Shown: one piece after another, positions 1 through 64,000 of the stretch | How the letters are laid out: each line of letters opens with the position of its first letter | How positions within the stretch are numbered: position 1 is the stretch's first letter | Assembly (NCBI GenBank): GCA_020628865.1 | Contig: JAHDEJ010000019.1 | Span: 1 to 64,000, forward strand | Reading direction: 5' to 3' | Source of the DNA: Acidimicrobiales bacterium | Lineage (GTDB): Bacteria; Actinomycetota; Acidimicrobiia; Acidimicrobiales; SHLQ01 | Length of the DNA: 64,000 nt | Position numbers and translations under genes: made by a program | Notes under the pieces: model-generated | Databases searched by the model: none | The model's input: the letters and a program-made list of their open reading frames with translations, nothing else | What the model was told of the DNA's origin: nothing

Positions 1-76
1 CCAGCTGCTTGGCCGACGTGTGCGTGATCGGACGCAACCGCGTGCCCGCACCACCGGAGAGAATGAGACCCTTCAC
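1..76 (-). CDS. rmlA: Sugar-1-phosphate nucleotidyltransferase, N-terminal fragment
   Basis: This is the beginning of a nucleotidyltransferase that runs off the left edge; only 25 codons are present. It starts at a GTG and reads KGLILSGGAGTRLRPITHT, the nucleotide-binding loop (GGxGTRLRP) of glucose-1-phosphate thymidylyltransferases. Those enzymes make dTDP-glucose, the entry to dTDP-rhamnose and related sugars. It follows the MoeB-like gene by 21 bases on the same strand. It is the last visible member of a run that includes three glycosyltransferase-like genes, which fits a role in sugar-nucleotide supply. Uridylyl- or other sugar nucleotidyltransferases share this loop, so the exact substrate is inferred. 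Confidence 0.75.
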   Translation of the reverse strand, partial: MKGLILSGGAGTRLRPITHTSAKQL

Positions 77-97
77 GGGCCGTAAGCGTACTCGTGG

Positions 98-1261
98 TCA
101 GCCCGCGAACACGGGAGCGCACAACCCATCGAGTTCGACGATCTGCACTTCGTCTCGCCGGTCCCAGGTGACGCCGTTGTCCGGGCTCGGTTTCAGGGCG
201 TACTCGCTGAAGACCATGTCGAGGGCATCGAACACCAACAGGCGGCCGATGAGCGGTTCGCCGAGGCCGAGGATCAGCTTGATCGTCTCGATCGCCTGCA
301 GTGAACCGACGATTCCGGGCAGCACGCCGAGCACTCCGGCCTCGGCACAACTCGGGGAGAGTTCGGGCGGCGGTGGCGTGGGGAGCATGTCGCGATAGGT
401 GGGCCCGACCCGGGGGTCGAAGACGCTGACCTGTCCCTCGAACCGGAAGATCGATCCGTGCACGATCGGGATGCCGAGCTTCACCGAAGCATCGTTGAGC
501 AGGTACCGGGCCGGGAAGTTGTCGGCTCCATCGACGATCACGTCGTAGCCGGCGATGAGATCGAGCACGTTGGATGCATCGAGCCGGACCGGGTGGGCGA
601 CGACGTTGACGTCGGGGTTGAGGCGTCGAATGGTCTCGGCGGCGCTGTCCACCTTCTTCTGACCGACCCGGTCGAGATTGTGGATGACCTGGCGCTGGAG
701 GTTGGACGCATCGACGACGTCCATGTCGACGATGCCGAGCGTGCCGACGCCGGCGGCGGCCAGATACAGGGCGGCCGGCGACCCCAGTCCCCCGGCACCG
801 AGCAGCAGCACCTTGGCCCCGAGCAGTCGTTGCTGCCCTTCCTCGCCCACCTCGGGCAGGTTCAGGTGGCGGCCGTAGCGGACGCGCTGCTCGGTCGAGA
901 GCGAATCGGGTTCGCCCCAGTCACGCCCGTCGTCCTTCCATGCGTTGAAGCCGCCGGCCATGCTGACGACGCGTTCGTAGCCCAGCTCGTTCAGGGTCTT
1001 TGCCGCGAAGGCGGAGCGGGTGCCGCCGGCGCACATCACGACAATGGGCTCGCTGCGATCCGGCAACCGGGCCTCGACTGACGTCTCGAGGAGCCCCCGA
1101 GGAATCATGACGGCGCCGGCGATGGCTCCTGCGGCGACTTCGTCGGGTTCACGGACGTCGAGCAGGCGGGCGCCCTCACCGAGCATGACCGCTGCACCAG
1201 CGACGTCAACCTCTTCGATCGCTTCGAGCGTCTGGGCGAGCAGTTCACGGAAACCGGCCAT
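98..1261 (-). CDS. moeB: Rhodanese-MoeB/ThiF-type E1-like sulfur carrier adenylyltransferase
   Basis: A 387-residue two-domain protein. Residues 1 to about 115 form a rhodanese domain (LLDVREPDE, active-site loop CAGGTRS with a cysteine near 76). Residues from about 125 form an E1-like adenylyltransferase (GAGGLGSPAALYLAAAGVG, DNFPARYLLND). Such enzymes adenylate and then sulfurate the C-terminus of a MoaD/ThiS-type sulfur carrier in the cytoplasm. Two things are odd. The rhodanese is N-terminal, whereas the actinobacterial MoeZ family has it C-terminal. The first zinc CxxC of the family (usually CYRC) is replaced by TYRD, while PSCAEAGVLG remains. The ATG at 1261 is chosen because earlier in-frame codons lie inside the sirtuin gene 20 bases upstream. 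Confidence 0.88.
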   Translation of the reverse strand: MAGFRELLAQTLEAIEEVDVAGAAVMLGEGARLLDVREPDEVAAGAIAGAVMIPRGLLETSVEARLPDRSEPIVVMCAGGTRSAFAAKTLNELGYERVVSMAGGFNAWKDDGRDWGEPDSLSTEQRVRYGRHLNLPEVGEEGQQRLLGAKVLLLGAGGLGSPAALYLAAAGVGTLGIVDMDVVDASNLQRQVIHNLDRVGQKKVDSAAETIRRLNPDVNVVAHPVRLDASNVLDLIAGYDVIVDGADNFPARYLLNDASVKLGIPIVHGSIFRFEGQVSVFDPRVGPTYRDMLPTPPPPELSPSCAEAGVLGVLPGIVGSLQAIETIKLILGLGEPLIGRLLVFDALDMVFSEYALKPSPDNGVTWDRRDEVQIVELDGLCAPVFAG

Positions 1262-1281
1262 GGTCGCAGCGTACCTGCCGG

Positions 1282-2058
1282 TCAGTCCCCGACGATCTTC
1301 GGGAGCACCTCGCTGATCGAGCCCCGGACGACGGCGGCAGCGAGCCCGTCGAACGGCGTCGGTTCCGCGTTGACGATCACGATGGTGGCCCCGTTGCGGT
1401 GAGCTCGGGGCACGACGCTGGCGATGGGGTTGACCGTGAGCGTGCTGCCGACGGCGAGGAGCAGGTCGGCGGCGTCGGCCGCCTCCTGGGCTCGAGCCAA
1501 ATCCTCGGCAACCAGAGCCTGGCCGAACGAGATGGTGGCGGACTTCAACAGGCCGCCGCACTCCGGGCAGCGTGGATCTTCGTCACCGGATCGGACGCGT
1601 TCGAGCACCGCTTCCATCGTGGTCCGGTAGTCGCAGTCGAGGCATCCGGCCTTGCGGGTCGTGCCGTGGATCTCCACCACCATGTCGGGGTCGACGCCCG
1701 CCATCTGGTGCAGCTCGTCGACGTTCTGGGTGATGAGCGTGTGCAGGGTGCCACGCTCCTGCAGCGGCAACAGCGCGCGGTGACCATCGTTCGGGTGCAC
1801 GTTTGCCCAGAGCCGCCCTTCGGCTCGCAGCCGCCAGTTGGTCTTTCGGACGTTCTCGTCGGTCACGTAGAAGCGAATGTTCGAAGCCTTCTCCGCTTCG
1901 GGGTTCTTGGTCCAGAGCCCGTTCGGGCCACGAAAGTCCGGGAGACCGGAGTCGGTGGAGATGCCTGCGCCGGTGAGGACCACGATCCGCGAGGCGTCGC
2001 CGACCAGTCGGTGTGCCGTGGCGATCTCGGCCGGGTCGGCCGCAGGGAATTCACTCAC
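1282..2058 (-). CDS. cobB: NAD-dependent protein deacylase, sirtuin family
   Basis: A 258-residue sirtuin. It removes acyl groups from lysines using NAD+, producing nicotinamide and O-acyl-ADP-ribose, in the cytoplasm. Visible signatures are the NAD-binding TGAGISTDSGLPDFRG (residues about 29-44), the catalytic-loop TQNVDELHQMAG and the histidine of VEIHG. A zinc pair CLDC and CPEC follows, then GSTLTVNP and a late NAE motif. Length is normal for the family. It starts at a GTG that overlaps the stop of the upstream Stealth-like gene as GTGA, so it is probably co-translated with the glycosyltransferase run; a functional link to that run is not evident. Confidence 0.93.
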   Translation of the reverse strand: MSEFPAADPAEIATAHRLVGDASRIVVLTGAGISTDSGLPDFRGPNGLWTKNPEAEKASNIRFYVTDENVRKTNWRLRAEGRLWANVHPNDGHRALLPLQERGTLHTLITQNVDELHQMAGVDPDMVVEIHGTTRKAGCLDCDYRTTMEAVLERVRSGDEDPRCPECGGLLKSATISFGQALVAEDLARAQEAADAADLLLAVGSTLTVNPIASVVPRAHRNGATIVIVNAEPTPFDGLAAAVVRGSISEVLPKIVGD

Positions 2059-3068
2059 GCAGACTCGTCTCGCTGCTGACGTTGTTCGAGCATGGCGATG
2101 CGGCCTTCGAGTTCAGCAGTGGCGGCGCGCTCGTCGAGTCCGAGGTAGCGGTACGCCGCACGGGCCGCCTTCAGCCCACGGAAGGCGACCTTCCGACTGC
2201 CTGACGGACTGGTCCATGGCTGCTCGACGTCTTCCGGGAAGGCCAGCTGTCGGACCTGCAGATCGAGACGATGCCACCGCATGATCTTCTCGAGATTGGT
2301 GGCGTCGATGGTCTCGGGATCACAACCCGTCGGCAGTCCGCTGTACAGCCCACCGTCGGCGTGGAGCTCGGGATGATGATTCTCGTAGACGTGGCGCGGT
2401 GGGCGGATCTGGTGCGGCCACTCCCCCGGGTACTGCGGCCAGCCGAGCGTGAGAAAGGGTTCCGGCTCGGCGAACCGTTCGGGCTGAAGCGTGGGGGCCA
2501 CGGTGAAGTACGTCGACCACTCCTCCAGCGGGTAGGTGTCTGCATACGGGGCGAAGCGAGCGGCGACTGCTGCGTAGAGCGCCTTGTCGATGATCTGCGG
2601 CATGTGGCAGGCGTAGCTGATCGGGTCGGGAAACCCCATCTGCCGGAGGATGACCCACGTGTGGAGGATGCTCTCGTCGAACTCAGTGGCGTCTCGCCGC
2701 CAGGCACCCATCGTGTGGAACCAGCGGCGGCGGTGCCGGCCCTCCGCCACGAACAGCCCGAGGTCAATCGGCACGATGGGACGACTGTCGTCATCGCTCA
2801 TGATGTAGGTGTCGGCGATGGCGTCGTGGCTGGCGGCTGCCGTGCGCAGCAGATAGTTCCGGCCGGTGTGTGGGAGCGCCCGCAGCTCCGCCGTGGTCCG
2901 CCCGGTGAGACCCTCATCGGTCAGCACGGTGGCGGTGTCTTCGAAACCCGCACGCATTCGTTCGGGGACGATCACGACGACGTCGTCGATGAACGGTGCG
3001 AAGTGGTTGACGTGCTCGAGCGTTTCGCGGAAGAGCTCGGGGCGGGCCGAGAGGTAGACGATCTGCAC
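2055..3068 (-). CDS. Stealth-like GT-A sugar-phosphate/glycosyl transferase
   Basis: A 337-residue soluble protein. The N-terminus (QIVYLSARPELFRETLEHV) resembles the first strand and helix of a GT-A fold. A short acidic motif, MSDDDSRPIVPIDLGLF, sits where a metal-binding DxD is expected. It is followed by YACHMPQIIDKALY and YENHHPEL, which resemble the conserved regions of Stealth-family capsule hexose-phosphate transferases. I infer an enzyme of surface polysaccharide synthesis; donor and acceptor are unknown. The GTG at 3068 is preferred because it lies five bases after the stop of the upstream glycosyltransferase and immediately before the first beta strand. The end overlaps the sirtuin start by four bases (GTGA). 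Confidence 0.6.
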   Translation of the reverse strand: MQIVYLSARPELFRETLEHVNHFAPFIDDVVVIVPERMRAGFEDTATVLTDEGLTGRTTAELRALPHTGRNYLLRTAAASHDAIADTYIMSDDDSRPIVPIDLGLFVAEGRHRRRWFHTMGAWRRDATEFDESILHTWVILRQMGFPDPISYACHMPQIIDKALYAAVAARFAPYADTYPLEEWSTYFTVAPTLQPERFAEPEPFLTLGWPQYPGEWPHQIRPPRHVYENHHPELHADGGLYSGLPTGCDPETIDATNLEKIMRWHRLDLQVRQLAFPEDVEQPWTSPSGSRKVAFRGLKAARAAYRYLGLDERAATAELEGRIAMLEQRQQRDESA

Positions 3069-3073
3069 GTCGG

Positions 3074-4381
3074 TCAGTGTAGATCGAACGGGAATCGCCC
3101 GGTTCCGACGGCCGCGTCCATCACGTCTCGCGGGGAGCGCTTGCCGTGCCGTTGCAGCGCGCGCCGGCCGCTGATGGCGCCGGGCAGCATCCGGATGGCG
3201 TCCACCAGTGATCGCAGGCGCCACCCGGCGAGTCGACGGCGGGCGCCGGCGTCACCGTCACGGAACGAGGAGACCAGCAGGGATGCGGGGGTGAGCACGG
3301 CCTTGCCGAAGGCAGCCAACACATCGACCACCGGCGCGTTTCGCGCGAGCATCAGCAGCCGGTTCCGATGCTGCAGCACCTCCACCTGGCGGGTGCCCTG
3401 GGTGGCCTTGTCCGAGTGGCGGTGTTCGACGATTGCCCGGTGCTCGTATCCGGTACTCCAGCCGCGAGCCAGTCCTCGAAGCGACAGGTCGATGTCCTCG
3501 TAATAGAGGAAGTACGACGGCTCGAACCCTCCGATATCACGCAGGTAGTCGGCCGACAACAGCACGGCCGCGCCACACCACGCGGGTGCGTCGGCGGGCG
3601 CCATGGCTGCCCCATCGACCTCGGCAAAGCCGCGATTCTCGCCAACGCCGTTTGAACCGAGCCGACTTCCTGCGTTCTGGACGACCGTGACGGAATGCAG
3701 CTCGTCCTGCGCAATGGTCTCACGTGACGGGCCTTCGACGATCCGACCGGCGATCCGCCCGTTCGAGTTCGACCCGAACACCATGACCACAGCGGCGCCG
3801 TCATCGGATCTGGGGGCACGCAGTGTCGAACCTGCAGGGCATCTCCAGATCGGCGCGGTTGCACCGGGCAACCGGAAGGCCCCATCGACCGGGTGGCACT
3901 GTGTCGTCACCTCGACACCACCGACCTCGATACCGGTGATGGTGATGTCGCCTTCCGTAACCGGCAGTTCGCTGAACGGCCGATCGAAGATGATGCGCGG
4001 CGCCACGGCGCCCACGTTGCGGTCCGGGTCGAGCGCTCCGGCCATGGCTTCGAGCGCGTCTGGCCGGACGATGGCATCCGGGTTGAGGAGCAGGACCAGA
4101 TCGGGCTCCGGAAGGTCCAGCACTGAGCCGTTCCCGAGCAGATCTGCGATCCCGTGGTTGTTGGCACCGAATCCTTCGTTGCTGTCCCGGTGAATGATGT
4201 GGACATCGTCGAAGTCCGCCAGGAGGCCGAGGCTGTCGTCGTGTGAGTCGTTGTCGACCACGACGACATCGACTGGACCCGGCCAGGTCGCAGCCAGGAT
4301 GGATTCCACGGCGCGTCGCAGCAGCGAGCCGCCGTTGTAGTTCACCAGGACGGCTCGGAGTCGGCGTCCGTCGATGTTCAT
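3074..4381 (-). CDS. Glycosyltransferase family 2
   Basis: A 435-residue GT2 enzyme with a GT-A fold, probably acting on the cytoplasmic face of the membrane on a lipid-linked or cell-wall glycan. Motifs are AVLVNYNGGSLLRRAVESI at the start, VVVDNDSHDDS, the donor/metal region LLLNPDAIVRPDALEAM, and the late GGFEPSYFLYYEDIDLSLR acceptor and base motif. This is the pattern of rhamnosyltransferase-like GT2 proteins. Compared with a minimal GT2, it carries an insert of roughly 110 residues after PRIIFDRP. The ATG at 4381 overlaps the stop of the upstream GT4 gene as ATGA. Sugar specificity cannot be read from the sequence. Confidence 0.87.
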   Translation of the reverse strand: MNIDGRRLRAVLVNYNGGSLLRRAVESILAATWPGPVDVVVVDNDSHDDSLGLLADFDDVHIIHRDSNEGFGANNHGIADLLGNGSVLDLPEPDLVLLLNPDAIVRPDALEAMAGALDPDRNVGAVAPRIIFDRPFSELPVTEGDITITGIEVGGVEVTTQCHPVDGAFRLPGATAPIWRCPAGSTLRAPRSDDGAAVVMVFGSNSNGRIAGRIVEGPSRETIAQDELHSVTVVQNAGSRLGSNGVGENRGFAEVDGAAMAPADAPAWCGAAVLLSADYLRDIGGFEPSYFLYYEDIDLSLRGLARGWSTGYEHRAIVEHRHSDKATQGTRQVEVLQHRNRLLMLARNAPVVDVLAAFGKAVLTPASLLVSSFRDGDAGARRRLAGWRLRSLVDAIRMLPGAISGRRALQRHGKRSPRDVMDAAVGTGRFPFDLH

Positions 4382-5718
4382 CGTCCGAGCCGCCGCCGGC
4401 CGGCGGCAACGGTACGACGCAACACCTGAACGGGCCCACCATCGTCCAGATGCATGCGAGCGCGCGTCAGCGCACGGCCGATCGGACGATCGGCTGCCTG
4501 GCCGGCGTTGAAACCGGTCTGCACCCCGGGTCGACGGTCGGCGGCCGGCTTCGGATTCTCGAGCCAATCGGTGAGCGGCCGAAGCGTGTTCTCCCACGAT
4601 CGTTCGACACCCAGCCGGGCTGCGTTTGCCGCCATGTCGGCGCGCAGGGTGGAGTCTCGGAGCACGGCGGCGATGGCGTCGCCGAGGGCCTCACTGGAAC
4701 CCGGATCGACGGTTCGAGCGGCACCGCCGGCCTCGAGTGCGGCCGTGAGCGGGTCGCCGCCGGTCGCCACGGTCGGGAGCCCGGCCGCAAGATGATCGAG
4801 CAGGCGGGTTCGGTGCGAGAGGCTCGTCTCGAGGTGCGCCCGGTGTGCGGCAACGCCGATGGTGGCGTCGGCGACCCACTCGAGCCGTTCCTCGTAGTCG
4901 ACCCATTGGTTCACGAAGAGGACGTTCCGCCCGAACAGTCGGAGTTCGCGGGCCCGTTCGATGGCCTCGCCGCGGATCCCCATCGTCCCGAGTGTGGTGT
5001 TGGGATGTGGCCCGGCAAGGAAAACCAAGCGGGTGTCCGGGTTCTCATCGAGCGCCCGGGGCATGGCGTCCACCACGGCGATCGGGTCGAGCCAGTCGTG
5101 GAGTCCGCCCGCCCACAGCAGGATCGGATCGTCGGGACCGATCGCAGAGAAGGTGGACCGGATTCGTCCGGTTGCCGGTCGGGCGCCCTGCTCGACGCCG
5201 AAGGGCGCGACGGTGATCAGGCGCTCGAACGTGGGGTCGTCGTCGTGGTTGGCGTGGTTGCACCGGCCGGCGGCAGCCAGCCATCCCAGCCAGTGGGCCC
5301 GCTGTGCCTCGTTCGAACAGAGGAAGAAGTCGCCTCGACGGGCCTGCTGCTCGAGCGTGGTGCGGGCGCCTTCGATGAGATCCATGCGGCGAATGCGGTC
5401 GTCGCTCGACCGGTGGAGGGCCTCGACATGGAACGGATCGAACCAGTCGACGACGAGTGGCAGGTTCGATTCGAGGAGCTCCGGGTGGGCGATGGTCACG
5501 CTGCCCTGGACGATCGCCACGTCGTGGTCCTGAGGATGGATGGCGTCGGGACCGTGAACCGCCCGTCCGTCGACGGGGCTGACCGACTCCCCCGCGAGCG
5601 AGACGAGCGTGACGTCGTGTTCGGTCCCGAGCACGCGGGCGAGGTGGGCGGCCCGAATCGCCGGACCGGCCAATCGACGACCGATCGGTTCTGGAGTCGC
5701 CAGGAGCACACGGGCCAT
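4378..5718 (-). CDS. Glycosyltransferase family 4 (GT-B fold)
   Basis: A 446-residue GT-B glycosyltransferase. The N-terminal domain opens with ARVLLATPEPIGRRLAGPAIRAAHLARVL, where the G-P-x-I-R loop binds the acceptor. The C-terminal nucleotide-sugar domain has ILLWAGGLHDWLDP, VFLAGPHPN, a middle segment VADATIGVAAHRAHLETSLSHRTRLLDHLAAGLPTVATGGDPL and an expected late helix. It is the first gene of the minus-strand run reaching to position 1. Downstream genes overlap it or follow closely, so one transcript is likely. It starts at ATG 5718, and the 220-base gap to the divergent gene at 5939 must hold its promoter. Substrate unknown. Confidence 0.85.
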   Translation of the reverse strand: MARVLLATPEPIGRRLAGPAIRAAHLARVLGTEHDVTLVSLAGESVSPVDGRAVHGPDAIHPQDHDVAIVQGSVTIAHPELLESNLPLVVDWFDPFHVEALHRSSDDRIRRMDLIEGARTTLEQQARRGDFFLCSNEAQRAHWLGWLAAAGRCNHANHDDDPTFERLITVAPFGVEQGARPATGRIRSTFSAIGPDDPILLWAGGLHDWLDPIAVVDAMPRALDENPDTRLVFLAGPHPNTTLGTMGIRGEAIERARELRLFGRNVLFVNQWVDYEERLEWVADATIGVAAHRAHLETSLSHRTRLLDHLAAGLPTVATGGDPLTAALEAGGAARTVDPGSSEALGDAIAAVLRDSTLRADMAANAARLGVERSWENTLRPLTDWLENPKPAADRRPGVQTGFNAGQAADRPIGRALTRARMHLDDGGPVQVLRRTVAAGRRRLGR

Positions 5719-5938
5719 GGCTCGACACTACTGCCGCGCTCAGCGAACCGGAGACTGCCGACGGTGAGTGAAAAGCATGGAAAATGTACGAAATCTACCC
5801 GAAAAGACAACTGGTTGTCAGAAATCGTAGCTACGGGTCCGTAGCTTCATCTCTACTTCCCCTGAGTGAACACCACGACTTCTCACACCCCAGCAAGCCG
5901 ACGCCAGGCGTTGGCCATCCTTCTCAGGAGAACCCACC
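5719..5938. promoter_or_regulatory. Divergent intergenic region with two small palindromes
   Basis: This 220-base gap separates the minus-strand glycosyltransferase run from the plus-strand gene at 5939, so it must contain both promoters. Two perfect inverted repeats stand out. GACAACTGGTTGTC lies at 5806-5819 (6-base arms, 2-base spacer). An 8-base-arm palindrome lies at 5829-5846 (AGCTACGG gt CCGTAGCT). They look like operators for dimeric repressors, though the second could also be a small hairpin. An AGGAG at 5926-5930 gives the downstream gene a well-spaced ribosome binding site. No convincing -35/-10 pair was picked. Confidence 0.4.
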
Positions 5939-6562
5939 ATGCATCCCACTGCACCCGACTTCAGCGGCCGCGAGGAAGCACTGATCCTTCCGCTTCGCGA
6001 TGACCACCTCGATGCGATCGGATTCGATCCCCGCTCGCACTATGCGGAGACGTTCTGGCTGCCGATTCTCGGTCCGAGCACGCTCTGGCTGCTGCGTTCC
6101 GTCGCCATGCGCTTCGACGTCGAGCCGGACGGATTCACGATGCATCTGGAGGAACAGTCGGCGTCCCTCGGCATCCGCTCGAACGGCGGCCGCAACAATG
6201 CCTTCCAACGGTCGCTGCATCGGCTGGTCGGCTTCAACATGGGTCGGACCGTCGACGAGCGCACGCTCGAGATCCGGCGGGTGATGCCGCCGCTGCACAC
6301 CGGCCAGGTCCGCCGGCTGTCCACGCGACTCCAACGGTTGCATCACGACGCCATGCAGCGCCGAGACGAACACCGCAAGGAGGATTCGCACCGCGCCAGC
6401 AAGGTCGCCTACACGTTGCTCCAACTGGGCGACAGCCCCGACCTCGTCGAACAGCAGCTCGTGAGTTGGGGGGTCGATCCGGGCCCGGCACACGATGCCG
6501 TCAACGAAGCGTGGGCGGCAAAGGCCCGATCCGATCGGGCGTCGTCGATCCCGGCGGCCTGA
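5939..6562 (+). CDS. Conserved actinobacterial hypothetical protein (intact copy)
   Basis: A 207-residue soluble protein, with no signal peptide or membrane segment visible. Its look (HYAETFWLPILGPSTLWLLR near residue 35, then SLGIRSNGGRNNAFQRSLHRL, a charged helix rich in Arg/His/Glu, and YTLLQLGDSPDLVEQQLVSWGVDP) is that of a helical protein family I associate with actinomycetes but cannot name. No catalytic motif is evident. The ATG has an AGGAG eight bases upstream. Everything from 6059 through the stop to 6578 occurs again, unchanged as far as I can compare, at 9615-10134, so this is the parent gene of the truncated copy. In the inferred ancestral order its 3' end faced the BtuF-like gene directly. 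Confidence 0.8.
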   Translation: MHPTAPDFSGREEALILPLRDDHLDAIGFDPRSHYAETFWLPILGPSTLWLLRSVAMRFDVEPDGFTMHLEEQSASLGIRSNGGRNNAFQRSLHRLVGFNMGRTVDERTLEIRRVMPPLHTGQVRRLSTRLQRLHHDAMQRRDEHRKEDSHRASKVAYTLLQLGDSPDLVEQQLVSWGVDPGPAHDAVNEAWAAKARSDRASSIPAA

Positions 6563-6578
6563 GCACTGCGGTCAGCGC
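6059..6578. repeat. 520-bp direct repeat, left copy
   Basis: Bases 6059-6578 and 9615-10134 correspond at a constant offset of 3556 with no difference seen in the stretches compared, and the encoded residues are identical throughout. The repeat covers codon 41 to the stop of the gene at 5939 plus 16 bases beyond it. The two copies diverge abruptly on the outer left (6058 versus 9614) and inner right (6579 versus 10135) sides. The geometry is that of a recent Campbell-type insertion: one complete gene at the left end, one 5'-truncated gene at the right end, foreign DNA between. Confidence 0.95.
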
Positions 6579-6700
6579 GAGCGCCATCCGTTTGCAACCC
6601 CCGCCAGTGTCAGAACTCCTATTCTCCTTTGGCCTCTGAAACGCGAAGGACGGTCCCCTGTCGAGCCCGAGGCAGAGACTCCGCCAAATCAGACTCGCTT

Positions 6701-7432
6701 CTAGTCCGAACTTAGGTCCCGCTTCTTGTTCTCAGGGAGCTGGTCGAAGAACGCAAGTCGCTTGTTGGGTCCCGCAATCGACCGCTCCACAATTTCGTTG
6801 AGGAACAAGAAGAGCACGTCCACGTCTTCACTATCGATCGTAAGGTCCAGCACCGCCGTGTGGGCTGCCTCGTTTCCGACGATCCGGACTACCTCCATTC
6901 CCTGCCAGAGATCACGAAGCTCGGTGCGTTCCGCTACGGACTCGACGCACTTGAAGAGCGTGTCCTTCGGAGGCTCGTTGAACGGATCGCCCTTCAGCAG
7001 CACCTCCAGCCCTGCCCGAAGCAGCGCTGCCGCTGCCGGAGGTGAAACGGGAGCGACGTGACGAGCTTGGTTGAAGATCGCCGCTACCTTCCTAGGCATC
7101 TCAGCGTGTGGTTTTGGCTCACGTAGCAGCACGGGATACATCTGAAGGGGCTCGACCACGTTCCATGTACACGTATGGTTCGTCTGGTCTTCCATGTCGG
7201 GCACACTGGAGTACGTACGCCGCAGGAGCGTCTCCCTGTTGCAACTACGACAGGAGATCGCCGACACCTCGTGCCACTCCAGCGACTTGTACTCGGTGAA
7301 CATCGAATCGAACTGCTCAGACCTGCCGACGAAGTTGTGGTCGTGGCGAGCCTCCAGCCCGCACCAACCGCACGTTGATGTTTCGAGTCGTTCAAAGGGT
7401 GGAGCTTGCTGCCCCAATCGTGACACTGCCAT
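6701..7432 (-). CDS. DUF4145 domain protein with N-terminal zinc ribbon
   Basis: A 243-residue protein. The N-terminal part holds two CxxC pairs (CGWC near residue 22 and CRSC near 61), likely a zinc ribbon. The middle and C-terminal part (EMPRKVAAIFNQARHVAP, PPAAAALLRAGLEVLLK, NEAAHTA) matches the pattern of DUF4145, a helical domain related to nucleic-acid-linked proteins and often found near restriction or defence genes. Its own biochemical activity is not established. ATG 7432 is chosen; a TTG at 7462 in the same frame would add ten residues. Neither has a clear ribosome binding site. It is the last gene of the island's minus-strand trio, and its codon use is less GC-biased than that of the flanking chromosome. 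Confidence 0.72.
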   Translation of the reverse strand: MAVSRLGQQAPPFERLETSTCGWCGLEARHDHNFVGRSEQFDSMFTEYKSLEWHEVSAISCRSCNRETLLRRTYSSVPDMEDQTNHTCTWNVVEPLQMYPVLLREPKPHAEMPRKVAAIFNQARHVAPVSPPAAAALLRAGLEVLLKGDPFNEPPKDTLFKCVESVAERTELRDLWQGMEVVRIVGNEAAHTAVLDLTIDSEDVDVLFLFLNEIVERSIAGPNKRLAFFDQLPENKKRDLSSD

Positions 7433-7521
7433 AAGACAGACCGTATACCGCAAGGGTGACAACGGTGCGGGGCGTGGTCGCCAGTGCCAGAAGTTGTTGA
7501 CGGCCGCCTAGCTCGCGGCTG

Positions 7522-8421
7522 CTAGGGAGTCTCCGACTCTCGACCGTATCGATAGCCGTGCTGGCGAGCTCTTTCGATCTGGTCCGCTTCGTGCTTGACC
7601 TCGGCCAGTGCTTGACGAGATTCCCGCCACAAGTGCCCCAACATCTTTGCTTGCTCCTCTGAGACTCTTCCGTTTCTCTTCTTGTGATCCCTCGCCCTCT
7701 TGATCATTGCACGAAGATCTTCCCGCTTAAGCTCGACCTTCTTCGATGCCTTCTCGACTCTCGCATCTAGCTCAGCGACCCGGGCAGTCGTCATCTTGTT
7801 CGCAACGGTCTCCCCCCGGAACCTGAGGTCGACGGCGGGGACGGCCGCCGGAACCAGCAGGACCAGATACCAGCATTCGGAATACGCGATGGCGGCGCAG
7901 AGTACGACGACGGCACTGACCAATGAGAGTTGCAGTCGGAATCTCATCTCCTGGTGAGATCGGACCCGGCCCTGATACTCGTCCCACAGGAACAGGCCGT
8001 AGTGGGTTGATGGCCTCTTGGCTGCGCCGATCCAGTCCCCCAGTCTTTGTGCAAGATCGTCCTCACGTCCAGCGCCTTCTTTACCCGTCCGCTCTTCGTA
8101 CACCCTTAGGTCTTCCAACGCAGTCTCGACCCAGAGATCCCACATCGGCCAGCCTGGGCGGCGTTCGATCGCCCTTAGGGCTCGGTCGATCACTATCTCG
8201 TTCGCCGCAGACCCGATCATTGCAGCCACGAAGATCAGCATTCCGATTTTGAAGTTGTCCCCGAGAAAGTCGAAGAGCTCTCCTAGCCGCTTCGTCAGTT
8301 CCGGTTCGACAACTGGCCCGGGCAGCCTCGGCCATACCAGCCACACGATCGCCAGCACGCCAAACCCGCTAAGCAGCGAGGATCGAAGTGCTCTTAGTCC
8401 GCCGGTCAGAGCGCTTAGCAC
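7522..8421 (-). CDS. Island membrane protein with C-terminal coiled coil
   Basis: A 299-residue protein not assigned to a family. Predicted membrane segments lie near residues 12-30 (LLSGFGVLAIVWLVWP), 57-76 (KIGMLIFVAAMIGSA) and 170-200 (SLVSAVVVLCAAIAYSECWYLVLLVPAAVPAV, probably a hairpin). A soluble loop of about 90 residues lies between the second and third. The last 95 residues are highly charged (TARVAELDARVEKASKKVELK onwards) and look like a cytoplasmic coiled coil. Start is a GTG at 8421. It lies 89 bases upstream of the DUF4145 gene on the same strand and may be co-transcribed with it. A membrane effector or sensor is possible but unproven. Confidence 0.7.
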   Translation of the reverse strand: MLSALTGGLRALRSSLLSGFGVLAIVWLVWPRLPGPVVEPELTKRLGELFDFLGDNFKIGMLIFVAAMIGSAANEIVIDRALRAIERRPGWPMWDLWVETALEDLRVYEERTGKEGAGREDDLAQRLGDWIGAAKRPSTHYGLFLWDEYQGRVRSHQEMRFRLQLSLVSAVVVLCAAIAYSECWYLVLLVPAAVPAVDLRFRGETVANKMTTARVAELDARVEKASKKVELKREDLRAMIKRARDHKKRNGRVSEEQAKMLGHLWRESRQALAEVKHEADQIERARQHGYRYGRESETP

Positions 8422-8641
8422 CTAGGCAACCACCGAGCGTTGAGTTGGTTGCGGAGTTCCTGACCCTCATATGGATGGGTGCCGGTGCGCGTGTGGCTGC
8501 CCTTCAACGTTTCAGCCACTAGATCCACAAGGGTCTCCGACCCCGGCTTCCCAGCCCGTTGCTTCGGATGGTCATACCCAGCCATGTCAGCACTTCTTCT
8601 CCCTCGGCGAACCTAACAGCGGCCACCGACACCGGCGCCAC

Positions 8642-8681
8642 CGCCTGGCTTGACCCATATCTGTGAGCCAAGCCAGGCGGC
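8642..8681 (-). terminator. Hairpin downstream of the 106-residue gene
   Basis: A perfect 12-base inverted repeat (CCGCCTGGCTTG at 8642-8653 and its complement at 8670-8681) with a 16-base loop begins 10 bases past the stop of the small gene on its strand. It lacks a U-run, so it is a terminator or RNA-stabilising hairpin only by position and strength. The rest of the 269-base gap up to 8421 shows no gene that I can support. Confidence 0.5.
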
Positions 8682-8690
8682 CGCGTTGTC

Positions 8691-9011
8691 CTACAGCTTC
8701 TTCGGGATCACCGGCCGAGGCGTACGCCCGGTTCGGAGCGTCCGAAGAGCACTGCTCAAGGGGCCGGCCAGGCTGTGCGGCAATTCGCCGGTGCCCAGGG
8801 CATCCTCGATAGACGTGCAAAGGACATCCAGCTCCACCTCGGGCCCGTCTTCGAGCTGTTCCATCGCCGGGTCCAGCGTGGAAGCAGTGTTCGGGTCGTA
8901 GGCGGTGTGGAGGTACATCGACGCGTTCTCCACCGCCGCACGAACTCGAAAATACTCACCCGAGTTGGCTAAAGTGATGTAGTGTTTACTTGACTTGAAA
9001 GAGTCCGGCAC
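8691..9011 (-). CDS. Small island protein of unknown function
   Basis: A 106-residue soluble acidic protein that I do not recognise. Its N-terminal half is helix-rich (KHYITLANSGEYFRVRAAVENASMYLHTAYD). The middle carries an acidic stretch (LEDGPEVELDVLCTSIEDAL), and the tail is basic (RTLRTGRTPRPVIPKKL). It is accepted as real because its GTG start has a perfect AGGAG nine bases upstream and a strong hairpin follows its stop. That AGGAG sits inside a palindrome (9021-9038), so translation may be regulated. It is the promoter-proximal gene of the island's minus-strand set, separated by 269 bases from the membrane-protein gene. Confidence 0.6.
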   Translation of the reverse strand: MPDSFKSSKHYITLANSGEYFRVRAAVENASMYLHTAYDPNTASTLDPAMEQLEDGPEVELDVLCTSIEDALGTGELPHSLAGPLSSALRTLRTGRTPRPVIPKKL

Positions 9012-9020
9012 TTGTGAGTG

Positions 9021-9059
9021 CTCCTAACTTGTTAGGAGACCCTGCGGGAACAGGGTCTC
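9021..9059 (-). promoter_or_regulatory. Leader with mutually exclusive hairpins hiding a ribosome binding site
   Basis: On the minus strand, directly before the GTG at 9011, the transcript reads two hairpins. One is GAGACCCTG TTCCCG CAGGGTCTC (9059-9036). The other is CTCCTAAC AA GTTAGGAG (9038-9021). They share bases 9036-9038, so their full forms exclude each other. The 3' arm of the second contains the AGGAG ribosome binding site. Closing the second hairpin would block translation, while a fully formed first hairpin would weaken it. This is the architecture of a translational switch; the ligand or trigger is unknown. Confidence 0.5.
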
Positions 9060-9077
9060 ATAATTGCTGTGGTTCGT

Positions 9078-9116
9078 GAACCCCCGTCAGCCGGTTTTCC
9101 CGGTAGGCGGGGGTTC
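9078..9116 (-). terminator. Strong GC hairpin upstream of the small-gene leader
   Basis: GAACCCCCG (9078-9086) pairs with CGGGGGTTC (9108-9116), and an inner CCGG/CCGG pair (9091-9094, 9100-9103) closes a short loop. It resembles the terminator hairpins seen between actinophage genes, but no U-run follows on either strand. It could instead be the first element of the structured leader. Confidence 0.4.
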
Positions 9117-9614
9117 GCTGCGTTTCTGACAACACAGAGTGACGCCAGATCGCCAAGGAACGATTCTACATCCTTGTAATTACAGCCTTCAAGGTTTGCG
9201 GTGACCCCATTGCGGCTGACCACTCTTCGCGTTTGCCCGCGCGCTCCATGGCGGCCCGCCCGCCGCCACTCGGCCGCCAATACGGGCACGGAGGGTGAGT
9301 ATTACAATTTCATTACGGTATCGAATGTGAAGTTCGTCACATCGATTTTTCACATAGTGTCCCCACCCCCACCCGAAAAACGCGCGAAAACGTACTTTTC
9401 GCCCACATTGGCATCAACTTCAACAGTTTGCGAGTAGTTGTTCAAGAACTACTGCGGTTGTCTCTCTCCCGGGCTCGCACGCCCCGCATGAAGGCTCGAC
9501 ACATCCAACACGTCGGCATCGCTGCCACATCACCTTGCGCCCCGCGCAGCGTCCCGGCCTCGTTCGTTCGGTCTTCAGCATGAGTTGTCATTACGCCAGA
9601 ATGCTAAGTTATGC

Positions 9615-10118
9615 CTGCCGATTCTCGGTCCGAGCACGCTCTGGCTGCTGCGTTCCGTCGCCATGCGCTTCGACGTCGAGCCGGACGGATTCACGATGCA
9701 TCTGGAGGAACAGTCGGCGTCCCTCGGCATCCGCTCGAACGGCGGCCGCAACAATGCCTTCCAACGGTCGCTGCATCGGCTGGTCGGCTTCAACATGGGT
9801 CGGACCGTCGACGAGCGCACGCTCGAGATCCGGCGGGTGATGCCGCCGCTGCACACCGGCCAGGTCCGCCGGCTGTCCACGCGACTCCAACGGTTGCATC
9901 ACGACGCCATGCAGCGCCGAGACGAACACCGCAAGGAGGATTCGCACCGCGCCAGCAAGGTCGCCTACACGTTGCTCCAACTGGGCGACAGCCCCGACCT
10001 CGTCGAACAGCAGCTCGTGAGTTGGGGGGTCGATCCGGGCCCGGCACACGATGCCGTCAACGAAGCGTGGGCGGCAAAGGCCCGATCCGATCGGGCGTCG
10101 TCGATCCCGGCGGCCTGA
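9615..10118 (+). pseudogene. 5'-truncated duplicate of the gene at 5939
   Basis: This copy holds codons 41 to 207 of the conserved hypothetical protein and lacks its first 40 codons, its promoter and its ribosome binding site. Foreign sequence is joined upstream. The open frame can be extended a few codons leftwards, but no good start signal precedes it. The absence of decay in 168 codons indicates a very recent duplication, gene conversion, or an artefact of assembly. Confidence 0.85.
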
Positions 10119-10134
10119 GCACTGCGGTCAGCGC
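9615..10134. repeat. 520-bp direct repeat, right copy
   Basis: Right-hand partner of 6059-6578. Its last 7 bases (10128-10134) also form the stop and final codon region of the BtuF-like gene, so this end still carries the original right-hand chromosomal context. The left boundary joins foreign DNA in the middle of the reading frame. Confidence 0.95.
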
Positions 10135-11192
10135 TTGTGGATGAGCTCGGCCAGCGCACCGATGCCATCCACGAGCGACGGGCCGGGGCGCACGATGAAC
10201 CGATCGGCGTCGATGGCGTGCGTCCTGCCCGACCGGACCGCCGGGAGACCGGCAACCTCGGGCCGTTCAAGGACCAGTTCGAGTTGGGCCTCCGCCTCCT
10301 CCTCGCTGAACCCGCACGGGGCGACGATCAGCACGTCAGCCTCGGACGCGGCGACATCCTCCCAGGTCATCGCCGACGATCGACCGCCGGGATGGGCCAG
10401 CACGGGCTGACCACCGGCCGCTCGGATCTGATCGGGAATCCAATGGCCGGGCCCGTAGGGCGGGTCCGGCCATTCCAACAGCAACACCCGCGGCCGCTCG
10501 ACGCGGGAGAGCTCGATGGAGGCCGCCACTCGTTCGCGCAGACGATCGACGTCGGCGAGCGCTGCCGCACCGGCACCGGCCCGTCGACCGAGTTCCTCGA
10601 TACCGTCGAGCACCTCGGTCAGGTTCATCGGGTCGTAGCTGAAGATGTTGTCGGTGCAGCCGAGGTCGGCCACGGCAGCCTCGACCTCACCGGACGGCAA
10701 CGCACAGACACGGCACAGGTCCTGGGTGACGATCAGATCCGGGGCAAGGCCGGCGAGGAGATCCCGATCGAGCTCGTAGAGCTGACGGCCCTCGGCCATC
10801 GCTGTCCGAATGATCTCGTCGATCTCGGCCGGGCTCGCATCGGGGGGAATGATGGTGTCGGTGACCTTCGGCGGAAGATCGGCCCCGTCCGGCATCGAAC
10901 ACTCGTAGGTGACTCCCACGATGCGATCGGCGAGCCCAAGAAACACCAACATGTCGGTGGCGGCCGGCAGGAGCGAGACGATGCGTTGTGGCGCATTCTT
11001 CGCTGCCGTCGTCTGTGTCATGCGATCACGATACGGGCAGTGGCGACATCCGGAGTTGCAGCAGTGACCTCTCGCCAGGTGATGTGCCGCTGTCATGACG
11101 AAGAGTCCGGAGAACGGATCGAGGTATCCGGCCTCTCCCCGGGCCACGGCCGCGTCGTGTGCGGCCTGTTGTTCGGGTTGCAGCGACGTCAC
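10128..11192 (-). CDS. DUF5522-BtuF-like cobalamin-binding fusion protein
   Basis: A 354-residue frame with two parts. Residues 1 to about 57 are a DUF5522 domain (YLDPFSGLFVMTAAHHLARG, then CCNSGCRHCPY, a probable metal-binding cysteine knuckle). From about residue 70 there is a BtuF/FepB-type periplasmic-binding fold (RIVSLLPAATDMLVFLGLADRIVGVT, IVTQDLCRVCALP, YGPGHWIPDQIRAAGG). No stop separates them, so the methionine at 11021 is either internal or a second start. No signal peptide is seen, so this is probably not an exported transporter subunit; cytoplasmic cobalamin-binding homologues of this type exist. The GTG at 11192 is chosen as the first start before DUF5522. The end lies inside the right repeat copy. 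Confidence 0.72.
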   Translation of the reverse strand: MTSLQPEQQAAHDAAVARGEAGYLDPFSGLFVMTAAHHLARGHCCNSGCRHCPYRDRMTQTTAAKNAPQRIVSLLPAATDMLVFLGLADRIVGVTYECSMPDGADLPPKVTDTIIPPDASPAEIDEIIRTAMAEGRQLYELDRDLLAGLAPDLIVTQDLCRVCALPSGEVEAAVADLGCTDNIFSYDPMNLTEVLDGIEELGRRAGAGAAALADVDRLRERVAASIELSRVERPRVLLLEWPDPPYGPGHWIPDQIRAAGGQPVLAHPGGRSSAMTWEDVAASEADVLIVAPCGFSEEEAEAQLELVLERPEVAGLPAVRSGRTHAIDADRFIVRPGPSLVDGIGALAELIHKR

Positions 11193-11225
11193 GGGTGAAG
11201 TCTGCCAGCGGCAACGTCCGGTAGC

Positions 11226-12479
11226 GTGACCGGCGTGGTACCCAGGTCCATCGGTGGATTTCCGGTCGTCGGCATCATCGGCACGGACGGCGACGTGGTC
11301 GCCTACGCGGGCGAGCACCCCGAACATGGCACCGTGGCGATGACGATCCTGTCTTCGGTTGCGGCGAAGACTCCCGGCGCTGTGGAGGAGTACCTCAGCG
11401 AATGCGAGCGTCGATCGGCTGACCCGGCCGAGGCCGACGTACACATTGCGCACGGTCTCGATGGTGAGGTTCCCTATTCGATCACAAAGATTCGGGGAAT
11501 CGCTCCGACCATCCATCCGTTGCCTCCACCCGTCAATCGCATGCGTCGCCGCCTCCTGCTCGCCCTTGCGGCAACGCTCATCGTCGCAGTGATCCTGTCG
11601 GTGCTCCGGAGCAGCGACGTTGCGACCCTCTCACCCGACGAGCGCAGCTGGGCCGTCGACCTCGTCGGCGAGTGGGACCGAACCGAAGCCGATGTGCCGT
11701 TGACCCTCACGGCGACCGATACCGACAGTCCGCTCGTCGTACGTGGTGCAGTCCAACCGGATGCGCCGAGTGCAGCTGCGGCACTCGAGGCCATTCGAAC
11801 GTCCCTTGCCGCGGCGGAGTCCTTCGTCACGGTGGATCGGTTCGACGAGCCGTGGAGCACCGGCGCCGACGTCGTCGATGCCGATGGCGGCGACCGGCTC
11901 ATCCGGATCGTGGACCGCCCCTGTGCAGCCTTCGTGCTGACCGTCGAGTCCACCGATGGCGCCTTCTCCCCTGAGGCACGCGCTGAAGCAGAAGCCCTGT
12001 CGGCAACCTTCCGGCGGATCGGCGTTCCCGCAACCTTCGAGAAAGGCGCAGAGGCACCGGACGGATTCGACTCGATCGACCAGAACGGCGTGCGCATCGC
12101 GCTTCCCGCCGATTCGCTCGTCGACGGCGACAGCACCGCCTGCCTTTCCGCCGAACTCGCCGACACGAACCAGACCGTCACACTCGACTGGGTCGCGGGA
12201 GCGGACGAAGCCGGCCGGTTGGCGGAATGGGAGGCCGACGTGGATGCCGTCGGCGGAACGGTCGTGTCCGAGGCCGTGACCGGCCGCGGCAAGCAGCGGC
12301 GTGTGGCCACGACGGACGGTGGCAGCCTCGTTCGGTACGTGGTCGAGGATGGCTCAGGTGTCTACAGCGTCGACTTCTCCGCCCCGGGAGTGGCCGAGCT
12401 GGGGGCCAGCGATCTCGTTGTCTTCGACCTGATTGCGTCGACCTTCGAGGTCACCGGGACGAGCGCAGATCCTTCGTGA
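11226..12479 (+). CDS. Hypothetical membrane-anchored protein
   Basis: A 417-residue protein that I do not recognise. The first 105 residues look cytoplasmic and resemble a short sensor-like domain (VVGIIGTDGDVVAYAGEHPEHGTVAM). A single membrane helix follows near 108-128 (RRRLLLALAATLIVAVILSVL). The remaining 290 residues are predicted outside the membrane and are acidic, without repeats or a catalytic motif. Start is a GTG at 11226; a second GTG at 11235 is possible. It diverges from the DUF5522-BtuF gene with only 33 bases between start codons and overlaps the convergent acetyltransferase by 29 bases. Confidence 0.65.
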   Translation: MTGVVPRSIGGFPVVGIIGTDGDVVAYAGEHPEHGTVAMTILSSVAAKTPGAVEEYLSECERRSADPAEADVHIAHGLDGEVPYSITKIRGIAPTIHPLPPPVNRMRRRLLLALAATLIVAVILSVLRSSDVATLSPDERSWAVDLVGEWDRTEADVPLTLTATDTDSPLVVRGAVQPDAPSAAAALEAIRTSLAAAESFVTVDRFDEPWSTGADVVDADGGDRLIRIVDRPCAAFVLTVESTDGAFSPEARAEAEALSATFRRIGVPATFEKGAEAPDGFDSIDQNGVRIALPADSLVDGDSTACLSAELADTNQTVTLDWVAGADEAGRLAEWEADVDAVGGTVVSEAVTGRGKQRRVATTDGGSLVRYVVEDGSGVYSVDFSAPGVAELGASDLVVFDLIASTFEVTGTSADPS

Positions 12480-12873
12480 AGTACCGAATCGTCGGCAACT
12501 CCTCATAGGCCATCCCGTTCCAGAAGGCGAGCCCGGCCTCGTTGTCCTCGAAGACGGACAGCCGGAGGTGCACCACACCCGCATCGAAAAATCGTTGCTC
12601 CACCGCGTCGACGATCGCCCGACCGAAACCGTTGCCGCGATGCTCGGGATGCACGGCAACCCGCTTGAGCCAGCCCCGGTGGTTGTCGTAACAACCCATG
12701 GCGACGGCGACGAGCGATCCGTCCATCTCACCGACGACGAAGAATCCGTCGTCTTCTCGTAGCCGTTCGAGCGCTTCCGCCCGATCGACCTCGGCACCGC
12801 CGCCCAGCCCGGCGGCCGACCAGACTGCGAGGATCTCCTCGACGTCGTCGACGGAGGCGGAGCGGACGTCCAT
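12451..12873 (-). CDS. GNAT family N-acetyltransferase
   Basis: A 140-residue acetyltransferase of the GNAT fold. It transfers an acetyl group from acetyl-CoA to an amine. The acetyl-CoA loop is visible as LKRVAVHPEHRGNGFGRAIVDAVE (V-x-P-x-x-R-G-x-G-x-G), followed by LRLSVFEDNEAGLAFWNGMAYEE typical of the C-terminal strand and helix. It probably starts at the ATG whose first base overlaps the aminopeptidase stop (TGATG); a GTG three bases upstream is an alternative. The acceptor substrate is unknown. The gene is translationally coupled to pepA. Confidence 0.82.
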   Translation of the reverse strand: MDVRSASVDDVEEILAVWSAAGLGGGAEVDRAEALERLREDDGFFVVGEMDGSLVAVAMGCYDNHRGWLKRVAVHPEHRGNGFGRAIVDAVEQRFFDAGVVHLRLSVFEDNEAGLAFWNGMAYEELPTIRYFTKDLRSSR

Positions 12874-14318
12874 CACTGCCAGGTGCGGGCCAGCTGCACC
12901 AGGGTGCGCACGCCGAAGCCGGTGCCACCCTTTCGGTTCTCAGGATCTTCGCTGTCGGTCCAGGCGGGGCCGGCGATGTCGAGGTGCACCCATGGGATGT
13001 CTTCGGCCACGAAGTTCTGGAGGATCAGTCCGGCCGTGATCGCACCGCCATGCGAGCCACCGATGTTCTTCATGTCCGCCACGGACGACTCGAACTGGGA
13101 GCTGTAGTCCGCGGGCAGCGGAAGCTGCCACACACGCTCGTCGGCCGCTTCGGCAGCGGCCTTCACGGTCGCGGCGAAGTCGTCGTCGTTGCTCATGAGC
13201 CCGGCGATCTTCGGACCGAGCGCCACCATGCATGCCCCGGTCAGTGTGGCCAGGTCGATGATTGCATCTGGCTTGGCCTCGCTGGCGAGGCTCAAGGCGT
13301 CGGCGAGGATGAGCCGTCCTTCGGCATCGGTGTTGAGGACCTCGATGGTCTTGCCGTTTCGGATCTTCAGCACATCGCCGGGGCGGGTGGCGTCGCCACC
13401 GAGCATGTTGTCGGTGAGGGGCAGATAGGCCTTCACCCGGACACCGACGTCGACGGCCTTCAAGGCGCTCATTGCGCCGATGACGGCGGCTGCGCCGCCC
13501 ATGTCGCACTTCATGGTCATCATGCCGGCGCCGGTCTTGATGGAGAGACCGCCCGCATCGAAGGTCACGCCCTTGCCGACGAACGCCAGCGTGCTCGTGA
13601 CCTTCCCCTTCGGGGTCCAGGTCAGCTCCACGAATCGCGGCGGGTTGGTGGATCCCCGGTTCACCCCGAGCAGACCGCCGAGCTTCGCCCGCTTGATCGC
13701 TGCCAGGTCCATGACCTTGCAGGTGAGCCCCGCAGACTTCGCCATCGCCTGCACGCGGGTCGCCAGCTCCGGCGGTGTGAGCGTTCCGCCGGGCTCGTTG
13801 ACGAGCGTACGGGCCAGCATCTGGCCTTCGGCGATGGCTGCGCCGACGGCAAGTCCGTTCTTCACCGCGGCCGATGTGGTGCCAACGATCGTGACCTTCT
13901 TGAGGTCGTTGCGGGCGGGCTTCGACTTGTACGTCTCGAAGCGATAGGCGCCGAGTTCGAGTCCTTCGGCGAGTGCCTCGGCTGCCGCTCCCTGGTCGAG
14001 GCCGTCGATCTCCTTCACCGCATCGGCGATGAGCGAGAGTGCCACCTGCTTGTGCCGTCGGGTGGCCCGAGCGAAGCCGGCTCCCGCACGTCGCAGCGCG
14101 TTGGCGGTGAAGTCCTCGGCCGGCCCGAGGCCAACGGCGGCCCGGAGACCATCGGCCGTCTCCACGATCATCGTCTTGCCGAGGCTGCCGTCGAATCCGC
14201 GACTCTCGAGGACTGCGCTCGGCAGGTTCTCGGGAAGGTCTGCGCCCTTGAAGATGCCGATGCCGACGAGCTCGGCGGCGGCGGGTGCGGAACGGGCGGT
14301 GGAGAGTGTGAGTGCCAT
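12873..14318 (-). CDS. pepA: Leucyl aminopeptidase, M17 family
   Basis: A 481-residue cytosolic aminopeptidase that removes N-terminal residues, preferably leucine, using two metal ions. The catalytic C-terminal domain shows FVGKGVTFDAGGLSIKTGAG, KCDMGGAAAV, and the family signature NTDAEGRLILADAL with its metal-binding aspartate and glutamate. The N-terminal third is the usual non-catalytic domain. Length is normal. ATG 14318 is chosen over the in-frame TTG two codons upstream. It is the first gene of a pair with the acetyltransferase and diverges from ung. Confidence 0.95.
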   Translation of the reverse strand: MALTLSTARSAPAAAELVGIGIFKGADLPENLPSAVLESRGFDGSLGKTMIVETADGLRAAVGLGPAEDFTANALRRAGAGFARATRRHKQVALSLIADAVKEIDGLDQGAAAEALAEGLELGAYRFETYKSKPARNDLKKVTIVGTTSAAVKNGLAVGAAIAEGQMLARTLVNEPGGTLTPPELATRVQAMAKSAGLTCKVMDLAAIKRAKLGGLLGVNRGSTNPPRFVELTWTPKGKVTSTLAFVGKGVTFDAGGLSIKTGAGMMTMKCDMGGAAAVIGAMSALKAVDVGVRVKAYLPLTDNMLGGDATRPGDVLKIRNGKTIEVLNTDAEGRLILADALSLASEAKPDAIIDLATLTGACMVALGPKIAGLMSNDDDFAATVKAAAEAADERVWQLPLPADYSSQFESSVADMKNIGGSHGGAITAGLILQNFVAEDIPWVHLDIAGPAWTDSEDPENRKGGTGFGVRTLVQLARTWQ

Positions 14319-14402
14319 TCGCAAACCCTACCTGCCGAGCGTGCTGCGTCTTCTCACCAAGTGGGATGGAACCTGTGGTGTCCGCAACGGTAGGTTTCGG
14401 CG

Positions 14403-15065
14403 ATGGCGCCGACCACTGACTGGAACCCGATCCTGCGGGAGGAGTTCGAGAAGCCCTACTGGGCACAACTCCAACAGTTCGTCGCAGAGGAACGAGCGGC
14501 GGGACCGGTGTTCCCACCCCATGAGGATGTCTTCGCCGCCCTCCATCTGACGCCGTATGCGCAGACCCGAGTGCTGATTCTCGGGCAGGATCCGTACCAC
14601 GGACCCGGCCAGGCCCATGGCTTGTCCTTCTCCGTACAACATGGGGTCAAGACGCCTCCGTCGCTCCAGAACATCCACAAGGAACTCGAATCGGATCTCG
14701 GCCTGGCTCGTCCCGACCATGGCAATCTCGAGTCCTGGGCTCGCCAGGGTGTGCTGCTGCTGAACGCCACGTTGACCGTTCGGGCTCACGAGGCGGCCTC
14801 GCATCAAAAGCGCGGGTGGGAGACGTTCACGGACGAGGTCATCCGTGCGGTCAACGCAAAGCCGCAACGAGTCGTCTTCGTGTTGTGGGGCAGCTCGGCC
14901 CGACGCAAACGAGCGTTCATCGACACCAGCCGACATTCGATCGTGGAGTCACCTCACCCGTCGCCGCTTTCGGCCCACCGCGGGTTCTTCGGGAGCCGCC
15001 CGTTCAGTCGTACGAATGGCCTTCTCGAGGAAGCCGGGCTGGAACCGATCGATTGGTCGCTCTGA
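14403..15065 (+). CDS. ung: Uracil-DNA glycosylase family 1
   Basis: A 220-residue family-1 uracil-DNA glycosylase that excises uracil from DNA at the start of base-excision repair. The catalytic loop GQDPYHGPGQAHGLSFS (aspartate at residue 63), LLNATLTVR and the DNA-intercalating loop HPSPLSAHRGFFG (about 184) are complete. Length is standard. The last 62 bases overlap the convergent RarD-type gene, so the C-terminal ends of both proteins are encoded on opposite strands of the same DNA. Confidence 0.97.
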   Translation: MAPTTDWNPILREEFEKPYWAQLQQFVAEERAAGPVFPPHEDVFAALHLTPYAQTRVLILGQDPYHGPGQAHGLSFSVQHGVKTPPSLQNIHKELESDLGLARPDHGNLESWARQGVLLLNATLTVRAHEAASHQKRGWETFTDEVIRAVNAKPQRVVFVLWGSSARRKRAFIDTSRHSIVESPHPSPLSAHRGFFGSRPFSRTNGLLEEAGLEPIDWSL

Positions 15066-15924
15066 TCCGGCGTTGCTGCTGGAGCTCGTTGACGATCACA
15101 CAGGCGAGCGCCGCCCACACCAGGCCGAATCCAACGAATCGTGTGGCCGGCACCGACTCGGCAAATACGAGCCAGCCGACGAGGAACTGAGCGACGGGCA
15201 CGACGTACTGCAGCAGACCGACGACGGCCAGGGGCGCCTTCCGTGCGGCGTTGGCGAACAGGATCAGCGGCATCGCCGTGGCCAACCCGGCGAACGACAA
15301 CAGCAACCAGGTGATGGCTCGATCGTCTCCTCCCACCGACACGGAGGTGTCGATCCCGCGGATCAACAGAAACACGGCAGCGAACGGGGCCACGGCGGCC
15401 ATCTCCATCGTCAGCCCGTCGACCGCGTCCCACGGTCCGGTCTTGCGAACGTAGCCATAAATGGCGAACGACACGCCAAGGGCAAGAGCGACCGCCGGTA
15501 CGCCTCCTTGGAGCACAACCAGCCAGACGAGGCCGCCGGCCGCAAGCGCCACCGCGGCCTGTTGGAGGCGATCCAACCGCTCACCCAGCGCCACCACGGC
15601 GATGACCACGGACAAAACGGGACTGAGGAAATACCCGAGCGCGGCGCCGACCGCCTGATCGTTGGAGACCGCCCACAGGAAGACGGCCCAGTTCATGGTG
15701 ATGCACACCGTGCCGAGGAGGCCGTAGATCCACTTGCGGCGGGTCATCGACCGGAACGGCCACCGGCGACGAGACGCCCACCAGCCGCCGAGCACGGCCA
15801 CCCCCAGCAGGATCCGCCATGCGAGCTGGTCGACGGGATCGATGCTGTCCAGCTCCCGCCAGTAGAGCGCGCTGATCCCCCACCAGAGATCCGCAAGCAG
15901 AACGAGCAGGATCGGCCGTTGCAC
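15004..15924 (-). CDS. rarD: RarD/EamA family permease
   Basis: A 306-residue membrane protein with about ten predicted helices in two five-helix repeats, the EamA drug/metabolite transporter architecture. PILLVLLADLWWGISALYW at the start, LLGTVCITMNWAVFLWAVSN and GYFLSPVLSVVIAVVALGERL match the RarD subgroup, first described from chloramphenicol-sensitivity studies and with transport substrate still unsure. The GTG at 15924 is chosen because it lies two bases after the stop of the upstream hydrolase, and because further upstream codons encode no membrane sequence. It probably belongs to the transcript beginning at the Ku gene or the isochorismatase. Confidence 0.85.
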   Translation of the reverse strand: MQRPILLVLLADLWWGISALYWRELDSIDPVDQLAWRILLGVAVLGGWWASRRRWPFRSMTRRKWIYGLLGTVCITMNWAVFLWAVSNDQAVGAALGYFLSPVLSVVIAVVALGERLDRLQQAAVALAAGGLVWLVVLQGGVPAVALALGVSFAIYGYVRKTGPWDAVDGLTMEMAAVAPFAAVFLLIRGIDTSVSVGGDDRAITWLLLSFAGLATAMPLILFANAARKAPLAVVGLLQYVVPVAQFLVGWLVFAESVPATRFVGFGLVWAALACVIVNELQQQRRIRATNRSVPARLPREGHSYD

Positions 15925-15926
15925 TC

Positions 15927-16805
15927 CTACGTCCGCAACAACGGACGGGTCAGACAGGTGGGCCCGCCCTCGCACGGAATGCACAGCCGGTCGGCGTCGA
16001 AGAGCGTCACCGTGCATCCGGCGTCGCGCATGAGCGCGACGGTGCCGGGGAATCCGTCGATCGCCAGAAGGTTGCGGGGCGCGGTGGCCAACACGTTGAG
16101 GTTGAGGCCGAGGCTGGCCTCGAACTCGTCGGCGGGCGCGTGGAGAAGCTCCCAGCCGCGGTTCTGCATCTCCTGATACAGCGCCGTCGGAACGAGCGGC
16201 GCGTGGACCAGCGCCAGGTCGGTGTCCAGCGGGCTGACGACCGACATGAGGTGGAGACAGGCGTCGGGTCCGTGGAGGTACGGCAGGTCGTAGGCCAGGA
16301 CGTCGATGCCTGCGGGTTCGAGGATTTCCACCAGCTGGTCGATGCCGGCCTGGTTGGTGCGGAACCCTCGCCCGACGGCGATCGTGTGATCGTCCAGCCA
16401 GTAGCAGTCGCCACCCTCGATCAGCCCGGGTGGCTCGATCGTGCCGAGCACGGGAATCTGGTTGGCCTCGTAGAAGCGCCGATGGAGGTCCGCCTCGCCG
16501 ACGCGGAGCGGCTTGCCGGGCGACATGATAACCGCACCGCCCGGAACGACGAATGACGGGTCGTAGGTGAAGACCGAGTCGGCAAGATCGTCGTCGGCTT
16601 CGGGGAACCAGACGATCTCCGCTCCGGACGCTGCGATCAGATCCACGAACGCCTGATACTGGGCGGCCAGAGCGTCGGCGTCGATCGGAGCGGCATAGTG
16701 CCAGCGCTCGCTGTCGGCGGTGAGGATCGCGCCGGGGCGACGCATGCCGACCCGACGGAGCGTGCCCGCCATCGAGGAGACGCCGAACGTGGTGTGCTCA
16801 CTCAT
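15927..16805 (-). CDS. Dimethylarginine dimethylaminohydrolase-like amidinohydrolase
   Basis: A 292-residue pentein-fold enzyme. The likely catalytic set is visible: an acidic residue in GLIEGGDCYWLDDHTIAVGRG, the histidine in GPDACLHLMSVVSPLDTDLA, and the nucleophilic cysteine near the C-terminus in GGPTCLTRPL. This is the arrangement of DDAH and related arginine/guanidine hydrolases, which cleave guanidino groups to release dimethylamine or ammonia and leave citrulline or ornithine-type products. The substrate here is inferred only at family level. Its ATG overlaps the upstream isochorismatase end by eight bases. Confidence 0.85.
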   Translation of the reverse strand: MSEHTTFGVSSMAGTLRRVGMRRPGAILTADSERWHYAAPIDADALAAQYQAFVDLIAASGAEIVWFPEADDDLADSVFTYDPSFVVPGGAVIMSPGKPLRVGEADLHRRFYEANQIPVLGTIEPPGLIEGGDCYWLDDHTIAVGRGFRTNQAGIDQLVEILEPAGIDVLAYDLPYLHGPDACLHLMSVVSPLDTDLALVHAPLVPTALYQEMQNRGWELLHAPADEFEASLGLNLNVLATAPRNLLAIDGFPGTVALMRDAGCTVTLFDADRLCIPCEGGPTCLTRPLLRT

Positions 16806-17418
16806 TGCCCTGCACCCGTTCGGCCATCGTGTCGTCGGCGGCCAACAGACCGTGTGCGACCGTCGGGGAGATCGCCGTGCAGAACTCCCCGTGCAGGTTC
16901 GCCACGGTCATCTGATGGACGAGTTCGGGGTCGTGGTCGACGCCATCGGGGCCGACTCGGTTGGTCGTGGCGCAGGCGTCTGGTACCAGGTAGGTGTCGA
17001 AGCCGAGGTTGCCGGCCATTCGCACGGTCGTCTCGACGCACATGTTGGTGAAGAAGCCGACGACGACGAGCCGGTCGATGCCCGCCCGTCGGAGTTGCAG
17101 CTCGAGCGACGTGCCGACGAACCCGCTGTTGACGTCCTTCTCGACGACGATCTCGCCGGCCATCGGATCGAATCCGGGCTTTTGCGCGCCGGTGTCGAGC
17201 GAGAACTTGAGCGGTGACGCCGCCTCGCGGGAGTCGTGGCGGGTGAAGGCGACCGTGCGACCGGCCGCTCGAAAGGCGGTGAGAAGATCGGCCATCACCG
17301 TCTCGGCGTCCGGGTTGTTTCGGCGGCCCGTCGGGCCACCCCAGTGCTCGAGCACGTCGACGCCAACTTGCACGTCGATGAGCAACAGTGCCGTGTTCGA
17401 TCCGAACTGCGAAATCAT
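16798..17418 (-). CDS. Isochorismatase family cysteine hydrolase
   Basis: A 206-residue isochorismatase-like hydrolase. The D-K-C triad is present: the aspartate in TALLLIDVQVG, the lysine in VVEKDVNSGFVGT and the cysteine in FFTNMCVETTVRMAG. Members hydrolyse amides or isochorismate (nicotinamidase, N-carbamoyl amino-acid hydrolases and others), and this sequence does not say which. Together with the DDAH-like gene that it overlaps, it could act in breakdown of nitrogen compounds. ATG 17418 begins the domain; upstream in-frame sequence lies beyond the preceding gene and is not domain-like. Confidence 0.85.
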   Translation of the reverse strand: MISQFGSNTALLLIDVQVGVDVLEHWGGPTGRRNNPDAETVMADLLTAFRAAGRTVAFTRHDSREAASPLKFSLDTGAQKPGFDPMAGEIVVEKDVNSGFVGTSLELQLRRAGIDRLVVVGFFTNMCVETTVRMAGNLGFDTYLVPDACATTNRVGPDGVDHDPELVHQMTVANLHGEFCTAISPTVAHGLLAADDTMAERVQGNE

Positions 17419-17470
17419 GCCGGCAGCGTAGCGGTCGGCCCTCTCCCCCGCCCCCTCGAATCGCGCCTGG

Positions 17471-18145
17471 TCAGTTGTCGACGCCGTCGGCGCCGAGACC
17501 GATGGTGCGACACTCACGATCGCCCCAGCGGGCACAGACCTCGACCAGTTGACCGACCTGCGCTTCGTAGACGACGAGTTCGTCGGCGTAGCAGTGGTAT
17601 TCGCCGACGACCTCGCTGAGGTCGATGGCGCGGGTGCCCGCGTCGACGGCGGCGCACTCCGCCCACGCCTCGCTGCTGATCCCACCCCGACGCTCATCTG
17701 CCGGCACAGCGCCCCACACGGCGAAGTCGAGTAGATGCCCGAGCTCGTGGTCCACCAGCCGATCGAGCCGGTCCGGGCCCCATGGGCGGAGATCGATCTG
17801 GATGATGCCATCGGACGGATTGTTGGTGACGAACGCTCCGACCCTCGGCTCCTCGATCGGCACGATCACAACTTCCGCGGCCAGCCACCCCCACTCGGAT
17901 TCCGCAATGCGGTCAAGCGCGGCGCTGCGGATCTCGGGGGCGTCGTTCAACGAGGCGAAGTCACGGATCTCCGTCAGGAGGAAGTTCCCGCTCCCGACGA
18001 TCATCGCAAGCGCCACGATCAACCCGGCCAGACGCGCCCACAGCGGGATGCGTCGTCGCTCCGTCGAGGGCCGAGCCGGCGTGCCGAAGTACTCGGCGAA
18101 TTCTTCGTCGGTGAAGTCGCCGCCGGCGAAGTCCGGATCAGCCAC
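17471..18145 (-). CDS. Membrane-anchored zincin-like protein (HExGH)
   Basis: A 224-residue protein with one membrane helix near residues 40-62 (ARLAGLIVALAMIVGSGNFLL) and an outward-facing C-terminal domain. That domain carries LVDHELGHLLDFAVWG, an HExGH motif typical of zinc metalloproteases. A third ligand is probably supplied by the downstream segment SSEAWAECAAVD or by GEYHCYADEL. Two cysteines late in the chain may form a disulfide. The family is not recognised. The GTG at 18145 overlaps the end of the LigD polymerase gene by eight bases, so the two are translationally coupled, though no functional link is known. Confidence 0.62.
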   Translation of the reverse strand: MADPDFAGGDFTDEEFAEYFGTPARPSTERRRIPLWARLAGLIVALAMIVGSGNFLLTEIRDFASLNDAPEIRSAALDRIAESEWGWLAAEVVIVPIEEPRVGAFVTNNPSDGIIQIDLRPWGPDRLDRLVDHELGHLLDFAVWGAVPADERRGGISSEAWAECAAVDAGTRAIDLSEVVGEYHCYADELVVYEAQVGQLVEVCARWGDRECRTIGLGADGVDN

Positions 18146-19046
18146 GAGGTGCCGGAAGCTGCTGCTCGAGCGTGCTCGTCGACGCGAACAGGTCGCCGTA
18201 CTCCTCGACCCGGTCGAGTACATCGTGTGATTCGAAGACGAGCGGTTCGCCGTTCGCTCCGTCGCTCACCTCATCCCAGCTGATCGGGGTGGACACCGTC
18301 GGCCGGTCCCGTCCGCGAAGGGAGTAGGGCGCAATGGTCGTTTTGTGCCGCGAGTTCTGGCTCCAGTCGATGAACACCTTGCCCGGCCGTTCCTTCTTCG
18401 CCATGTTCGACGTCACCGACTTCGGATGTTGTTTCTCGAGCAGTTGGGCGACGGCCAGCGCAAAGTCCGACGCGTGGCCGTGCTCGTGTGGCGTGTTCAG
18501 GGGAACGTACAGCTGCATGCCCTTTGAACCCGACGTCTTCGCCCAGACATCCAGGCCCACGGTCTCCAGCACGTCACGGATCTGCAGTGCCACCTGGGCA
18601 CACTCCTCGATCGTCGCCGGCTCGCCCGGGTCGAGGTCGAACACGACCATCGTCGGCGATTCGATGTCGGCACATCGCGCCATCGGCGCATGGATCTCGA
18701 GGGCGGCGAGGTTGGCTGCCCAAACCAATGCGGCAGGCTCGTCGAGCGAGCAGTACTCGATTCCCCGGCCCTTGTCGCCGGGACCCGTGCACGTGCCGAG
18801 CCAGTCCGGCCGATGGCCTGGACACCGTTTGTTGAAGAACGGTTCGCCGGTCACACCGTCCGGCCAGCGTTTGAAGGTGATCCCCCGCTCGGCGATGTGC
18901 GGGAGCATGACCGGCGCGATCCGGGCGTAGTACTCGATCACCTGTGCCTTCGTGAACCCGACCATCGGGTACAGCACCTTCGACAGGTTCGTCAGCTTGA
19001 GCACTCGCCCACCGACCTCGGTGCGCACGGCTTCGGGCTCGGGCAT
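18138..19046 (-). CDS. ligD: Stand-alone LigD polymerase (primase-polymerase) domain
   Basis: A 302-residue archaeo-eukaryotic-primase-type polymerase of non-homologous end joining. In full LigD it fills gaps and adds ribonucleotides at double-strand breaks held by Ku. Visible features are LTNLSKVLYP, FFNKRCPGHRPDWLGT, the metal-binding VVFDLDPGEPATIEECAQ, AKTSGSKGMQLYVPL and VFIDWSQNSRHKTTIAPYSLRGR. There is no ligase or phosphoesterase domain in this gene or elsewhere in the window. ATG 19046 lies four bases beyond the Ku stop, so they form one operon. Confidence 0.92.
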   Translation of the reverse strand: MPEPEAVRTEVGGRVLKLTNLSKVLYPMVGFTKAQVIEYYARIAPVMLPHIAERGITFKRWPDGVTGEPFFNKRCPGHRPDWLGTCTGPGDKGRGIEYCSLDEPAALVWAANLAALEIHAPMARCADIESPTMVVFDLDPGEPATIEECAQVALQIRDVLETVGLDVWAKTSGSKGMQLYVPLNTPHEHGHASDFALAVAQLLEKQHPKSVTSNMAKKERPGKVFIDWSQNSRHKTTIAPYSLRGRDRPTVSTPISWDEVSDGANGEPLVFESHDVLDRVEEYGDLFASTSTLEQQLPAPRG

Positions 19047-19050
19047 CGCC

Positions 19051-20013
19051 TCAGGAGGCCTTCTTGGCCGGAGCCTTCTTCTTTGCAGTCGATTTCTTCG
19101 CCGTCTTCTTGGCGGCGGACTTCTTCTTGGCCGGGGCCTTCTTTGCCGCCTTCTTGGCCGTCGCCTTCTTCTTCGCCGGCGCGTCATCGTCCGCTGCGGC
19201 CTTGGCGGTCGGGTGCCGTGAGCGTGCGTTCTTGGCTTCGGCGACGCTGGCCTCGAGTGCGGCCATGAGATCGACGACGGTTCCGCCGGTGTCGTCATCG
19301 GCGGCAGCCACCACGACCGTTTCCTCGCCCGATGCCTTGCGATCGATCAGGTCGAGCACGGCAAGCCGGTAGGTGTCGGTGTGCTTGTCCGGTTCGAAGT
19401 CTGCTTCGAGAGACGAGATCAACTGGCGGGCCATGTCGATCTCCTTGTCGGAAACCTCGACATCGCCCAGACCGTCGAACAGCTCGACTTCGGAGGCCGC
19501 GACGATCTCGTCGGCATAGACCATGGTGGAGAGGATCAGCTTCCCGTCGACGGGCCGAATGGCGGCCAGGTACTGCTTGGTCCGCATGACGAAGCGGGCG
19601 ATGCCGACCCGACCGGATTCCTCCATGGCGGCCACGAGCAACTTGTAGGGCTTCTGGGCATCAGGGCTCGGCGCCAGGTAGTAAGCGGTGTCGTAGAAGA
19701 CGGGGTCGATGTCGACCAACTCGATGAATTCCTCGAGGTCGATGGTCTTGACGGCGTCGGGGTCCAATGCGGCGAGTTCGTCCTCGGTGATCGTGACGTA
19801 GTCGCCGCCGGGCAGCTCGTAGCCCTTGACGATGTCCTCGTAGTCGACCTCGGTGCCGTCGGCCGCAGACACGCGCTTCTGTTTGATTCGTGAGCCGGTT
19901 CTCGAGTCGATCTGGTTGAACCGAACGTTCTTCCGCCGGACGGCGCTGAACAGTTTCACTGGGATGTTGACCAGTCCGAAGCTGATGGACCCGGTCCAGA
20001 TTGGGCGTGCCAT
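19051..20013 (-). CDS. ku: Ku protein for non-homologous end joining
   Basis: A 320-residue bacterial Ku that homodimerises around broken DNA ends and recruits LigD. The core begins ARPIWTGSISFGLVNIPVKLFS and includes YYLAPSPDAQKPYKLL and the helical arm region to about residue 250. The last roughly 50 residues are a low-complexity lysine-alanine tail (AKKKATAKKAAKKAPAKKKS), similar to histone-H1-like extensions known to help bacterial Ku bind intact DNA. It heads the minus-strand operon followed by LigD polymerase and the zincin-like gene. Confidence 0.96.
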   Translation of the reverse strand: MARPIWTGSISFGLVNIPVKLFSAVRRKNVRFNQIDSRTGSRIKQKRVSAADGTEVDYEDIVKGYELPGGDYVTITEDELAALDPDAVKTIDLEEFIELVDIDPVFYDTAYYLAPSPDAQKPYKLLVAAMEESGRVGIARFVMRTKQYLAAIRPVDGKLILSTMVYADEIVAASEVELFDGLGDVEVSDKEIDMARQLISSLEADFEPDKHTDTYRLAVLDLIDRKASGEETVVVAAADDDTGGTVVDLMAALEASVAEAKNARSRHPTAKAAADDDAPAKKKATAKKAAKKAPAKKKSAAKKTAKKSTAKKKAPAKKAS

Positions 20014-20058
20014 GTCTCAAGTATCGTCCACGCGGCCCCCAATGGTTAGTTCGACGCT

Positions 20059-20105
20059 CTCAGGTGCCTGGCACCTAAGGCCCCGTTAGGTGCCAGGCAC
20101 CTGAG
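20059..20105. repeat. Nested palindromic REP-like element
   Basis: A perfect 20-base inverted repeat (arms 20059-20078 and 20086-20105, 7-base spacer). Each arm contains the near-perfect palindrome AGGTGCC t GGCACCT, so it can form either one long hairpin or two small ones. It sits in the 145-base gap between the Ku start and the divergent membrane-protein gene, and AAAA follows on the plus strand. It resembles dispersed REP-type elements, but only one occurrence is seen here. Confidence 0.75.
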
Positions 20106-20158
20106 AAAATTCGTTGGGGTTGGTGGTGTTGTGGCCCCGTTCGGGCGATGAGCGAGCG

Positions 20159-21037
20159 ATGTTGGGCCGTAGCCTTTGGGACGTGATCGACCTCGACGCC
20201 GCAACGGTGATGATCCAGTGGGCCGCCGGCGGCCTGTTCTTCCTGTGGATCACCACACGCCGCCGCGAGGTCGGGCTCGGCTACGGCTGGTTGCAGCGCA
20301 TCACCTTCATGAGTTTTGGTGTGATCGCGCTCGTGATCGCGTTCTACACGCACTGGATCCCCGTCCGCGACATCGCCAACGTGTTGATGATCGTCTCGAG
20401 TGGCGTGGCGCTCTGGGTCTCCTACGCCCGACGTTCCGCCGGTGTGGCCGGGCAGCGGGCCGTGATCGAAAAGCGGTCCCAGCGGGTCGCAGAGATGACG
20501 GGCATCGACAAGGAAGAGCAGCGGTTCGACAAGGACGCGCCGGAATTTCCGCCCATCCTCGATCTGATTCCTCCGATCTTCGGTCTCATCGCATGCGTCG
20601 CTGCGGGCATCGACGCCGCCGACCCGGCCTGGCTCGGTGTGGCCCGCATCGTCGTGGGAGCAGCATTTCTCGGTGCCGTGAGCGACGCAATGCTGCTCGG
20701 CCATTGGTACCTGGTGCAGCCGGGACTCGCCCGCGGGCCGCTCAACGAGCTCGTTCGCTGGACTGCGGCGCTATGGCCGTTCGAGCTGCTGGTCCTGTTG
20801 ATCCCGACCGGAATGTGGTCCGTGCTGAACGGCACGATCGACGATGGATTCGCCGGTCAGCTCGGCTGGTTCTGGGCCGCCTCCACGGTGGCGACCATCG
20901 TGCTGTTGTTCGTGACCATGGCGGCCTTGCGTGAGAAGCAGTACTCGGCGGTGATGGCGGCGACCGGCCTGCTGTATCTGGCCATTCTGATGGCCTTTGG
21001 CATGGATCTCGTCGCCCGCGCCACGCTGCGCACCTGA
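20159..21037 (+). CDS. Hypothetical polytopic membrane protein
   Basis: A 292-residue protein with about eight hydrophobic segments, among them AATVMIQWAAGGLFFLWITT, FMSFGVIALVIAFYTHW, VLMIVSSGVALWVSYA, FGLIACVAAGIDA, ARIVVGAAFLGAVSDAML and TVATIVLLFVTMAAL. A charged cytoplasmic loop after the third (KRSQRVAEMTGIDKEEQRFD) separates two halves. Conserved-looking HW and W residues in the later helices hint at a channel, transporter or redox protein, but no family is recognised. ATG 20159 is chosen over an in-frame ATG at 20114, because the earlier one is close to the palindromic element and encodes no clear domain. Confidence 0.65.
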   Translation: MLGRSLWDVIDLDAATVMIQWAAGGLFFLWITTRRREVGLGYGWLQRITFMSFGVIALVIAFYTHWIPVRDIANVLMIVSSGVALWVSYARRSAGVAGQRAVIEKRSQRVAEMTGIDKEEQRFDKDAPEFPPILDLIPPIFGLIACVAAGIDAADPAWLGVARIVVGAAFLGAVSDAMLLGHWYLVQPGLARGPLNELVRWTAALWPFELLVLLIPTGMWSVLNGTIDDGFAGQLGWFWAASTVATIVLLFVTMAALREKQYSAVMAATGLLYLAILMAFGMDLVARATLRT

Positions 21038-21080
21038 GCCATCGGCCTCACGACCCCGCTCGTCCAGCCGACGGAGCGGG

Positions 21081-22253
21081 GTGAACCGAACGCCCGCCGC
21101 CACCCTCGGTCATCGCGCCTCCCTCGACGTGCTTCGTGGCCTCGCAGTGCTGCTCGTCATCGCGCTGCACTACGCCGGTCAGGCCCGACCGCTCATTCCC
21201 GGTGCCGGAATCGGCGTCAACGTCTTCTTCGTCCTGAGCGGGTTTCTGATCACCAGGCTGCTCATCGAGGAATCGGTCCGGGCGAAGCGGATCGATCTTC
21301 GGGCGTTCATGCGCCGACGCGCCGCCCGGCTCCTCCCCGCACTCGTGCCACTGCTCGGCTGGGTGCTGATCGCCGAGTTCGTGTTCGGCATCTACGGCGA
21401 CCCGGAGGGTGTGCTGCGAGGTGTCGCTGCGACCGCGTTGTATGTCCGGAACTGGTTGACCGTCGCCGGCGCCGGGGAGCCGGCGCTCGGCATCGCCTGG
21501 TCGCTTGCCGTGGAGGAGCAGTTCTATCTGGTCTGGCCGCCGATCTTCGCGGTCATGGTCCGGCGCAGCGGTCTCCGGCGGATCCGATTCCTCGCCGACG
21601 TCCTCGTGGTGTTCGCGGTCGCTCAGACGGCGATCCGGTCGGCCGTCTTTGACCAGTCGACAGACATCCTCAAGTACGCCACCGACACGAACGGCATGAT
21701 CGGCTTGATGGCCGGCTGCGTGCTGGCACTGCGCCTCGACATCGCTGCGGCCGACGGCGCTCGCCGCCGGGCCTGGCAGGTGGCGGCGGCCATCGGCGCA
21801 GCCACCCTCTCGGCGCTCGTACTTCTTGTCGGCGAGTCCGACCTGCTCCCCCAGGGCGGCTGGGCGGCGGCCGCCGCCGCCAGCGTGGCGCTGATCGGCT
21901 GGTCCGTCTGTTGTCTCCCGAGTTCGGCCGGGCAGCGGCTCCGAACGCTGCGTTGGATCGGGCGACACAGCTACGGCCTGTACCTGTGGCACCTCCCCGT
22001 CTTCGCGGTGGTGCTGGCCTGGCTGCCGGGTGCGGGGATCGTCGGCACCCGACTGATTGCCCTGATCGGCTCGTTCGTCGTCGCCTGGTTGTCCATGCGT
22101 GTCGTGGAAGCACCAGCTCGCCGCTGGATCCTCGCCCGCGGCGACCGCCGCGACGTCGATGTGACCGAACGGGTGGACCTTCGATCCGAGCCGTCAGCCG
22201 ACGATGGCGAGCTCGTGATCGACGATGTTGAGCGGGTCGGGCCCGTTCGCTGA
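21081..22253 (+). CDS. Acyltransferase family 3 membrane protein (OafA-like)
   Basis: A 390-residue acyltransferase-3 protein with about ten membrane helices. It is expected to move an acyl group (often acetyl) across the membrane onto a sugar or lipid of the cell envelope. The N-terminal signature SLDVLRGLAVLLVIALHY with its catalytic histidine, and GVNVFFVLSGFLITRLL, are clear. The middle has SLAVEEQFYLVWPP, and a late WIGRHSYGLYLWHLPV is typical. The GTG at 21081 has GGAG six bases before it. The 3' end overlaps the convergent peptidase gene by 60 bases. No SGNH domain is attached. Confidence 0.9.
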   Translation: MNRTPAATLGHRASLDVLRGLAVLLVIALHYAGQARPLIPGAGIGVNVFFVLSGFLITRLLIEESVRAKRIDLRAFMRRRAARLLPALVPLLGWVLIAEFVFGIYGDPEGVLRGVAATALYVRNWLTVAGAGEPALGIAWSLAVEEQFYLVWPPIFAVMVRRSGLRRIRFLADVLVVFAVAQTAIRSAVFDQSTDILKYATDTNGMIGLMAGCVLALRLDIAAADGARRRAWQVAAAIGAATLSALVLLVGESDLLPQGGWAAAAAASVALIGWSVCCLPSSAGQRLRTLRWIGRHSYGLYLWHLPVFAVVLAWLPGAGIVGTRLIALIGSFVVAWLSMRVVEAPARRWILARGDRRDVDVTERVDLRSEPSADDGELVIDDVERVGPVR

Positions 22254-23294
22254 CGCGACGACGATGTCCTCGATCCGGGCGCCCCACTTGCCCGGCACGT
22301 AGATGCCCGGCTCGACGGAGAAGGCGTTGCCCACATCCAACTGATCCGTGTTGCCCTCGACGATGTACGGCTCCTCGTGCGCCTCGACGCCGATGCCATG
22401 ACCGGTTCGGTGGACGAAGTGGTCGCCGTGGCCGGCAGCGGCGATCATGCCCCGTCCGACCCGGTCCACGTCCTCGGCCGGCGTGCCGGCTCGGACCGCA
22501 GCGACCGAAGCGGCCTGGGCGTCCTGCAGCACCTGGTAGAGCTCGGCGAACTCGGCTGGTGGCTGGCCTGTGTAAACACACCGCGTGAGGTCCGAGCAGT
22601 AACCGACGCCATCGTCGCCGTACATGGTCCCGCCGAAGTCGCAGAGCACCACCTCGTTCTCACGGATCACACGGTCGCCGGCGTGATGATGCGGGCTGGC
22701 GGCGTTCTCACCGGCTGCCACGATCGCGAAGTTGACCTTGCCATGGCCTTCCTCGAGGATCTGGCGTCCGAGCTCGGCCGACACCGCAGCCTCGGTCTGC
22801 CCGACGAGCGGGATCTCGCCGGATCGCAGGCGACCGGCGATCCGGTCGACGGCGTGCGCGGCCGCCCGGAGCCGTTCGACCTCGTCCGGCGTCTTGACGG
22901 CCCGCAACGGCGTCATGACCTCGGATGCGCTGCGGAAGTGGAGTTCGGGCGACCGATCGAGCAGGCCGATCACGAAACGCGCCCAGGTGGTGTCGCCGAT
23001 CGCCACCTCACGCGCACCGCCAAGCAGGGTGACGACATGATCGAGCGGGTCCTCGGTCTCGCCCCACGGCAGGAGGGTGAATTCGTCACGCTCGGCGACG
23101 AGTGGTGCTTCGAGCTTCGGGATGACGAGCCGGGGCTCGCCCTCCAACGGCACGACGAGCATGGTCAACCGTTCGAGCGGCATCGCCTCGTAGCCCGTGA
23201 GGTACGGGAGATCGGCGCCGACCGAAAGAAGCAGCGCGTCGAGACCCTTTGCGGTCATCTCCTGTCGGGCTCGTTCGATCCGGTCCGCGAACAT
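22194..23294 (-). CDS. Xaa-Pro peptidase, M24B family
   Basis: A 366-residue creatinase/prolidase-fold metallopeptidase that cleaves at proline-containing peptides in the cytoplasm. The N-terminal domain covers about 1-125, and the pita-bread catalytic domain follows. Its five metal ligands are visible: aspartates in LCDFGGTMY and YCSDLTRCV, a histidine in HRTGHGIGVEAHEEP, and glutamates in FSVEPGIYVPG and ARIEDIVV. Length is normal. ATG 23294. It stands between the lipoate genes and the acyltransferase, whose end it overlaps. Confidence 0.94.
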   Translation of the reverse strand: MFADRIERARQEMTAKGLDALLLSVGADLPYLTGYEAMPLERLTMLVVPLEGEPRLVIPKLEAPLVAERDEFTLLPWGETEDPLDHVVTLLGGAREVAIGDTTWARFVIGLLDRSPELHFRSASEVMTPLRAVKTPDEVERLRAAAHAVDRIAGRLRSGEIPLVGQTEAAVSAELGRQILEEGHGKVNFAIVAAGENAASPHHHAGDRVIRENEVVLCDFGGTMYGDDGVGYCSDLTRCVYTGQPPAEFAELYQVLQDAQAASVAAVRAGTPAEDVDRVGRGMIAAAGHGDHFVHRTGHGIGVEAHEEPYIVEGNTDQLDVGNAFSVEPGIYVPGKWGARIEDIVVASANGPDPLNIVDHELAIVG

Positions 23295-23369
23295 CGGCTC
23301 TCCGTTCTGCTGCGGGGCGATTGGCCCACATGGCTTGGAAGAGAGCGTATGCGAGACCGACGCGTTCGG

Positions 23370-25067
23370 TCAGCCCCTGGCGGCGGCCTCGCCCTGTTTG
23401 GCGTGATAGCTGGATCGGGTGAGCGGAGACGCTTCGACATGGCTGAGGCCGAGCTCCTGCTCCCCGATGCGCTTCAGCTCGTCGAACTCGGTTGGTTCCC
23501 ACCAGCGGGCGACCGGCAGATGGTTCGACGTTGGCCGGAGGTACTGCCCGATGGTGACGATGTCCACGCCGACGGCGGCGAGATCCGCCATCGTCGACAC
23601 GACTTCGTCGAAGGTTTCGCCCATTCCCACGATGATCGAGGACTTGGTGACCAATCCGGCATCGGCAGCCCGGCCGAGCACGGCGAGGCTGCGTGCGTAC
23701 GACGCCGATGGGCGAGCGACACGTTGGAGCCGGGCAACCGTCTCGATGTTGTGGTTCATGACGTCGGGGCGAGCGGCGTTGATGACGTCCAGTGACTCTG
23801 CGTCGCCCTTGCAATCACTGATGAGCACCTCTACCCGGGCGCCCGGGATGCGGTCCCGGATTGCGGCGACAGTGGCGGCCACGTGTGCGGCCCCGCCGTC
23901 GGCGAGATCGTCGCGGGCGACCATGGTGACGACGGCGTAGTCGAGCCCCATCTTCTCGACCGCTTCGGCGACCTTGGCCGGCTCGGCGGGGTCGGGTGCT
24001 TCGGGGTGACGGGTGTCGACCAGACAGAAACCGCATTTTCGGGTGCACCGTTCGCCGAGCACCATGAACGTGGCGGTGCCGTCGTTCCAGCAGTCGAAGA
24101 TGTTCGGGCACCCGGCCTCTTCGCAGACGGTCACGAGGTCGAGGCTGCGCATGACGGACTTGAGGCGCCGGTACTCGGGGCCCATGTCGGCCTTGACCCG
24201 CATCCAGTCCGGTTTGCGGGAGGAGATCTGCAGGCCGCTGGTGACGCCGGCTTCGGCCAGCCGGCCGCTCAAGCGGACGGAGGTGCCTTCGAGGTGCGCT
24301 GTCGGATCGGGCTCGGATGCGTCCGGAACAGCGCCGTAGCTGCCCGGTCCGGAGCGTTCACCGGGCCCTTCTCCGCGGGAGAACGGTGTGAGGTCCTCCG
24401 GCCGATCGCGCCAGACGACGTCCTGACGATCGAGGGATCCTCCCCACGCCGATGCGGCGTGGTGGACGATGCGGTCGACGACGGTGCGCATGTCGACGTC
24501 GATGCCTTCGGCCCGGAGCGAGGTGACTGCCTTGTCGGGAATTCCGCACGGCACCATCCGTTCGAACCAGACCATGTCCGGGTCGACGTTGAGGGAGAAG
24601 CCGTGCATGGACCGGCCGCGGCTGAGGCGAACACCGATGGCGGCGATCTTTCGTGGATTGTCGGAGCCGGGAGCCACCCACACGCCCGGATAGTCGTCGA
24701 GCCGACCGGCGTCGGGCAGCCCGAGGTCGGCGAGGGTGTCGATCAGGATCTGCTCGACGGTGTGCACGTACGCCACCGTGTCGGCCATTCCGCCGCCGCG
24801 CTTGCCCGGCACCCACACGATCGGGTAGCCGACGAGCTGACCGGGCCCATGCCAGGTGATGTCGCCGCCGCGGTCGGCGGTGACGAGCTCGGCACCGACC
24901 TCGGCCGGGTTGACCAGCAGATGTTCGGTGGTTGCCCTGGCCCCGAGCGTGAACACGGGTGGGTGTTCGAGCAGGAGGAGATGGTTGTCGGGTGACGAGG
25001 TGTAGAGACGACGCTGCAGTAGCAGGGCGTCGTCCCAGGTGACGCGGCCGAGCCAACGGGTCCGCAA
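23370..25067 (-). CDS. lipBA: LipB-LipA fusion: octanoyltransferase and lipoyl synthase
   Basis: A 565-residue frame carrying both enzymes of lipoate synthesis without a stop between. LipB (about 1-215) shows the substrate loop RGGDITWHGPGQ, lysine 138 in RKIAAIG and cysteine 172 in MVPCGIPDKAVTSL, which match the catalytic lysine and cysteine of the family. LipA (about 265-565) shows the auxiliary cluster CEEAGCPNIFDCW, the radical-SAM CTRKCGFC and the closing RSSYHAKQ. LipB loads octanoate onto carrier proteins, and LipA inserts two sulfurs. The start is uncertain: TTG 25067 gives LipB residue numbers close to those of known LipB proteins, but lacks a clear ribosome binding site. Downstream of the E2 gene and in the same direction. 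Confidence 0.85.
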   Translation of the reverse strand: MRTRWLGRVTWDDALLLQRRLYTSSPDNHLLLLEHPPVFTLGARATTEHLLVNPAEVGAELVTADRGGDITWHGPGQLVGYPIVWVPGKRGGGMADTVAYVHTVEQILIDTLADLGLPDAGRLDDYPGVWVAPGSDNPRKIAAIGVRLSRGRSMHGFSLNVDPDMVWFERMVPCGIPDKAVTSLRAEGIDVDMRTVVDRIVHHAASAWGGSLDRQDVVWRDRPEDLTPFSRGEGPGERSGPGSYGAVPDASEPDPTAHLEGTSVRLSGRLAEAGVTSGLQISSRKPDWMRVKADMGPEYRRLKSVMRSLDLVTVCEEAGCPNIFDCWNDGTATFMVLGERCTRKCGFCLVDTRHPEAPDPAEPAKVAEAVEKMGLDYAVVTMVARDDLADGGAAHVAATVAAIRDRIPGARVEVLISDCKGDAESLDVINAARPDVMNHNIETVARLQRVARPSASYARSLAVLGRAADAGLVTKSSIIVGMGETFDEVVSTMADLAAVGVDIVTIGQYLRPTSNHLPVARWWEPTEFDELKRIGEQELGLSHVEASPLTRSSYHAKQGEAAARG

Positions 25068-25135
25068 CGGACGGCGGGTCCCGTATTCGGGATCCGGTCG
25101 TTCAATGCGGCGGGTCTCGGTGGCGGTGGTCGGCG

Positions 25136-26947
25136 TCAGGTGATCTCGGCTTCCCAGTCGGTGGTCTCGATGATGTCGCGGAGCTTCGCGAGGAAGGCGG
25201 CTGCGTAGGCACCATCGAAAGCTCGGTGGTCCCAGGCGAGGGCCAGCACACCAACGGAGTGAATGGCAATGCTCTCGCTGCCGAAGTCGTCGGTGACGAC
25301 GACCGGCTTGCGATGGACGCCGTCCGTGCTGAGGATGGCGACCTGCGGCTGGTTGATGATCGGGAACTGCATCATCGTGCCGTACTGGCCTGGGTTGGTG
25401 ATGGTGAACGTGCCACCGGACAGGTCGTCGGGCGTCACCTTCTTGGAGCGGGCACGGGTGGCGATGTCGACCACGTCCCGGCTGAGCTGCCGGAGGCGCT
25501 TGCCCTCGACGTTCTTGACGACCGGAGCGAGCAGACCGTCGAAGTTGAGGTCGACGGCGATGGCGACGTTGAGGTCCGAGTGCATGATGACGTGGTCGTC
25601 GCTGAGCGACGCGTTCATCATCGGGAAGTCGCGCATTGCGTCGGCGACGGCCCGAAGAATGAATGGCAGGTAGGTCAGGCTGAAGCCTTCTTCGGACTTC
25701 CACTCGGCCTTGTGACGGCGACGGACGACCTCGACGCCTTCGAAGTCGACCTCCATCGCGGTGAGGACATGAGGCGAGGTCGCCTTGGACATCACCATGT
25801 GCTCGGCCGTCTTGCGCCGGATGTTGTTGAGCGGCACAGACGCGCCGTCGGCGGCTGCGGCGGGAGCCGCCGGAGCGGGTGCTGCCGGAGCCGGCGGCGC
25901 GGGAGCGGCGGCCGCAGGGGTCGGGGCTGCCGGAGCGGGGGCGGGCGGGGCCGGGGCAGGTGCAGGCGGAGCTGCCGGCGCTGCGGCGGCAGCGGGCTCG
26001 CTGGGCGCAGCAGGCGCAGGCGGGGCAGCGGGCGCAGAACCTGCGGCCCGGGCCTGCACGACCGCTTCGACGTCCTTGCGGGTGATGCGACCACCGACGC
26101 CGGTGCCGGTGATGGTCGCGGGATCGAGCGAGTTCTCGGTGATCAGTCGGCGAACGACTGGCGACAGCACAAGGCCGGACAGATCGGCGGCCGGTGCCGC
26201 TGCGGCAGGCGCCGGCGCTGCCGGGGCAGCGGGAGCGGGCGGCGCGGGTGCTGGTTCCGGAGCGGCCGGCGGTGCCGGAGCCTCGGCCACGGGAGCCGGA
26301 GCGGCAGCGGCGGGTGCCGGAGCAGCGCCGGCAGCGGCAACACGGGCCACGACAGTGCCGACCTCGACGGTCTCACCTTCGGGAACGAGGATCTCGCTGA
26401 CGACACCGGCGACCGGGGAAGGAACTTCGGAGTCGACCTTGTCGGTCGACACCTCGAAGAGCGCCTCGTCCTCGGCGACGGCGTCGCCAACCTGCTTGAA
26501 CCACTGGGTGATCGTGCCTTCGGTGACCGACTCGCCGAGCATCGGCAGGGTCACGTCGGCCGCTTCGCCAGCCGGTGCGGGAGCGGCGGCGGGTGCTGCG
26601 GCCTCGGGCGCAGGAGCGGCCGGGGCGGGTTCCGGCGCAGGGGCGGGTGCCGCCTCCGGGGCCGGTGCTGGTGCTGCCTCGGGAGCAGCTGCCGCCGGGG
26701 CCGGTGCGGCAGCACCGTCGCCCACACGGGCGAGGACTGTACCGACGTCGACCGTTTCGCCCTCGGGAATCAGGATCTCGGTGATGACGCCGCTCACGGG
26801 TGAGGGCACCTCGGAATCGACCTTGTCGGTCGACACCTCGAAGAGCGCCTCGTCCTCGGCGATCGTGTCACCGACCTGCTTGAACCACTGGGTGATGGTT
26901 CCCTCGGTAACGGACTCTCCCAGGAGGGGAAGGGTGATGTCGGTCAT
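25136..26947 (-). CDS. sucB: Dihydrolipoamide acyltransferase (E2) with two lipoyl domains
   Basis: A 603-residue E2 component of a 2-oxoacid dehydrogenase complex. It transfers acyl groups from lipoyl arms to CoA. Two lipoyl domains (about 1-76 and 130-206) each contain the lipoylated lysine in VSTDKVDSEVPSP. They are joined by long alanine-proline linkers. A peripheral-subunit-binding domain lies near 259-299 (VRRLITENSLDPATITGTG), and the catalytic domain runs from about 370 with WDHRAFDGAYAAAF near 572. A strong AAGGAG precedes the ATG. With AceE and Lpd in this window it most likely serves pyruvate dehydrogenase, but annotation as SucB is also possible. Confidence 0.93.
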   Translation of the reverse strand: MTDITLPLLGESVTEGTITQWFKQVGDTIAEDEALFEVSTDKVDSEVPSPVSGVITEILIPEGETVDVGTVLARVGDGAAAPAPAAAAPEAAPAPAPEAAPAPAPEPAPAAPAPEAAAPAAAPAPAGEAADVTLPMLGESVTEGTITQWFKQVGDAVAEDEALFEVSTDKVDSEVPSPVAGVVSEILVPEGETVEVGTVVARVAAAGAAPAPAAAAPAPVAEAPAPPAAPEPAPAPPAPAAPAAPAPAAAAPAADLSGLVLSPVVRRLITENSLDPATITGTGVGGRITRKDVEAVVQARAAGSAPAAPPAPAAPSEPAAAAAPAAPPAPAPAPPAPAPAAPTPAAAAPAPPAPAAPAPAAPAAAADGASVPLNNIRRKTAEHMVMSKATSPHVLTAMEVDFEGVEVVRRRHKAEWKSEEGFSLTYLPFILRAVADAMRDFPMMNASLSDDHVIMHSDLNVAIAVDLNFDGLLAPVVKNVEGKRLRQLSRDVVDIATRARSKKVTPDDLSGGTFTITNPGQYGTMMQFPIINQPQVAILSTDGVHRKPVVVTDDFGSESIAIHSVGVLALAWDHRAFDGAYAAAFLAKLRDIIETTDWEAEIT

Positions 26948-27011
26948 TGCTGTTGGTGCTCCTTGTGGGATGCAGAAATGTCGTGGCGATAGTCGTGGCG
27001 CTGCGGCAACA

Positions 27012-28421
27012 CTAACCGTGCAGGCCCCGGCCGGTCAGGGCCATCACGGTTTCGCCGAAGAGTTCGCTCATGGTCGGGTGCGGCTGGATGAAGGAGGCGA
27101 CCTCGTCGACGGTGGCTTCCCAGTTGATCGCGAGGTAGCCCTGGCCGAGTTGTTCGGTGACCCAAGGGCCCACCATGTGCACGCCCAGGATTCGCCCGGC
27201 GGTGCCGTCAGCGTTCTTCTCGGCGATGACCTTCACGAGACCGTCGGTCTCGCCCACGATCATCGCTCGGCCGTTGCCGTTGAACTTGTGGGTCGACGTC
27301 ACGATGTCGAAACCGGCTTCTTTGGCCGAGTCTTCCGTGTGGCCGGCGAAGGCGACTTCGGGGTGGCAGTAGATGCACCACGGGACGTTCTGGTAGTCGA
27401 CCGGCTGCGGGTCCTCTCCGAGGATGTCGCGAATGGCCACCATGCCCTCGGCAAAACCGACGTGGGCGAGCTGTGCGGTGGCGATGATGTCGCCAACGGC
27501 CCAGACGCCGGGCACCGAGGTGCGGCAGTTCTCGTCAACGGGAACGAATCCACGTTCGTCGAGGGGCACGCCCACTGCGTCGAGACCGAGAAGGTCGGCG
27601 TAGGGGCGACGGCCGATGGAGAGCACGATCATGTCGACGTCGACGGATTCGCCATCTCCGAACGTCACACGCTTCTGGCCGGCGACGTCCTCGTGGCCCT
27701 GCACCATGACGCCAGTGCGAATGTCGATGCCGCGTCCCTTGAGGGAGCGTTCGACGACGCGTGCGGCGGCCGGGTCGACGCCCGGAATGATCTTGGGCAT
27801 CGCCTCGAGCACGGTGACCTTGGTGCCGAGGTCGGCCATCATCGAGGCGAACTCGATGCCGATCGCGCCGCCACCGATGACGGCGGCGGAGCCGGGAAGT
27901 TCGGGCACGGCGAGCAGTTCATCGGAGGTGACGATGGAGGTGCCGTCGACGTCGAAGCCGGGGATGGTTCGGGGCACCGAGCCGGCAGCGATGATGAGGT
28001 TGTCGCCGCTGACCTGGACGTCGCCGGAGGCGCCGCCGCTGATGTTGACGACCTTGGTGTCGCCGACGGAGAAGATGGATCCGATGCCGTCGAAGACGGT
28101 GACCTTGCGGTGCTTGAGCAGTCCGGTGAGGCCGCTGGTCAGCGTGTCGATCACCTTCTGCTTGCGGGTTTGGGTGACGCTGAAGTCGACGGTCGGCTCG
28201 GACGTGGTGATGCCGAACGTGTCGGCGTGCGAGACGGCACGGAAGACCGCTGCGGTCTCGAGCAGTTCCTTTGCGGGGATGCAGCCCACGTGCAGGCAGG
28301 TGCCACCGACGCGGCTCTTCTCGATCATCGCAACGTTCAGGCCTGCGGCCGCTCCGTAGAGGGCGGAGGCATACCCGGCCGGGCCACCGCCGACGACGAC
28401 TACATCAAAATGGTCCGACAT
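27012..28421 (-). CDS. lpd: Dihydrolipoyl dehydrogenase (E3)
   Basis: A 469-residue flavoprotein that reoxidises dihydrolipoamide and passes electrons to NAD+. It shows FAD-binding VVVGGGPAGYASALYGA, the redox disulfide GGTCLHVGCIPAKELL (cysteines 41 and 46), the NAD-binding AAVIGGGAIGIEFASMMADLG, WAVGDI and the C-terminal HPTMSELFGE with its catalytic histidine. AGGAG lies six bases before the ATG. It is 64 bases upstream of the E2 gene, so lpd, E2 and lipBA form one transcription direction. Confidence 0.97.
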   Translation of the reverse strand: MSDHFDVVVVGGGPAGYASALYGAAAGLNVAMIEKSRVGGTCLHVGCIPAKELLETAAVFRAVSHADTFGITTSEPTVDFSVTQTRKQKVIDTLTSGLTGLLKHRKVTVFDGIGSIFSVGDTKVVNISGGASGDVQVSGDNLIIAAGSVPRTIPGFDVDGTSIVTSDELLAVPELPGSAAVIGGGAIGIEFASMMADLGTKVTVLEAMPKIIPGVDPAAARVVERSLKGRGIDIRTGVMVQGHEDVAGQKRVTFGDGESVDVDMIVLSIGRRPYADLLGLDAVGVPLDERGFVPVDENCRTSVPGVWAVGDIIATAQLAHVGFAEGMVAIRDILGEDPQPVDYQNVPWCIYCHPEVAFAGHTEDSAKEAGFDIVTSTHKFNGNGRAMIVGETDGLVKVIAEKNADGTAGRILGVHMVGPWVTEQLGQGYLAINWEATVDEVASFIQPHPTMSELFGETVMALTGRGLHG

Positions 28422-28457
28422 GTTTCTCCTCAGTGAGGGACGGATTCCGATCGCCGC

Positions 28458-28547
28458 CTAGGCAGCGATCACCACCTGCACGGCAAAGGCGACAAGTATC
28501 ACGACGCCCAGTGCCAGGGAGGTGAGAATCAGCTTCCTCGTGCTCAT
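28458..28547 (-). CDS. 29-residue single-helix membrane peptide
   Basis: A short frame of 29 residues, MSTRKLILTSLALGVVILVA then FAVQVVIAA. A positively charged start is followed by one membrane helix covering nearly all the rest. GGGAAG lies about four bases before the ATG, and the frame ends with TAG 36 bases before lpd on the same strand. It has the shape of small membrane proteins found near respiratory or dehydrogenase genes, but its function is unknown. Support is the clean start, the helix and the position; conservation has not been tested. Confidence 0.5.
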   Translation of the reverse strand: MSTRKLILTSLALGVVILVAFAVQVVIAA

Positions 28548-28740
28548 CGGCTTCCCAGCGTATGCACTGAGCGGTCGGGTCCGGTACGTCGATCGTCACA
28601 ACGTTTCCGGACCGCGGAGACACCGTCCGATCGGGGCCCCAAAATGGGTGTTCCGGACCCCGGTTTTTGGCCTCCTTCGTCACTTCGCTCGACGGAGCGT
28701 GCCGTGGCACACTGGGGTCTCACGCAGAGTGATTCGATCG
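28548..28740. promoter_or_regulatory. Divergent intergenic region before the GGDEF gene
   Basis: A 193-base gap that should hold promoters for the lpd-E2-lipBA direction and for the GGDEF gene. A short perfect palindrome GTGCC gt GGCAC occurs at 28699-28710, about 30 bases before the GGDEF start. No convincing promoter hexamers were identified. Confidence 0.35.
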
Positions 28741-30432
28741 ATGAACCCGCCCCCACTCCCCTCCTCGAAACCAACCCCGCTCGGCGACACCGGCCGCGGC
28801 GCGATCATCGCGCTCGTGCGGATGGTCGAGATTCGCGAGCCCGCAATTGCCCATCGGAGCGCCCTTCGCACGCTGGTGGCTGCCCGGCTCGCCGACGAGC
28901 TCCACCTGGACGATGTGGACCGTTCGCACGTCGTCGCCACCTCGGCATTGGCGGACATCGATCTCGCCGTCGCTGCCCCTCGGGAGGAGAGCGAGCGCGA
29001 CCTCACTCGCTCCATGCTGGCCGCGAACCTGACCGAGCGGATCCCCGGACTTGGGCCGGTGGCGGTGGCCCTCCGACATCAGCTCGAATGCTGGGACGGA
29101 TCGGGTGGCCCCGGCGGGCTCGTTGGCACTGACATTCCGATCGCCGCTCGGGTCGCCGCGGTCACCGACGACATCGTCGGCAACCCGGCGCCCGGTTTCG
29201 TGCCCACGTGGGGTCCCGCCCTCTCCCGGGTCGAACTGCGGGCCGGAGGTGCCCTCGATCCGACCGTCGTGGCCGCGCTGCGTCGCGCCGATCTCGGCGG
29301 GATCGAAGCTCCGCCGATCCCCTCAGCAACCATCATCGATCTCTTCGACGCCCACTCGACGACGGGGCGCGACGGCACCAATGGCGCAGCTGCCACCGAC
29401 ATCGCGACCGCGGTTGCAGCGGCATCCCGGGTGGACGATCTGCTCCAGCTCTTCGCCGACATCGCCCTGCGATCGATCGACGCCGCACACGTGGCGGTGC
29501 TTCGGCTGTCTCGCACCTCGATCGAGGAGGAGCCGCTGGCGATCGCCATCGACGCCGACGGACCACCGCTGGACGGCCGCCGGCTCGACTCCCTGGCCGA
29601 GTTCTCGATGCTGGCAGAGCTGCGGGCCGGCGTCCCCGTTCGCCGCGGCCCTGATGAGCTTGGCAGCGGCGACACGCCGGCCAATCGGGACCTCCGGGCG
29701 GGAAGCGACATCAGCGTTCCCATCATGTTGCGGGGCGAAGCCTGGGGCGTGCTCAACGCAGCGCGCCGCGGACTCGACCGGCATCTCGACAACCACGACC
29801 TGAGCGTGCTGCGACACATCGCAAGCCAGGCGGCGCTGGCGCTGGCGAACACCGTGCGCTGGGCCGAGATCGAACAGATGGCACTCCGGGATCAGCTCAC
29901 GGGTCTCGCCAACCGCCACGTGCTCAACGCGGTGCTCGACGAGATCTTCGAACGCGACCCGGTGGACCGCCAGGACTGCGCCGTGATCATGTGCGACGTC
30001 GACGGCCTCAAGACCGTCAACGACAACGACGGGCACGAGTTCGGCGATCGTCTGCTCATCGATGCCGCCGCCGCCCTCCGAGGCGCCACCCGCGACCCGG
30101 ATCGGACGACGATCTGTCGCATCGGTGGGGACGAGTTCTGTCTGGTGATCGACGGCGGCGCCCTGCTCACCGCCCACGAGATCTCGGACACGATCGAGCG
30201 ACTGTTCGAACGCTCGGGCGGTTCGGACCGGCCCCGTTCGATCTCGTGTGGCATCGCGTTCGCCACGCCGGAGATCGAAACCCGCAGTCAGCTGCTTCGG
30301 GCCGCAGACCAGAACCAGTACCAGACGAAGCGAGCCCGCCGGGCCGCACGCGGCGAACCGATCGAGCCGGACGCTCCACGGCTGCCGGGCGATCGCCGGG
30401 CCATCCGCGATCAGGCGATCAGCGGAGGCTGA
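28741..30432 (+). CDS. Diguanylate cyclase with degenerate HD-GYP-like and GAF domains
   Basis: A 563-residue soluble signalling protein. Residues about 20-190 resemble an HD-GYP output domain (LECWDGSGGPGGLVGTDIPIAARVAAVTD) but lack a clear HD pair, so they are probably non-catalytic. A GAF-like segment follows (about 210-370, SDISVPIMLRGEAWGVLNAARRGL). The C-terminal GGDEF domain has CDVDGLKTVNDNDGHEFGDRLL and RIGGDEFCLV near 463, the intact active site for making cyclic di-GMP from two GTP. A product inhibition site RxxD is not obvious. The end overlaps the convergent kinase-like gene by 14 bases, which borders the polysaccharide locus that c-di-GMP could control. Confidence 0.85.
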   Translation: MNPPPLPSSKPTPLGDTGRGAIIALVRMVEIREPAIAHRSALRTLVAARLADELHLDDVDRSHVVATSALADIDLAVAAPREESERDLTRSMLAANLTERIPGLGPVAVALRHQLECWDGSGGPGGLVGTDIPIAARVAAVTDDIVGNPAPGFVPTWGPALSRVELRAGGALDPTVVAALRRADLGGIEAPPIPSATIIDLFDAHSTTGRDGTNGAAATDIATAVAAASRVDDLLQLFADIALRSIDAAHVAVLRLSRTSIEEEPLAIAIDADGPPLDGRRLDSLAEFSMLAELRAGVPVRRGPDELGSGDTPANRDLRAGSDISVPIMLRGEAWGVLNAARRGLDRHLDNHDLSVLRHIASQAALALANTVRWAEIEQMALRDQLTGLANRHVLNAVLDEIFERDPVDRQDCAVIMCDVDGLKTVNDNDGHEFGDRLLIDAAAALRGATRDPDRTTICRIGGDEFCLVIDGGALLTAHEISDTIERLFERSGGSDRPRSISCGIAFATPEIETRSQLLRAADQNQYQTKRARRAARGEPIEPDAPRLPGDRRAIRDQAISGG

Positions 30433-31612
30433 GCACCTCGCTGCCACCGGCCGCGGTCTCGACGAGTTCGAGATGGCCGTCGCCCCCGTGTGCGAGTTCC
30501 CATGCAGGGGTCAGGTTCGCGAGCCGGATGAGGGCGGCGAAGCCGGCCTGACCGAGCGGCTCGAAGTCGAAGCTGTTGCGCAGGAGCCGGTGCATCGTTT
30601 CGATGGCGTCGATCGGACGGAGGTGGGCGGTTGCGTTCGGGCGGAAGATCGGGAACACGAGCCCGCTGACCTGTCCCCCGGGGGAGAGTCGACCGGGGTT
30701 CACGAGTCGTGGGTCGACGTCCCAGGTGTCGTCCGACGCATCCGTGACGAGCGGCTCGAGTTCGGGGAACAGCGAGTGGGCGCCGGCGTCGATGCAGATC
30801 GACTTGTGGTACGGCTCCGCCTCGAGGGAGTCGACGTCGAGGGCGACGGCTTCGTCGGTGAGATACCCGTGTCCGCGTTGCACGAGCTGGGCCACCAGCG
30901 TGGACTTGCCGGCATTGCTCACTCCGGGGAAGACCAGCAGTTCGGACCCGATTCGTGCGCCGGCGGCGTGCAGGACCACGGCGTCTTCCACGAAGTCCAG
31001 CGGGCTCGCATTGCAATCCGACAGCAGCGTACGAAGGCACACGGATCGGCTCATGTGGCGGGCGATGGTGCGACCGTTCACGAACAGATCGAACCCGCGC
31101 ACCGTCATTTCGATCCGGTACGACAGCACGCCGCGGCCGGCGGAGACGTCGAGCTGGGGGGCGGCGAGCGGCGAGAGGATCCGCGTGAGCTCTCCGCACA
31201 GAACGGGGTCCGGAACGTCGATCAGGATCGTCGCTCCCAAGGCGGTGAACGGGCCGATGGTCGACGGGCCTGGAGTCGTCGGCGCCGACTGCAGTCGGGG
31301 TAGACGGGGTGGTCGCAGCGCTGGCGCTGGCGGCCGATCGGTGTCGATGCACAGTCCGGACGCAAGCAGGTTCTCGACGACGGACTCGATGTCCTCGGCG
31401 ATCTGCTGTGGGACCATCCGGAACTCGGCGCTCAGCTGCTGAACGATGGATCCCACCTGGATCGAGTCGTCGGTGAGCGCCCAGACCATCGCTGCAGTGC
31501 TGTTCAACACATGCAGTCGTCGGTCATCTGGGTCGAAGAGCAGAAGGTCGTCCCCGACCATGCCCCAACAGATGTTCGGGGCGGCCGTGATCGTCTGACC
31601 GGAGTACTTCAT
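30419..31612 (-). CDS. PqqD-like domain fused to HPr-kinase-like P-loop protein
   Basis: A 397-residue protein. Residues about 10-95 (GDDLLLFDPDDRRLHVLNSTAAMVWALTDDS) match the PqqD fold, a small peptide- or substrate-binding chaperone. The remainder carries VFPGVSNAGKSTLVAQLVQRGHGYLTDEAVALD (P-loop near 229-236), as in HPr serine kinase and related phosphotransferases. Such fused proteins occur in exopolysaccharide and peptide-modification loci, where they are thought to phosphorylate an unknown target. It overlaps the upstream membrane protein by ATGA, forming a unit with the Wzc-like kinase. Which substrate it phosphorylates is unknown. Confidence 0.75.
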   Translation of the reverse strand: MKYSGQTITAAPNICWGMVGDDLLLFDPDDRRLHVLNSTAAMVWALTDDSIQVGSIVQQLSAEFRMVPQQIAEDIESVVENLLASGLCIDTDRPPAPALRPPRLPRLQSAPTTPGPSTIGPFTALGATILIDVPDPVLCGELTRILSPLAAPQLDVSAGRGVLSYRIEMTVRGFDLFVNGRTIARHMSRSVCLRTLLSDCNASPLDFVEDAVVLHAAGARIGSELLVFPGVSNAGKSTLVAQLVQRGHGYLTDEAVALDVDSLEAEPYHKSICIDAGAHSLFPELEPLVTDASDDTWDVDPRLVNPGRLSPGGQVSGLVFPIFRPNATAHLRPIDAIETMHRLLRNSFDFEPLGQAGFAALIRLANLTPAWELAHGGDGHLELVETAAGGSEVLSLR

Positions 31613-33033
31613 GTTGCCTCCCCATCGGTGGAGATCGTTCGTCGTTGCGCGCCGAGACCGATAGCGATCAGCACGAGCACGAAGGGCAGGACCTGGGCGC
31701 GCTGCCGGCTGAGAATGCCGAAGTTGCCGATGGCGGAGAACAGGAAGATGAACACCGACGTGAAGGCGACGGAGTGCAGCATGAGGCCGTTGGAGAGCAG
31801 CCGACGCCGTTCGGCCAGCAGGCCGGGGATCGACCAGGCGAGCAGCCCAGCCAGGACCATGCCTTCCAGTGCGGACGCGAACGCCATCACGTTGTTCGCT
31901 TCCCACGGGAAGGGTCGGATGAGCACGGTGACCGCCGCAAGCGGATAGTCGAGCGGCGAGTCAACCCGCACGACCTGGAACTGGGAGAGATCCTGCGACG
32001 TGCGGTTCTGGGCGAAGTCGAGGGCCACGCCGATGTCCTCGATACCGTCGATGCCTTCGAGTCCGAAGAGGTCGGCGGATGCGGAGGACAGCCACGTCGT
32101 CCCGATGGCGACGACGGCGACGACAGCGAGCTGGGCGAGGATGCGGGACCGGCCCCGTTCGTGACGAGCCAGCATGCCGACGACAAGGGCGCTGAGCACG
32201 ATGAGTGCCACGTGCGGCCGGACCATGCCAACGGAGAACAGGCCGGCGAGGAGGAGCAGACTGCCGCTCGCCTGCCGGCGATAGACGCGACTCGCCCCCT
32301 GCATCGTCAGCCCGACCCCGAACAGGACGACCGATTCCTTGCCGATCGACGACGGCCAGAAGCTGAGCGCCGGCCACGCCATCACCAGAACGGCGAGCAG
32401 GCGGAACTGGCGCTGCGACACCGTCGAACGGATCGCCATGAGAAACAACACCTGACCGATGAACGCGAGCGCAGCGAACACCAGGTAGGTGGCGACATAC
32501 GTCGAACCGGTGAACAGATTGATGATGCCGGACAGCCATCGAACGGCGCCCGTTCCGGGCACGGCGCGTCCGGCGTCGACGGAGAAGTCCAGCGCGCGGA
32601 GGCTGCGGGCGATTCGCTCGCCTTCTCGCTGATAGTCGACCGCGTCGACGCCTCCGAGGAGGCGCGGAACGGCAGCGAGCATGCGCAGGCCGAGACCGGC
32701 GAGGAGGATCGTGACCGTGCCCTTGCCGGCGGTCGGTTCAACCCAGCGTCGGAGCGCTGCGGCACCACCGACGGCGATCGCGGGTACCAGCAGGACGCCG
32801 GCGAGCGTGTCGGCGCGCTCGAGCACGCCGAGGACGCCGAAGAGCAGCGCTGCGGCAACGGTCGACACAAGCGCGACGATGCGCCAGCTGGTCTCTTCGT
32901 GATGGAGATACGGCCCCGTGGTGGGCCGCATGCTCAGCGGCGCGTTTCCACGCCGCCCGACCGTGATCCGCTTCGTTCCCGCCCGCTCACTCGGCCGAGG
33001 AATCGCTCGCTCGGTGGTGGACACGACCGACAT
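31609..33033 (-). CDS. Polytopic membrane protein, possible polysaccharide polymerase
   Basis: A 474-residue protein with a basic cytoplasmic N-terminus and roughly ten to eleven membrane segments (IVALVSTVAAALLFGVLGVL, LAGVLLVPAIAVGGAA, YVATYLVFAALAFIGQVLFLM and others). A larger outside loop near residues 340-400 includes DLSQFQVVRVDSPLDYPLAAV. Its position between a Wzc-like kinase and a PqqD-kinase, plus the topology, suggests a Wzy-type polymerase or a related membrane protein. No diagnostic motif proves it. ATG 33033 follows the Wzc stop by four bases; its own stop overlaps the next start as ATGA. Confidence 0.6.
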   Translation of the reverse strand: MSVVSTTERAIPRPSERAGTKRITVGRRGNAPLSMRPTTGPYLHHEETSWRIVALVSTVAAALLFGVLGVLERADTLAGVLLVPAIAVGGAAALRRWVEPTAGKGTVTILLAGLGLRMLAAVPRLLGGVDAVDYQREGERIARSLRALDFSVDAGRAVPGTGAVRWLSGIINLFTGSTYVATYLVFAALAFIGQVLFLMAIRSTVSQRQFRLLAVLVMAWPALSFWPSSIGKESVVLFGVGLTMQGASRVYRRQASGSLLLLAGLFSVGMVRPHVALIVLSALVVGMLARHERGRSRILAQLAVVAVVAIGTTWLSSASADLFGLEGIDGIEDIGVALDFAQNRTSQDLSQFQVVRVDSPLDYPLAAVTVLIRPFPWEANNVMAFASALEGMVLAGLLAWSIPGLLAERRRLLSNGLMLHSVAFTSVFIFLFSAIGNFGILSRQRAQVLPFVLVLIAIGLGAQRRTISTDGEAT

Positions 33034-33037
33034 GGGC

Positions 33038-35023
33038 TCAGTCGTCCCCGTCGCCGTCATCGTCGAGGGTCAGTTCGTCGTCGAGTTCGTCATCGGCGTG
33101 GTCGATGAGTTCGAGTTCGTCATCAGCATCGAGGCCGACCGCAAGATCGAGGTCATCGATCTCCGATTCGCCGTCGTCAGCGAGATCGATGTCGACGTCG
33201 GCGTTGCGACCCGAGAACAACCGGCGTTTCGGTTCGCTCGGCGCGCTTCGCTCTTCGCTGTAGTACGAGCCGTAGTAGTAGTACTCGTCCGATGAGCGGG
33301 CATCGACCGCGGTGAGGGCGAGACCGAGAACGTGCGCCCGGCGACGCTCGAGGATCTCGGCGGCGCGGTCGGCGGCATGCACGGTGGTCTTGCCGGCCCG
33401 AAGGACCAGAACGACGTCGTCGACGAGGTCGAGGAGATCGATCGCATCGTTCGTCGCAAGCACCGGAGCCGTGTCGATGATGATCAGGTCGTACACCTGG
33501 CGGGCCTGCTGGATGATCTTTCGCTGTTCGGCGATGACCTCCGTCGGCGGAGCATCCCGATCGTCGATGACGTTGGAGATGAGTTCGATTTCGTCGATAG
33601 CGGTCGTGTTGATGTCCATCGGGGTGTCTGCGGCGTCGAGGTGCAGGTGGAGCCGTGGGCGCCGGAAGTCGCAGTTGATCAGCAACACGGACTGGCCGGC
33701 TTCGGCGAGCATCGCACCGAGATTGGCAACCGTGGTCGTCTTGCCCTCTGCCGGACCCGGCGACGTGACGAGAACGACCTGACTGTTCCGGCCGGAGCGG
33801 GAACGATGCGCATAGGAGATCGTGCTCGCCAGCGCGCGGTGCTGCTCGGCGAAGCGGCTGCGAGGTGTGTCGACGGAGATGAGGTCGGTGCGGCGGCGCT
33901 TGCGGCGGCCCACAGCGGGTACCTCGGCGATGACCGGAAGGTCGAGCACCTCTTCGACCTGCCGCTTGGAGCGGACCCGGTTGTCGATACGGCTGAGGAA
34001 GCCGATCAGCGCAACGCCCAGCAGCAGACCGAGTGCCGCTCCGGCCGCGGTGCGCGGCACGGCGCCGGTCGGAAGGTTGGCGCTGACGACCGAGAGCGCC
34101 CCACCGGACGTGTTCTCCTCGACCTCATCGCCGAAGAGGGCGATGACGTTCTGTCCGAGGGCGGCCTTGTCGACGAGCTCGTCGTACCGGCTCTCCGAGA
34201 TCACCTGTGAGGTTCCCTCCGCGGACCGGAGCGTTTCGAGAGGAACGATGGGAACACCGTCGGCTCGGGCATCGAGCAGCGAGGCGTTGGCGAAGATTCG
34301 GGCGCTCAGGAACTGCTGCTCGTCCTGTTCGAGCAGTGCGATCTGTCCTTCATCCTCGGCAGCGACTGCGATGGCGAGTTCCGCTCGGACGCCGGCGAGG
34401 TTCGCCTCCGCCTCGTCGAGTCGGGACTGGGCCGAGGCGATTGCGTCCTCGGCGTAGCTGGTCGCTTCGGCGTCGAGGTGGGCGAAGAGTGCGGTGGCGA
34501 AGGCGTCGGCGAGGACTTCGGCCTCGGCCGGCGTGGGTGCGACTGCGACGATGTCGAGCGACTCGCTGTCCGACCGGATGATCACGCGCACCTGCGTGGC
34601 GACCTGATCGGCGGTCAGACCAGTGGCGTCGGCCACCGCTGCCGGTACGTCGCCGACGGTGATGCGCTTGGCGAGGGTGTTCAGGTTGCGCACGCTGAGG
34701 ACGGCCTGGGTGTTGGGCACGTTGCTGTCGAGGACCAGGACATGCGACCCCTGGTAGTGGTCGACCTCGATGGGTGCGACGGTGGCTTCTTCGGCCATGG
34801 CGGCGCTCACCCAACCGAGCGCGGCACCGAGCAGCACGAAGGCCACCAGCATGCGCCACCGACGCGTGTAGCTCCGGAAGGTTCGAACGGGGTCATCGCC
34901 GCCGATCCGGCCGCGCCGGTCGGGGTCGTGGATGACGACCGGTCGGTCATCGATCACCAGATCGGAGGACCTCGCGTGGGAGGATTCCGGGATCGTTTCT
35001 TCGGCGAAAGCCCTTGTTTCCAT
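33038..35023 (-). CDS. wzc: Wzc-like polysaccharide co-polymerase with BY-kinase domain
   Basis: A 661-residue protein controlling polysaccharide chain length. It has a first membrane helix near residue 60 (MLVAFVLLGAALGWVSAA), a large outside region with coiled coil, a second helix near 330 (AAGAALGLLLGVALIGFL) and a cytoplasmic tyrosine kinase. Walker A is SPGPAEGKTTT (about 418), Walker A-prime LINCDFRRPRL and Walker B LIIIDTAP. A tyrosine cluster DEYYYYGSYYSEE (about 578-590) is the likely autophosphorylation site. It is followed by an unusual acidic tail of about 55 residues made largely of D, E and L. First gene of a three-gene minus-strand operon. Confidence 0.88.
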   Translation of the reverse strand: METRAFAEETIPESSHARSSDLVIDDRPVVIHDPDRRGRIGGDDPVRTFRSYTRRWRMLVAFVLLGAALGWVSAAMAEEATVAPIEVDHYQGSHVLVLDSNVPNTQAVLSVRNLNTLAKRITVGDVPAAVADATGLTADQVATQVRVIIRSDSESLDIVAVAPTPAEAEVLADAFATALFAHLDAEATSYAEDAIASAQSRLDEAEANLAGVRAELAIAVAAEDEGQIALLEQDEQQFLSARIFANASLLDARADGVPIVPLETLRSAEGTSQVISESRYDELVDKAALGQNVIALFGDEVEENTSGGALSVVSANLPTGAVPRTAAGAALGLLLGVALIGFLSRIDNRVRSKRQVEEVLDLPVIAEVPAVGRRKRRRTDLISVDTPRSRFAEQHRALASTISYAHRSRSGRNSQVVLVTSPGPAEGKTTTVANLGAMLAEAGQSVLLINCDFRRPRLHLHLDAADTPMDINTTAIDEIELISNVIDDRDAPPTEVIAEQRKIIQQARQVYDLIIIDTAPVLATNDAIDLLDLVDDVVLVLRAGKTTVHAADRAAEILERRRAHVLGLALTAVDARSSDEYYYYGSYYSEERSAPSEPKRRLFSGRNADVDIDLADDGESEIDDLDLAVGLDADDELELIDHADDELDDELTLDDDGDGDD

Positions 35024-35128
35024 GTGGTTGTCAACACCCTGCCGCGTGCGCGGCGCTTCTCATTCGACCCTGTACAGGTGTCATGTCGGCCGGATGGCCT
35101 GCATCGTGAGCCATCGGGGGCACTTCGA
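35024..35128. promoter_or_regulatory. Divergent promoter region of the polysaccharide locus
   Basis: Only 105 bases separate the Wzc-like gene (minus) from the glycosyltransferase at 35129 (plus), so both promoters overlap here. TTGTCAACAC occurs at about 35029 and could supply a -35 element on the plus strand, but the matching -10 is weak. No terminator or large repeat is visible. Confidence 0.3.
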
Positions 35129-36274
35129 GTGAGTCGTTTCGCCCGGTCCACCGCGCACGGTGCCTCTGCCGACGACCAGGGGCGGATTCGCGTCGTACAT
35201 GTGGTGAAAGGGCTCGGTCCCGGCGGGGCGGAGCGCCTGATCCTGAATCAGCTTCGATCCGCCGACCGATCGGCCTTCGACTACCGCGTACTTCGACTCA
35301 TCGAGGCGAAGGATCACCTCGTCCCCGAGATCGAGGCCTTGGATGTCCCGGTGGGTCTCGTGGGGTCGGGCGCCGGCTGGCCATTGAAGCTGCGGAAGAT
35401 GTTGCGGGTGGAACAGCCGGATGTCGTGCACGTCCACTCGCCGGTCATCGCCTCGTTCGTGCGTCTGAGCAACCTGCTGAGTGGACGACGGTTTCGCATC
35501 GTCACGACCGAACACAACCGTTGGCCCCGCCATCATCGCCTGACCAGGCTGGCCAACCGCGTCACGGTCGGGCTCGACGATGCCACGATCGCCGTCTCCG
35601 ACGACGTGTTGGCGTCCATGTCCCCCAGAGCGCGGCAGCGCACCCGGGCGCTGCGCCACGGCATTCCGATCGACGAGGTGCGCTCGGCCCGCGACCAGCG
35701 TGATGCGATGCGAACAACGCTCGGCATCGACGGTGTGGTGGTCGGCATCGTCGCCAACTTCCGGCCGGAGAAGGCCTACGACGTATTCCTCGCCGCCGTG
35801 CACGAAGCTGCGGGACGCAACGAGGACCTCCACTTCGTCGTGGTCGGGCAGGGTCCGGGTGAAGCCGATTTCCGGTCGGCGGTTGCCGCCGGACCCCATA
35901 CGGAGCGCATCTCCGTCCTCGGGTATCGCGCCGACGCCCGGCAGGTCATGGCAGCGTTCGACGTCTTCACCCTCTCTTCGAGGCACGAGGGGCTGCCGGT
36001 CTCGCTGATGGAGGCGTTTGCCCTCGGGCTCCCCGTCGTCGCCACACGGGCCGGGGGTGTGCCCGAAGCGGTGCGCGACGGTGTGGAGGGCATGCTCGTT
36101 GCCGTCGATGACGCATCGGCGTTGGCCGACGGTTGGGTGCGGCTTGCCGAGGATCCGGCGCTCCGAGCCGAGATGGCTCAGGCAGCTTCGATGGCGGCTT
36201 CGAGTTTCGACGCAGCGTCCTCGACGAGGGAGATCGAATCCTCGTATCGCAGGTTGATGACCGATTCGGGTTGA
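35129..36274 (+). CDS. Glycosyltransferase family 4 (GT-B)
   Basis: A 381-residue GT-B enzyme. The N-terminal domain has RIRVVHVVKGLGPGGAERLILNQL, the G-G-A-E acceptor loop of family 4. The C-terminal domain shows GIVANFRPEKAYDVFLAAV, FVVVGQGPGE, the donor-site ERISVLGYRAD, and SSRHEGLPVSLMEAFALGLPVVATRAGGVPEAV, in which the E-x7-E pair is intact. It should add a sugar from a nucleotide donor to a growing surface glycan. GTG 35129 is chosen as the start just before the conserved first strand. Its last 97 bases overlap the convergent glycosyltransferase gene. Confidence 0.9.
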   Translation: MSRFARSTAHGASADDQGRIRVVHVVKGLGPGGAERLILNQLRSADRSAFDYRVLRLIEAKDHLVPEIEALDVPVGLVGSGAGWPLKLRKMLRVEQPDVVHVHSPVIASFVRLSNLLSGRRFRIVTTEHNRWPRHHRLTRLANRVTVGLDDATIAVSDDVLASMSPRARQRTRALRHGIPIDEVRSARDQRDAMRTTLGIDGVVVGIVANFRPEKAYDVFLAAVHEAAGRNEDLHFVVVGQGPGEADFRSAVAAGPHTERISVLGYRADARQVMAAFDVFTLSSRHEGLPVSLMEAFALGLPVVATRAGGVPEAVRDGVEGMLVAVDDASALADGWVRLAEDPALRAEMAQAASMAASSFDAASSTREIESSYRRLMTDSG

Positions 36275-37443
36275 CCGCTGACGAAGCCGGCGGCCTGCAG
36301 CTGTCGTTTGTAGACGTCGAGCGTGAGGTCGATCACGCGGTTCTGATCGAAGTGCTTGTGGGCACGTCGAACGGCGGCCTGCGACATTGCAGAGCGCGTG
36401 CCGGGTGCCGAGGCGAGCTGCACGATCGCGCGGGCGAGCGGACGGGAGCGACCGACCGGGACGAGGAGGCCGGTGGTTCCGTCGTCGACCACCTGTCGAC
36501 ATCCGCGGATGTCGGTGGCGATGACCGGCACGCCCATTGCGCTCGCTTCCATGGCGGCTCGAGGTACACCTTCACGATGCGACGGCAACACGAACAGGTC
36601 GAGCGCGGAGTAGATGGTTTCGACGTCGGTCCGCTGACCGAGGAACTCGACGCCGAGGTCGCGCATGCGATCGATCGACGCGACGTCGACGGCGCCAGCC
36701 TTACCCGGTTCCATCGGGCCCACCACGAGGACCTTGATGTCCCTGTAGCCGGCTCGTTGGAGGTCCTCGATCGCGTCGAAGAGTTCGCGGTAGCCCTTTT
36801 CCCAGACGAGTCGGGCCACCGTGCCGACCACGATCGTGTCGGGCCCGATGCCGAGGTTTCGGCGAAGCCGCATGCCGCGTGCCCGGTTGGTTGCGGTGCG
36901 GGAGAACCGATCGAGATCGACGCCGTTACCCAGGTGGACGAGCTTGTTGCGGGGTGCGCCGAGCTGCCGGAGTTTGGTGACGTCTTCTTCGTTCTGAACG
37001 AGTTCCATGTCGGAGAAGCGGAGCGCAAGGGCCTCGGCCGCGTAGACCGCACCCTTGCGACGGAGCCGATCCGTCGGTTGGGCGTAGAGCCCGTGGACCG
37101 TGTTGACGACGATGGGCACACCGCGGCGGTGACCCATGAGACGACCGATCAGTCCGGGCTTCGGGTTGTGCGTGTGAAGGATGTGCGGCTGCACGTCGGC
37201 GAGCACGCTGGCGAGCTCTCGCGCCGCTCGAAGATCCGACAGCGGATCCATCGAGCGCGTGAACGAGCGGATCGGCACGTGGCGGATCCCGGCCTCCCGG
37301 ATTGCGGCGACGTGCGGTCCTGGTGCGGACACGGTCGTGACGTCGTACCCCTCTTCGATGAACGCCTGCAGCTGTGGCGAGAGCAGCCAGTCGATGCTGA
37401 TGTCGGTGGTGGTGACATGGACGAGGCGAGGGGTGAAGGTCAT
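36178..37443 (-). CDS. Glycosyltransferase family 4 (GT-B), capsule type
   Basis: A 421-residue GT-B enzyme. RLVHVTTTDISIDWLLSPQLQAFIEEGYDV and HILHTHNPKPGLIGRL belong to the acceptor domain. VVGTVARLVWEKGYRELFDAI, VLVVGPMEPG, VEFLGQRTDV and PSHREGVPRAAMEASAMGVPVIATDIRGCRQVV belong to the donor domain with the usual E-x7-E. This pattern is common in capsular polysaccharide galactosyl- or N-acetylaminosugar transferases. ATG 37443 overlaps the upstream deacetylase stop as ATGA. The C-terminus (QPESVINLRYEDSISLVEDAASKLE) overlaps the end of the convergent GT4 gene. Confidence 0.9.
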   Translation of the reverse strand: MTFTPRLVHVTTTDISIDWLLSPQLQAFIEEGYDVTTVSAPGPHVAAIREAGIRHVPIRSFTRSMDPLSDLRAARELASVLADVQPHILHTHNPKPGLIGRLMGHRRGVPIVVNTVHGLYAQPTDRLRRKGAVYAAEALALRFSDMELVQNEEDVTKLRQLGAPRNKLVHLGNGVDLDRFSRTATNRARGMRLRRNLGIGPDTIVVGTVARLVWEKGYRELFDAIEDLQRAGYRDIKVLVVGPMEPGKAGAVDVASIDRMRDLGVEFLGQRTDVETIYSALDLFVLPSHREGVPRAAMEASAMGVPVIATDIRGCRQVVDDGTTGLLVPVGRSRPLARAIVQLASAPGTRSAMSQAAVRRAHKHFDQNRVIDLTLDVYKRQLQAAGFVSGQPESVINLRYEDSISLVEDAASKLEAAIEAA

Positions 37444-38237
37444 GCTGCGAGCCCCCGGTACCGGACCGTGTTCAGGACCCGACGGACATCGTCTTCGGCT
37501 CGCATGCCACCTTCGGTCTTGCGGACGAATCCGTCCCATTCGTCGGCGTTCTGGATCGGTGACCGTTGGAGTCGCCATGGGTCGGTCTGCCCGGGTTGGT
37601 TCGCACGCGTCCCGGCGAGGGCCGCAGAGTGGAAGCGGGAACGAACGGCTTCTTCGCTCTCCGGGTTGGCGAGGAGCGCCTTCGGATAGGCGAAGTGGAG
37701 TGGCGAGATGCCGATCTCCTCGCGGATTCGTCCGATCGAGGTGTCCAGCTCCAGTTGTGCGCTGAGGTGGTCGGTGCGATCGAGCAGGGCGTGGGTGTGC
37801 GTGTGCGACCCGACGGTGACGAGTCCGGTGGACACACACTCTCGAAGACCGTCCCAGCTGATCGGCTTCGCTCCGCCCGGGAATTCGCGGTCGAGGTCGA
37901 CGTGGGCTGTGGCCACGAAGACGGTGGCGGGAAGTTCGAACTCGACGAGCACGGGGAGCACTTCGTCGACGAAGTCGGCGGTGCCGTCGTCGAAGGTGAT
38001 GACCTTGGAGCCGTGTGGGCTCTCGGGATCGGAGATCACGTCCACGGCGCTGTCCATGTCGATCACCGAACGGCCTTCGGCGAGATACTGCATCTGGTCC
38101 CGGAACATTCCGCGGTCCATGTCGACCGGGCTCAGCGTGCGGCGACCGACGCGGTGATAGCTGAGGATGACGACACCGTCCGTTCGGGGCAGCGCAGCGT
38201 CAACCGTGAGGGCGAGACGTTTGGCGACTCGCCGCAT
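37440..38237 (-). CDS. Polysaccharide deacetylase (CE4, NodB-like)
   Basis: A 265-residue carbohydrate esterase-4 protein that removes N-acetyl or O-acetyl groups from a polysaccharide. It has GVVILSYHRVG at the start, the catalytic/metal motif KVITFDDGTADF, the paired histidines in VGSHTHTHALLD and HFAYPKALLANPE near the end. The usual family motif DDG with HxxxH is complete. No signal peptide is visible, so it may act inside the cell on a lipid-linked precursor. The ATG at 38237 is chosen; a GTG at 38276 would add 13 residues. Coupled to the next glycosyltransferase by ATGA. Confidence 0.85.
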   Translation of the reverse strand: MRRVAKRLALTVDAALPRTDGVVILSYHRVGRRTLSPVDMDRGMFRDQMQYLAEGRSVIDMDSAVDVISDPESPHGSKVITFDDGTADFVDEVLPVLVEFELPATVFVATAHVDLDREFPGGAKPISWDGLRECVSTGLVTVGSHTHTHALLDRTDHLSAQLELDTSIGRIREEIGISPLHFAYPKALLANPESEEAVRSRFHSAALAGTRANQPGQTDPWRLQRSPIQNADEWDGFVRKTEGGMRAEDDVRRVLNTVRYRGLAA

Positions 38238-38284
38238 CGCACTGGCGTCGTTCTGGTGCAGAGCTGTAACAGTCACGGTGTCCA

Positions 38285-38305
38285 ATCGGCACCCCTTGTG
38301 CCGAT
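38285..38305. promoter_or_regulatory. 21-base palindrome between divergent genes, operator-like
   Basis: ATCGGCAC, a 5-base spacer CCCTT, then GTGCCGAT: a perfect inverted repeat with 8-base arms in the gap between the deacetylase (minus) and the GNAT gene (plus). The spacing and size fit the binding site of a dimeric regulator. No regulator gene lies in the polysaccharide locus. Confidence 0.35.
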
Positions 38306-38388
38306 ATGAGGCGTAGGACTCACCGTTGGCAGCCACGCGAAAGGTGACGTTGCCCGGTGCCCGTGGTGGCCGATCGCGGCTGGGTACG

Positions 38389-39339
38389 ATGCTGGCCGTG
38401 AGCAAGGACGTCATCATCCGAGAAGCCGGCGCCGGCGACATCGAACAGATCCTCGATGTCTGTTCGCAGGCACTCGGATGGTCGTCGCCCGAATGGGACC
38501 GGGAACTCTTCTTGTGGAAACACAACCGGAGCGCGTTCGGCCCCTCGCTCGTCCTTGTGGCCGAGGACGCAACCGGCCTGCTTGCGGTGCGGCCGCTCAT
38601 GCAATGGCGGTTTCAGTCGCACGAGGGAGAGATCCGGGCGGCCCGAGCCGTGGACACGGCCACTCGCCCCGATGCGCAAGGTCGTGGGCTCTTCCGTCGC
38701 CTGACCGAGTTCGGTCTGGAACGGCTGCGGTCGCAGGGTGTCGCCTTCATCTTCAACACGCCGAACTCGAAGAGCCGCCCCGGATACCTCAAGTTGGGCT
38801 GGCACGACGCCGGCAAGGTCGAATTCGGCGTTCGGGTGAGCTCGCCGCTTGCGCTGCCCCGCATGATGCGGAGCCGGGTCGCTGCCACCAAGCCGAGCAT
38901 CGAGACGCCGGACCTGGGGATGGACCCGGCCACCTTCCTCCGGACCCTGCCCGAAATTCCGATTCGGTCGGGTCGGCGCTGGCGCACGGCCCACACGCTC
39001 GAGAGCCTGCTCTGGCGGTACACGGCCGGCCCGGTGACCTATCGGGCGCTCCCCATGTCGGGCACCGCCGGCGCCATCGTTCGAGTGCGTCAACGAGGGC
39101 AGACCCGCGAACTCGTCGTCGCCGAACAAATCGGCCAGGTCGACGACTCGACCGAACGGGACATCCTGCTGTCGGCGATGCGCCAATCCGACGCCGACCA
39201 TCTGATCGGTGCGACGAGCACCGCCGGCACGATGGCCACCAATCGTGTGGGGCCCGGCCTCACGATGCGTGAGGTGGCCGTGTACTCACCGGCAGCAGAG
39301 GACATGGCCTGGGCGCCCGGAGACCTCGAACTGTTCTGA
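38389..39339 (+). CDS. GNAT-fold acyltransferase (FemAB/sugar N-acyltransferase-like)
   Basis: A 316-residue protein with an N-terminal GNAT domain (IIREAGAGDIEQILDVCSQALGW, then a core ARAVDTATRPDAQGRGLFRRLTEFGLE with the R-x-x-G-x-G CoA loop, then FIFNTPNSKSRPGYLKLGW). The C-terminal half resembles a second GNAT-like domain. In sugar loci such proteins usually acetylate an amino sugar or transfer an acyl group to it. Its position next to the deacetylase and GT4 genes supports a role in glycan decoration. ATG 38389 is chosen; GTG 38398 is three codons downstream. Confidence 0.72.
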   Translation: MLAVSKDVIIREAGAGDIEQILDVCSQALGWSSPEWDRELFLWKHNRSAFGPSLVLVAEDATGLLAVRPLMQWRFQSHEGEIRAARAVDTATRPDAQGRGLFRRLTEFGLERLRSQGVAFIFNTPNSKSRPGYLKLGWHDAGKVEFGVRVSSPLALPRMMRSRVAATKPSIETPDLGMDPATFLRTLPEIPIRSGRRWRTAHTLESLLWRYTAGPVTYRALPMSGTAGAIVRVRQRGQTRELVVAEQIGQVDDSTERDILLSAMRQSDADHLIGATSTAGTMATNRVGPGLTMREVAVYSPAAEDMAWAPGDLELF

Positions 39340-39377
39340 CCAGGCAACGCGTCTGGGTCAAATGATTCAACTACGGC

Positions 39378-40556
39378 ATGGTCCGGCCGACCCGAACCGT
39401 GATGTTTCCTTCGTCCTCGAAGCGTGGCGGCGCTGGTCCCAGAATTCTCTTCGTGTCATCCACAACGATGGGCGGCTCCGGTCGCAGCCAACGCGAGCTC
39501 GACGCTGCACTGCGCGCCCGCGGGCTCGAAACGATGATGTTGGTGGACGACTGCTGCGGCCATCAGGTCACACGGTTCCTCCACGAACAGCTCTGGGACG
39601 CGTCGGTCCGTTTCCGGGGCACACCCATTCTCGAATCCTCGACCCGGTGGCTCCGTTCGATCCCCGGACGACGGACCCGATCGGTTCCCACGGACCGGGG
39701 CGAGGTTCAGGTCACCCACGCTCCCGAGAACGCCTTCCCTGACCTCGCGGTCACGTTCGAACCGGACGTGGTGGTTGCATCGAGCATCGCTCGGCCCACG
39801 TGGCGGGCCATCCGCGAGACCTGCAGCGTGCTCGGCCTCCCGACCGTTCTCTACCTTCGTGAAGAGACTGCGCTTCGGCATCTGGAGCCGGACAACGGCA
39901 CCCACGACCTCGTCCTCGGCAACAGTCAGACGCTGGTCGAAGGAGCTCGACGGCACGGTGTGGAGGCGCACCTGGTGCCGTCCGTGGTCGACCTGTCCTC
40001 GGCTCGCTGCGAGACCAGCCGCCACACGGTGATGCTCGTGAACCCGAAGGAGAGCCACGGGGTGGGCCGCATCGCCGACCTCGCCCTGAACTTCCCGACG
40101 GTCCCGTTCGTCCTCCAGGAGTCGTGGGAGCTGTCGGCAAAGGAACATGCGTTCATCAATTCGTTGCTCCTCGACCACCCGAACGTCTCGTTCCGACCAC
40201 GGGTGGCCACGCCGGCCGAGATGTTCCGCGACGTCGGTCTCCTGCTGGCTCCTCATCGCATCGACAACCGGCCCCGGACCGTGTTGGAGGCACAGCTCAA
40301 CGGGATTCCCGTTGTGGCGACCGCCCAACCGGGGCTCGTCGAGGCCGTCGGTGCCGGCGGAATCTGCATTCCTGATGATGCAGATGCTGCTGCCTGGCGC
40401 GACGCCGTCTCCTCCATCTGGAGCAACCCGAGCCGCTACGCAGAATTGGAGCGAGCGGCCCGAGCCCATGCTGCCCGCCCCGAGGTGGATTCCGGCCACG
40501 TCGTCGGAACGTTCATCGATCTGATCGGTGAGCTGGATCGGAAGGTCGTGCTGTGA
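39378..40556 (+). CDS. Glycosyltransferase family 4-like
   Basis: A 392-residue GT-B protein. The first strand is PRILFVSSTTMGGSGRSQRELDAAL. The linker and C-terminal domain have HTVMLVNPKESHGVGRIADLALN, VSFRPRVATPAEMFRDVGLLLAPHRIDNRPRTVLEAQLNGIPVVATAQPGL, a less typical version of the donor-site motif with E at the expected place. A family-4 like transferase is likely, but it is more divergent than its neighbours. The stop overlaps the next start as GTGA, opening a run of seven plus-strand genes from 39378 to 46711 with overlapping or one-base junctions. Confidence 0.78.
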   Translation: MVRPTRTVMFPSSSKRGGAGPRILFVSSTTMGGSGRSQRELDAALRARGLETMMLVDDCCGHQVTRFLHEQLWDASVRFRGTPILESSTRWLRSIPGRRTRSVPTDRGEVQVTHAPENAFPDLAVTFEPDVVVASSIARPTWRAIRETCSVLGLPTVLYLREETALRHLEPDNGTHDLVLGNSQTLVEGARRHGVEAHLVPSVVDLSSARCETSRHTVMLVNPKESHGVGRIADLALNFPTVPFVLQESWELSAKEHAFINSLLLDHPNVSFRPRVATPAEMFRDVGLLLAPHRIDNRPRTVLEAQLNGIPVVATAQPGLVEAVGAGGICIPDDADAAAWRDAVSSIWSNPSRYAELERAARAHAARPEVDSGHVVGTFIDLIGELDRKVVL

Positions 40557-41404
40557 CGCCGCTTTCCGTCGTGATCGCCTCGTACAACGCGGCAGACACG
40601 CTGACCCAGCAACTCGATGCACTTCGCAGCCAGCCGTGGCCGGCCGGGGGCGAGATTCTCGTCGCGGACAACCGGTCGACCGACGACACCGCTGCGCTCG
40701 TGGACTCGCTCGCCGACGTTCCCGTGAACATCCGTCGTATTGCCGTGAACGATCGAGCCGGCGCTGCACACGCCCGCAACGTCGGCGTGGAGCACGCGGC
40801 CCACGAGTCGATCGCGTTCTGCGATGCCGACGACATCGTGTCCCCCAACTGGGTGGCAGCGATGACCGAGGCACTCGACACCCACCAGTTCGTCGGCGGG
40901 CCACTCGAGTACCGGGAAGTCAACGACGCATGGCTGGTCGGTGCTCGAGGACGCCTTCTGCAACCCGAAGAGCCGGCGATGTTCGAGGGACTCTTCCCGA
41001 TCGTGAGCTCCTGCAACATGGGCATCCGACGATCCGTGTTCCGCACGATTGGCGGGTTCGACCATGCCTTCGAACGAGTCGAGGATGCCGAGCTCAGCCA
41101 CCGCCTCTGGGCGAGCGGCATCCGCGCCCACCACTGCGTCGATGCGCTCGTTCACTACCGCATGCGGACGACGGAACGAGAGATCTTCGAGCAGAGCCGG
41201 AGCTGGGGCCGCCAGTTGCCGCGCCTGCGATCGACTGCCGGCATCCGATCGACCGATCGACCGATCGACGGACTCAAGCGGTGGGCTTGGTTGGTTGCCG
41301 GGCTCCCCCGGCTCACAAACCGCGCCGGGCGTGCCCATTGGCTTCACGTCGCCGGGACCCGCATCGGTGCAATCGAGGGACGACGGCAGGTGGCCTTGTC
41401 ATGA
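40553..41404 (+). CDS. Glycosyltransferase family 2
   Basis: A 283-residue GT2 enzyme. It has LSVVIASYNAADTLTQQLDAL, the diphosphate-binding ILVADNRSTDDTAALVDSL, ARNVGVEHAAHESIAFCDADDIVS with the DxD metal site, CNMGIRRSVFRTIGGFD and EDAELSHRLWASGI. Adds a sugar to an acceptor glycan using a nucleotide-sugar donor. GTG 40553 overlaps the upstream stop; its own stop overlaps the next gene by ATGA. It resembles the next gene closely enough (both have the N-terminal A/C-SIV-YN motif, FCDADD and GLFPI) that the two may be paralogues from a local duplication. Confidence 0.88.
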   Translation: MTPLSVVIASYNAADTLTQQLDALRSQPWPAGGEILVADNRSTDDTAALVDSLADVPVNIRRIAVNDRAGAAHARNVGVEHAAHESIAFCDADDIVSPNWVAAMTEALDTHQFVGGPLEYREVNDAWLVGARGRLLQPEEPAMFEGLFPIVSSCNMGIRRSVFRTIGGFDHAFERVEDAELSHRLWASGIRAHHCVDALVHYRMRTTEREIFEQSRSWGRQLPRLRSTAGIRSTDRPIDGLKRWAWLVAGLPRLTNRAGRAHWLHVAGTRIGAIEGRRQVALS

Positions 41405-42261
41405 CCGCCACTCCCGCCTGCTCGATCGTGATGCCCTGCTACAACGTCAGCGACACGCTCCCCGCCCAGCTGGACCGACTGGTTCCCCAGTTGGATCTTG
41501 CGGATGCCGAGCTGATCCTGATCGACAACAACTCCTCAGACGAAACGCTCGCCCTCGCCCGGAGCGCCTCGTACGCCAACAACCGGATCGTCGTTGCGAC
41601 GGCAACCGACGGCCAGGGTGTCGCCTACGCCCGCAACGCCGGCGTTCAGCTGGCCCGGTCTGACCGATTCCTCTTCTGCGACGCCGACGATCTCGTCAGC
41701 GAACAGTGGGTCGAGTCGATGTCGTCCGCGCTCGATGAGGATCCGGTGGCAACCGGATCGCTCGACGTCGAGACGCTGAACGACGCCGAGCTCGCTGCGA
41801 GCCGGGGCCCGGCTCGTCGGCCGATGTTCTACGGCCTGTTCCCCATCGCCGCCGGCGGAAACATGGCGGTCCGTCGCTCCGCCTGGGACGCGGTCGGCCC
41901 GTTGAACGAGGACCTGCCCAGTCTCGAGGACATGGAATGGTCGCTCCGAGCGTCGCTCGAAGGGATCGACATCGGCTGGAAGCCCGAGGCTGCGATCGCC
42001 TATCGCTACCGGACCGATGCCGCTGCGTTGTGGTCACAAGGGTTCGCCTACGGACGCAGTCGGGCGCCCATCGCCCGGAGGCTCCACGAGGAGACAGGTC
42101 AGCGGCCGAGCATGTTCGCCGGGTTCCGGTCCTGGGTGTGGCTGGCACTCCACCTTCCGTTCGTCGTCCTGCCGTCGAAGCGGCCTTCGATCGCCTGGGT
42201 GGCCGGCAACCGGATCGGACAGCTCGCCGGGTCCGTCGATGCAAGGTTCCTGGTCCTGTGA
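41401..42261 (+). CDS. Glycosyltransferase family 2
   Basis: A 286-residue GT2 enzyme with CSIVMPCYNVSDTLPAQLDRL, ILIDNNSSDETLALARS, ARNAGVQLARSDRFLFCDADDLVSEQWV (DxD metal site) and GGNMAVRRSAWDAVGPLNEDLPSLEDMEWSLR. The shared features with the previous gene (FCDADD at about the same position, then a GLFPI and an NM-RRS motif) suggest an ancient tandem duplication. Start ATG overlaps the previous stop; stop overlaps the next start as GTGA. Donor and acceptor unknown. Confidence 0.88.
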   Translation: MTATPACSIVMPCYNVSDTLPAQLDRLVPQLDLADAELILIDNNSSDETLALARSASYANNRIVVATATDGQGVAYARNAGVQLARSDRFLFCDADDLVSEQWVESMSSALDEDPVATGSLDVETLNDAELAASRGPARRPMFYGLFPIAAGGNMAVRRSAWDAVGPLNEDLPSLEDMEWSLRASLEGIDIGWKPEAAIAYRYRTDAAALWSQGFAYGRSRAPIARRLHEETGQRPSMFAGFRSWVWLALHLPFVVLPSKRPSIAWVAGNRIGQLAGSVDARFLVL

Positions 42262-43172
42262 GCCGCGCCGTGATCGGTGCGATGTGCACTTTCGACCGGG
42301 CCGATGAGCTCCAGAACTCCCTCGACGTGTTGGACGCGCAGAGCCGCGGGCTCGACGCGCTCGTCATCGTCGACAACGGCAACGATCCGGAGCTGATCGA
42401 TCTCGTGCGATCGCACCGACTCGCACGACGCATTCCGATCGAGCTGCTCCGCCCGGGCAGCAACCTCGGCCCGGCCGGTGGGTACGGCCTCGCCTTCGAT
42501 CACATCGACACCATCGCGGAAGACGACGACCTGGTCCTGATCCTCGACGACGACGATCCTCCCCCGAGCCCGACGATCGTCGAGGAGCTCGTCGACGAGG
42601 CCGAACTCGCCTTCGCTTCACCCGACGTGGCCGGCATCGGGCTTCGCGGCGGCCGGCTCGACCTGCGCCGCGGCATCATCGAGCCTCGGCCGACCGGCCC
42701 GATCGAGCAGGAGGATGCCGATCATCTCCACGGTGGTTGGTTGCCCCTCTATCGGGTCGGAGCACTCCGGGACGCCGACGCGTTCGACCGGAACCTCTTC
42801 TGGGGCTTCGACGACCTCGAACTCGGCCGCCGGCTCTCCCGCGCCGGGTACCGCATTCGTGTGGCCGGCGCCGTCTTCTGCGGTGTCGCTTCGCCGAACC
42901 GCCTGCATCGCTCGAAGCTCCTCGCCGAACGGTCGTGGCGGCACTACTACCGGCACCGCAACCTGCTGCGGGTGCTCCGCCGTGACCGCGCTTGGCGCGC
43001 CATCGCCACCACGATCGCCGTCCGGCTCGTCGCCAAACCGCTCGTCAACCTGCCCCGCTCCCCCCGCCTCGCCCTCTGGCACCTGCGAACCAACGCTGAT
43101 GCCATCGTCGACGCCTTCACCGAGCACCCCCGTCACCACACCCGCCACAACCCCAGGACGTCCCCGTCATGA
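42258..43172 (+). CDS. Glycosyltransferase family 2
   Basis: A 304-residue GT2-type enzyme resembling galactofuranosyl- or rhamnosyltransferases. It has VIGAMCTFDRADELQNSLDVL, VIVDNGNDPELIDLV, PGSNLGPAGGYGLAF, the acidic LVLILDDDDPPPSPTIVEELV and LFWGFDDLELGRRLSRAGYRIRV. The DDD run serves as metal site. The C-terminus is rich in arginine and may bind the membrane surface. GTG start overlaps the preceding stop, and its stop overlaps the pyruvyltransferase start by ATGA. Confidence 0.86.
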   Translation: MSRAVIGAMCTFDRADELQNSLDVLDAQSRGLDALVIVDNGNDPELIDLVRSHRLARRIPIELLRPGSNLGPAGGYGLAFDHIDTIAEDDDLVLILDDDDPPPSPTIVEELVDEAELAFASPDVAGIGLRGGRLDLRRGIIEPRPTGPIEQEDADHLHGGWLPLYRVGALRDADAFDRNLFWGFDDLELGRRLSRAGYRIRVAGAVFCGVASPNRLHRSKLLAERSWRHYYRHRNLLRVLRRDRAWRAIATTIAVRLVAKPLVNLPRSPRLALWHLRTNADAIVDAFTEHPRHHTRHNPRTSPS

Positions 43173-44086
43173 CTCTTCCCATCCGCCTCATGGAATATCA
43201 GCGCTCGTGGAACATCGGCGACGAAATCCAGACGCTGGCGATCGCCCAGCACCTTCCGCATGTCGCCGGGTTCGTCGACCGTGATGAGCTGTCGGCGTGG
43301 ACCGGTGACCCGTTTGCCGTCGTGATGCAGGGATGGTTCACCAAGGATGAGCGCACCTTCCCTGCAGCTGCGCAGATCTCCCCGGTCTGGCTCGGGTTCC
43401 ACCTCGGCGATCACGTGCGCCACGTTCTCCATCGCGAAGAGGTGCGGGCCTCGTTCCGCGAATCGGGCCCGATCGGTTGTCGCGACGGCCGCACAGTCGA
43501 CCTTCTGACCGCTGCGGGGATCGACGCGTTCGTGTCGGGTTGCATGACCACCACGTTCCCGAAGCGAACGGAAGATCCGGTCGACGGCGGCCGCATCTAC
43601 CTCGTCGACACCACCGGCGTGCCGCTGCCGGAGCACCTGCGTGGACCGGACTCGGTGCGAGTCACCCATCAGGGCTCCGCCTGGTGGTCTCAGGACGCCA
43701 AGCGGGTGCTCGCCCGCGATCTGCTCGAGGAGTACCGGCTCCACGCCCGTCTGGTCGTGACGACCCGGCTGCACTGCGCGCTGCCGTGTGTGGCCATGGG
43801 CGTTCCCGTTGTGTTCGTCGGCGACATGGCCGACACGCGGCTGAGCCCGATTCAGGGGCTCGCCGAGATCATCTCGTTTCCCCATGAGCTCCGCACCGAC
43901 ACCCCTGCGAACCGGGTTCGTCGTCGCAGCCATTGGCTTCGGGAGATGAAGGATCGTCCGTGGGCCGGTTTCGCGGCCGACATCGAATCGGAGAAGGCGC
44001 GCCGGATCCGTATGATCCACGACGGTTTGCGTTCGGTCGGTGCGCTGGGGACCTCCGCTCCGGCCGCGTCTTCTGTCGCGGTATGA
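43169..44086 (+). CDS. Polysaccharide pyruvyltransferase family protein
   Basis: A 305-residue protein of the polysaccharide pyruvyltransferase superfamily. It has SWNIGDEIQTLAIAQHLP near the start (N-x-G-D-x-I-Q), GPIGCRDGRTVDLLTAAGI, then LLEEYRLHARLVVTTRLHCALPCVAMGVPVVFVGD, the conserved R-x-H-C region. Known members attach a ketal-linked pyruvate from phosphoenolpyruvate to a sugar, adding negative charge to the polymer. Here the acceptor is inferred to be a repeat-unit sugar. Part of the tightly overlapping run. Confidence 0.83.
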   Translation: MTLPIRLMEYQRSWNIGDEIQTLAIAQHLPHVAGFVDRDELSAWTGDPFAVVMQGWFTKDERTFPAAAQISPVWLGFHLGDHVRHVLHREEVRASFRESGPIGCRDGRTVDLLTAAGIDAFVSGCMTTTFPKRTEDPVDGGRIYLVDTTGVPLPEHLRGPDSVRVTHQGSAWWSQDAKRVLARDLLEEYRLHARLVVTTRLHCALPCVAMGVPVVFVGDMADTRLSPIQGLAEIISFPHELRTDTPANRVRRRSHWLREMKDRPWAGFAADIESEKARRIRMIHDGLRSVGALGTSAPAASSVAV

Positions 44087-45009
44087 GTACGTCGACCGGT
44101 CGGCGCCACGTGGTGGTGGCGACCGACGAGAACTTCGCCATGCCGACCGCGGTGACGCTCCGATCGCTGTTGCTGAGCTGCGGTGACGGCTGGGCCATCA
44201 CCGTGCTCCACAACGGCCTGTCGCTGGACGCCATCGACGGCATCATCGGTGCACTGCCGCCGACCGATCACGAGCTCTCCTGGTTCGATGTGAGCGACTT
44301 CGTGCATGGTGCGACGACCCCCTCGCATCTGCCGGATTCGACGTACTTCCGATTGCAGATGGGAGCCGCACTCGACGCCTCGATCGATCGGGCCCTCTAC
44401 CTCGATGTGGACATGTTGGTCCGGCACGACCTCTCGCCGCTCTGGGATGTCGATCTCGCCGGCGCGCCGCTGGCCGCGGTGCAGTCCGTCAACTACCCGT
44501 GGGTGGGAACTCGAGGTGCGGTCGACGACTGGCAGGAACTCGGCCTCGATCCGCGCGCCCGCTTCTTCAACGCCGGTCTGCTGTTGGTCAATCTTGCGGA
44601 GTGGCGTGAGCAGCATGTTGCCGAGCGGGCACTCGACTATCTCCGGTCGCCGCACTGCGGCAAGGGTGCCGATCAGGAAGCGTTGAACGTGGCCACCTCA
44701 GGTACCTGGCTGCCGCTCGACCCCACGTGGAACCAGCAGACGCCGATGCTCGACAACCAGCACGGCGCGCATCTCTTCTTCGACGAATTGGCGATCGAAT
44801 CGGCCAGATGCGATCCCGCGATCGTGCACTTTCAGACGCGTCCCAAACCCTGGCATCGCGGATGTGTGCATCCATGGCGCGACGAATGGATCGAGGTGGC
44901 TGAGGCCACCACCTTCCGTCCCATCACCGACCTGCGCGAGCGATCGATGACGGACGAGTGGCGGTGGCGGACCCGGCGCGCCGCCAGTGCCCTCGTGAAG
45001 GGTCGCTGA
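44083..45009 (+). CDS. Glycosyltransferase family 8
   Basis: A 308-residue GT-A enzyme of family 8, related to lipopolysaccharide galactosyl/glucosyltransferases. It shows HVVVATDENFAMPTAVTLRSLL, STYFRLQMGAALDASIDRALYLDVDMLVRHD (DxD metal site about 108), FFNAGLLLVNLAEWR, GADQEALNVAT and the HFQTRPKPWH motif near the end. Retaining mechanism by family. The start overlaps the preceding stop as ATGA and the stop is one base before the ABC exporter start. Confidence 0.9.
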   Translation: MSTSTGRRHVVVATDENFAMPTAVTLRSLLLSCGDGWAITVLHNGLSLDAIDGIIGALPPTDHELSWFDVSDFVHGATTPSHLPDSTYFRLQMGAALDASIDRALYLDVDMLVRHDLSPLWDVDLAGAPLAAVQSVNYPWVGTRGAVDDWQELGLDPRARFFNAGLLLVNLAEWREQHVAERALDYLRSPHCGKGADQEALNVATSGTWLPLDPTWNQQTPMLDNQHGAHLFFDELAIESARCDPAIVHFQTRPKPWHRGCVHPWRDEWIEVAEATTFRPITDLRERSMTDEWRWRTRRAASALVKGR

Positions 45010-45010
45010 C

Positions 45011-46711
45011 ATGACGCCTCGCGGTGTGCTTCGTCCGGAACGCCGATCCCTTGCGTGCATCGTCGCGCTCACGTTGCTGGCGACCCTTGCGGAGGCGGGC
45101 TTCCTCCTGCTCGTCACCCGGCTCGGCCTTGCGCTCGGGAACGACGCCGCATCAATCGCGCTGTTCCAGAATCGCACGCTGGCGACCGGCGCAGCGCTCG
45201 GCGCAGCCACTGCACTCGCGGTCGTTCGCCTCGGCGGCGGCCTGGGTGCATCGTGGCTTGCGAGCCGGTCGCTCGCTCGCAGCGCCGTCCGGATGCGTAC
45301 GACGCTCGCCCATGCGTGGCTCGATTCGGCGTGGGACCACAAGAACTCCCTCGCCCGCGGCCGGGTCCTTCAACTGCTGAGCAGCTACACCCAGACCGCG
45401 GCAAACGTGGTCACCGCCGCAACCCGTGGTCTCGTCGCCGTCGTGGCGCTCGCCGCGCTCCTCACCACGGCGCTCATCGTGCAACCGCAGCTTACGCTGG
45501 TGGCCTCAGGCGTCGTCGCGGTGTTGGGGCTCGCCATGATTCCCCTTCGGCGGCTCGTTCGCCGCCACACGACAGCAGCGGCAGATGCCCAGCTGTCCTA
45601 CGCCACCACGGTCCAGGAGACCGAATCGTTGGCGATGGAGATTCAGGTCCTCGGCGTTCGTGACGCCGCCGCCGAACGGGTCGTGGAGCGCGCGGTGGAT
45701 GCCGCCGGCACGCTTCGAGCCTCGCAATTCGCGCAGACCGCCGTGACCCCGACCTACCAGTTCATCGCGGCGGTGAGCCTCGTCGTGTTGCTGCTGCTCG
45801 GCCAGCGGTCCGGCGTGGACGACGTGGCGACGCTTGGCGCGGTCCTCCTCCTGTTGCTCCGCTCGTTGTCGTATGCCCAGTCGCTGCAGGTTGCCCGCGC
45901 GCAGTTCGTCGGGTCGAAGGTGTACCTCGACGACCTCAACAGCCACCTCCAGTCGTTCGAAGCAGCGGCCGCATCCACCGAACACGAGATGCAGATCGGC
46001 GCAGCGGACGGCGCGCTCGTCTCGGATGGCCTCACCTTCCGATACGACGAACACAGGAACGCCCTGCACGACGTGTCGTTCGCACTCCGGCCCGGCGAAA
46101 TCGTCGGCCTCGTCGGACCCTCCGGTGCGGGCAAGTCCACGCTTGTCGAACTGTTGCTCGGCCTCCGGCCGTCGGCGGGCCGGATCCGTCTTGGCCAGCT
46201 CGCGTTGGACTCGGTCGACCGGGCCTGGTGGGCCAACCACGTCGCCTTCGTGCCGCAGGACCAGGAGCTCCTGACCGGAACGGTCGCAGAGAACGTCCGG
46301 TTCCTTCGGCCGAACATCACCGACGCGGATGTCCGCGATGCCTGCGCTGCCGCGGCGCTCCTCGATGAGATCGACGCGCTCCCGGATGGTCTGGAAACAC
46401 ACCTCGGCGAACGCGGAAGTCGCCTCTCGGGTGGCCAGCGGCAACGCCTCTGCATCGCTCGGGCGCTTGCGTCCCGACCCTCCATTCTCGTGCTCGACGA
46501 ACCGACCAGTGCGCTGGACCACGCGAGCGAGTCGGCGGTCCTCGAAGCCATCCGCAACCTCCCGGACACCACGGTCGTCATCGTCACCCACCGGCCGGCG
46601 GCGCTCGACATATGTGACCGTGTGATGACGCTCGAAGCCGGACGCGTCATCGACCTCGCCGACCGGCAAAACGGCGAAAATTCAGTCCAACGACCCACGC
46701 TCGGGGCCTAA
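45011..46711 (+). CDS. ABC exporter, fused membrane and ATPase domains
   Basis: A 566-residue half-transporter of the MsbA/exporter class. About five to six membrane helices (from IVALTLLATLAEAGFLLLV to SLVVLLLLGQRSG) make up residues 1-300. The nucleotide-binding domain has Walker A GPSGAGKST, Q-loop VPQDQELLTG, signature RLSGGQRQR, Walker B SILVLDEPTS and switch histidine VIVTHR. It probably works as a homodimer. In this setting it could flip a lipid-linked sugar or export a lipid; the substrate is not shown. It ends the run of overlapping glycosyltransferase genes. Confidence 0.9.
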   Translation: MTPRGVLRPERRSLACIVALTLLATLAEAGFLLLVTRLGLALGNDAASIALFQNRTLATGAALGAATALAVVRLGGGLGASWLASRSLARSAVRMRTTLAHAWLDSAWDHKNSLARGRVLQLLSSYTQTAANVVTAATRGLVAVVALAALLTTALIVQPQLTLVASGVVAVLGLAMIPLRRLVRRHTTAAADAQLSYATTVQETESLAMEIQVLGVRDAAAERVVERAVDAAGTLRASQFAQTAVTPTYQFIAAVSLVVLLLLGQRSGVDDVATLGAVLLLLLRSLSYAQSLQVARAQFVGSKVYLDDLNSHLQSFEAAAASTEHEMQIGAADGALVSDGLTFRYDEHRNALHDVSFALRPGEIVGLVGPSGAGKSTLVELLLGLRPSAGRIRLGQLALDSVDRAWWANHVAFVPQDQELLTGTVAENVRFLRPNITDADVRDACAAAALLDEIDALPDGLETHLGERGSRLSGGQRQRLCIARALASRPSILVLDEPTSALDHASESAVLEAIRNLPDTTVVIVTHRPAALDICDRVMTLEAGRVIDLADRQNGENSVQRPTLGA

Positions 46712-46733
46712 CGACCCGGGTGACCCTGCCGAT

Positions 46734-46753
46734 TGTTACAGGCGACCGTAACA
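46734..46753. promoter_or_regulatory. TGTTAC-N8-GTAACA palindrome before the epimerase gene
   Basis: In the 88-base gap between the ABC exporter and the epimerase lies TGTTAC, eight bases, then GTAACA. The palindrome GTTGCAAC follows three bases later at 46757-46764. They look like regulator sites or a small hairpin ahead of the epimerase/sugar transferase/acetyltransferase set. Confidence 0.35.
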
Positions 46754-46799
46754 CGGTTGCAACACTGTAAACGGGCGGTAGTGGAAATGGGTACGCAGA

Positions 46800-47783
46800 A
46801 TGCGAGTCTTGATCACCGGGGGCGCCGGCTTCATCGGCGCAAACCTCACTCGGGAGCTCACGGAGCGCTCGATTGGGGTCTCGATCCTCGATGACCTCTC
46901 CACCGGTCGACCGTCGAATCTGCACGGTCTCGACGCCGAGTTCACGCTCGGCACGATCCTCGACATCGACCAGCTGACCACGCTGGCCGCCGGCGTCGAC
47001 GCCATCGTGCATCTGGCCGCACGATCCTCGGTGCCCCGGTCGATCAACGATCCACTGGCCAGCCATCACGCGAACGCCACGGGCACACTCAACGTGTTGG
47101 AGGCCGCTCGTCGAGTCGGCGGGCGACACGTGATCATGGCCTCGAGCTCTTCGGTGTACGGCGCAAACGCCGAGCTCCCGAAGCGGGAGTCCGCCGCCAC
47201 CCGTCCGATGTCGCCGTACGCCGCGTCCAAGCTTGCCGCCGAGGCCTACGCACTCGCCTACGGCACGTCGTTCGGACTCCCTACGCTCGCCTTCCGTTTC
47301 TTCAACGTGTTCGGCCCGCTGCAGCCGGCCGGCCATGTGTACGCCGCCGTGATTCCTGCGTTCGTCGACGCCGCACTGCGGGGTCGTCCGATCACCGTGC
47401 ACGGCGACGGCACCCAGTCCCGCGACTTCACTCATGTCTCGACGGTGTGTCGAACGATCGCTTCCGCGTTGGAGAATCGGGCGAGCTCACCGGACCCGGT
47501 GAACCTTGCGTTCGGATCACGGATCACCCTCAACGAGGTCCTGTCCATGATCGCCGACCGGGTCAATGAGCCCCTGATCGTCACGAACACGGAGAACCGC
47601 GCCGGCGACGTCCCCCATTCGCAGGCCGATCCCTCGCTGCTGCATAGCCTGTTCGGCGATGTGGAGCCCAAGGCGTTCGCCGAGGGACTCGACGAGACGA
47701 TTGAGTGGATGCGGTCGGAGATCGCTCAGGAATCGGCGACGATCGACCTCTCGAACGGCCCGCAGTCGAAGCAGGCGGCATGA
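46800..47783 (+). CDS. NAD-dependent nucleotide-sugar epimerase (GalE-like)
   Basis: A 327-residue extended short-chain dehydrogenase. NAD-binding VLITGGAGFIGANLTREL, the serine of MASSSSVYG, the catalytic YAASK in MSPYAASKLAAEAY, FRFFNVFGPLQP and VHGDGTQSRDFTHV are complete. Such enzymes epimerise UDP- or other NDP-sugars at C4. The specificity is unknown. It is followed without gap (ATGA) by the initiating sugar transferase, so it may make the first sugar of the repeat unit. Confidence 0.9.
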   Translation: MRVLITGGAGFIGANLTRELTERSIGVSILDDLSTGRPSNLHGLDAEFTLGTILDIDQLTTLAAGVDAIVHLAARSSVPRSINDPLASHHANATGTLNVLEAARRVGGRHVIMASSSSVYGANAELPKRESAATRPMSPYAASKLAAEAYALAYGTSFGLPTLAFRFFNVFGPLQPAGHVYAAVIPAFVDAALRGRPITVHGDGTQSRDFTHVSTVCRTIASALENRASSPDPVNLAFGSRITLNEVLSMIADRVNEPLIVTNTENRAGDVPHSQADPSLLHSLFGDVEPKAFAEGLDETIEWMRSEIAQESATIDLSNGPQSKQAA

Positions 47784-48457
47784 CCGCGCGTCGTCGCCTT
47801 CGGGCGCTCGACCTCGGGCTGTTGCTCCTGGGAGCTCCGCTCTGGGTGCCGATCATGGTGCTCTGCGCGTTGGCCGTTGCCGTCGGCTCCGGCCGTCCGA
47901 TCTTCTTCCGACAGGAACGCGTGGGCCGCGATGGCGTGCCGTTCCAGGTGTTGAAGTTCCGTTCGATGCGCGTCGCAGACGGCCTGGAGCAGCCGACCGC
48001 AGCATCGATCACCGGAGTCGGCGCGCTACTCCGGCGGACCTCGCTCGACGAACTGCCGCAGCTGCTCAACGTGCTCCGGGGCGACATGAGCCTCGTCGGA
48101 CCCCGCCCGATGCTCCCCCGCCAAGTGACCGCACTCTCGACAACGCAGGCCGGCCGACACGGCGTCCGTCCCGGACTGACCGGTTTGGCCCAGGTGAGCG
48201 GACGCAACTCGATTCCGTGGGCCGAGCGACTCGCACTCGATGTCGAGTGGGCGACCACTTCATCGATCCGGGCGTACCTCCGCATCGTCGCAAAGACCTT
48301 CGCAGTGATCGCGACGGGCAACGGGGTCGACGGCAACGACGCCGATGATCCGTTCGTCCGGCTCGTCTACCTGCAGGACGAGATCGAGGAACCCCTCGCA
48401 CCCGTCTTCGTGCTCGACACGACACCGTCCCCACGGCGCGAGCAGGTGGCAGCGTGA
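47780..48457 (+). CDS. Initiating sugar-phosphate transferase (WcaJ/PglC family)
   Basis: A 225-residue member of the bacterial sugar transferase family. It attaches a sugar-1-phosphate from an NDP-sugar to undecaprenyl phosphate at the cytoplasmic membrane, the first step of repeat-unit synthesis. It has one membrane helix near 10-35 ([25 protein letters not shown]), then [53 protein letters not shown] and GLAQVSGRN. The C-terminal 40 residues are extra and acidic. Its small size, without the multi-helix N-terminal domain, fits the PglC type. Its stop overlaps the next GTG start. Confidence 0.92.
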
Positions 48458-49140
48458 CCAGCTCGATCAGCAGCCGCTGGGACCTGCGAGTCGATGTCGA
48501 TGCCGACGACCTCACCATCACGCGCGATGTCGTCGTGATCGGCGCGGGAGGCCACGGTATGGAGACCGCCGACATCGTTCGAACGGTCGCCGACAGTTCG
48601 AGCGCCATCCGTCTTGCCGGCGTCGTCGACGATGGCCAGCCGGACCGTCAGCTGCTCGCACGACTCGGGTTTCGTTTCCTCGGACGCACCGCCGACGTGT
48701 TGGAACGCGACGACATCGAGTTCGTCATCGGCATTGGCGACCCGGGCACCCGTGCCCGCCTGGATGCGGCTGCGCCGGAGCGCGCCGCCCAACCGTTGAT
48801 CCATCCGACGGCCACCGTCGGTTCGTTCACTTCGCTCGGCCCCGGCGTGGTGCTCGCTCAGGGCGCCGTCGTCACCACGAACGTGCGACTCGGCCGACAC
48901 TCCCATCTCAACGTCGGGGCCTCGGTGTCGCACGACTGTGTCGTCGGCGACCACGTGACGATCTGCCCCGGTGTTCGTGTGACCGGTGGTGCAACGATCG
49001 GCGACCGAGCGTTCATCGGAACCGCTGCCTCGATCCTGCCCGGCGTTTCGATCGGGGCTGACGCAGTCATCGGCGCAGGCGCGGTCGTGAACCGCGACGT
49101 TCCCGCAGCGTCGACGGTGCGAGGCGTTCCCGCACGCTGA
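48454..49140 (+). CDS. NeuD/PglD-like sugar O- or N-acetyltransferase
   Basis: A 228-residue acetyltransferase. An N-terminal Rossmann-like domain ([21 protein letters not shown]) binds the sugar nucleotide. The C-terminal left-handed beta helix shows hexapeptide repeats from [23 protein letters not shown] through [16 protein letters not shown] to the end, which bind acetyl-CoA. Family members acetylate UDP-amino-sugars or sialic acid. Directly after the initiating transferase, so it may prepare or modify the first sugar. GTG start overlaps the upstream stop. Confidence 0.87.
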
Positions 49141-49276
49141 CCGCCCACGGCGAGTACCTGCAGAGCCACTTTCAGCATCAATCGCCTGATCATGGCCGTG
49201 CGACGGTCACCCTGATGGAAGATCGTCATCATTTTTCAACACTCGGAGTGTGATTCGCGCCTAGCGTTTGGCTTCG

Positions 49277-51010
49277 ATGATCGATCGGCGTGGTTGGGCA
49301 AGCATCGGGCGGGCGGGACGCTCCACGTTCGCCGCGCTCGGAGTACTCCTCGTTGTGGTCGCCGCTACGCCTGTACTCGCCGGCGCCTTCCAGGTCACCG
49401 ACGAGCCGGTCGAATTCGAACACGCCATCGACGCGCACGAGGTGCTGGACACTGGCACGCCAGTCTGGTCCGTGCTGGACGGAGGCGATCGCCTTTGGAT
49501 CGGTGGCCAGTTCGAGTTCGTCGGTGAGGTTCGGCAACGGAACATCGCCGCTCTCGATGCGACGACGGGTGCGCTGGACACGAGTTGGGATCCGGATGTG
49601 ACCGGTCGGGTGGAGGCGTTGGCGCTCTCGCCCAACGGTGAGTGGCTGTACATCGGCGGCCGGTTCGCCACGGTCGATGGGCACCCGATCCAACGACTGG
49701 CTCGGATCAGCACGGTGACCGGGGAGGTCGACACGTCGTTCGCTCCGCAGCCGGACGCCGTGGTGCGGTCCATCGCCACCGACGGCACGTCGCTGTGGAT
49801 CGCAGGCTCGTTCACGACGATGGCCGGTAGCCCGCAGGCGCACCTGGCGAAAGTCGACGCCGCCACCGGAGTCCTCGACCCTGCGTGGCGACCCGTCGTC
49901 GATGCAAAGGCGTTCGACCTGGAGCTCCATGCCGGCACCCTCTATGCAGCGGGCAGCTTCAGGGACATCGACGGTGTCACGGTCGGCCGCGTCGCCCGCT
50001 TGGACCCGACCACCGCAGCGGTGGACACCACGTGGCTGCCAGACGCGCTCCACAAGGTGTACGACCTGGCGCTTCATCCGGATGGTTCAGCGATCTACCT
50101 CGCCGGCGCCGGGCCGCTGAGCCGCGAAGGCAACTCCCTTCGTGCCTTCGACACCACCACGGGTGCGCTGCTGTGGCGACGCGTCAACGCTGGCGACTGG
50201 CAGGCGGTCGTGGCCACCGAAGACCTCGTCTACGGAGGGTCGCACGGCAACTACGTGTTCGCCGACAACAACGGCCCCTTCATGGAATCGCCCGACAACC
50301 CCAATGCCATCGAGCGACACAAGCTGGCAGCCTTCGACCCGAGCACGGGCGCACTCGCTGACTGGTCGCCGCATGCCAACAGCCTCGTCGGCGTGTGGGC
50401 ACTCGATGTCGGCCCCTCCGGACTGTTGGTCGGCGGTGACTTCACGCGAATCAACTTCAAGCCCCAACCGCATGTCGCCCTCTTCCCGGTGGACGACGAT
50501 CCTCCGCCGCCGCCACCTCCTCCGCCCCCTCCCCCGGAGCCTGAAGCGCAGACGTGTTCCGCCATCGTCTCGCCAGAAGGTGTGGTCACCTTGGGGTGGA
50601 CGGCGATCGCCGGCGAGGACCGATACATCGTCCGACACAACGACTCCTGGCTCGCAACGCTTGGGGACGTCCTCCAATTCGAGCACGCCCCCGATCCGGG
50701 CACGCACCAGTACGTGGTTCGTAGCGAGCAGGGCCTGACACAGATCACGACGGCGTGCACGCCAGCGATCACCATCGAGCCGCCTCCGCCCGTCGGGCAA
50801 CAGTGTGTTCGTTCGGTCGCCCCCGGAGGCGTGACGACGCTGACCTGGACGGCCATCGATGGCGAGGACCGTTACGTCGTCCGGCGCAACGGTTCGTGGA
50901 TCGCGACGACCTCGGCGCTCTCGTTCCCGGCCGGGGCGGCCGCGGCCGACGACACGTTCCTGATTCGATCCTCGAAAGCCGGCGTCACCACCAACACCGA
51001 GTGCGGCTGA
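49277..51010 (+). CDS. Secreted delta-60-repeat beta-propeller protein
   Basis: A 577-residue exported protein. The signal peptide (STFAALGVLLVVVAATPVLAG) ends near residue 40. About five repeats with the core W/Y-I-G-G-x-F-x-x-x-x-G (LWIGGQF, LYIGGRF, LWIAGSF, LYAAGSF, LLVGGDF) follow, the delta-60 type of propeller blade. A run of twelve prolines at about 410 then leads into two copies of a Cys-start, fibronectin-like domain (TLGWTAIAGEDRYIVRHNDSW and TLTWTAIDGEDRYVVRRNGSW). No anchor is seen. ATG 49277 is preferred to a TTG three codons upstream. It probably acts outside the cell; function unknown. Confidence 0.82.
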   Translation: MIDRRGWASIGRAGRSTFAALGVLLVVVAATPVLAGAFQVTDEPVEFEHAIDAHEVLDTGTPVWSVLDGGDRLWIGGQFEFVGEVRQRNIAALDATTGALDTSWDPDVTGRVEALALSPNGEWLYIGGRFATVDGHPIQRLARISTVTGEVDTSFAPQPDAVVRSIATDGTSLWIAGSFTTMAGSPQAHLAKVDAATGVLDPAWRPVVDAKAFDLELHAGTLYAAGSFRDIDGVTVGRVARLDPTTAAVDTTWLPDALHKVYDLALHPDGSAIYLAGAGPLSREGNSLRAFDTTTGALLWRRVNAGDWQAVVATEDLVYGGSHGNYVFADNNGPFMESPDNPNAIERHKLAAFDPSTGALADWSPHANSLVGVWALDVGPSGLLVGGDFTRINFKPQPHVALFPVDDDPPPPPPPPPPPPEPEAQTCSAIVSPEGVVTLGWTAIAGEDRYIVRHNDSWLATLGDVLQFEHAPDPGTHQYVVRSEQGLTQITTACTPAITIEPPPPVGQQCVRSVAPGGVTTLTWTAIDGEDRYVVRRNGSWIATTSALSFPAGAAAADDTFLIRSSKAGVTTNTECG

Positions 51011-51020
51011 GCAAGCAGTT

Positions 51021-52910
51021 CTAGGCAGCGTCGGCGACGGTCTCGACCAGGGCGCCGTCAGACACATCGGCGACGACGCCGGATCGGCAGAGATCGATCA
51101 TCGACTGACGAGCCACGTCGTTGTCCGTGCGATCGAAGTGCGCCAGTTCGTGCGGTTCGAGAACGGGGACCGAGACGTGCGAGATGAGCGGGTGTGCCCG
51201 ACGGGTGTCGAGTTCTCCTTCGCTCACGAGCGCTTCGTGCATCTTTTCCCCGGGACGGAGCCCGGTGAAGACGATCTCGATGTCTTTGCCAGACGCTTCG
51301 ACGAGGCGTTCGGCCACTTCGAGGATCCGGACGGGTTCGCCCATGTCGAGGACCAGGGCCTCTCCCTTGTCGCCGACAGCGGCGGCTTGGATGACGAGCT
51401 GGCAGGCTTCGACCGGTGTCATGAAGAAGCGCGTGACCTCAGGATGCGTGACCGTGATCGGACCGCCGGATTCGATCTGCCCGCGGAAGGTCCGCAGCAT
51501 CGACCCACGGGAGCCGAGAACATTGCCGAATCGGACGCTGACCCAGTCACCGTCGTGCTGTTCCGCGTGCCATGAGGTGAGTTGTTCAGCGATGCGCTTG
51601 GTGTAGCCAAGGACGCTCGTGGGGTCTGCCGCCTTGTCGGTGGAGACGTTGACGAAGTGGCTGACGCCTACCCCGGCGGCGGCCTGGAGCACGTTGTACG
51701 AGCCCTCGACGTTCGTCTTCCATCCCTCCTCGGGATACATCTCGAGCAGCGGCAGGTGCTTGAGCGCAGCGGCGTGGAACACCACGTGCGGCTGGTGCTC
51801 GGCGAACACCTCGTGCATGCGTTCGGCGTCGCGAATGTTGGCGACGACGAGGTTGCGGGAGTCGAGCAGCGCATGGCCCTCGACCGACAGCTGCACACCG
51901 TGGAGCGCCGATTCGTCGCGGTCCAACATGATGAGCGTCTCGGGGAAGAAGCGGCTGATCTGTCGGCAGAGTTCCGAACCGATGGAACCGCCGGCGCCGG
52001 TGACGAGGACGCGCTTGCCGGTGAGATACCCGGCGATGGCATCGAGATCGGTCTGGATTGCCCGGCGGCCGAGCAGGTCGGCCTCGCTGACCTCCCGAAT
52101 GTCTCCGAGGCCGACGCGACCGTCGACGAGTTCCTGGGTCGGCGGAAGAATGCGAACGTCGAGCCCGGCCCGGCGGGCCTGCTCGCTGACCACCCGGATC
52201 ACGGAGGCTCCGGCACTGGGGATGGCGACGAGGAGGATCTTGGAGCCGGTCTGGCGGGCAACCTGGGTCAGGTCGGCGCGGGTGCCGAGAACCGGCACGC
52301 CCTGAATGCGCAGGTTCGCCTTGCTGCGGTCGTCATCGATGAGGGCGACCGGTTCGTAGGTGCTTTCCGGGGTGGTGAGCATCGCCCGGATGAGCTGGGC
52401 GCCACCGGCGCCTGCGCCGAAGACGATGACCGGCGTCATGTCGCTGCGGGAGGGACGGCTCTTCCGCTCGGTATGGACGCGGCGGGCCGAGCGAGCACCG
52501 AAGCTGAGATTGAGTGCGGCGAACGGCGCAAGGAGGCTGATGCTGAGCAGCGTTCCGGAGAGTTCTGCGCCGAGCCGGATGGCAGCGAGGATGGCGGTCA
52601 CGAAGATGGTGGTGGCCGCCATGGCGATGGCTTCGTCGAACGACGCCAGACGCCAACGACGGTGATGGAACCCGAAGACGGAGCCGACGAGCAGATGCAC
52701 CATGGCACCGAGCACGCCCATGGCGAGGGAATGCCCAGCACCCGCGCCAAGGGCGATTGCTGCCGCTGCCAGGCAAACGAAAATTGCGCCAAGATCCACC
52801 AACAGACGAAGGCTGAGAAAGGCGGCGGTGGTGGTCGATCCCGGGGCCCGAAGGCCCCGGGTCGACGACGCGCGCCTACTCCGCTCGCGATCTGCGTTCT
52901 CGATTCTCAT
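51021..52910 (-). CDS. CapD/FlaA1-family NDP-sugar epimerase/4,6-dehydratase
   Basis: A 629-residue membrane protein. Four to five helices in residues about 30-145, then a CoA/NAD-like Rossmann segment TPVIVFGAGAGGAQLIRAML (about 158), then the catalytic dehydratase domain from about 300 with VLVTGAGGSIGSELCRQI, VFHAAALKHLPLLEMYPEEGWKTNV and VNVSTDKAADPTSVLGYTKRIAE. The family dehydrates or epimerises UDP-GlcNAc-type substrates to start rare sugar synthesis such as bacillosamine or fucosamine. A GGGGAGAG lies ten bases before ATG 52910. It ends ten bases after the convergent surface-protein gene. Confidence 0.9.
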   Translation of the reverse strand: MRIENADRERSRRASSTRGLRAPGSTTTAAFLSLRLLVDLGAIFVCLAAAAIALGAGAGHSLAMGVLGAMVHLLVGSVFGFHHRRWRLASFDEAIAMAATTIFVTAILAAIRLGAELSGTLLSISLLAPFAALNLSFGARSARRVHTERKSRPSRSDMTPVIVFGAGAGGAQLIRAMLTTPESTYEPVALIDDDRSKANLRIQGVPVLGTRADLTQVARQTGSKILLVAIPSAGASVIRVVSEQARRAGLDVRILPPTQELVDGRVGLGDIREVSEADLLGRRAIQTDLDAIAGYLTGKRVLVTGAGGSIGSELCRQISRFFPETLIMLDRDESALHGVQLSVEGHALLDSRNLVVANIRDAERMHEVFAEHQPHVVFHAAALKHLPLLEMYPEEGWKTNVEGSYNVLQAAAGVGVSHFVNVSTDKAADPTSVLGYTKRIAEQLTSWHAEQHDGDWVSVRFGNVLGSRGSMLRTFRGQIESGGPITVTHPEVTRFFMTPVEACQLVIQAAAVGDKGEALVLDMGEPVRILEVAERLVEASGKDIEIVFTGLRPGEKMHEALVSEGELDTRRAHPLISHVSVPVLEPHELAHFDRTDNDVARQSMIDLCRSGVVADVSDGALVETVADAA

Positions 52911-53062
52911 GAACGTGCTCTCTCCCCAAGTGAGACCAACCAGAAGGCCTGTCGGTTGTGGGTCGTTCGATGTGAGCGAAAGGCGGGCAATTCGGCCCAT
53001 TGGTCCTCAGCCGGTCTGTCTCATCTCGGGCTGGGACCAGTCGATACGGGACGGGAACGATC
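52911..53062. promoter_or_regulatory. Divergent promoter region of the dehydratase and DUF4012 genes
   Basis: A 152-base gap between two divergent genes. It must hold their promoters. The plus-strand side has GGGAACGATC close before ATG 53063 as a weak ribosome binding site. No terminator or palindrome stood out. Confidence 0.3.
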
Positions 53063-55423
53063 ATGCAGACACTGCGAGAAGCCCCGCCCCGCCGCCGAGT
53101 CGGCGTTCGCCGTTCCACGGCGACGGCGCCGCGTGTCGACCATCGGGCGGAGATCGTCGTCGTGGTTGCGGCGATCCTTGGAGCGTTGCTGACGTCGTCG
53201 GCGCCCACGGGCACGTGGCTGTTCGATCTGTTGCAGCGGGGCGCGTGCATCGCCCTTCTTGCCGCGACGGCGACCCGAGCTCGTCGCTGGACGCTGTTGG
53301 CGCCGAGCAGCTTCGGCGCAGTGTTCGCCGCGCCATTGCTGGCACAGCTGGCCGCCGTCGCAGCGCTGGGCCTGGCCACATGGAACGTGGTGCAGGATCG
53401 CCGGCGACGAGTCGTGGCGGCATCAATCATGGGGCTCAGTGCGCCCGCGCTCTTCCTCCAGGGTGCGGATCCGGTGCACCGGCTGCTGTCGACTCATTCC
53501 GGTGATCCGGTCGGTACCAGCCTCCTCCTTGGCGGCTTGGCTGTAGCGCCAATGCTCTGGTCGGCGTGGTCTCGACTCCGCCGCCGGGATCGAGCACAGG
53601 TTCGAAAGATCGCCGGCCGTGTGGGGCTTGCGATGGTCGCCGCAGTTGCCCTCGTCGTGGTGGCTGCGGTGGTCGCGGCGGCACCCGCCCGGGATGCAAT
53701 GGGTTCAAGCCGGGCTGCCGTGGCTGCCGCCGCCGACGGCGATGTCGAACTCGCCCGCCTCGAGTTGACCGAGGCGGCCGACGGCTGGCGCTCCGCCCAT
53801 CGCCGACTCAACGGGCCGTGGCTGCTTCCCGCTCGTGCGATCCCGATCGTCGGCCAACACGTCACGGCCGCAGGCACCGGCGTTCGTCATGCGGCCGAGA
53901 TCAGCGCCGCTGCGGTGCAGGTGGCCGATGGTGCCGACACCGAGACCCTGGTCGTGGACGGCCGGGTGGACACCGAGATGCTGGGTGCGTTGGTCCCGAC
54001 GACGGCGCAGTTGGCAACGGCGGTCGACCACGCCCACGACGCCTTCTCGGCCGTGACCTCCCCGTGGCTCATCGCTCCGTTTGGCTCGGCCCTCGATGCG
54101 GCGACCGTCGAGTTGGCCACTGCCGCCGACGCAACGGCTGCAGTCGCTGCGGCGGCGGATTCAGGGCACGACCTCTTGGCCACGCCGACCGGTTCGACGA
54201 TTGTCGTGATGTTCAGCACTCCGGCGGAGGCCCGCGGCGCCGGCGGGTTCGTCGGCAACTGGGCGGAGTTCCGGGCGGTCGACGGCCGGGTCGAACTCGT
54301 GGAGCAGTACCGGTCGAAGCAGCTCAACGATGCGCTCATCGAGTCGGGTGCGCAGATCCGGGGCAACGAACCCTTCGTGGATCGGTATGGCCGCTTCGAG
54401 GTCGAGCACCACGTGCAGGACGTGACCCTCTCCCCCGACTTCCCATCGGTCGCCGCAGTCACCGCCGACTTGTACGAACAGGCGACCGGCGAGTCGGTCG
54501 ACGCCGTGATGATGATCGACCCGTTCGTTCTCGAGGCGATGTTGGCCTTTTCCGGCCCGGTGGATGTGGGCGGACTCACCCTCAGCGGTTCGAACGCGTC
54601 CAACGAGCTCTTGCGAGGACAGTACGAACGATTCGCCGAAGAGGACGACGAGCGGACCTCGCTGCTGAACGACCTTGCAGCGGTGGTCGTGGAACGCTTG
54701 CTGGCCGAGCCGCCCGACCTCCTCTCGTTCGCTCAGGAGATGGCACCGTTGGCACAGCAGAATCGTGTTGCCATGTGGTTCGCGTCGGACGGTGACGGCG
54801 AACGTGCCTCGGCGCTGGGCCTCTCCGGAGCGTTCCCGACCGACGGCGACGACGTGTTGGCGGTGGTGCACCAGAACGCTGCGCAGAACAAGATCGACTC
54901 GTTCCTTCGCCGGTCCGTCGACGTGACGACCACACTCGACACCGACCTCGGGACGGTGCGCCACGACGTGCAGGTGGAGCTCGAGAATCTGGCGCCCGCG
55001 GACGGTCTCCCGCCGGCGATCATCGGTTCGAACGATCAAGGTCTTCCGCTCGGCACGAACCGGATGCTGCTCTCGATCTATTCGCCGTTCCCGATCTCGG
55101 GCGCCCGCCTCGACGGACAGCCGGCTGCGGTGGAGACGCAGCAGGAATTCGGCCGCCTGGTGCACACGCTGCTCATCGACCTCCCGGCGAACTCGTCATC
55201 GACGCTGAACTTCGAACTCGTCGGATTGGCCGTACTGCGAGACGGCTACGACGTGCACATGCCGATCCAACCGCTGGTTTCGACCGATGAGATCGGCTGG
55301 ACGGTCCACGCCAACGGTGCGATCGAGGAGATGCCGACGGGCTGGAACGCTGGAGCCGACGGCGCTGCAGTGTTGGAGGCGACGGTCGACGCATCCACCC
55401 GGTTCCGGTTCGACGTGGGTTGA
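53063..55423 (+). CDS. DUF4012 domain membrane protein
   Basis: A 786-residue protein. The first 200 residues hold about five membrane helices (AEIVVVVAAILGALLTSS to MVAAVALVVVAAVVAAAPA). A large outside region with DUF4012 covers about residues 370-480 (TIVVMFSTPAEARGAGGFVGNWAEFRAV), followed by a long beta-rich extension to residue 786. DUF4012 proteins are common in actinobacterial surface-polysaccharide loci and resemble LytR-type proteins in their surroundings, but no activity is established. Position between the dehydratase and the LPFTG protein fits an envelope role. Confidence 0.82.
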   Translation: MQTLREAPPRRRVGVRRSTATAPRVDHRAEIVVVVAAILGALLTSSAPTGTWLFDLLQRGACIALLAATATRARRWTLLAPSSFGAVFAAPLLAQLAAVAALGLATWNVVQDRRRRVVAASIMGLSAPALFLQGADPVHRLLSTHSGDPVGTSLLLGGLAVAPMLWSAWSRLRRRDRAQVRKIAGRVGLAMVAAVALVVVAAVVAAAPARDAMGSSRAAVAAAADGDVELARLELTEAADGWRSAHRRLNGPWLLPARAIPIVGQHVTAAGTGVRHAAEISAAAVQVADGADTETLVVDGRVDTEMLGALVPTTAQLATAVDHAHDAFSAVTSPWLIAPFGSALDAATVELATAADATAAVAAAADSGHDLLATPTGSTIVVMFSTPAEARGAGGFVGNWAEFRAVDGRVELVEQYRSKQLNDALIESGAQIRGNEPFVDRYGRFEVEHHVQDVTLSPDFPSVAAVTADLYEQATGESVDAVMMIDPFVLEAMLAFSGPVDVGGLTLSGSNASNELLRGQYERFAEEDDERTSLLNDLAAVVVERLLAEPPDLLSFAQEMAPLAQQNRVAMWFASDGDGERASALGLSGAFPTDGDDVLAVVHQNAAQNKIDSFLRRSVDVTTTLDTDLGTVRHDVQVELENLAPADGLPPAIIGSNDQGLPLGTNRMLLSIYSPFPISGARLDGQPAAVETQQEFGRLVHTLLIDLPANSSSTLNFELVGLAVLRDGYDVHMPIQPLVSTDEIGWTVHANGAIEEMPTGWNAGADGAAVLEATVDASTRFRFDVG

Positions 55424-55493
55424 TGTTCCCGGCAGAGCCGAATGGCCCAGTCCTGGCACTCATCTGCCGAGGCGCCAATCCGATTGGTCTGAT

Positions 55494-56099
55494 GTGAGTG
55501 TGTTCCGCCGTTTTCTCGCCGCGTTCAGCGTTGTCCTGTTCTTCGGGACATCCGCCGCTTCGCCGGCGATGGCCCAGTACGGCGGCGTGTCCGGGCTGTT
55601 CGTGATCACCTCGCCGGACGAGCCGGGCGTGGCTGACTTCAACGGTCTTGGCTGCTCCGGCGGCGACGAGGTCGTCCTCTACCTCCCCGGCATTCCGCCG
55701 ACGGCCAACGACCCAGCTGCGGCTACGTCCGTGCCCGGCCGTGTCATTGCCGTCACCACGGCGCTCCGCAGCGCCGATGCGCTCGTCGACGGGACCTTCT
55801 CCTTTCGAGACGTCGAACTGCCGACCGATCTCGAACCGGGCTTCTATGCCTTCCATGCCCGCTGCGGCACCCTCGATCTCCTGGTCGTGCTCGAGGTGAC
55901 CGCAGGAGGCGGTGTGGTCGTCACACCGCAGGATGAAGTCGACGAGATTCGGGACCAGATCGTGAATCCTCCGGCGACACTTCCGTTCACCGGTCGGGAA
56001 TCCAGCCGGCTCGTGTCGCTCGCTGCGGCGCTGGTCGTCGCCGGTGCCGGATTCGTCGTGGTTGCGCGTCAGCGCACCGAAGACGAAGCCTCCGTCTGA
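55494..56099 (+). CDS. LPXTG-anchored surface protein
   Basis: A 201-residue secreted protein. The signal peptide (FRRFLAAFSVVLFFGTSAASPAMA) ends near residue 27. A beta-rich middle with two cysteines and a small domain of about 100 residues follows. The C-terminal sorting signal is complete: ATLPFTG at 160-166, then a hydrophobic helix (LVSLAAALVVAGAGFVVV) and a basic tail ARQR. Sortase would cut between threonine and glycine and link it to the cell wall. No sortase is in this window. Start GTG 55494. The gap before it shows no gene; downstream lies the sugar dehydrogenase. Confidence 0.85.
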   Translation: MSVFRRFLAAFSVVLFFGTSAASPAMAQYGGVSGLFVITSPDEPGVADFNGLGCSGGDEVVLYLPGIPPTANDPAAATSVPGRVIAVTTALRSADALVDGTFSFRDVELPTDLEPGFYAFHARCGTLDLLVVLEVTAGGGVVVTPQDEVDEIRDQIVNPPATLPFTGRESSRLVSLAAALVVAGAGFVVVARQRTEDEASV

Positions 56100-56175
56100 G
56101 CCTCAGGGTCCAGCGGCAAGAGGGATTTCTGGGTCGCACGGCTCATCGCCGGGCCGCGTCATCCGATTGACACGC

Positions 56176-57447
56176 ATGCGCAATCCCGCCGACACACTCG
56201 TTGCCATCCTCGGCCAGGGCTATGTGGGCCTGCCGCTCGCCATGCGTGCGGTCGAGATGGACTTTCCTGTCATCGGTTTCGATGTCGATGCTTCCAAGGT
56301 CGCTGGCCTTCGCAACGGAAGTTCCTACGTCGAAGACGTGAGCGACGAAGCGATCAGGGAGGCGATCGAGACGGGCCGGTATCACCCGACCACGTCTGGA
56401 GCCGACCTCGCGGACTTCGACATTGCGGTGATCTCGGTGCCCACGCCGCTACGGGATGGAAAGCCCGACTTGTCCTACATCGAGAACGCCGTGGACGAAC
56501 TGTGCCCACACCTTCGCCCGAATGCCACGGTCATCCTTGAATCGACGACCTACCCGGGTACCACCGACGAGCTGGTCGCCGGCCGAATCGAGGAGCAAAC
56601 CGGCCTCGTCGCCGAGGTGGACTTCCACCTCGGCTATTCGCCGGAACGAATCGATCCCGGAAATCCGATCTGGAATCTGGTGAACACGCCAAAGGTGGTT
56701 GCCGGCGTCGGTCCGGAGTCATTGCGGGCCGTCCAGTGGTTCTACGACCAGTGTGTCGACAAGACCGTTCCTGTGCGGAGCACGCGCGAAGCGGAAATGA
56801 CGAAGTTGCTGGAGAACACCTTCCGTCACGTGAACATCGCATTGGTCAACGAACTCGCGATGTTCGCTCACGATCTTGGGGTGGACATCTGGGAAGTGAT
56901 CGACGCTGCGGCAACAAAGCCGTTCGGCTTCATGAAGTTCACCCCGGGCCCAGGCGTCGGCGGACATTGCCTACCCGTCGATCCGTCGTATCTGTCGTGG
57001 GCCGTCGAAGAGCGGCTCGGGAAGACCTTCCGATTCGTCGAACTTGCGAATGACGTCAACAACCACATGCCCGACTACGTCGTCCGTCGGCTGCAGGCGG
57101 GTCTGAGCGCCCGGCAGAACCTCGAAGGTGCCGATGTCGTGTTGGTTGGGATGGCGTACAAGCCCAACACCGGTGATGCGCGCGAGTCGCCGTCCGCCGA
57201 CGTCGCTCGGCGCCTCATCGATCTCGGGGCGAACGTGCGCGTTGCGGACTCCTGGGTGGATCACGACCGCCTTCCAGCTGGAACGGTCGAGGTCGATCTG
57301 ACCGAAGACGAGTTGTCGTCCGCCGAGGCGGTCGTCGTACTCGTCGACCACGACGATGTGGACCTCGACTTGATCGCAGAACACGCGTCGTACGTCCTCG
57401 ACTGCCGCTCCGTGGTCCACGGCGAAGGTCACATCGACACCCTGTAG
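56176..57447 (+). CDS. UDP-sugar 6-dehydrogenase (UDP-ManNAcA/GlcNAcA type)
   Basis: A 423-residue enzyme that oxidises the C6 alcohol of a UDP-sugar to a carboxylate with two NAD+. N-terminal NAD domain with ILGQGYVGLPLAMRAVE and VISVPTPLRDGKPDLS. The catalytic cysteine lies in GVGGHCLPVDPSYLSW (about 264). C-terminal domain with VLVGMAYKPNTGDARESPSADVARRL. The set of motifs matches UDP-N-acetyl-mannosamine or UDP-GlcNAc dehydrogenases rather than UDP-glucose dehydrogenase, though the call between them is inferred. It would supply an acidic sugar to the polysaccharide. Confidence 0.9.
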   Translation: MRNPADTLVAILGQGYVGLPLAMRAVEMDFPVIGFDVDASKVAGLRNGSSYVEDVSDEAIREAIETGRYHPTTSGADLADFDIAVISVPTPLRDGKPDLSYIENAVDELCPHLRPNATVILESTTYPGTTDELVAGRIEEQTGLVAEVDFHLGYSPERIDPGNPIWNLVNTPKVVAGVGPESLRAVQWFYDQCVDKTVPVRSTREAEMTKLLENTFRHVNIALVNELAMFAHDLGVDIWEVIDAAATKPFGFMKFTPGPGVGGHCLPVDPSYLSWAVEERLGKTFRFVELANDVNNHMPDYVVRRLQAGLSARQNLEGADVVLVGMAYKPNTGDARESPSADVARRLIDLGANVRVADSWVDHDRLPAGTVEVDLTEDELSSAEAVVVLVDHDDVDLDLIAEHASYVLDCRSVVHGEGHIDTL

Positions 57448-57454
57448 AAGCCGT

Positions 57455-57472
57455 GACGGGCTGAGGCCCGTC
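57455..57472. terminator. Hairpin after the sugar dehydrogenase
   Basis: GACGGGC, a 4-base loop TGAG, then GCCCGTC: a 7-base-pair stem starting 8 bases after the stop. There is no U-run, so termination is only suggested by position. Confidence 0.4.
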
Positions 57473-57486
57473 GCTACGGTGGTCGC

Positions 57487-58374
57487 ATGGACATCGCGAT
57501 CACCGGTTCGTCCGGCCTCATCGGAACAGCACTGACCTCGGCGCTGCGTGCGCGCGGCGACCGCGTGATTCGAGTGGTTCGGCGCGCCCCTGGCACCGAC
57601 GAGGTGCAATGGGACATCGACGCTGGAACCATCGACGCAGCCGGACTCGAGGGCATCGACGGCGTGGTCCACCTCGCAGGCGAAGGCATCGGCGAGAAGA
57701 AATGGACCCCGGAGCAGAAGCGCAAGGTCAAGGAGAGCCGCACGAAAGGCACCGCACTCCTCAGCGAGGCGCTCGCCGGCTTGGACAAGAAGCCCGAGGC
57801 GTTCATCAGCGGGTCAGCGATCGGCTACTACGGAAACCGCGGCGATGAAGTCCTGATCGAGTCGTCGATGCCGGGCAACGATTTCCTCTCCGAAGTGGTC
57901 ACCGCCTGGGAAGACGCAGCCGACCCCGCTCGGGAGGCCGGCATCCGCGTGGCCCACATCCGGACCGGAATCGTGTTGAGCACCGAGGGCGGTGCGCTGA
58001 AGGAGCAGCTGCCGTTTTTCAAGCTGGGCATCGGTGGCCGATTCGGCGATGGCAGCCAGTACTGGAGCTGGGTGTCGATCACCGACCAGGTCAACGCGAT
58101 CCTGCACATCCTCGATACCGACATCTCGGGCCCGGTCAACGTGACCGCGCCGAACCCCACGACGAACGCCGAGTTCACCACCACGCTCGGCAAGGCGTTG
58201 AGCCGCCCAACGCTCTTTCCCACCCCCCGCTTCGCCGTCAACCTACGATTGGGAGCGGAGTTGGCGGAAGCGCTGCTCTTCACCAGTGCGCGGGTGCTGC
58301 CGGACGTGTTGCAGAAGTCCGGCTTCACGTTCACGCATGAGACTCTCGGCGAAGCGTTGGAGGACATCTTGTGA
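57487..58374 (+). CDS. TIGR01777 family NAD(P)-binding epimerase
   Basis: A 295-residue extended short-chain-dehydrogenase-like protein of the TIGR01777/DUF1731 group (YfcH in E. coli). It has ITGSSGLIGTALTSAL at the start, GVVHLAGEGIGEKKW, VKESRTKGTALLSEALA, ISGSAIGYYGNRGDE and the C-terminal helical part LFPTPRFAVNLRLGAELAEALLFTSARV typical of DUF1731. The catalytic function is unknown, but the family is conserved widely. Its stop overlaps the SRPBCC gene as GTGA. Confidence 0.9.
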   Translation: MDIAITGSSGLIGTALTSALRARGDRVIRVVRRAPGTDEVQWDIDAGTIDAAGLEGIDGVVHLAGEGIGEKKWTPEQKRKVKESRTKGTALLSEALAGLDKKPEAFISGSAIGYYGNRGDEVLIESSMPGNDFLSEVVTAWEDAADPAREAGIRVAHIRTGIVLSTEGGALKEQLPFFKLGIGGRFGDGSQYWSWVSITDQVNAILHILDTDISGPVNVTAPNPTTNAEFTTTLGKALSRPTLFPTPRFAVNLRLGAELAEALLFTSARVLPDVLQKSGFTFTHETLGEALEDIL

Positions 58375-58844
58375 CCACACCGATGGACGTGCCTGCGGGC
58401 GGAGTCGACATGGAGGCGCGCCGAACGAGTTCCTCGCGCCTGATCAAGGCGTCTCCGCAGGAGATTTTCGACATTCTCGCCGACCCGTCCAACCACGTGT
58501 TGATCGATGGATCCGGCACGGTGTCGGCCAGCAAGGGCGACCCGGAACGGCTGGAGCCCGGGGCTCGGTTCGGCATGGGCATGCGGCTCAAGGTGATTCC
58601 GTACCGGATTCAGAACACGATCGTGGAGTTCGAGGAACCGAACCTGATCGCCTGGCGGCACATGGGGCATCACCGGTGGCGGTACGAACTCGAAGAAGTC
58701 GAGGGCGGCACGATGGTGACCGAGACGTTCGACTGGTCCACCTCGAAGGCGCCCGTGGTGCTCGAGAAGGCCGGGTATCCGGCCGCCCATCTGCAGAACA
58801 TCCGTCGGACGCTGGACAAGCTGGCGGAGCTGGCCGAGGGCTGA
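58371..58844 (+). CDS. SRPBCC family protein
   Basis: A 157-residue helix-grip (START/SRPBCC) protein. SSRLIKASPQEIFDILADPSNHVLIDGSG, MGMRLKVIPYRIQNTIVEFEEPNLIAWRHMGHHRWRYELEEVEGGTMVTETFDW and a final long helix are the family's pattern, a deep pocket for a hydrophobic ligand. GTG start overlaps the preceding gene's stop. Ligand unknown. Confidence 0.88.
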   Translation: MTTPMDVPAGGVDMEARRTSSSRLIKASPQEIFDILADPSNHVLIDGSGTVSASKGDPERLEPGARFGMGMRLKVIPYRIQNTIVEFEEPNLIAWRHMGHHRWRYELEEVEGGTMVTETFDWSTSKAPVVLEKAGYPAAHLQNIRRTLDKLAELAEG

Positions 58845-58881
58845 TCGGAATAGACGATCGCCGGGCACGGTTTCGTCCGAC

Positions 58882-59166
58882 ATGGCTACAGCAACGTTCA
58901 ATGGACGCGTGATTGCCGAGAGCGACGACATCGTCGTCGTCGAGGGCAACCCCTACTTCCCGCTCGATTCGCTCGACAAGGGCGTCGTCACGACGACAGA
59001 GCACACCACCCATTGCCCCTGGAAGGGCGATGCGGCGTACTACACGATCGAGGTGGACGGTGAGGTCGCCGAGAACGCCGCCTGGTACTACCCCATTCCG
59101 AAGGATGGCGCTGAAATGGTCGCCGACCGGGTCGCCTTCTACCCTGCGGTGACCGTCGCTCAGTAG
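58882..59166 (+). CDS. DUF427 family protein
   Basis: A 94-residue protein spanning one DUF427 domain. It has FNGRVIAESDDIVVVEGNPYFPLDSL, then TTHCPWKGDAAYYTIEVDGEVAENAAWYYP, with the family's CPWKG motif, and GAEMVADRVAFYP. The domain is small, cytosolic and of unknown role; it is very common in actinobacteria. Confidence 0.94.
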   Translation: MATATFNGRVIAESDDIVVVEGNPYFPLDSLDKGVVTTTEHTTHCPWKGDAAYYTIEVDGEVAENAAWYYPIPKDGAEMVADRVAFYPAVTVAQ

Positions 59167-59171
59167 CCCAG

Positions 59172-59187
59172 CCGCCGCCTCCGGCGG
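59172..59187. terminator. Short hairpin between convergent genes
   Basis: CCGCCG, loop CCTC, then CGGCGG: a 6-base-pair stem in the 42-base gap between the convergent DUF427 and RNase HI genes. It may end transcription from either side, but there is no U-run. Confidence 0.35.
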
Positions 59188-59208
59188 GGCCAAATTGCAG
59201 ACCGGGTG

Positions 59209-59715
59209 CTACGAGCGGATCTCGCCGTTGGAGCCGCCGTTCGCGGCTGCGTCGACGGCCAGCTGGTCGGCGATCTCATTCCATTCGTTGCCGGCGTGTC
59301 CCTTGACCCAGGTGAAGGTCACGTCGGCTTGTTTGTAGGCGGCGACGAGCGGCTTCCAGAGGTCTTGGTTGGCGACGTCCTTCTTCTGGCTGTTCTTCCA
59401 GCCGCGGCGTTCCCACCCGATCCACCACTTGTCTTTGAAGCAGTTGACGACATAGGTGCTGTCGCTGATGATCTCCAGCGGACCGTCGAGGCTGGTCACC
59501 GCATGCAGGACCGCCTGCAGTTCCATGCGCTGGTTGGTGCTCGGGTTCTCCGCACCGGACGCCCAGCCCCCGCCGTTCGGGATGACCCATCCCCAGCCGC
59601 CGGGGCCCGGGTTCCCGGAGCAGGCGCCGTCGGTGTAGACCTGCCGGCGCTCGTCGGGGGATGCCGGATTCGCCGGCGGTTCGGGATCGTCGAGGGGGAA
59701 GAGGGTGTCGCTCAC
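59209..59715 (-). CDS. rnhA: Ribonuclease HI
   Basis: A 168-residue ribonuclease H that cuts RNA in RNA-DNA hybrids. The four acidic metal ligands are present: aspartate in YTDGACSGNPGPGGWG, glutamate in QRMELQAVLHA, aspartate in ISDSTYVVNCF and aspartate in WNEIADQLAVDAA. The loop KGHAGNEWNE provides the catalytic histidine. GTG 59715 is chosen because longer versions upstream lead into the gap before aceE. A short N-terminal extension of about 20 residues precedes the domain. Confidence 0.95.
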   Translation of the reverse strand: MSDTLFPLDDPEPPANPASPDERRQVYTDGACSGNPGPGGWGWVIPNGGGWASGAENPSTNQRMELQAVLHAVTSLDGPLEIISDSTYVVNCFKDKWWIGWERRGWKNSQKKDVANQDLWKPLVAAYKQADVTFTWVKGHAGNEWNEIADQLAVDAAANGGSNGEIRS

Positions 59716-59825
59716 CCTGCCAGCATGACCGTTCACGGACCGAAGCAGGTCGTTCACGGAGTTTTCACCCGAGAAAATACGGCAAAAGTTTCCGTTCACC
59801 GGACTTGGTGAGAGACTGAGCACAT

Positions 59826-62528
59826 ATGCAGGACAACTTCTCGCAGCAGCTCCCCGACATCGACCCCGACGAGACGCAGGAGTGGCTCGATTCGCTCGAC
59901 GCTGTGGCCTCGGGCTCCGGCAAACAGCGGGCCCGCTTTCTCATGTCGAAGCTGATGGCTCGTTCACAGGAGATGCAGATCGGCACGCCCCCATCGGTGT
60001 GGACGCCGTACGTGAACACGATCCCCACCGAGGACCAGCCGTTCTTCCCCGGCGATGAGCACATCGAGCGTCGAATTCGTGCGTTCATCCGGTGGAACGC
60101 TGCGGCGATGGTGGTCCGGGCGAACAAGGCTGCGGACGGCATCGGCGGTCACCTCTCGTCGTTCGCGTCGTCGGCGTCTCTGTACGACGTGGGTTTCAAC
60201 CACTTCTGGCGCGGCAAGGACGACGGCCTCCCCGGCGACCACATCTACATGCAGGGCCACGCTGCCCCCGGCATCTACGCCCGGGCGTATCTGGAGGGTC
60301 GCCTGACCGAGGAGAACCTGGATCACTTCCGGATGGAGATCGGCGGCAAGGGCCTGTCCAGCTACCCGCATCCCCGCCTGATGCCAGAGTTCTGGGAGTT
60401 CCCGACGGTCTCGATGGGCCTCGGCCCGATCAACTCGATCTATCACGCCCGTTTCGCCCGCTACCTCACGCAGCGCCGCATCGACGACGCATCCCGTGGC
60501 AAGGTCTGGGCATTCCTGGGCGACGGTGAAACGGACGAGCCGGAAACGCTCGGCGCAATCTCGCTGGCCGGCCGTTCCGGGCTGGGCAACCTGATCTGGG
60601 TCATCAACTGCAATCTGCAGCGCCTCGATGGTCCGGTGCGAGGCAACTCGAAGATCATCCAGGAGCTGGAAGGCAACTTCCGCGGCGCCGGCTGGAACGT
60701 CATCAAGGTCGTGTGGGGCTCCCGTTGGGACGAGCTGCTTGCACGTGACGTCGACGGTGTCCTGCTGAACAAGATGAACACCGTGGTCGATGGCGAGTTC
60801 CAGCGCTACGCGGTCGAGGACGGCAGCTACATCCGCGAGCACTTCTTCGGCCCGGATCCCCGCCTCCGCAAGCTTGTCGAGCACCTGTCGGACGAAGACC
60901 TGCGCAACCTTCCCCGCGGCGGTCACGACTACCTGAAGCTGCACGCGGCCTACAAGGCTGCCGTGGAAGAGACCGAACGCCCAACGGTCATTCTGGCCAA
61001 GACCATCAAGGGCTGGACGCTCGGCCAGGGCTTCGAGGCCCGAAACAGCACGCACCAGCTGAAGAAGATGAACAAGGATCAGATGCTGGAGATGCGCGAG
61101 CGTCTGCACCTCGAGGACGAGATCCCTGAATCCGAGCTCGAAGACGGGATTCCCCCGTACTTCAAGCCGGCGCCGGACTCCGAGGAGATGCAGTACCTGC
61201 TGCGCCGCCGCCAGGAGTTGGGCGGCGCGCTGCCCAAGCGGGTCGTTCGCACCCGACGACCCCTCGATCTTCCGGCCGAGTCGATCTTCGACGATCTCGA
61301 CAAGGGTTCGGGCGGCCGCGAGGTGTCGACCACCATGGTGTTCACGGCAACGCTTCGGAACATGATGCGCGACCAGGCCTTCGGCCGGCGTGTCGTGCCG
61401 ATCATCCCGGATGAGGCCCGAACGTTCGGCATGGACTCCATGTTCCGCGAGTTCGAGATCTACGCGCCGCACGGGCAGCTCTACGAGCCGGTCGACCACG
61501 AGCTCCTCCTCTCCTACTCGGAGGACACGGATGGTCAGATCCTTGAGGAGGGCATCACCGAGGCGGGAGCGATGGCGTCGTTCATTGCGTCGGCCACCAG
61601 CTACGCCAACTACGGCGTACCCACCGTGCCGTTCTTCACCTTCTACTCGATGTTCGGCTTCCAGCGGGTCGGCGACCTCATCTGGTCCGCCGCCGACTCC
61701 CGGGCCCGAGGCTTCCTCATGGGAGCAACCGCAGGCCGCACCACGCTCATGGGCGAGGGCCTGCAGCATCAGGACGGCCACAGCCACCTGCTCGCGTCGA
61801 CCGTGCCGTCATGCGAGGCCTACGACCCGGCCTACGCGTACGAGCTGGGAACGCTCATCAAGGAAGGCCTCCGTCGCATGTACGGCGAGGGCGCCGAGGC
61901 GGGCGAAGACATCTTCTACTACCTCACCATCTACAACGAGAACTACGAGATGCCGGCCCGCCCAGATCACGTGAGCGACGAAGACATCCTCTCCGGCCTC
62001 TACCAGTTCGCCGACGCCCCGGAGCGCTCGCACCGCTCGGCAATCCTGTTCAGTGGACCGACCCAGGGTGCGGCCCGCGAGGCGCAGGCCGAGCTGGCCG
62101 AACACTTCGACGTGGGCGCTGAACTGTGGAGCGCAACCTCGTACAAGACGCTGCGGGAGAACGCCCTCGAGGCCGAGCGCCACAACCGGTACAACCCGGG
62201 CGCCGACCCTGCGTACCCGGACGTCACCGTGAAGTTGGCGACCGTGGGTGGACCGATCGTTGCGGTGACGGACTACATGAAGACCGTTCCCGACCAGATC
62301 GCCCGCTGGGTGCCCGGCCGGTATGTGGCGCTGGGTACGGACGGTTTCGGCCGTTCGGACACCCGCGAGGCCCTTCGTTCGTTCTTCGAGATCGACACGC
62401 CCAACATCGTGGTTGCCGTGCTCTCTGCGCTGGCCGACGAGGGCAAGATCGATCGTGCGGTCGTGGCGCAGGCCATGGAGCGTTACGGCATCGACCCCGC
62501 GGCCGCCGACCCGGCACACGCCCACTGA
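59826..62528 (+). CDS. aceE: Pyruvate dehydrogenase E1 component, homodimeric
   Basis: A 900-residue thiamine-diphosphate enzyme that decarboxylates pyruvate and passes the acetyl group to lipoyl-E2. The cofactor-binding motif GDGETDEPETLGAISLAGRSGLGNLIWVINCN (GDG...N) is in the N-terminal part; transketolase-like central (PTVILAKTIKGWTLG) and C-terminal domains follow, with GLQHQDGHSHLLAS and YNENYEMPARP near the active site. Length equals that of the E. coli type. It is transcribed alone, with the complex's E2 and E3 genes about 31-34 kb away on the other strand. ATG 59826. Confidence 0.97.
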   Translation: MQDNFSQQLPDIDPDETQEWLDSLDAVASGSGKQRARFLMSKLMARSQEMQIGTPPSVWTPYVNTIPTEDQPFFPGDEHIERRIRAFIRWNAAAMVVRANKAADGIGGHLSSFASSASLYDVGFNHFWRGKDDGLPGDHIYMQGHAAPGIYARAYLEGRLTEENLDHFRMEIGGKGLSSYPHPRLMPEFWEFPTVSMGLGPINSIYHARFARYLTQRRIDDASRGKVWAFLGDGETDEPETLGAISLAGRSGLGNLIWVINCNLQRLDGPVRGNSKIIQELEGNFRGAGWNVIKVVWGSRWDELLARDVDGVLLNKMNTVVDGEFQRYAVEDGSYIREHFFGPDPRLRKLVEHLSDEDLRNLPRGGHDYLKLHAAYKAAVEETERPTVILAKTIKGWTLGQGFEARNSTHQLKKMNKDQMLEMRERLHLEDEIPESELEDGIPPYFKPAPDSEEMQYLLRRRQELGGALPKRVVRTRRPLDLPAESIFDDLDKGSGGREVSTTMVFTATLRNMMRDQAFGRRVVPIIPDEARTFGMDSMFREFEIYAPHGQLYEPVDHELLLSYSEDTDGQILEEGITEAGAMASFIASATSYANYGVPTVPFFTFYSMFGFQRVGDLIWSAADSRARGFLMGATAGRTTLMGEGLQHQDGHSHLLASTVPSCEAYDPAYAYELGTLIKEGLRRMYGEGAEAGEDIFYYLTIYNENYEMPARPDHVSDEDILSGLYQFADAPERSHRSAILFSGPTQGAAREAQAELAEHFDVGAELWSATSYKTLRENALEAERHNRYNPGADPAYPDVTVKLATVGGPIVAVTDYMKTVPDQIARWVPGRYVALGTDGFGRSDTREALRSFFEIDTPNIVVAVLSALADEGKIDRAVVAQAMERYGIDPAAADPAHAH

Positions 62529-62599
62529 CTTCGACCGCCCGCGGCGGGGCAGGTCAAACGTCTCAGGAAGGACGGGTCGACAGCTCGTACGCTGGTCCG

Positions 62600-63676
62600 G
62601 TGGCTCAGATCCTGACCGAGGCGGAACCGACAACGTCGGACGACGGAGAACGCTCACCCGACACACGTGAACGCCGTCCGAAGTGGTTGCGTTGGCTTCT
62701 GCTTTTGCTTCCTTGGACATGGTTCGTCGTCCGCGGCCTGCATCCTTGGTTTGAGTTGGTCGCGATTCTGTTGCCGGTTCTCACGATTTCGGCTGCCGCC
62801 GCCGCCCTTCTGGTGGCGACGTATCGACGCGATGCACTGTTCCTGGCGATGATCGCTTCTCTGATGTTGTTCTATGTGGTGGCAATCGTGCTGCCTGGAC
62901 GACCGATCGAGTCGCCGAGGCCGGCAGAGACCACTCGATTTGCCGCAATCAACGTCGCCTCGCGTTGGTTCAGCGACAACGACGTCGGGTTCTTCATCTA
63001 CGAGCGTGAGCCGGACATCTTCGTCGGTATCGAACTTCGTGAGCCTCAGGACGAAGATTTGCGCAGTCGCTACGAATTTGCGATCAGTGATCTGGCGGGC
63101 TTCGCGCCGAACCCCCCAACCGGGGTGACGATCGAGGACTTGGCCTCCACGTATCGGGAGAATGACGCTCCAAGTATCGGCATCTACTCCCGGCATCCGA
63201 TGGTGCCGTTGCCGGATCCGATTGTGGACCAGGTGGCTGGCGGGTTGCCCGGATTCAGAGTTCAGATCGCAACCGAACAGGGTGATGTCATCGTCTATGC
63301 GTTGCACGTCCCGCGGCCCGGTAGCGGTGGCGGGCCATATGAAGTCAGCGTCTCCGAACAACGCGAATTGCTCGACGCAATCAGCTCGTCCATCGCAGCG
63401 GAAGAACTCCCCGTCGTCGTCATCGGCGACTTGAACATTGCCGACCGAGGACCCGCGTTTGCCCGGTTCTCCGAGGCGTTCACAGACGTGATGCGCATCG
63501 ACCGGTGGGCTGGTCCCACTCGCCATGGCGATCTCTGGCATACCGCATTGCGGCTGCGGATCGACCATCTCCTGGTCGGTGACGGCCTCTGCGCCACCGC
63601 GGCGCAGGCGCCAGACGTCTTCTTTACCGATCACAGCCCGATTCAAGCCGACATCGGCCCCTGCCCCGCGACCTGA
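62600..63676 (+). CDS. Endonuclease/exonuclease/phosphatase family membrane protein
   Basis: A 358-residue protein. Two to three membrane helices lie in residues about 28-95 (WLLLLLPWTWFVVRGL, ELVAILLPVLTISAAAAALLVA, LFLAMIASLMLFYVVAIVLPG). The remainder is an EEP (DNase-I-like) fold with PVVVIGDLNIADRGPAFARF (about 275), RIDHLLVGD and DHSPIQADI (about 344). Family members cleave phosphodiesters or phosphomonoesters in nucleic acids, lipids or sugars. With the catalytic domain outside the membrane, a role in phospholipid or glycan metabolism is possible; substrate unknown. GTG 62600. Confidence 0.8.
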   Translation: MAQILTEAEPTTSDDGERSPDTRERRPKWLRWLLLLLPWTWFVVRGLHPWFELVAILLPVLTISAAAAALLVATYRRDALFLAMIASLMLFYVVAIVLPGRPIESPRPAETTRFAAINVASRWFSDNDVGFFIYEREPDIFVGIELREPQDEDLRSRYEFAISDLAGFAPNPPTGVTIEDLASTYRENDAPSIGIYSRHPMVPLPDPIVDQVAGGLPGFRVQIATEQGDVIVYALHVPRPGSGGGPYEVSVSEQRELLDAISSSIAAEELPVVVIGDLNIADRGPAFARFSEAFTDVMRIDRWAGPTRHGDLWHTALRLRIDHLLVGDGLCATAAQAPDVFFTDHSPIQADIGPCPAT

Positions 63677-63724
63677 GCGGTCGTGATCGGCGGATAACAT
63701 GCACCGGACAGAAGGACAGCGGAA

Positions 63725-64000
63725 ATGATGTACGAGAAAGACGCCAAGGGTCGCGAGACTCCGGGGCTCGAGGATTATCTGGCCGCCATTCGTCAGAGGA
63801 AGCTGCTGATTCTCCTGAGCGGCCTGCTTTGCCTGGTGCTCGCAACACTGTTCACGACGACCCGGACGCCCACGTACTCGGCAGGTGCACGAGTCATCGT
63901 CAACCCGACCGCGGTCGGGTCGATCGATGGTCGATTGGTCCGGCCGGTGTTGGAACGCGAGCGCGAAGTGATCGACTCGAATGCAGTAGCGGATCGGGTG
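63725..64000 (+). CDS. Chain-length determinant (Wzz/Wzc-like), N-terminal fragment
   Basis: The first 92 codons of a gene cut by the right edge. It begins MMYEKDAKGRETPGLEDYLAAIRQRKLL, followed by a membrane helix (LLILLSGLLCLVLATLF) and the outside TTTRTPTYSAGARVIVNPTAVGS, the usual first part of a Wzz-domain protein. AGGA lies about ten bases before the ATG. Whether it carries a kinase domain as the protein at 33038 does cannot be seen. Its presence shows that the polysaccharide locus, or a second one, continues to the right. Confidence 0.8.
   Translation, partial: MMYEKDAKGRETPGLEDYLAAIRQRKLLILLSGLLCLVLATLFTTTRTPTYSAGARVIVNPTAVGSIDGRLVRPVLEREREVIDSNAVADRV

Follow-up and report, generated by a model that had tools for sequence, protein, structure and literature searches.

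A small inserted island in an Acidimicrobiales genome carries, upstream of its first gene, DNA homologous to the promoter region of the genome's own nrdA (ribonucleotide reductase alpha) gene, and we give even chances to the explanation that a captured nrdA-type promoter drives this orphan gene via a mostly static, structured 5′ UTR. The homology to the nrdAB promoter is new, and a hairpin (H4) that encloses the start codon was missing from the first-pass annotation of this DNA. All coordinates refer to the window, the 64,000-nt stretch that was analysed, which has a G+C content of 66%.

A predicted nrdA-type promoter upstream of the leader

When the island DNA was searched against 19 genomes of the family, the one match besides the island itself was upstream of the genome's own nrdA. 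The homologous region (9167–9345, minus strand) aligns without gaps to G000:C35:30418–30596 (72% identity over 179 nt, E 7.1e-19), a site directly upstream of an 836-aa NrdA gene and then NrdB, both named by profile. The upstream core is present in seven of the ten other genomes of the genus, found by search in G307, G308 and G310–G313 and in G304 with a spacer longer by one base. G305 and G306 matched a different part of the query alone, with no core in the stretches retrieved, and the nrdA upstream search in G309 gave no match.

Aligned with seven nrdA upstream regions, the island retains TTGA..TGTAATTACA..TGTA, GTAAT-N6-GTAAT and TGTG..CACA. The palindrome TGTAATTACA (9175–9184) lies in the promoter spacer and is conserved at nrdA in the genus. 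GTAAT-N6-GTAAT is a direct repeat (9301–9316, minus strand) with related blocks at nrdA in the genus by alignment, and may be MtrA-like by its motif. The third element belongs to an inverted repeat, ATGTGA-N6-TCACAT (9325–9342), that is partly conserved at nrdA and that may be CRP/FNR-like by consensus.

The predicted promoter (9163–9192, minus strand) has a −35 box TTGAAG (9192–9187), an 18-nt spacer and a −10 box TAGAAT (9168–9163), and coincides in position with the conserved nrdA core. Taken alone the promoter hit is at chance level, with one sigma-70-like match found in 6500–9700 and 0.8 expected by chance. The exact core occurs at five places in four of 297 genomes of the order, all four within the genus (five members sampled), and the island is the only one of these places away from nrdA. 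Six of the seven exact matches in genome_contigs are upstream of nrdA in Acidimicrobiales MAGs and the seventh is in an Ignavibacteria contig without nrdA; there are none in viral_contigs. By homology and by a core at fixed spacing, the predicted promoter is a member of the nrdA-type class of the genus.

The homology with nrdA upstream DNA ends at the −10 box (9167). The island has TAGAAT where nrdA has TAACCT, a poor sigma-70 match, and a second palindrome at nrdA, TTACAAGCTTGTAA, is changed to TTACAAGGATGTAG and lost in the island. Since the homology stops at the −10 box, an nrdA-type promoter of the lineage has apparently become fused to a leader and a gene that are unrelated. Transcription would start near 9156, which would place all of the hairpins described below inside the transcript. 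One published account describes NrdR boxes as palindromes upstream of and overlapping the start sites of ribonucleotide reductase genes (PMC9110341). The best match to a 16-mer NrdR-box consensus, which was not taken from a paper, has five mismatches in the island region and three at nrdA.

Folding of the nrdA leaders in the genus is unremarkable (z −1.2 to 0.2 at seven loci in seven genomes, two of the loci being near-identical and an eighth, L055, falling outside the script's pattern), and the hairpin structure of the island leader is therefore not simply inherited with the promoter. These leaders were rejected as a source of the hairpins on their z values and on the end of the homology at 9167.

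The orphan gene and its island

The orphan ORF (106 aa; 8691–9011, minus strand) begins with a GTG codon (9011–9009) and is followed directly on its 3′ side by a 12-bp perfect hairpin without a U-tract (8641–8680, minus strand). Its codon score is 0.043 in frame, whereas the remaining five frames score −0.27 to −0.81. This makes it a likely gene, and the in-frame score resembles those of the two larger genes of the island (0.000 and −0.092). The score is lower than those of most host training genes, which were chosen for high GC3 (5th percentile 0.20), and is inside the shadow-ORF range (median −0.32, 95th percentile 0.20), so that the ORF is probably a gene with some doubt left.

The 106-aa product has no match in Pfam, PADLOC, NCBIfam or PHROGs, no homologue was found in phages or plasmids, and a search of 19 family genomes returned only the ORF itself. 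Scans of genome_contigs and viral_contigs, which reach close relatives only, yielded 295 and 37 pattern stretches, none of them confirmed. Three weak matches besides the ORF itself in 296 genomes of the class (E 0.0046–0.0079 per genome, two with internal stops) were judged to be chance. Single-sequence structure prediction gives four helices (pLDDT 75.8, with five models spanning 39.8–75.8), and the predicted fold has no match at E ≤ 0.001 in the PDB or among viral models.

The island is 3.0 kb long (6579–9607) and is flanked by plus-strand direct repeats of the 3′ part of a host gene, a left copy at 6052–6578 and a right copy at 9608–10134 that is identical to it at 525 of 527 positions. Both differences fall within the first 7 bases, and 9615–10134 (520 nt) is without difference. 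G309, the closest relative that the flanking gene retrieved (97% protein identity), lacks the island: this gene is a single copy with an open frame there, and no island DNA was found in that genome, which is 67% complete. A 527-nt repeat with 520 nt identical suggests that the event was very recent, or else that assembly produced it. The island flanks look as if a circle with host DNA had inserted by a single crossover, or again like an assembly effect; the assembly is a draft of 113 contigs, in which a 520-nt perfect repeat could conceal an error.

A PD-T7-4-like (DUF4145/HEPN-like) protein is encoded at 6701–7462 (minus strand). It matches the PADLOC profile PDLC04109 (E 4.4e-25; residues 22–249 of 253, profile positions 7–202 of 211) and PHROG 1305 'DNA binding protein' (E 9.3e-17), and its score against Pfam DUF4145, 21.6 bits, is below the cut-off of 23.1. 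DUF4145 is assigned to the HEPN superfamily, with defence links, in one source (PMC3710099), and PD-T7-4 is among the defence systems listed in another (PMC11811056). Because of this protein the island is a candidate for phage defence. One other PD-T7-4-like protein is present in 292 genomes of the class (in G265), and the 106-aa ORF has no tblastn match in the 3.7 kb around its gene. A membrane-like protein of 299 aa (7522–8421, minus strand) has a paralogue in contig C106 of the same genome (30% identity over residues 2–180). The paralogue is located beside a 166-aa ORF, a tyrosine recombinase and a MobF relaxase (L051 9242–14437, G000:C106), possibly an integrative element. From its profile matches the island is predicted to be a small defence or mobile-element cargo island.

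A remnant of island mobility, in which the leader hairpins served replication, transfer or recombination and play no role in expression of the ORF, would fit both the island's character as a recent insertion and the location of the membrane-protein paralogue beside a recombinase and a relaxase. However, recombinase, Rep and relaxase profiles have no match among the island's three larger ORFs, and the hairpins are situated 491 nt inside the island end, between the promoter and the Shine-Dalgarno sequence (SD); we consider such a remnant very improbable.

Hairpins of the leader

The first-pass annotation had placed three hairpins in series before the GTG at 9011 on the minus strand, and these are present as H1, H2 and H3. 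H1 (9116–9078) has a perfect 9-bp stem and an inner CCGG/CCGG stem, H2 (9059–9036) has a perfect 9-bp stem and a 6-nt loop, and H3 (9038–9021) is a perfect 8-base inverted repeat with a 2-nt centre (8-2-8), all on the minus strand. The description of H3 as a perfect 8-base palindrome containing AGGAG also holds, the SD (9025–9021) being within its 3′ arm, as does the overlap of three bases between the 5′ arm of H3 and the 9-bp H2 (9036–9038, by sequence inspection and hairpin census). As RNA, H3 can form at most seven of its eight pairs, since a loop needs more than 2 nt. The fourth hairpin, H4 (9021–9008, minus strand), has a 5-bp stem (9021–9017/9012–9008) with a 4-nt loop and encloses the GTG start, which is paired with a probability of ~0.98 in the folding model (142-nt context).

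The leader (9009–9120) has a fold z of −5.48 on the minus strand and −5.76 on the plus strand, and none of 200 shuffles is equally good in either case; its inverted repeats thus fold on either strand. A z as low is found in 2 of 148 host leaders of equal length. This host set derives from 17 stretches of the own genome and the window (396,635 nt) and contains leaders preceded by 110 nt or more of free sequence. An SD-like word is present in 110 of the 148; the genes were called by a crude script and some starts are possibly wrong. Three perfect hairpins (stem of at least 8, loop of 2–25) within 115 nt occur in the leader and at one other place in the 396,635 nt, and one dinucleotide shuffle of that sequence contains none, while single perfect hairpins of this kind are common (54 in the 64-kb window).

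The second such cluster in these 397 kb is at L075 3451–3557 (G000:C106), and one of its stems is 19 bp long. The longest perfect inverted repeat in the window census is 21 bp with a 7-nt loop (20058–20106) and ends a few bases 5′ of a plus-strand start called at ~20114. The leader at that start has a z of −6.6 and costs 28 kcal/mol to open, which makes it a stronger candidate for a hidden start than the leader of the orphan ORF.

The plus strand folds as well as the minus strand, with no RNA-specific asymmetry, and this together with the 8-2-8 geometry of H3 is what would be seen if the perfect inverted repeats, H3 above all, served as DNA-level operators for a dimeric regulator, with incidental folding of the RNA. 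H3 would, however, be ~118 nt downstream of the transcription start, and within viral_contigs its palindrome recurs in just two stretches, in one case around an SD-like AGGAG that precedes an ATG by 5 nt, which is a leader position; operators seem quite improbable. That viral contig (L102 1209–1226) carries the identical CTCCTAAC-NN-GTTAGGAG palindrome, the frame of its ATG is open over the 19 codons examined, and it represents an SD-in-hairpin leader in unrelated DNA.

Rfam 15 covariance models give no matches across the whole window at gathering thresholds. A DNA search of 296 genomes of the class, in which at most two candidates per genome were scored, gave short matches (17–32 nt in 21 of the 296 genomes besides the leader itself, E up to 0.1) and revealed no leader homologue. 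A single-sequence covariance model of the leader, run on 297 genomes of the order with strict filters and scoring of at most 12 candidates per genome, has a best other match of E 0.003 per genome, and the eight other genomes at E ≤ 0.1 per genome are not above chance expectation. One plus-strand match of this model (9076–9123) is H1 seen from the other strand.

Transcription attenuation or termination at H1 or H2 is conceivable insofar as H1 is very stable and would begin ~40 nt after the transcription start. The terminators would have to be U-poor, since by eye no U-tract follows H1, H2 or H3 on the minus strand, and a terminator consensus scan of both strands is silent at all three; this makes attenuation most improbable.

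Access to the Shine-Dalgarno sequence and start codon

In the folding model the SD is paired in H3, with core pairs at a probability of ~0.6. Opening it costs 4.3 kcal/mol, against a host median of 3.95, and at least as much in 50 of 110 host genes; opening the whole stretch from SD to start costs 7.2 kcal/mol (host median 9.1; 71 of 110 as high or higher). A fixed window from −17 to +6 costs 7.7 kcal/mol (host median 13.1; 130 of 148 as high or higher). Taken singly, the start codon costs 5.1 kcal/mol to open (median 2.4; 17 of 148 as high or higher), a value in the upper part of the host range. Since the SD and SD-to-start costs are ordinary, the ribosome site taken whole is hidden no more than is usual in this genome, and the earlier proposal that the leader hides it is not supported, although the start codon alone is costly. 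Overlapping hairpins at an SD that are judged by eye need a host background; by the folding model this site is at least as open as that of an average gene in this genome.

The competition between H2 and H3 that had also been proposed is real, given the bases in common, and is nearly neutral. The energies are −49.2 kcal/mol with H2 full and H3 off, −49.5 with H2 full and H3 trimmed, −48.6 with both trimmed and −45.5 with H3 full. The stems share 3 nt, yet the trimmed forms of H2 and H3 that coexist are equally stable. With the H2-full/H3-off and both-trimmed states within ~1 kcal/mol of each other, no bistable switch is visible. An RNA thermometer was considered and rejected: the H3 core probability is 0.28 at 10°C, 0.60 at 37°C and 0.46 at 55°C, and the SD-to-start cost drops smoothly from 11.3 to 5.1 kcal/mol with temperature.

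Two possible upstream peptides, both speculative, are encoded in the leader on the minus strand. The first (uORF1, 9058–9135) has a GTG start and 25 codons, and its TGA stop overlaps the ATG of the second (uORF2, MRPCSRRVS, 9032–9061), a 9-codon frame with its TAA stop in the 5′ arm of H3. Neither has the SD that was looked for at both as a mark of a leader-peptide attenuator. In a ribosome-block simulation, blocking 9067–9037 closes H3 (core probability 1.0, up from 0.60) and makes the SD costlier to open (6.8 kcal/mol, up from 4.2), and blocking 9058–9030 abolishes H3 (0.60 to 0). A ribosome on uORF2 would give this pattern of H3 closing and then opening.

These features can be assembled into a translational switch with H2 as anti-sequestor and H3 as sequestor: a protein, a ligand or a ribosome on uORF2 would break H2, H3 would zip and turn the SD off, and a ribosome further on would free the SD. 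The three shared bases, both outcomes of the block simulation, the uORF2 stop in the H3 arm with its ATG overlapping the uORF1 stop, and the pairing of the GTG in H4 are consistent with this arrangement. Such a switch is nevertheless unlikely, as the states are near-isoenergetic without any factor, the uORFs are without an SD, and neither leader homologues nor an Rfam match were found. What survives of the first-pass reading as a translational switch or attenuator is a strongly folded leader with a costly start codon; special hiding of the ribosome binding site, states of distinct energy, a terminator and an Rfam match do not accompany it. A regulated switch in the leader is possible, unsupported.

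A proposed static leader under a captured promoter

In the favoured explanation, a static 5′ UTR under a captured promoter, the hairpins would constitute the 5′ UTR of the island's first gene, transcribed from ~9156 by a promoter region that its homology derives from the nrdA promoter of the same genus. The RNA would fold as H1, H2 and a compact H3/H4 block, and because H4 encloses the GTG and H3 pairs the SD at ~60%, translation would proceed at a moderate constitutive level. H1 and H2 would mainly represent a stable 5′ part of the RNA. Control of the gene would be chiefly transcriptional, in step with ribonucleotide reductase, and not by a ligand switch in the leader.

Counting for a static UTR are the promoter homology to the own nrdA, the occurrence of the exact core mainly at nrdA, the strong fold, the ordinary SD and SD-to-start costs and the near-equal states. 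Counting against it are the rarity of so strong a fold and a start codon that is hard to open, together with nrdA leaders that are not unusually folded, a promoter match at chance level and an nrdA −10 box that is a poor sigma-70 match. The tandem perfect inverted repeats also look maintained, for which a merely static UTR has no need.

A further reading, which we hold to be distinctly unlikely, combines the captured nrdAB promoter with a regulated leader in a defence island. The signal that induces ribonucleotide reductase, a shortage of DNA building blocks as occurs in phage replication, would also switch on the island's first gene, and the folded leader would be a second, translational gate opened by a factor.

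The leader alone would be one more structured 5′ UTR, with switching possible, and the promoter capture is the part that would matter. If true, it would tie a possible defence island to a promoter for dNTP supply and offer a direct idea of how a defence island might follow a signal of its host. The parts of the literature consulted contain no capture of a ribonucleotide reductase promoter by a defence island, which is no proof of absence.

Comparison with known systems

Structured 5′ UTRs in which the SD or the start codon is held in a hairpin form a general class. The orphan ORF leader resembles them in having the SD in H3, the GTG in H4 and a modest initiation cost, and differs in the two further large hairpins upstream. 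In erm-type translational attenuators with a leader peptide, hairpins overlap and a short ORF ends in the sequestor arm. Both features recur here, whereas the uORF has no SD, the states are near-isoenergetic and no family members were found. The likeness to PD-T7-4 (PDLC04109) belongs to the island protein at 6701–7462, which matches over residues 22–249 of 253, and not to the gene with the leader, and the defence function is predicted from this profile.

With the nrdAB promoter of the genus, the island shares the TTGA..TGTAATTACA..TGTA core and the upstream GTAAT-N6-GTAAT and TGTG..CACA elements, in a gapless alignment with the copy in its own genome. It departs from that promoter in the −10 box (TAGAAT for TAACCT), in the change of TTACAAGCTTGTAA to TTACAAGGATGTAG and in the unrelated leader that follows.

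Follow-up and report, generated by a model that had tools for sequence, protein, structure and literature searches.

A fused octanoyltransferase–lipoyl synthase gene, lipBA, conserved throughout the Acidimicrobiia

The two steps of lipoyl assembly are catalysed by octanoyltransferase (LipB) and lipoyl synthase (LipA). LipB forms an octanoyl-thioester on its own cysteine and then transfers the octanoyl group to a lysine of a lipoyl domain; LipA inserts two sulphurs, with one [4Fe-4S] cluster cleaving SAM and the other serving as the source of sulphur. E. coli and other bacteria make the two enzymes as distinct polypeptides. In contrast, a sequence-only reading of a 64,000-nucleotide stretch of DNA from a member of the Acidimicrobiales (hereafter "the window") placed both enzymes in one reading frame, raising the question of whether a single chain with both activities is made from this locus, and what might be gained by joining them. 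We conclude that the gene, lipBA, very probably encodes one bifunctional polypeptide for both steps, and that it most likely arose by a single fusion of an adjacent gene pair in an ancestor of the Acidimicrobiia and has been kept since then.

On the minus strand of the window, the lipBA frame is free of stops from at least position 25703 down to a TGA at 23370, and on its upstream side it is still open through the 3' end of the neighbouring E2 gene (Table 1). Residues ~4–214 of the predicted protein match LipB (NF010925, 180.8 bits against a cut-off of 155; TIGR00214, 134.9 bits against a cut-off of 83.6), and residues 280 to about 559 match LipA (TIGR00510, 347.4 bits against a cut-off of 310.25). 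The enzyme families, catalytic residues and order of steps are those of LipB and LipA in E. coli and other bacteria. The Cys/Lys dyad of LipB is present as Lys140 (codon 24648–24650) and as Cys174 within a PCG motif (codon 24546–24548); the sequence-only reading had recognized both residues, but gave them as 138 and 172, each two short of the count from the TTG at 25067. That reading had also reported two cysteine clusters and an RSSY motif in the LipA half, and these we can place: the auxiliary cluster (CX4CX5C) is formed by Cys315/320/326, the radical-SAM cluster (CX3CX2C) by Cys341/345/348, and the C-terminal RSSY is R551-S552-S553-Y554. Across an alignment of 66 fused relatives, with 41–80% identity to the window protein, we observed no variation in K140, C174, either set of cysteines or R551-S552-S553. 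Fold comparison matched residues 261–565 to M. tuberculosis LipA (5exk; Z 42.9, 1.8 Å, 293 residues) and residues 1–213 to LipB (2qhs, Z 30.1; M. tuberculosis 1w66, Z 29.3). The folds thus agree domain by domain, but all three structures are of separate chains and give no linker or LipB–LipA interface. Hence, both halves are ordinary members of their families, and, given that membership, LipBA most likely has both activities; the new feature is the joining itself, with a putative functional advantage.

Table 1. Features of the lipBA locus (window coordinates; aa, amino acid residues of the fused protein)
Feature	Coordinates	Strand	Evidence or remarks
lipBA, fused octanoyltransferase–lipoyl synthase	23370..25067	(-)	565 aa counted from TTG 25067; start uncertain
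LipB domain, aa 1-213	24429..25067	(-)	NF010925, TIGR00214, PF21948; LipB structures 2qhs, 1w66
Interdomain linker, aa 214-260	24288..24428	(-)	stop-free linkers, column counts, third-position bias
LipA domain, aa 261-565	23373..24287	(-)	TIGR00510, NF004019; 5exk; N-terminal helix V-R-L-x-G-R-L-x-x-A-G-V, RKPxW
Internal TTG	24270..24272	(-)	sole in-frame ATG/GTG/TTG of linker region; 18 codons before RKPxW
E2 acyltransferase, two lipoyl domains, likely substrate	25136..26947	(-)	directly upstream; stop overlaps lipBA frame
Dihydrolipoyl dehydrogenase (Lpd)	27012..28421	(-)	upstream of E2
M24 metallopeptidase (Xaa-Pro type)	22194..23294	(-)	downstream; often adjoins lipBA in relatives

The LipB fold ends at residue ~213 and an N-terminus like that of M. 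tuberculosis LipA begins at ~261; the linker is therefore ~48 residues long, close to the 50 or so estimated beforehand. Directly C-terminal of LipB is a widespread motif, R-x-D-V-x-W…D-L-x-x-F-S-R-G-x-G-P-G (residues 214–236); a tether whose length varies comes next, and then the conserved helix that forms part of the LipA N-terminus. Across the class, the length of the join ranges from 32 to 175 residues. The longest, in L190:316-2529, contains degenerate repeats of the REHDGAREHDR type.

An open frame can occur by chance in GC-rich DNA. We compared 116 distinct linkers from across the Acidimicrobiia at the DNA level, and found no in-frame stop in 7,156 codons; the other five frames of the same linkers contain 126, 224, 87, 77 and 205 stops. 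The 15 loci with less than 50% GC, a sample that includes reduced genomes of ~1 Mb with 33–37% GC, have no in-frame stop in 832 codons, whereas their other forward frames contain 45 and 93. We conclude from the stop counts of the other frames and from the low-GC members that this is not a chance open frame. Moreover, substitutions between closely related linkers at the first, second and third codon positions number 5, 1 and 28 (L001 versus L059) and 9, 4 and 44 (L031 versus L032), a third-position bias indicating that the linker is translated and under constraint. These data also bear on whether two genuine genes were merged by a stop or frameshift lost in assembly, an error that the sequence-only reading had named as its own potential refutation. 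The source assembly of the window is in 113 contigs, and among the relatives there are gaps or single frameshifts in three loci (L099, L102 and L107) and one stop by a contig edge (genome G103). However, the 116 stop-free linkers are distinct and come from many independent assemblies, and the same frame is found in L059, an independent locus that is 96% identical to that of the window. Thus, an assembly artefact is refuted at the level of the class, and its probability for this gene is close to nil.

Translation through the linker would be compatible with a second product, a separate LipA made from a start within the linker alongside the full-length protein. The window has one candidate codon, the internal TTG of Table 1; the linkers of most relatives contain some GTG or TTG in frame, accompanied by a short Shine-Dalgarno-like match in 28 of 81 loci. 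However, numerous GTGs are expected anyway in GC-rich codons, and the positions of these codons differ between loci, such that none of the 81 shares a conserved internal start; five of them, including one 80% identical to the window (L060), have no ATG, GTG or TTG in the linker at all. The TTG of the window has no Shine-Dalgarno-like match upstream, and is missing from L059 despite its 96% identity. The sequence-only reading had found no good internal start, with this TTG as the sole alternative, and its lack of conservation leads us to regard the production of a separate LipA as unlikely.

The start of lipBA itself is less certain than the sequence-only reading implied. The codon corresponding to the TTG at 25067 that it chose is CTG in L059, and there is an alternative, a CTG that overlaps the stop codon of the E2 gene (CTGA, 25136–25139). 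The same CTGA is found in the same register in eight loci (L059, L024, L075, L076, L079, L081, L083 and L098), none of which has an in-frame ATG, GTG or TTG from the E2 stop up to the conserved LipB N-terminus; in 28 other loci, this position is occupied by ATGA, GTGA or TTGA. On this comparison, lipBA of the window may start at the CTG overlapping the E2 stop. The frequent overlap of the E2 stop with the first codon of lipBA suggests translational coupling of the substrate to the enzyme that modifies it. The order lpd–E2–lipBA is usual across the class, such that the gene of the enzyme adjoins that of its likely substrate. One low-GC marine group (L085–L090) has lpd directly upstream of lipBA, with no E2 gene between them.

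A search of other Acidimicrobiia, as the sequence-only reading had proposed, revealed the fusion throughout the class. Matches were obtained in 142 of 148 genomes at the level of the order and in 141 of 148 at the level of the class. In the order search, 84 matches in 83 genomes span both halves, with a stop in only one, at a contig edge in G103. In most of the remaining genomes, LipB and LipA were matched as separate pieces within a single long open frame, since the variable linker interrupts the alignment. There were five apparent exceptions (G103, G124, G143, G191 and G230), all of which have the LipB tail, linker and LipA in one frame; their oddities are contig edges, the stop near an edge in G103, or an extra unfused pair in G191. 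Thus, the fusion is kept in all members of the Acidimicrobiia that were read at both parts, and the placement of LipB and LipA in one frame is borne out by the open frame, the intact catalytic residues and conservation across the class. In the 5.36-Mb source assembly, the fused gene is the only match to the query, in a single copy. Two genomes, G067 and G124, have two fused copies each.

Adjacent lipB–lipA pairs are common in the sampled genomes of other Actinomycetota, Pseudomonadota (398 genomes) and Chloroflexota (301 genomes). Where such pairs outside the class were read, or gave a joined match, they were always interrupted by a stop codon or by a shift to another frame. At E ≤ 1e-95, neither the Pseudomonadota nor the Chloroflexota genomes gave an uninterrupted match, and there was none among the non-Acidimicrobiia loci of the named scan, by which alone the remaining phyla are covered; rare LipB–LipA fusions may occur in other phyla. 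Horizontal spread to viruses or plasmids was considered and rejected, as we detected no viral relative of lipBA and no plasmid record with 80% coverage of the query. In a tree of concatenated LipB and LipA sequences, obtained by a quick search with no bootstrap and no inferred root, 39 of 39 fused rows form one group (SH-aLRT 99), adjoining separate pairs from other Actinomycetota. Since the root was not inferred, the distinction between gain and loss rests on the distribution of the fusion among outgroups; the tree, in which all fusions group together, points to a single origin close to the base of the class. The simplest history, and the one that fits these sequences best, would be a single fusion at that point of two genes that were already adjacent. 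The extra unfused pair of G191 (L145), which this genome has in addition to its fusion, lies far outside the fused clade and is of outside origin. The sole separate row inside the fused clade, placed on LipA alone, is a LipA without LipB (L101:937-2019), 72% identical to LipA of the window, on a 5-kb contig binned as Acidobacteria, where it lies next to an unrelated gene of opposite orientation. It would thus have become separated secondarily or be a stray additional copy, and its position in the tree indicates that the two halves can come apart.

In the mechanism that we propose, the LipB half would take octanoyl from acyl carrier protein onto Cys174, assisted by Lys140, and transfer it to a lipoyl-domain lysine. 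The targets would be both lipoyl domains of the adjacent E2, together with further E2s and GcvH. The LipA half would then use radical-SAM chemistry to insert two sulphur atoms. The sequence-only reading had suggested that the fusion channels octanoyl carrier protein. We disagree on this point: any species passed from LipB to LipA would be the lipoyl domain carrying its octanoyl group, rather than octanoyl-ACP. AlphaFold2 modelling of the fusion (66-row alignment) gave a pLDDT of 91.1 and a pTM of 0.92, a confident prediction in which the two halves are fixed relative to each other. As a control, we modelled an artificial read-through of separate in-frame lipB–lipA neighbours from other bacteria; the domains were well folded, the join was disordered and the pTM was 0.55, although the alignment was shallower (23 rows versus 66) and of different diversity, such that part of the gap in pTM may be due to alignment depth. 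If the halves pack in the predicted arrangement, an octanoylated domain could go from LipB to LipA without entering bulk solution. Such a hand-off is plausible and compatible with the model, but fused neighbours acting in consecutive steps can lack channelling, which counts against it.

The fusion might instead do no more than ensure equal amounts of LipB and LipA, with independent domains and with diffusion of the octanoylated domain as in E. coli. Adjacent genes whose products act in consecutive steps are often fused, and a tightly coupled machine need not tolerate joins ranging from 32 to 175 residues; on the other hand, independent domains would not lead us to expect a conserved motif ahead of the variable tether, nor a domain arrangement predicted with much greater confidence than that of the control. 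We place this explanation only a little below an even chance, and a fixed arrangement that eases hand-off and plain co-expression appear about equally likely. That the chain is made as one and then cut within the linker to give LipB and LipA is, in our view, very unlikely: the tether at residues ~240–250 is poorly ordered in the model, with pLDDT below 50 at 243–246, but it lacks a conserved cleavage site, and constant cleavage would leave little reason to keep the frame for so long. Returning to the uncut bifunctional protein, a more speculative possibility, towards which we are doubtful but not dismissive, is a rigid module with two sites, where a docked lipoyl domain would be octanoylated at LipB and swing, unreleased, to LipA, and where production would be tied to that of E2 by the stop–start overlap. 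LipBA would then be a natural covalent LipB–LipA complex, revealing how the two enzymes face each other.

Physical cooperation between LipB and LipA is hard to test with separate proteins, whereas a natural fusion allows intact and split forms to be compared, and offers one protein to crystallise for the arrangement of the two enzymes. Its retention across a whole class, including reduced genomes of ~1 Mb, suggests that the joining is tolerated and probably useful, and lipBA can serve as a simple marker of the class. The LipB–LipA architecture may already be present, uncommented, in protein databases; for many fused proteins of ~560 residues, the database name may cover one half only. The closest named architecture is NF053790 (LplA_LipA_fuse), which resembles lipBA in having an acyl-attachment enzyme of the same superfamily N-terminal to LipA, but in which the N-terminal half is, by its name, a lipoate-protein ligase (LplA) rather than LipB. 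The window protein scores 335.6 bits against this profile (cut-off 800), and its best stretch, 329–605 of 606 profile positions, corresponds to the LipA half alone; with no alignment across both halves, we rejected membership in this family. We found no description of a LipB–LipA fusion in openly licensed literature, including a 2023 study of the evolution of lipoate assembly (PMC10332631) and one on metabolic genes that are frequently fused (PMC4921024); other sources may have mentioned it before.

LipBA probably has substrates besides the neighbouring E2, since GcvH and several biotinyl/lipoyl-domain proteins are encoded elsewhere in the source genome. The only other protein of the LplA/LipB catalytic superfamily in that genome is one of 220 residues, encoded on another contig (L196:896-1558; G000:C29). 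It matches lipoate-protein ligases weakly, far below their cut-offs, and is possibly a salvage ligase.
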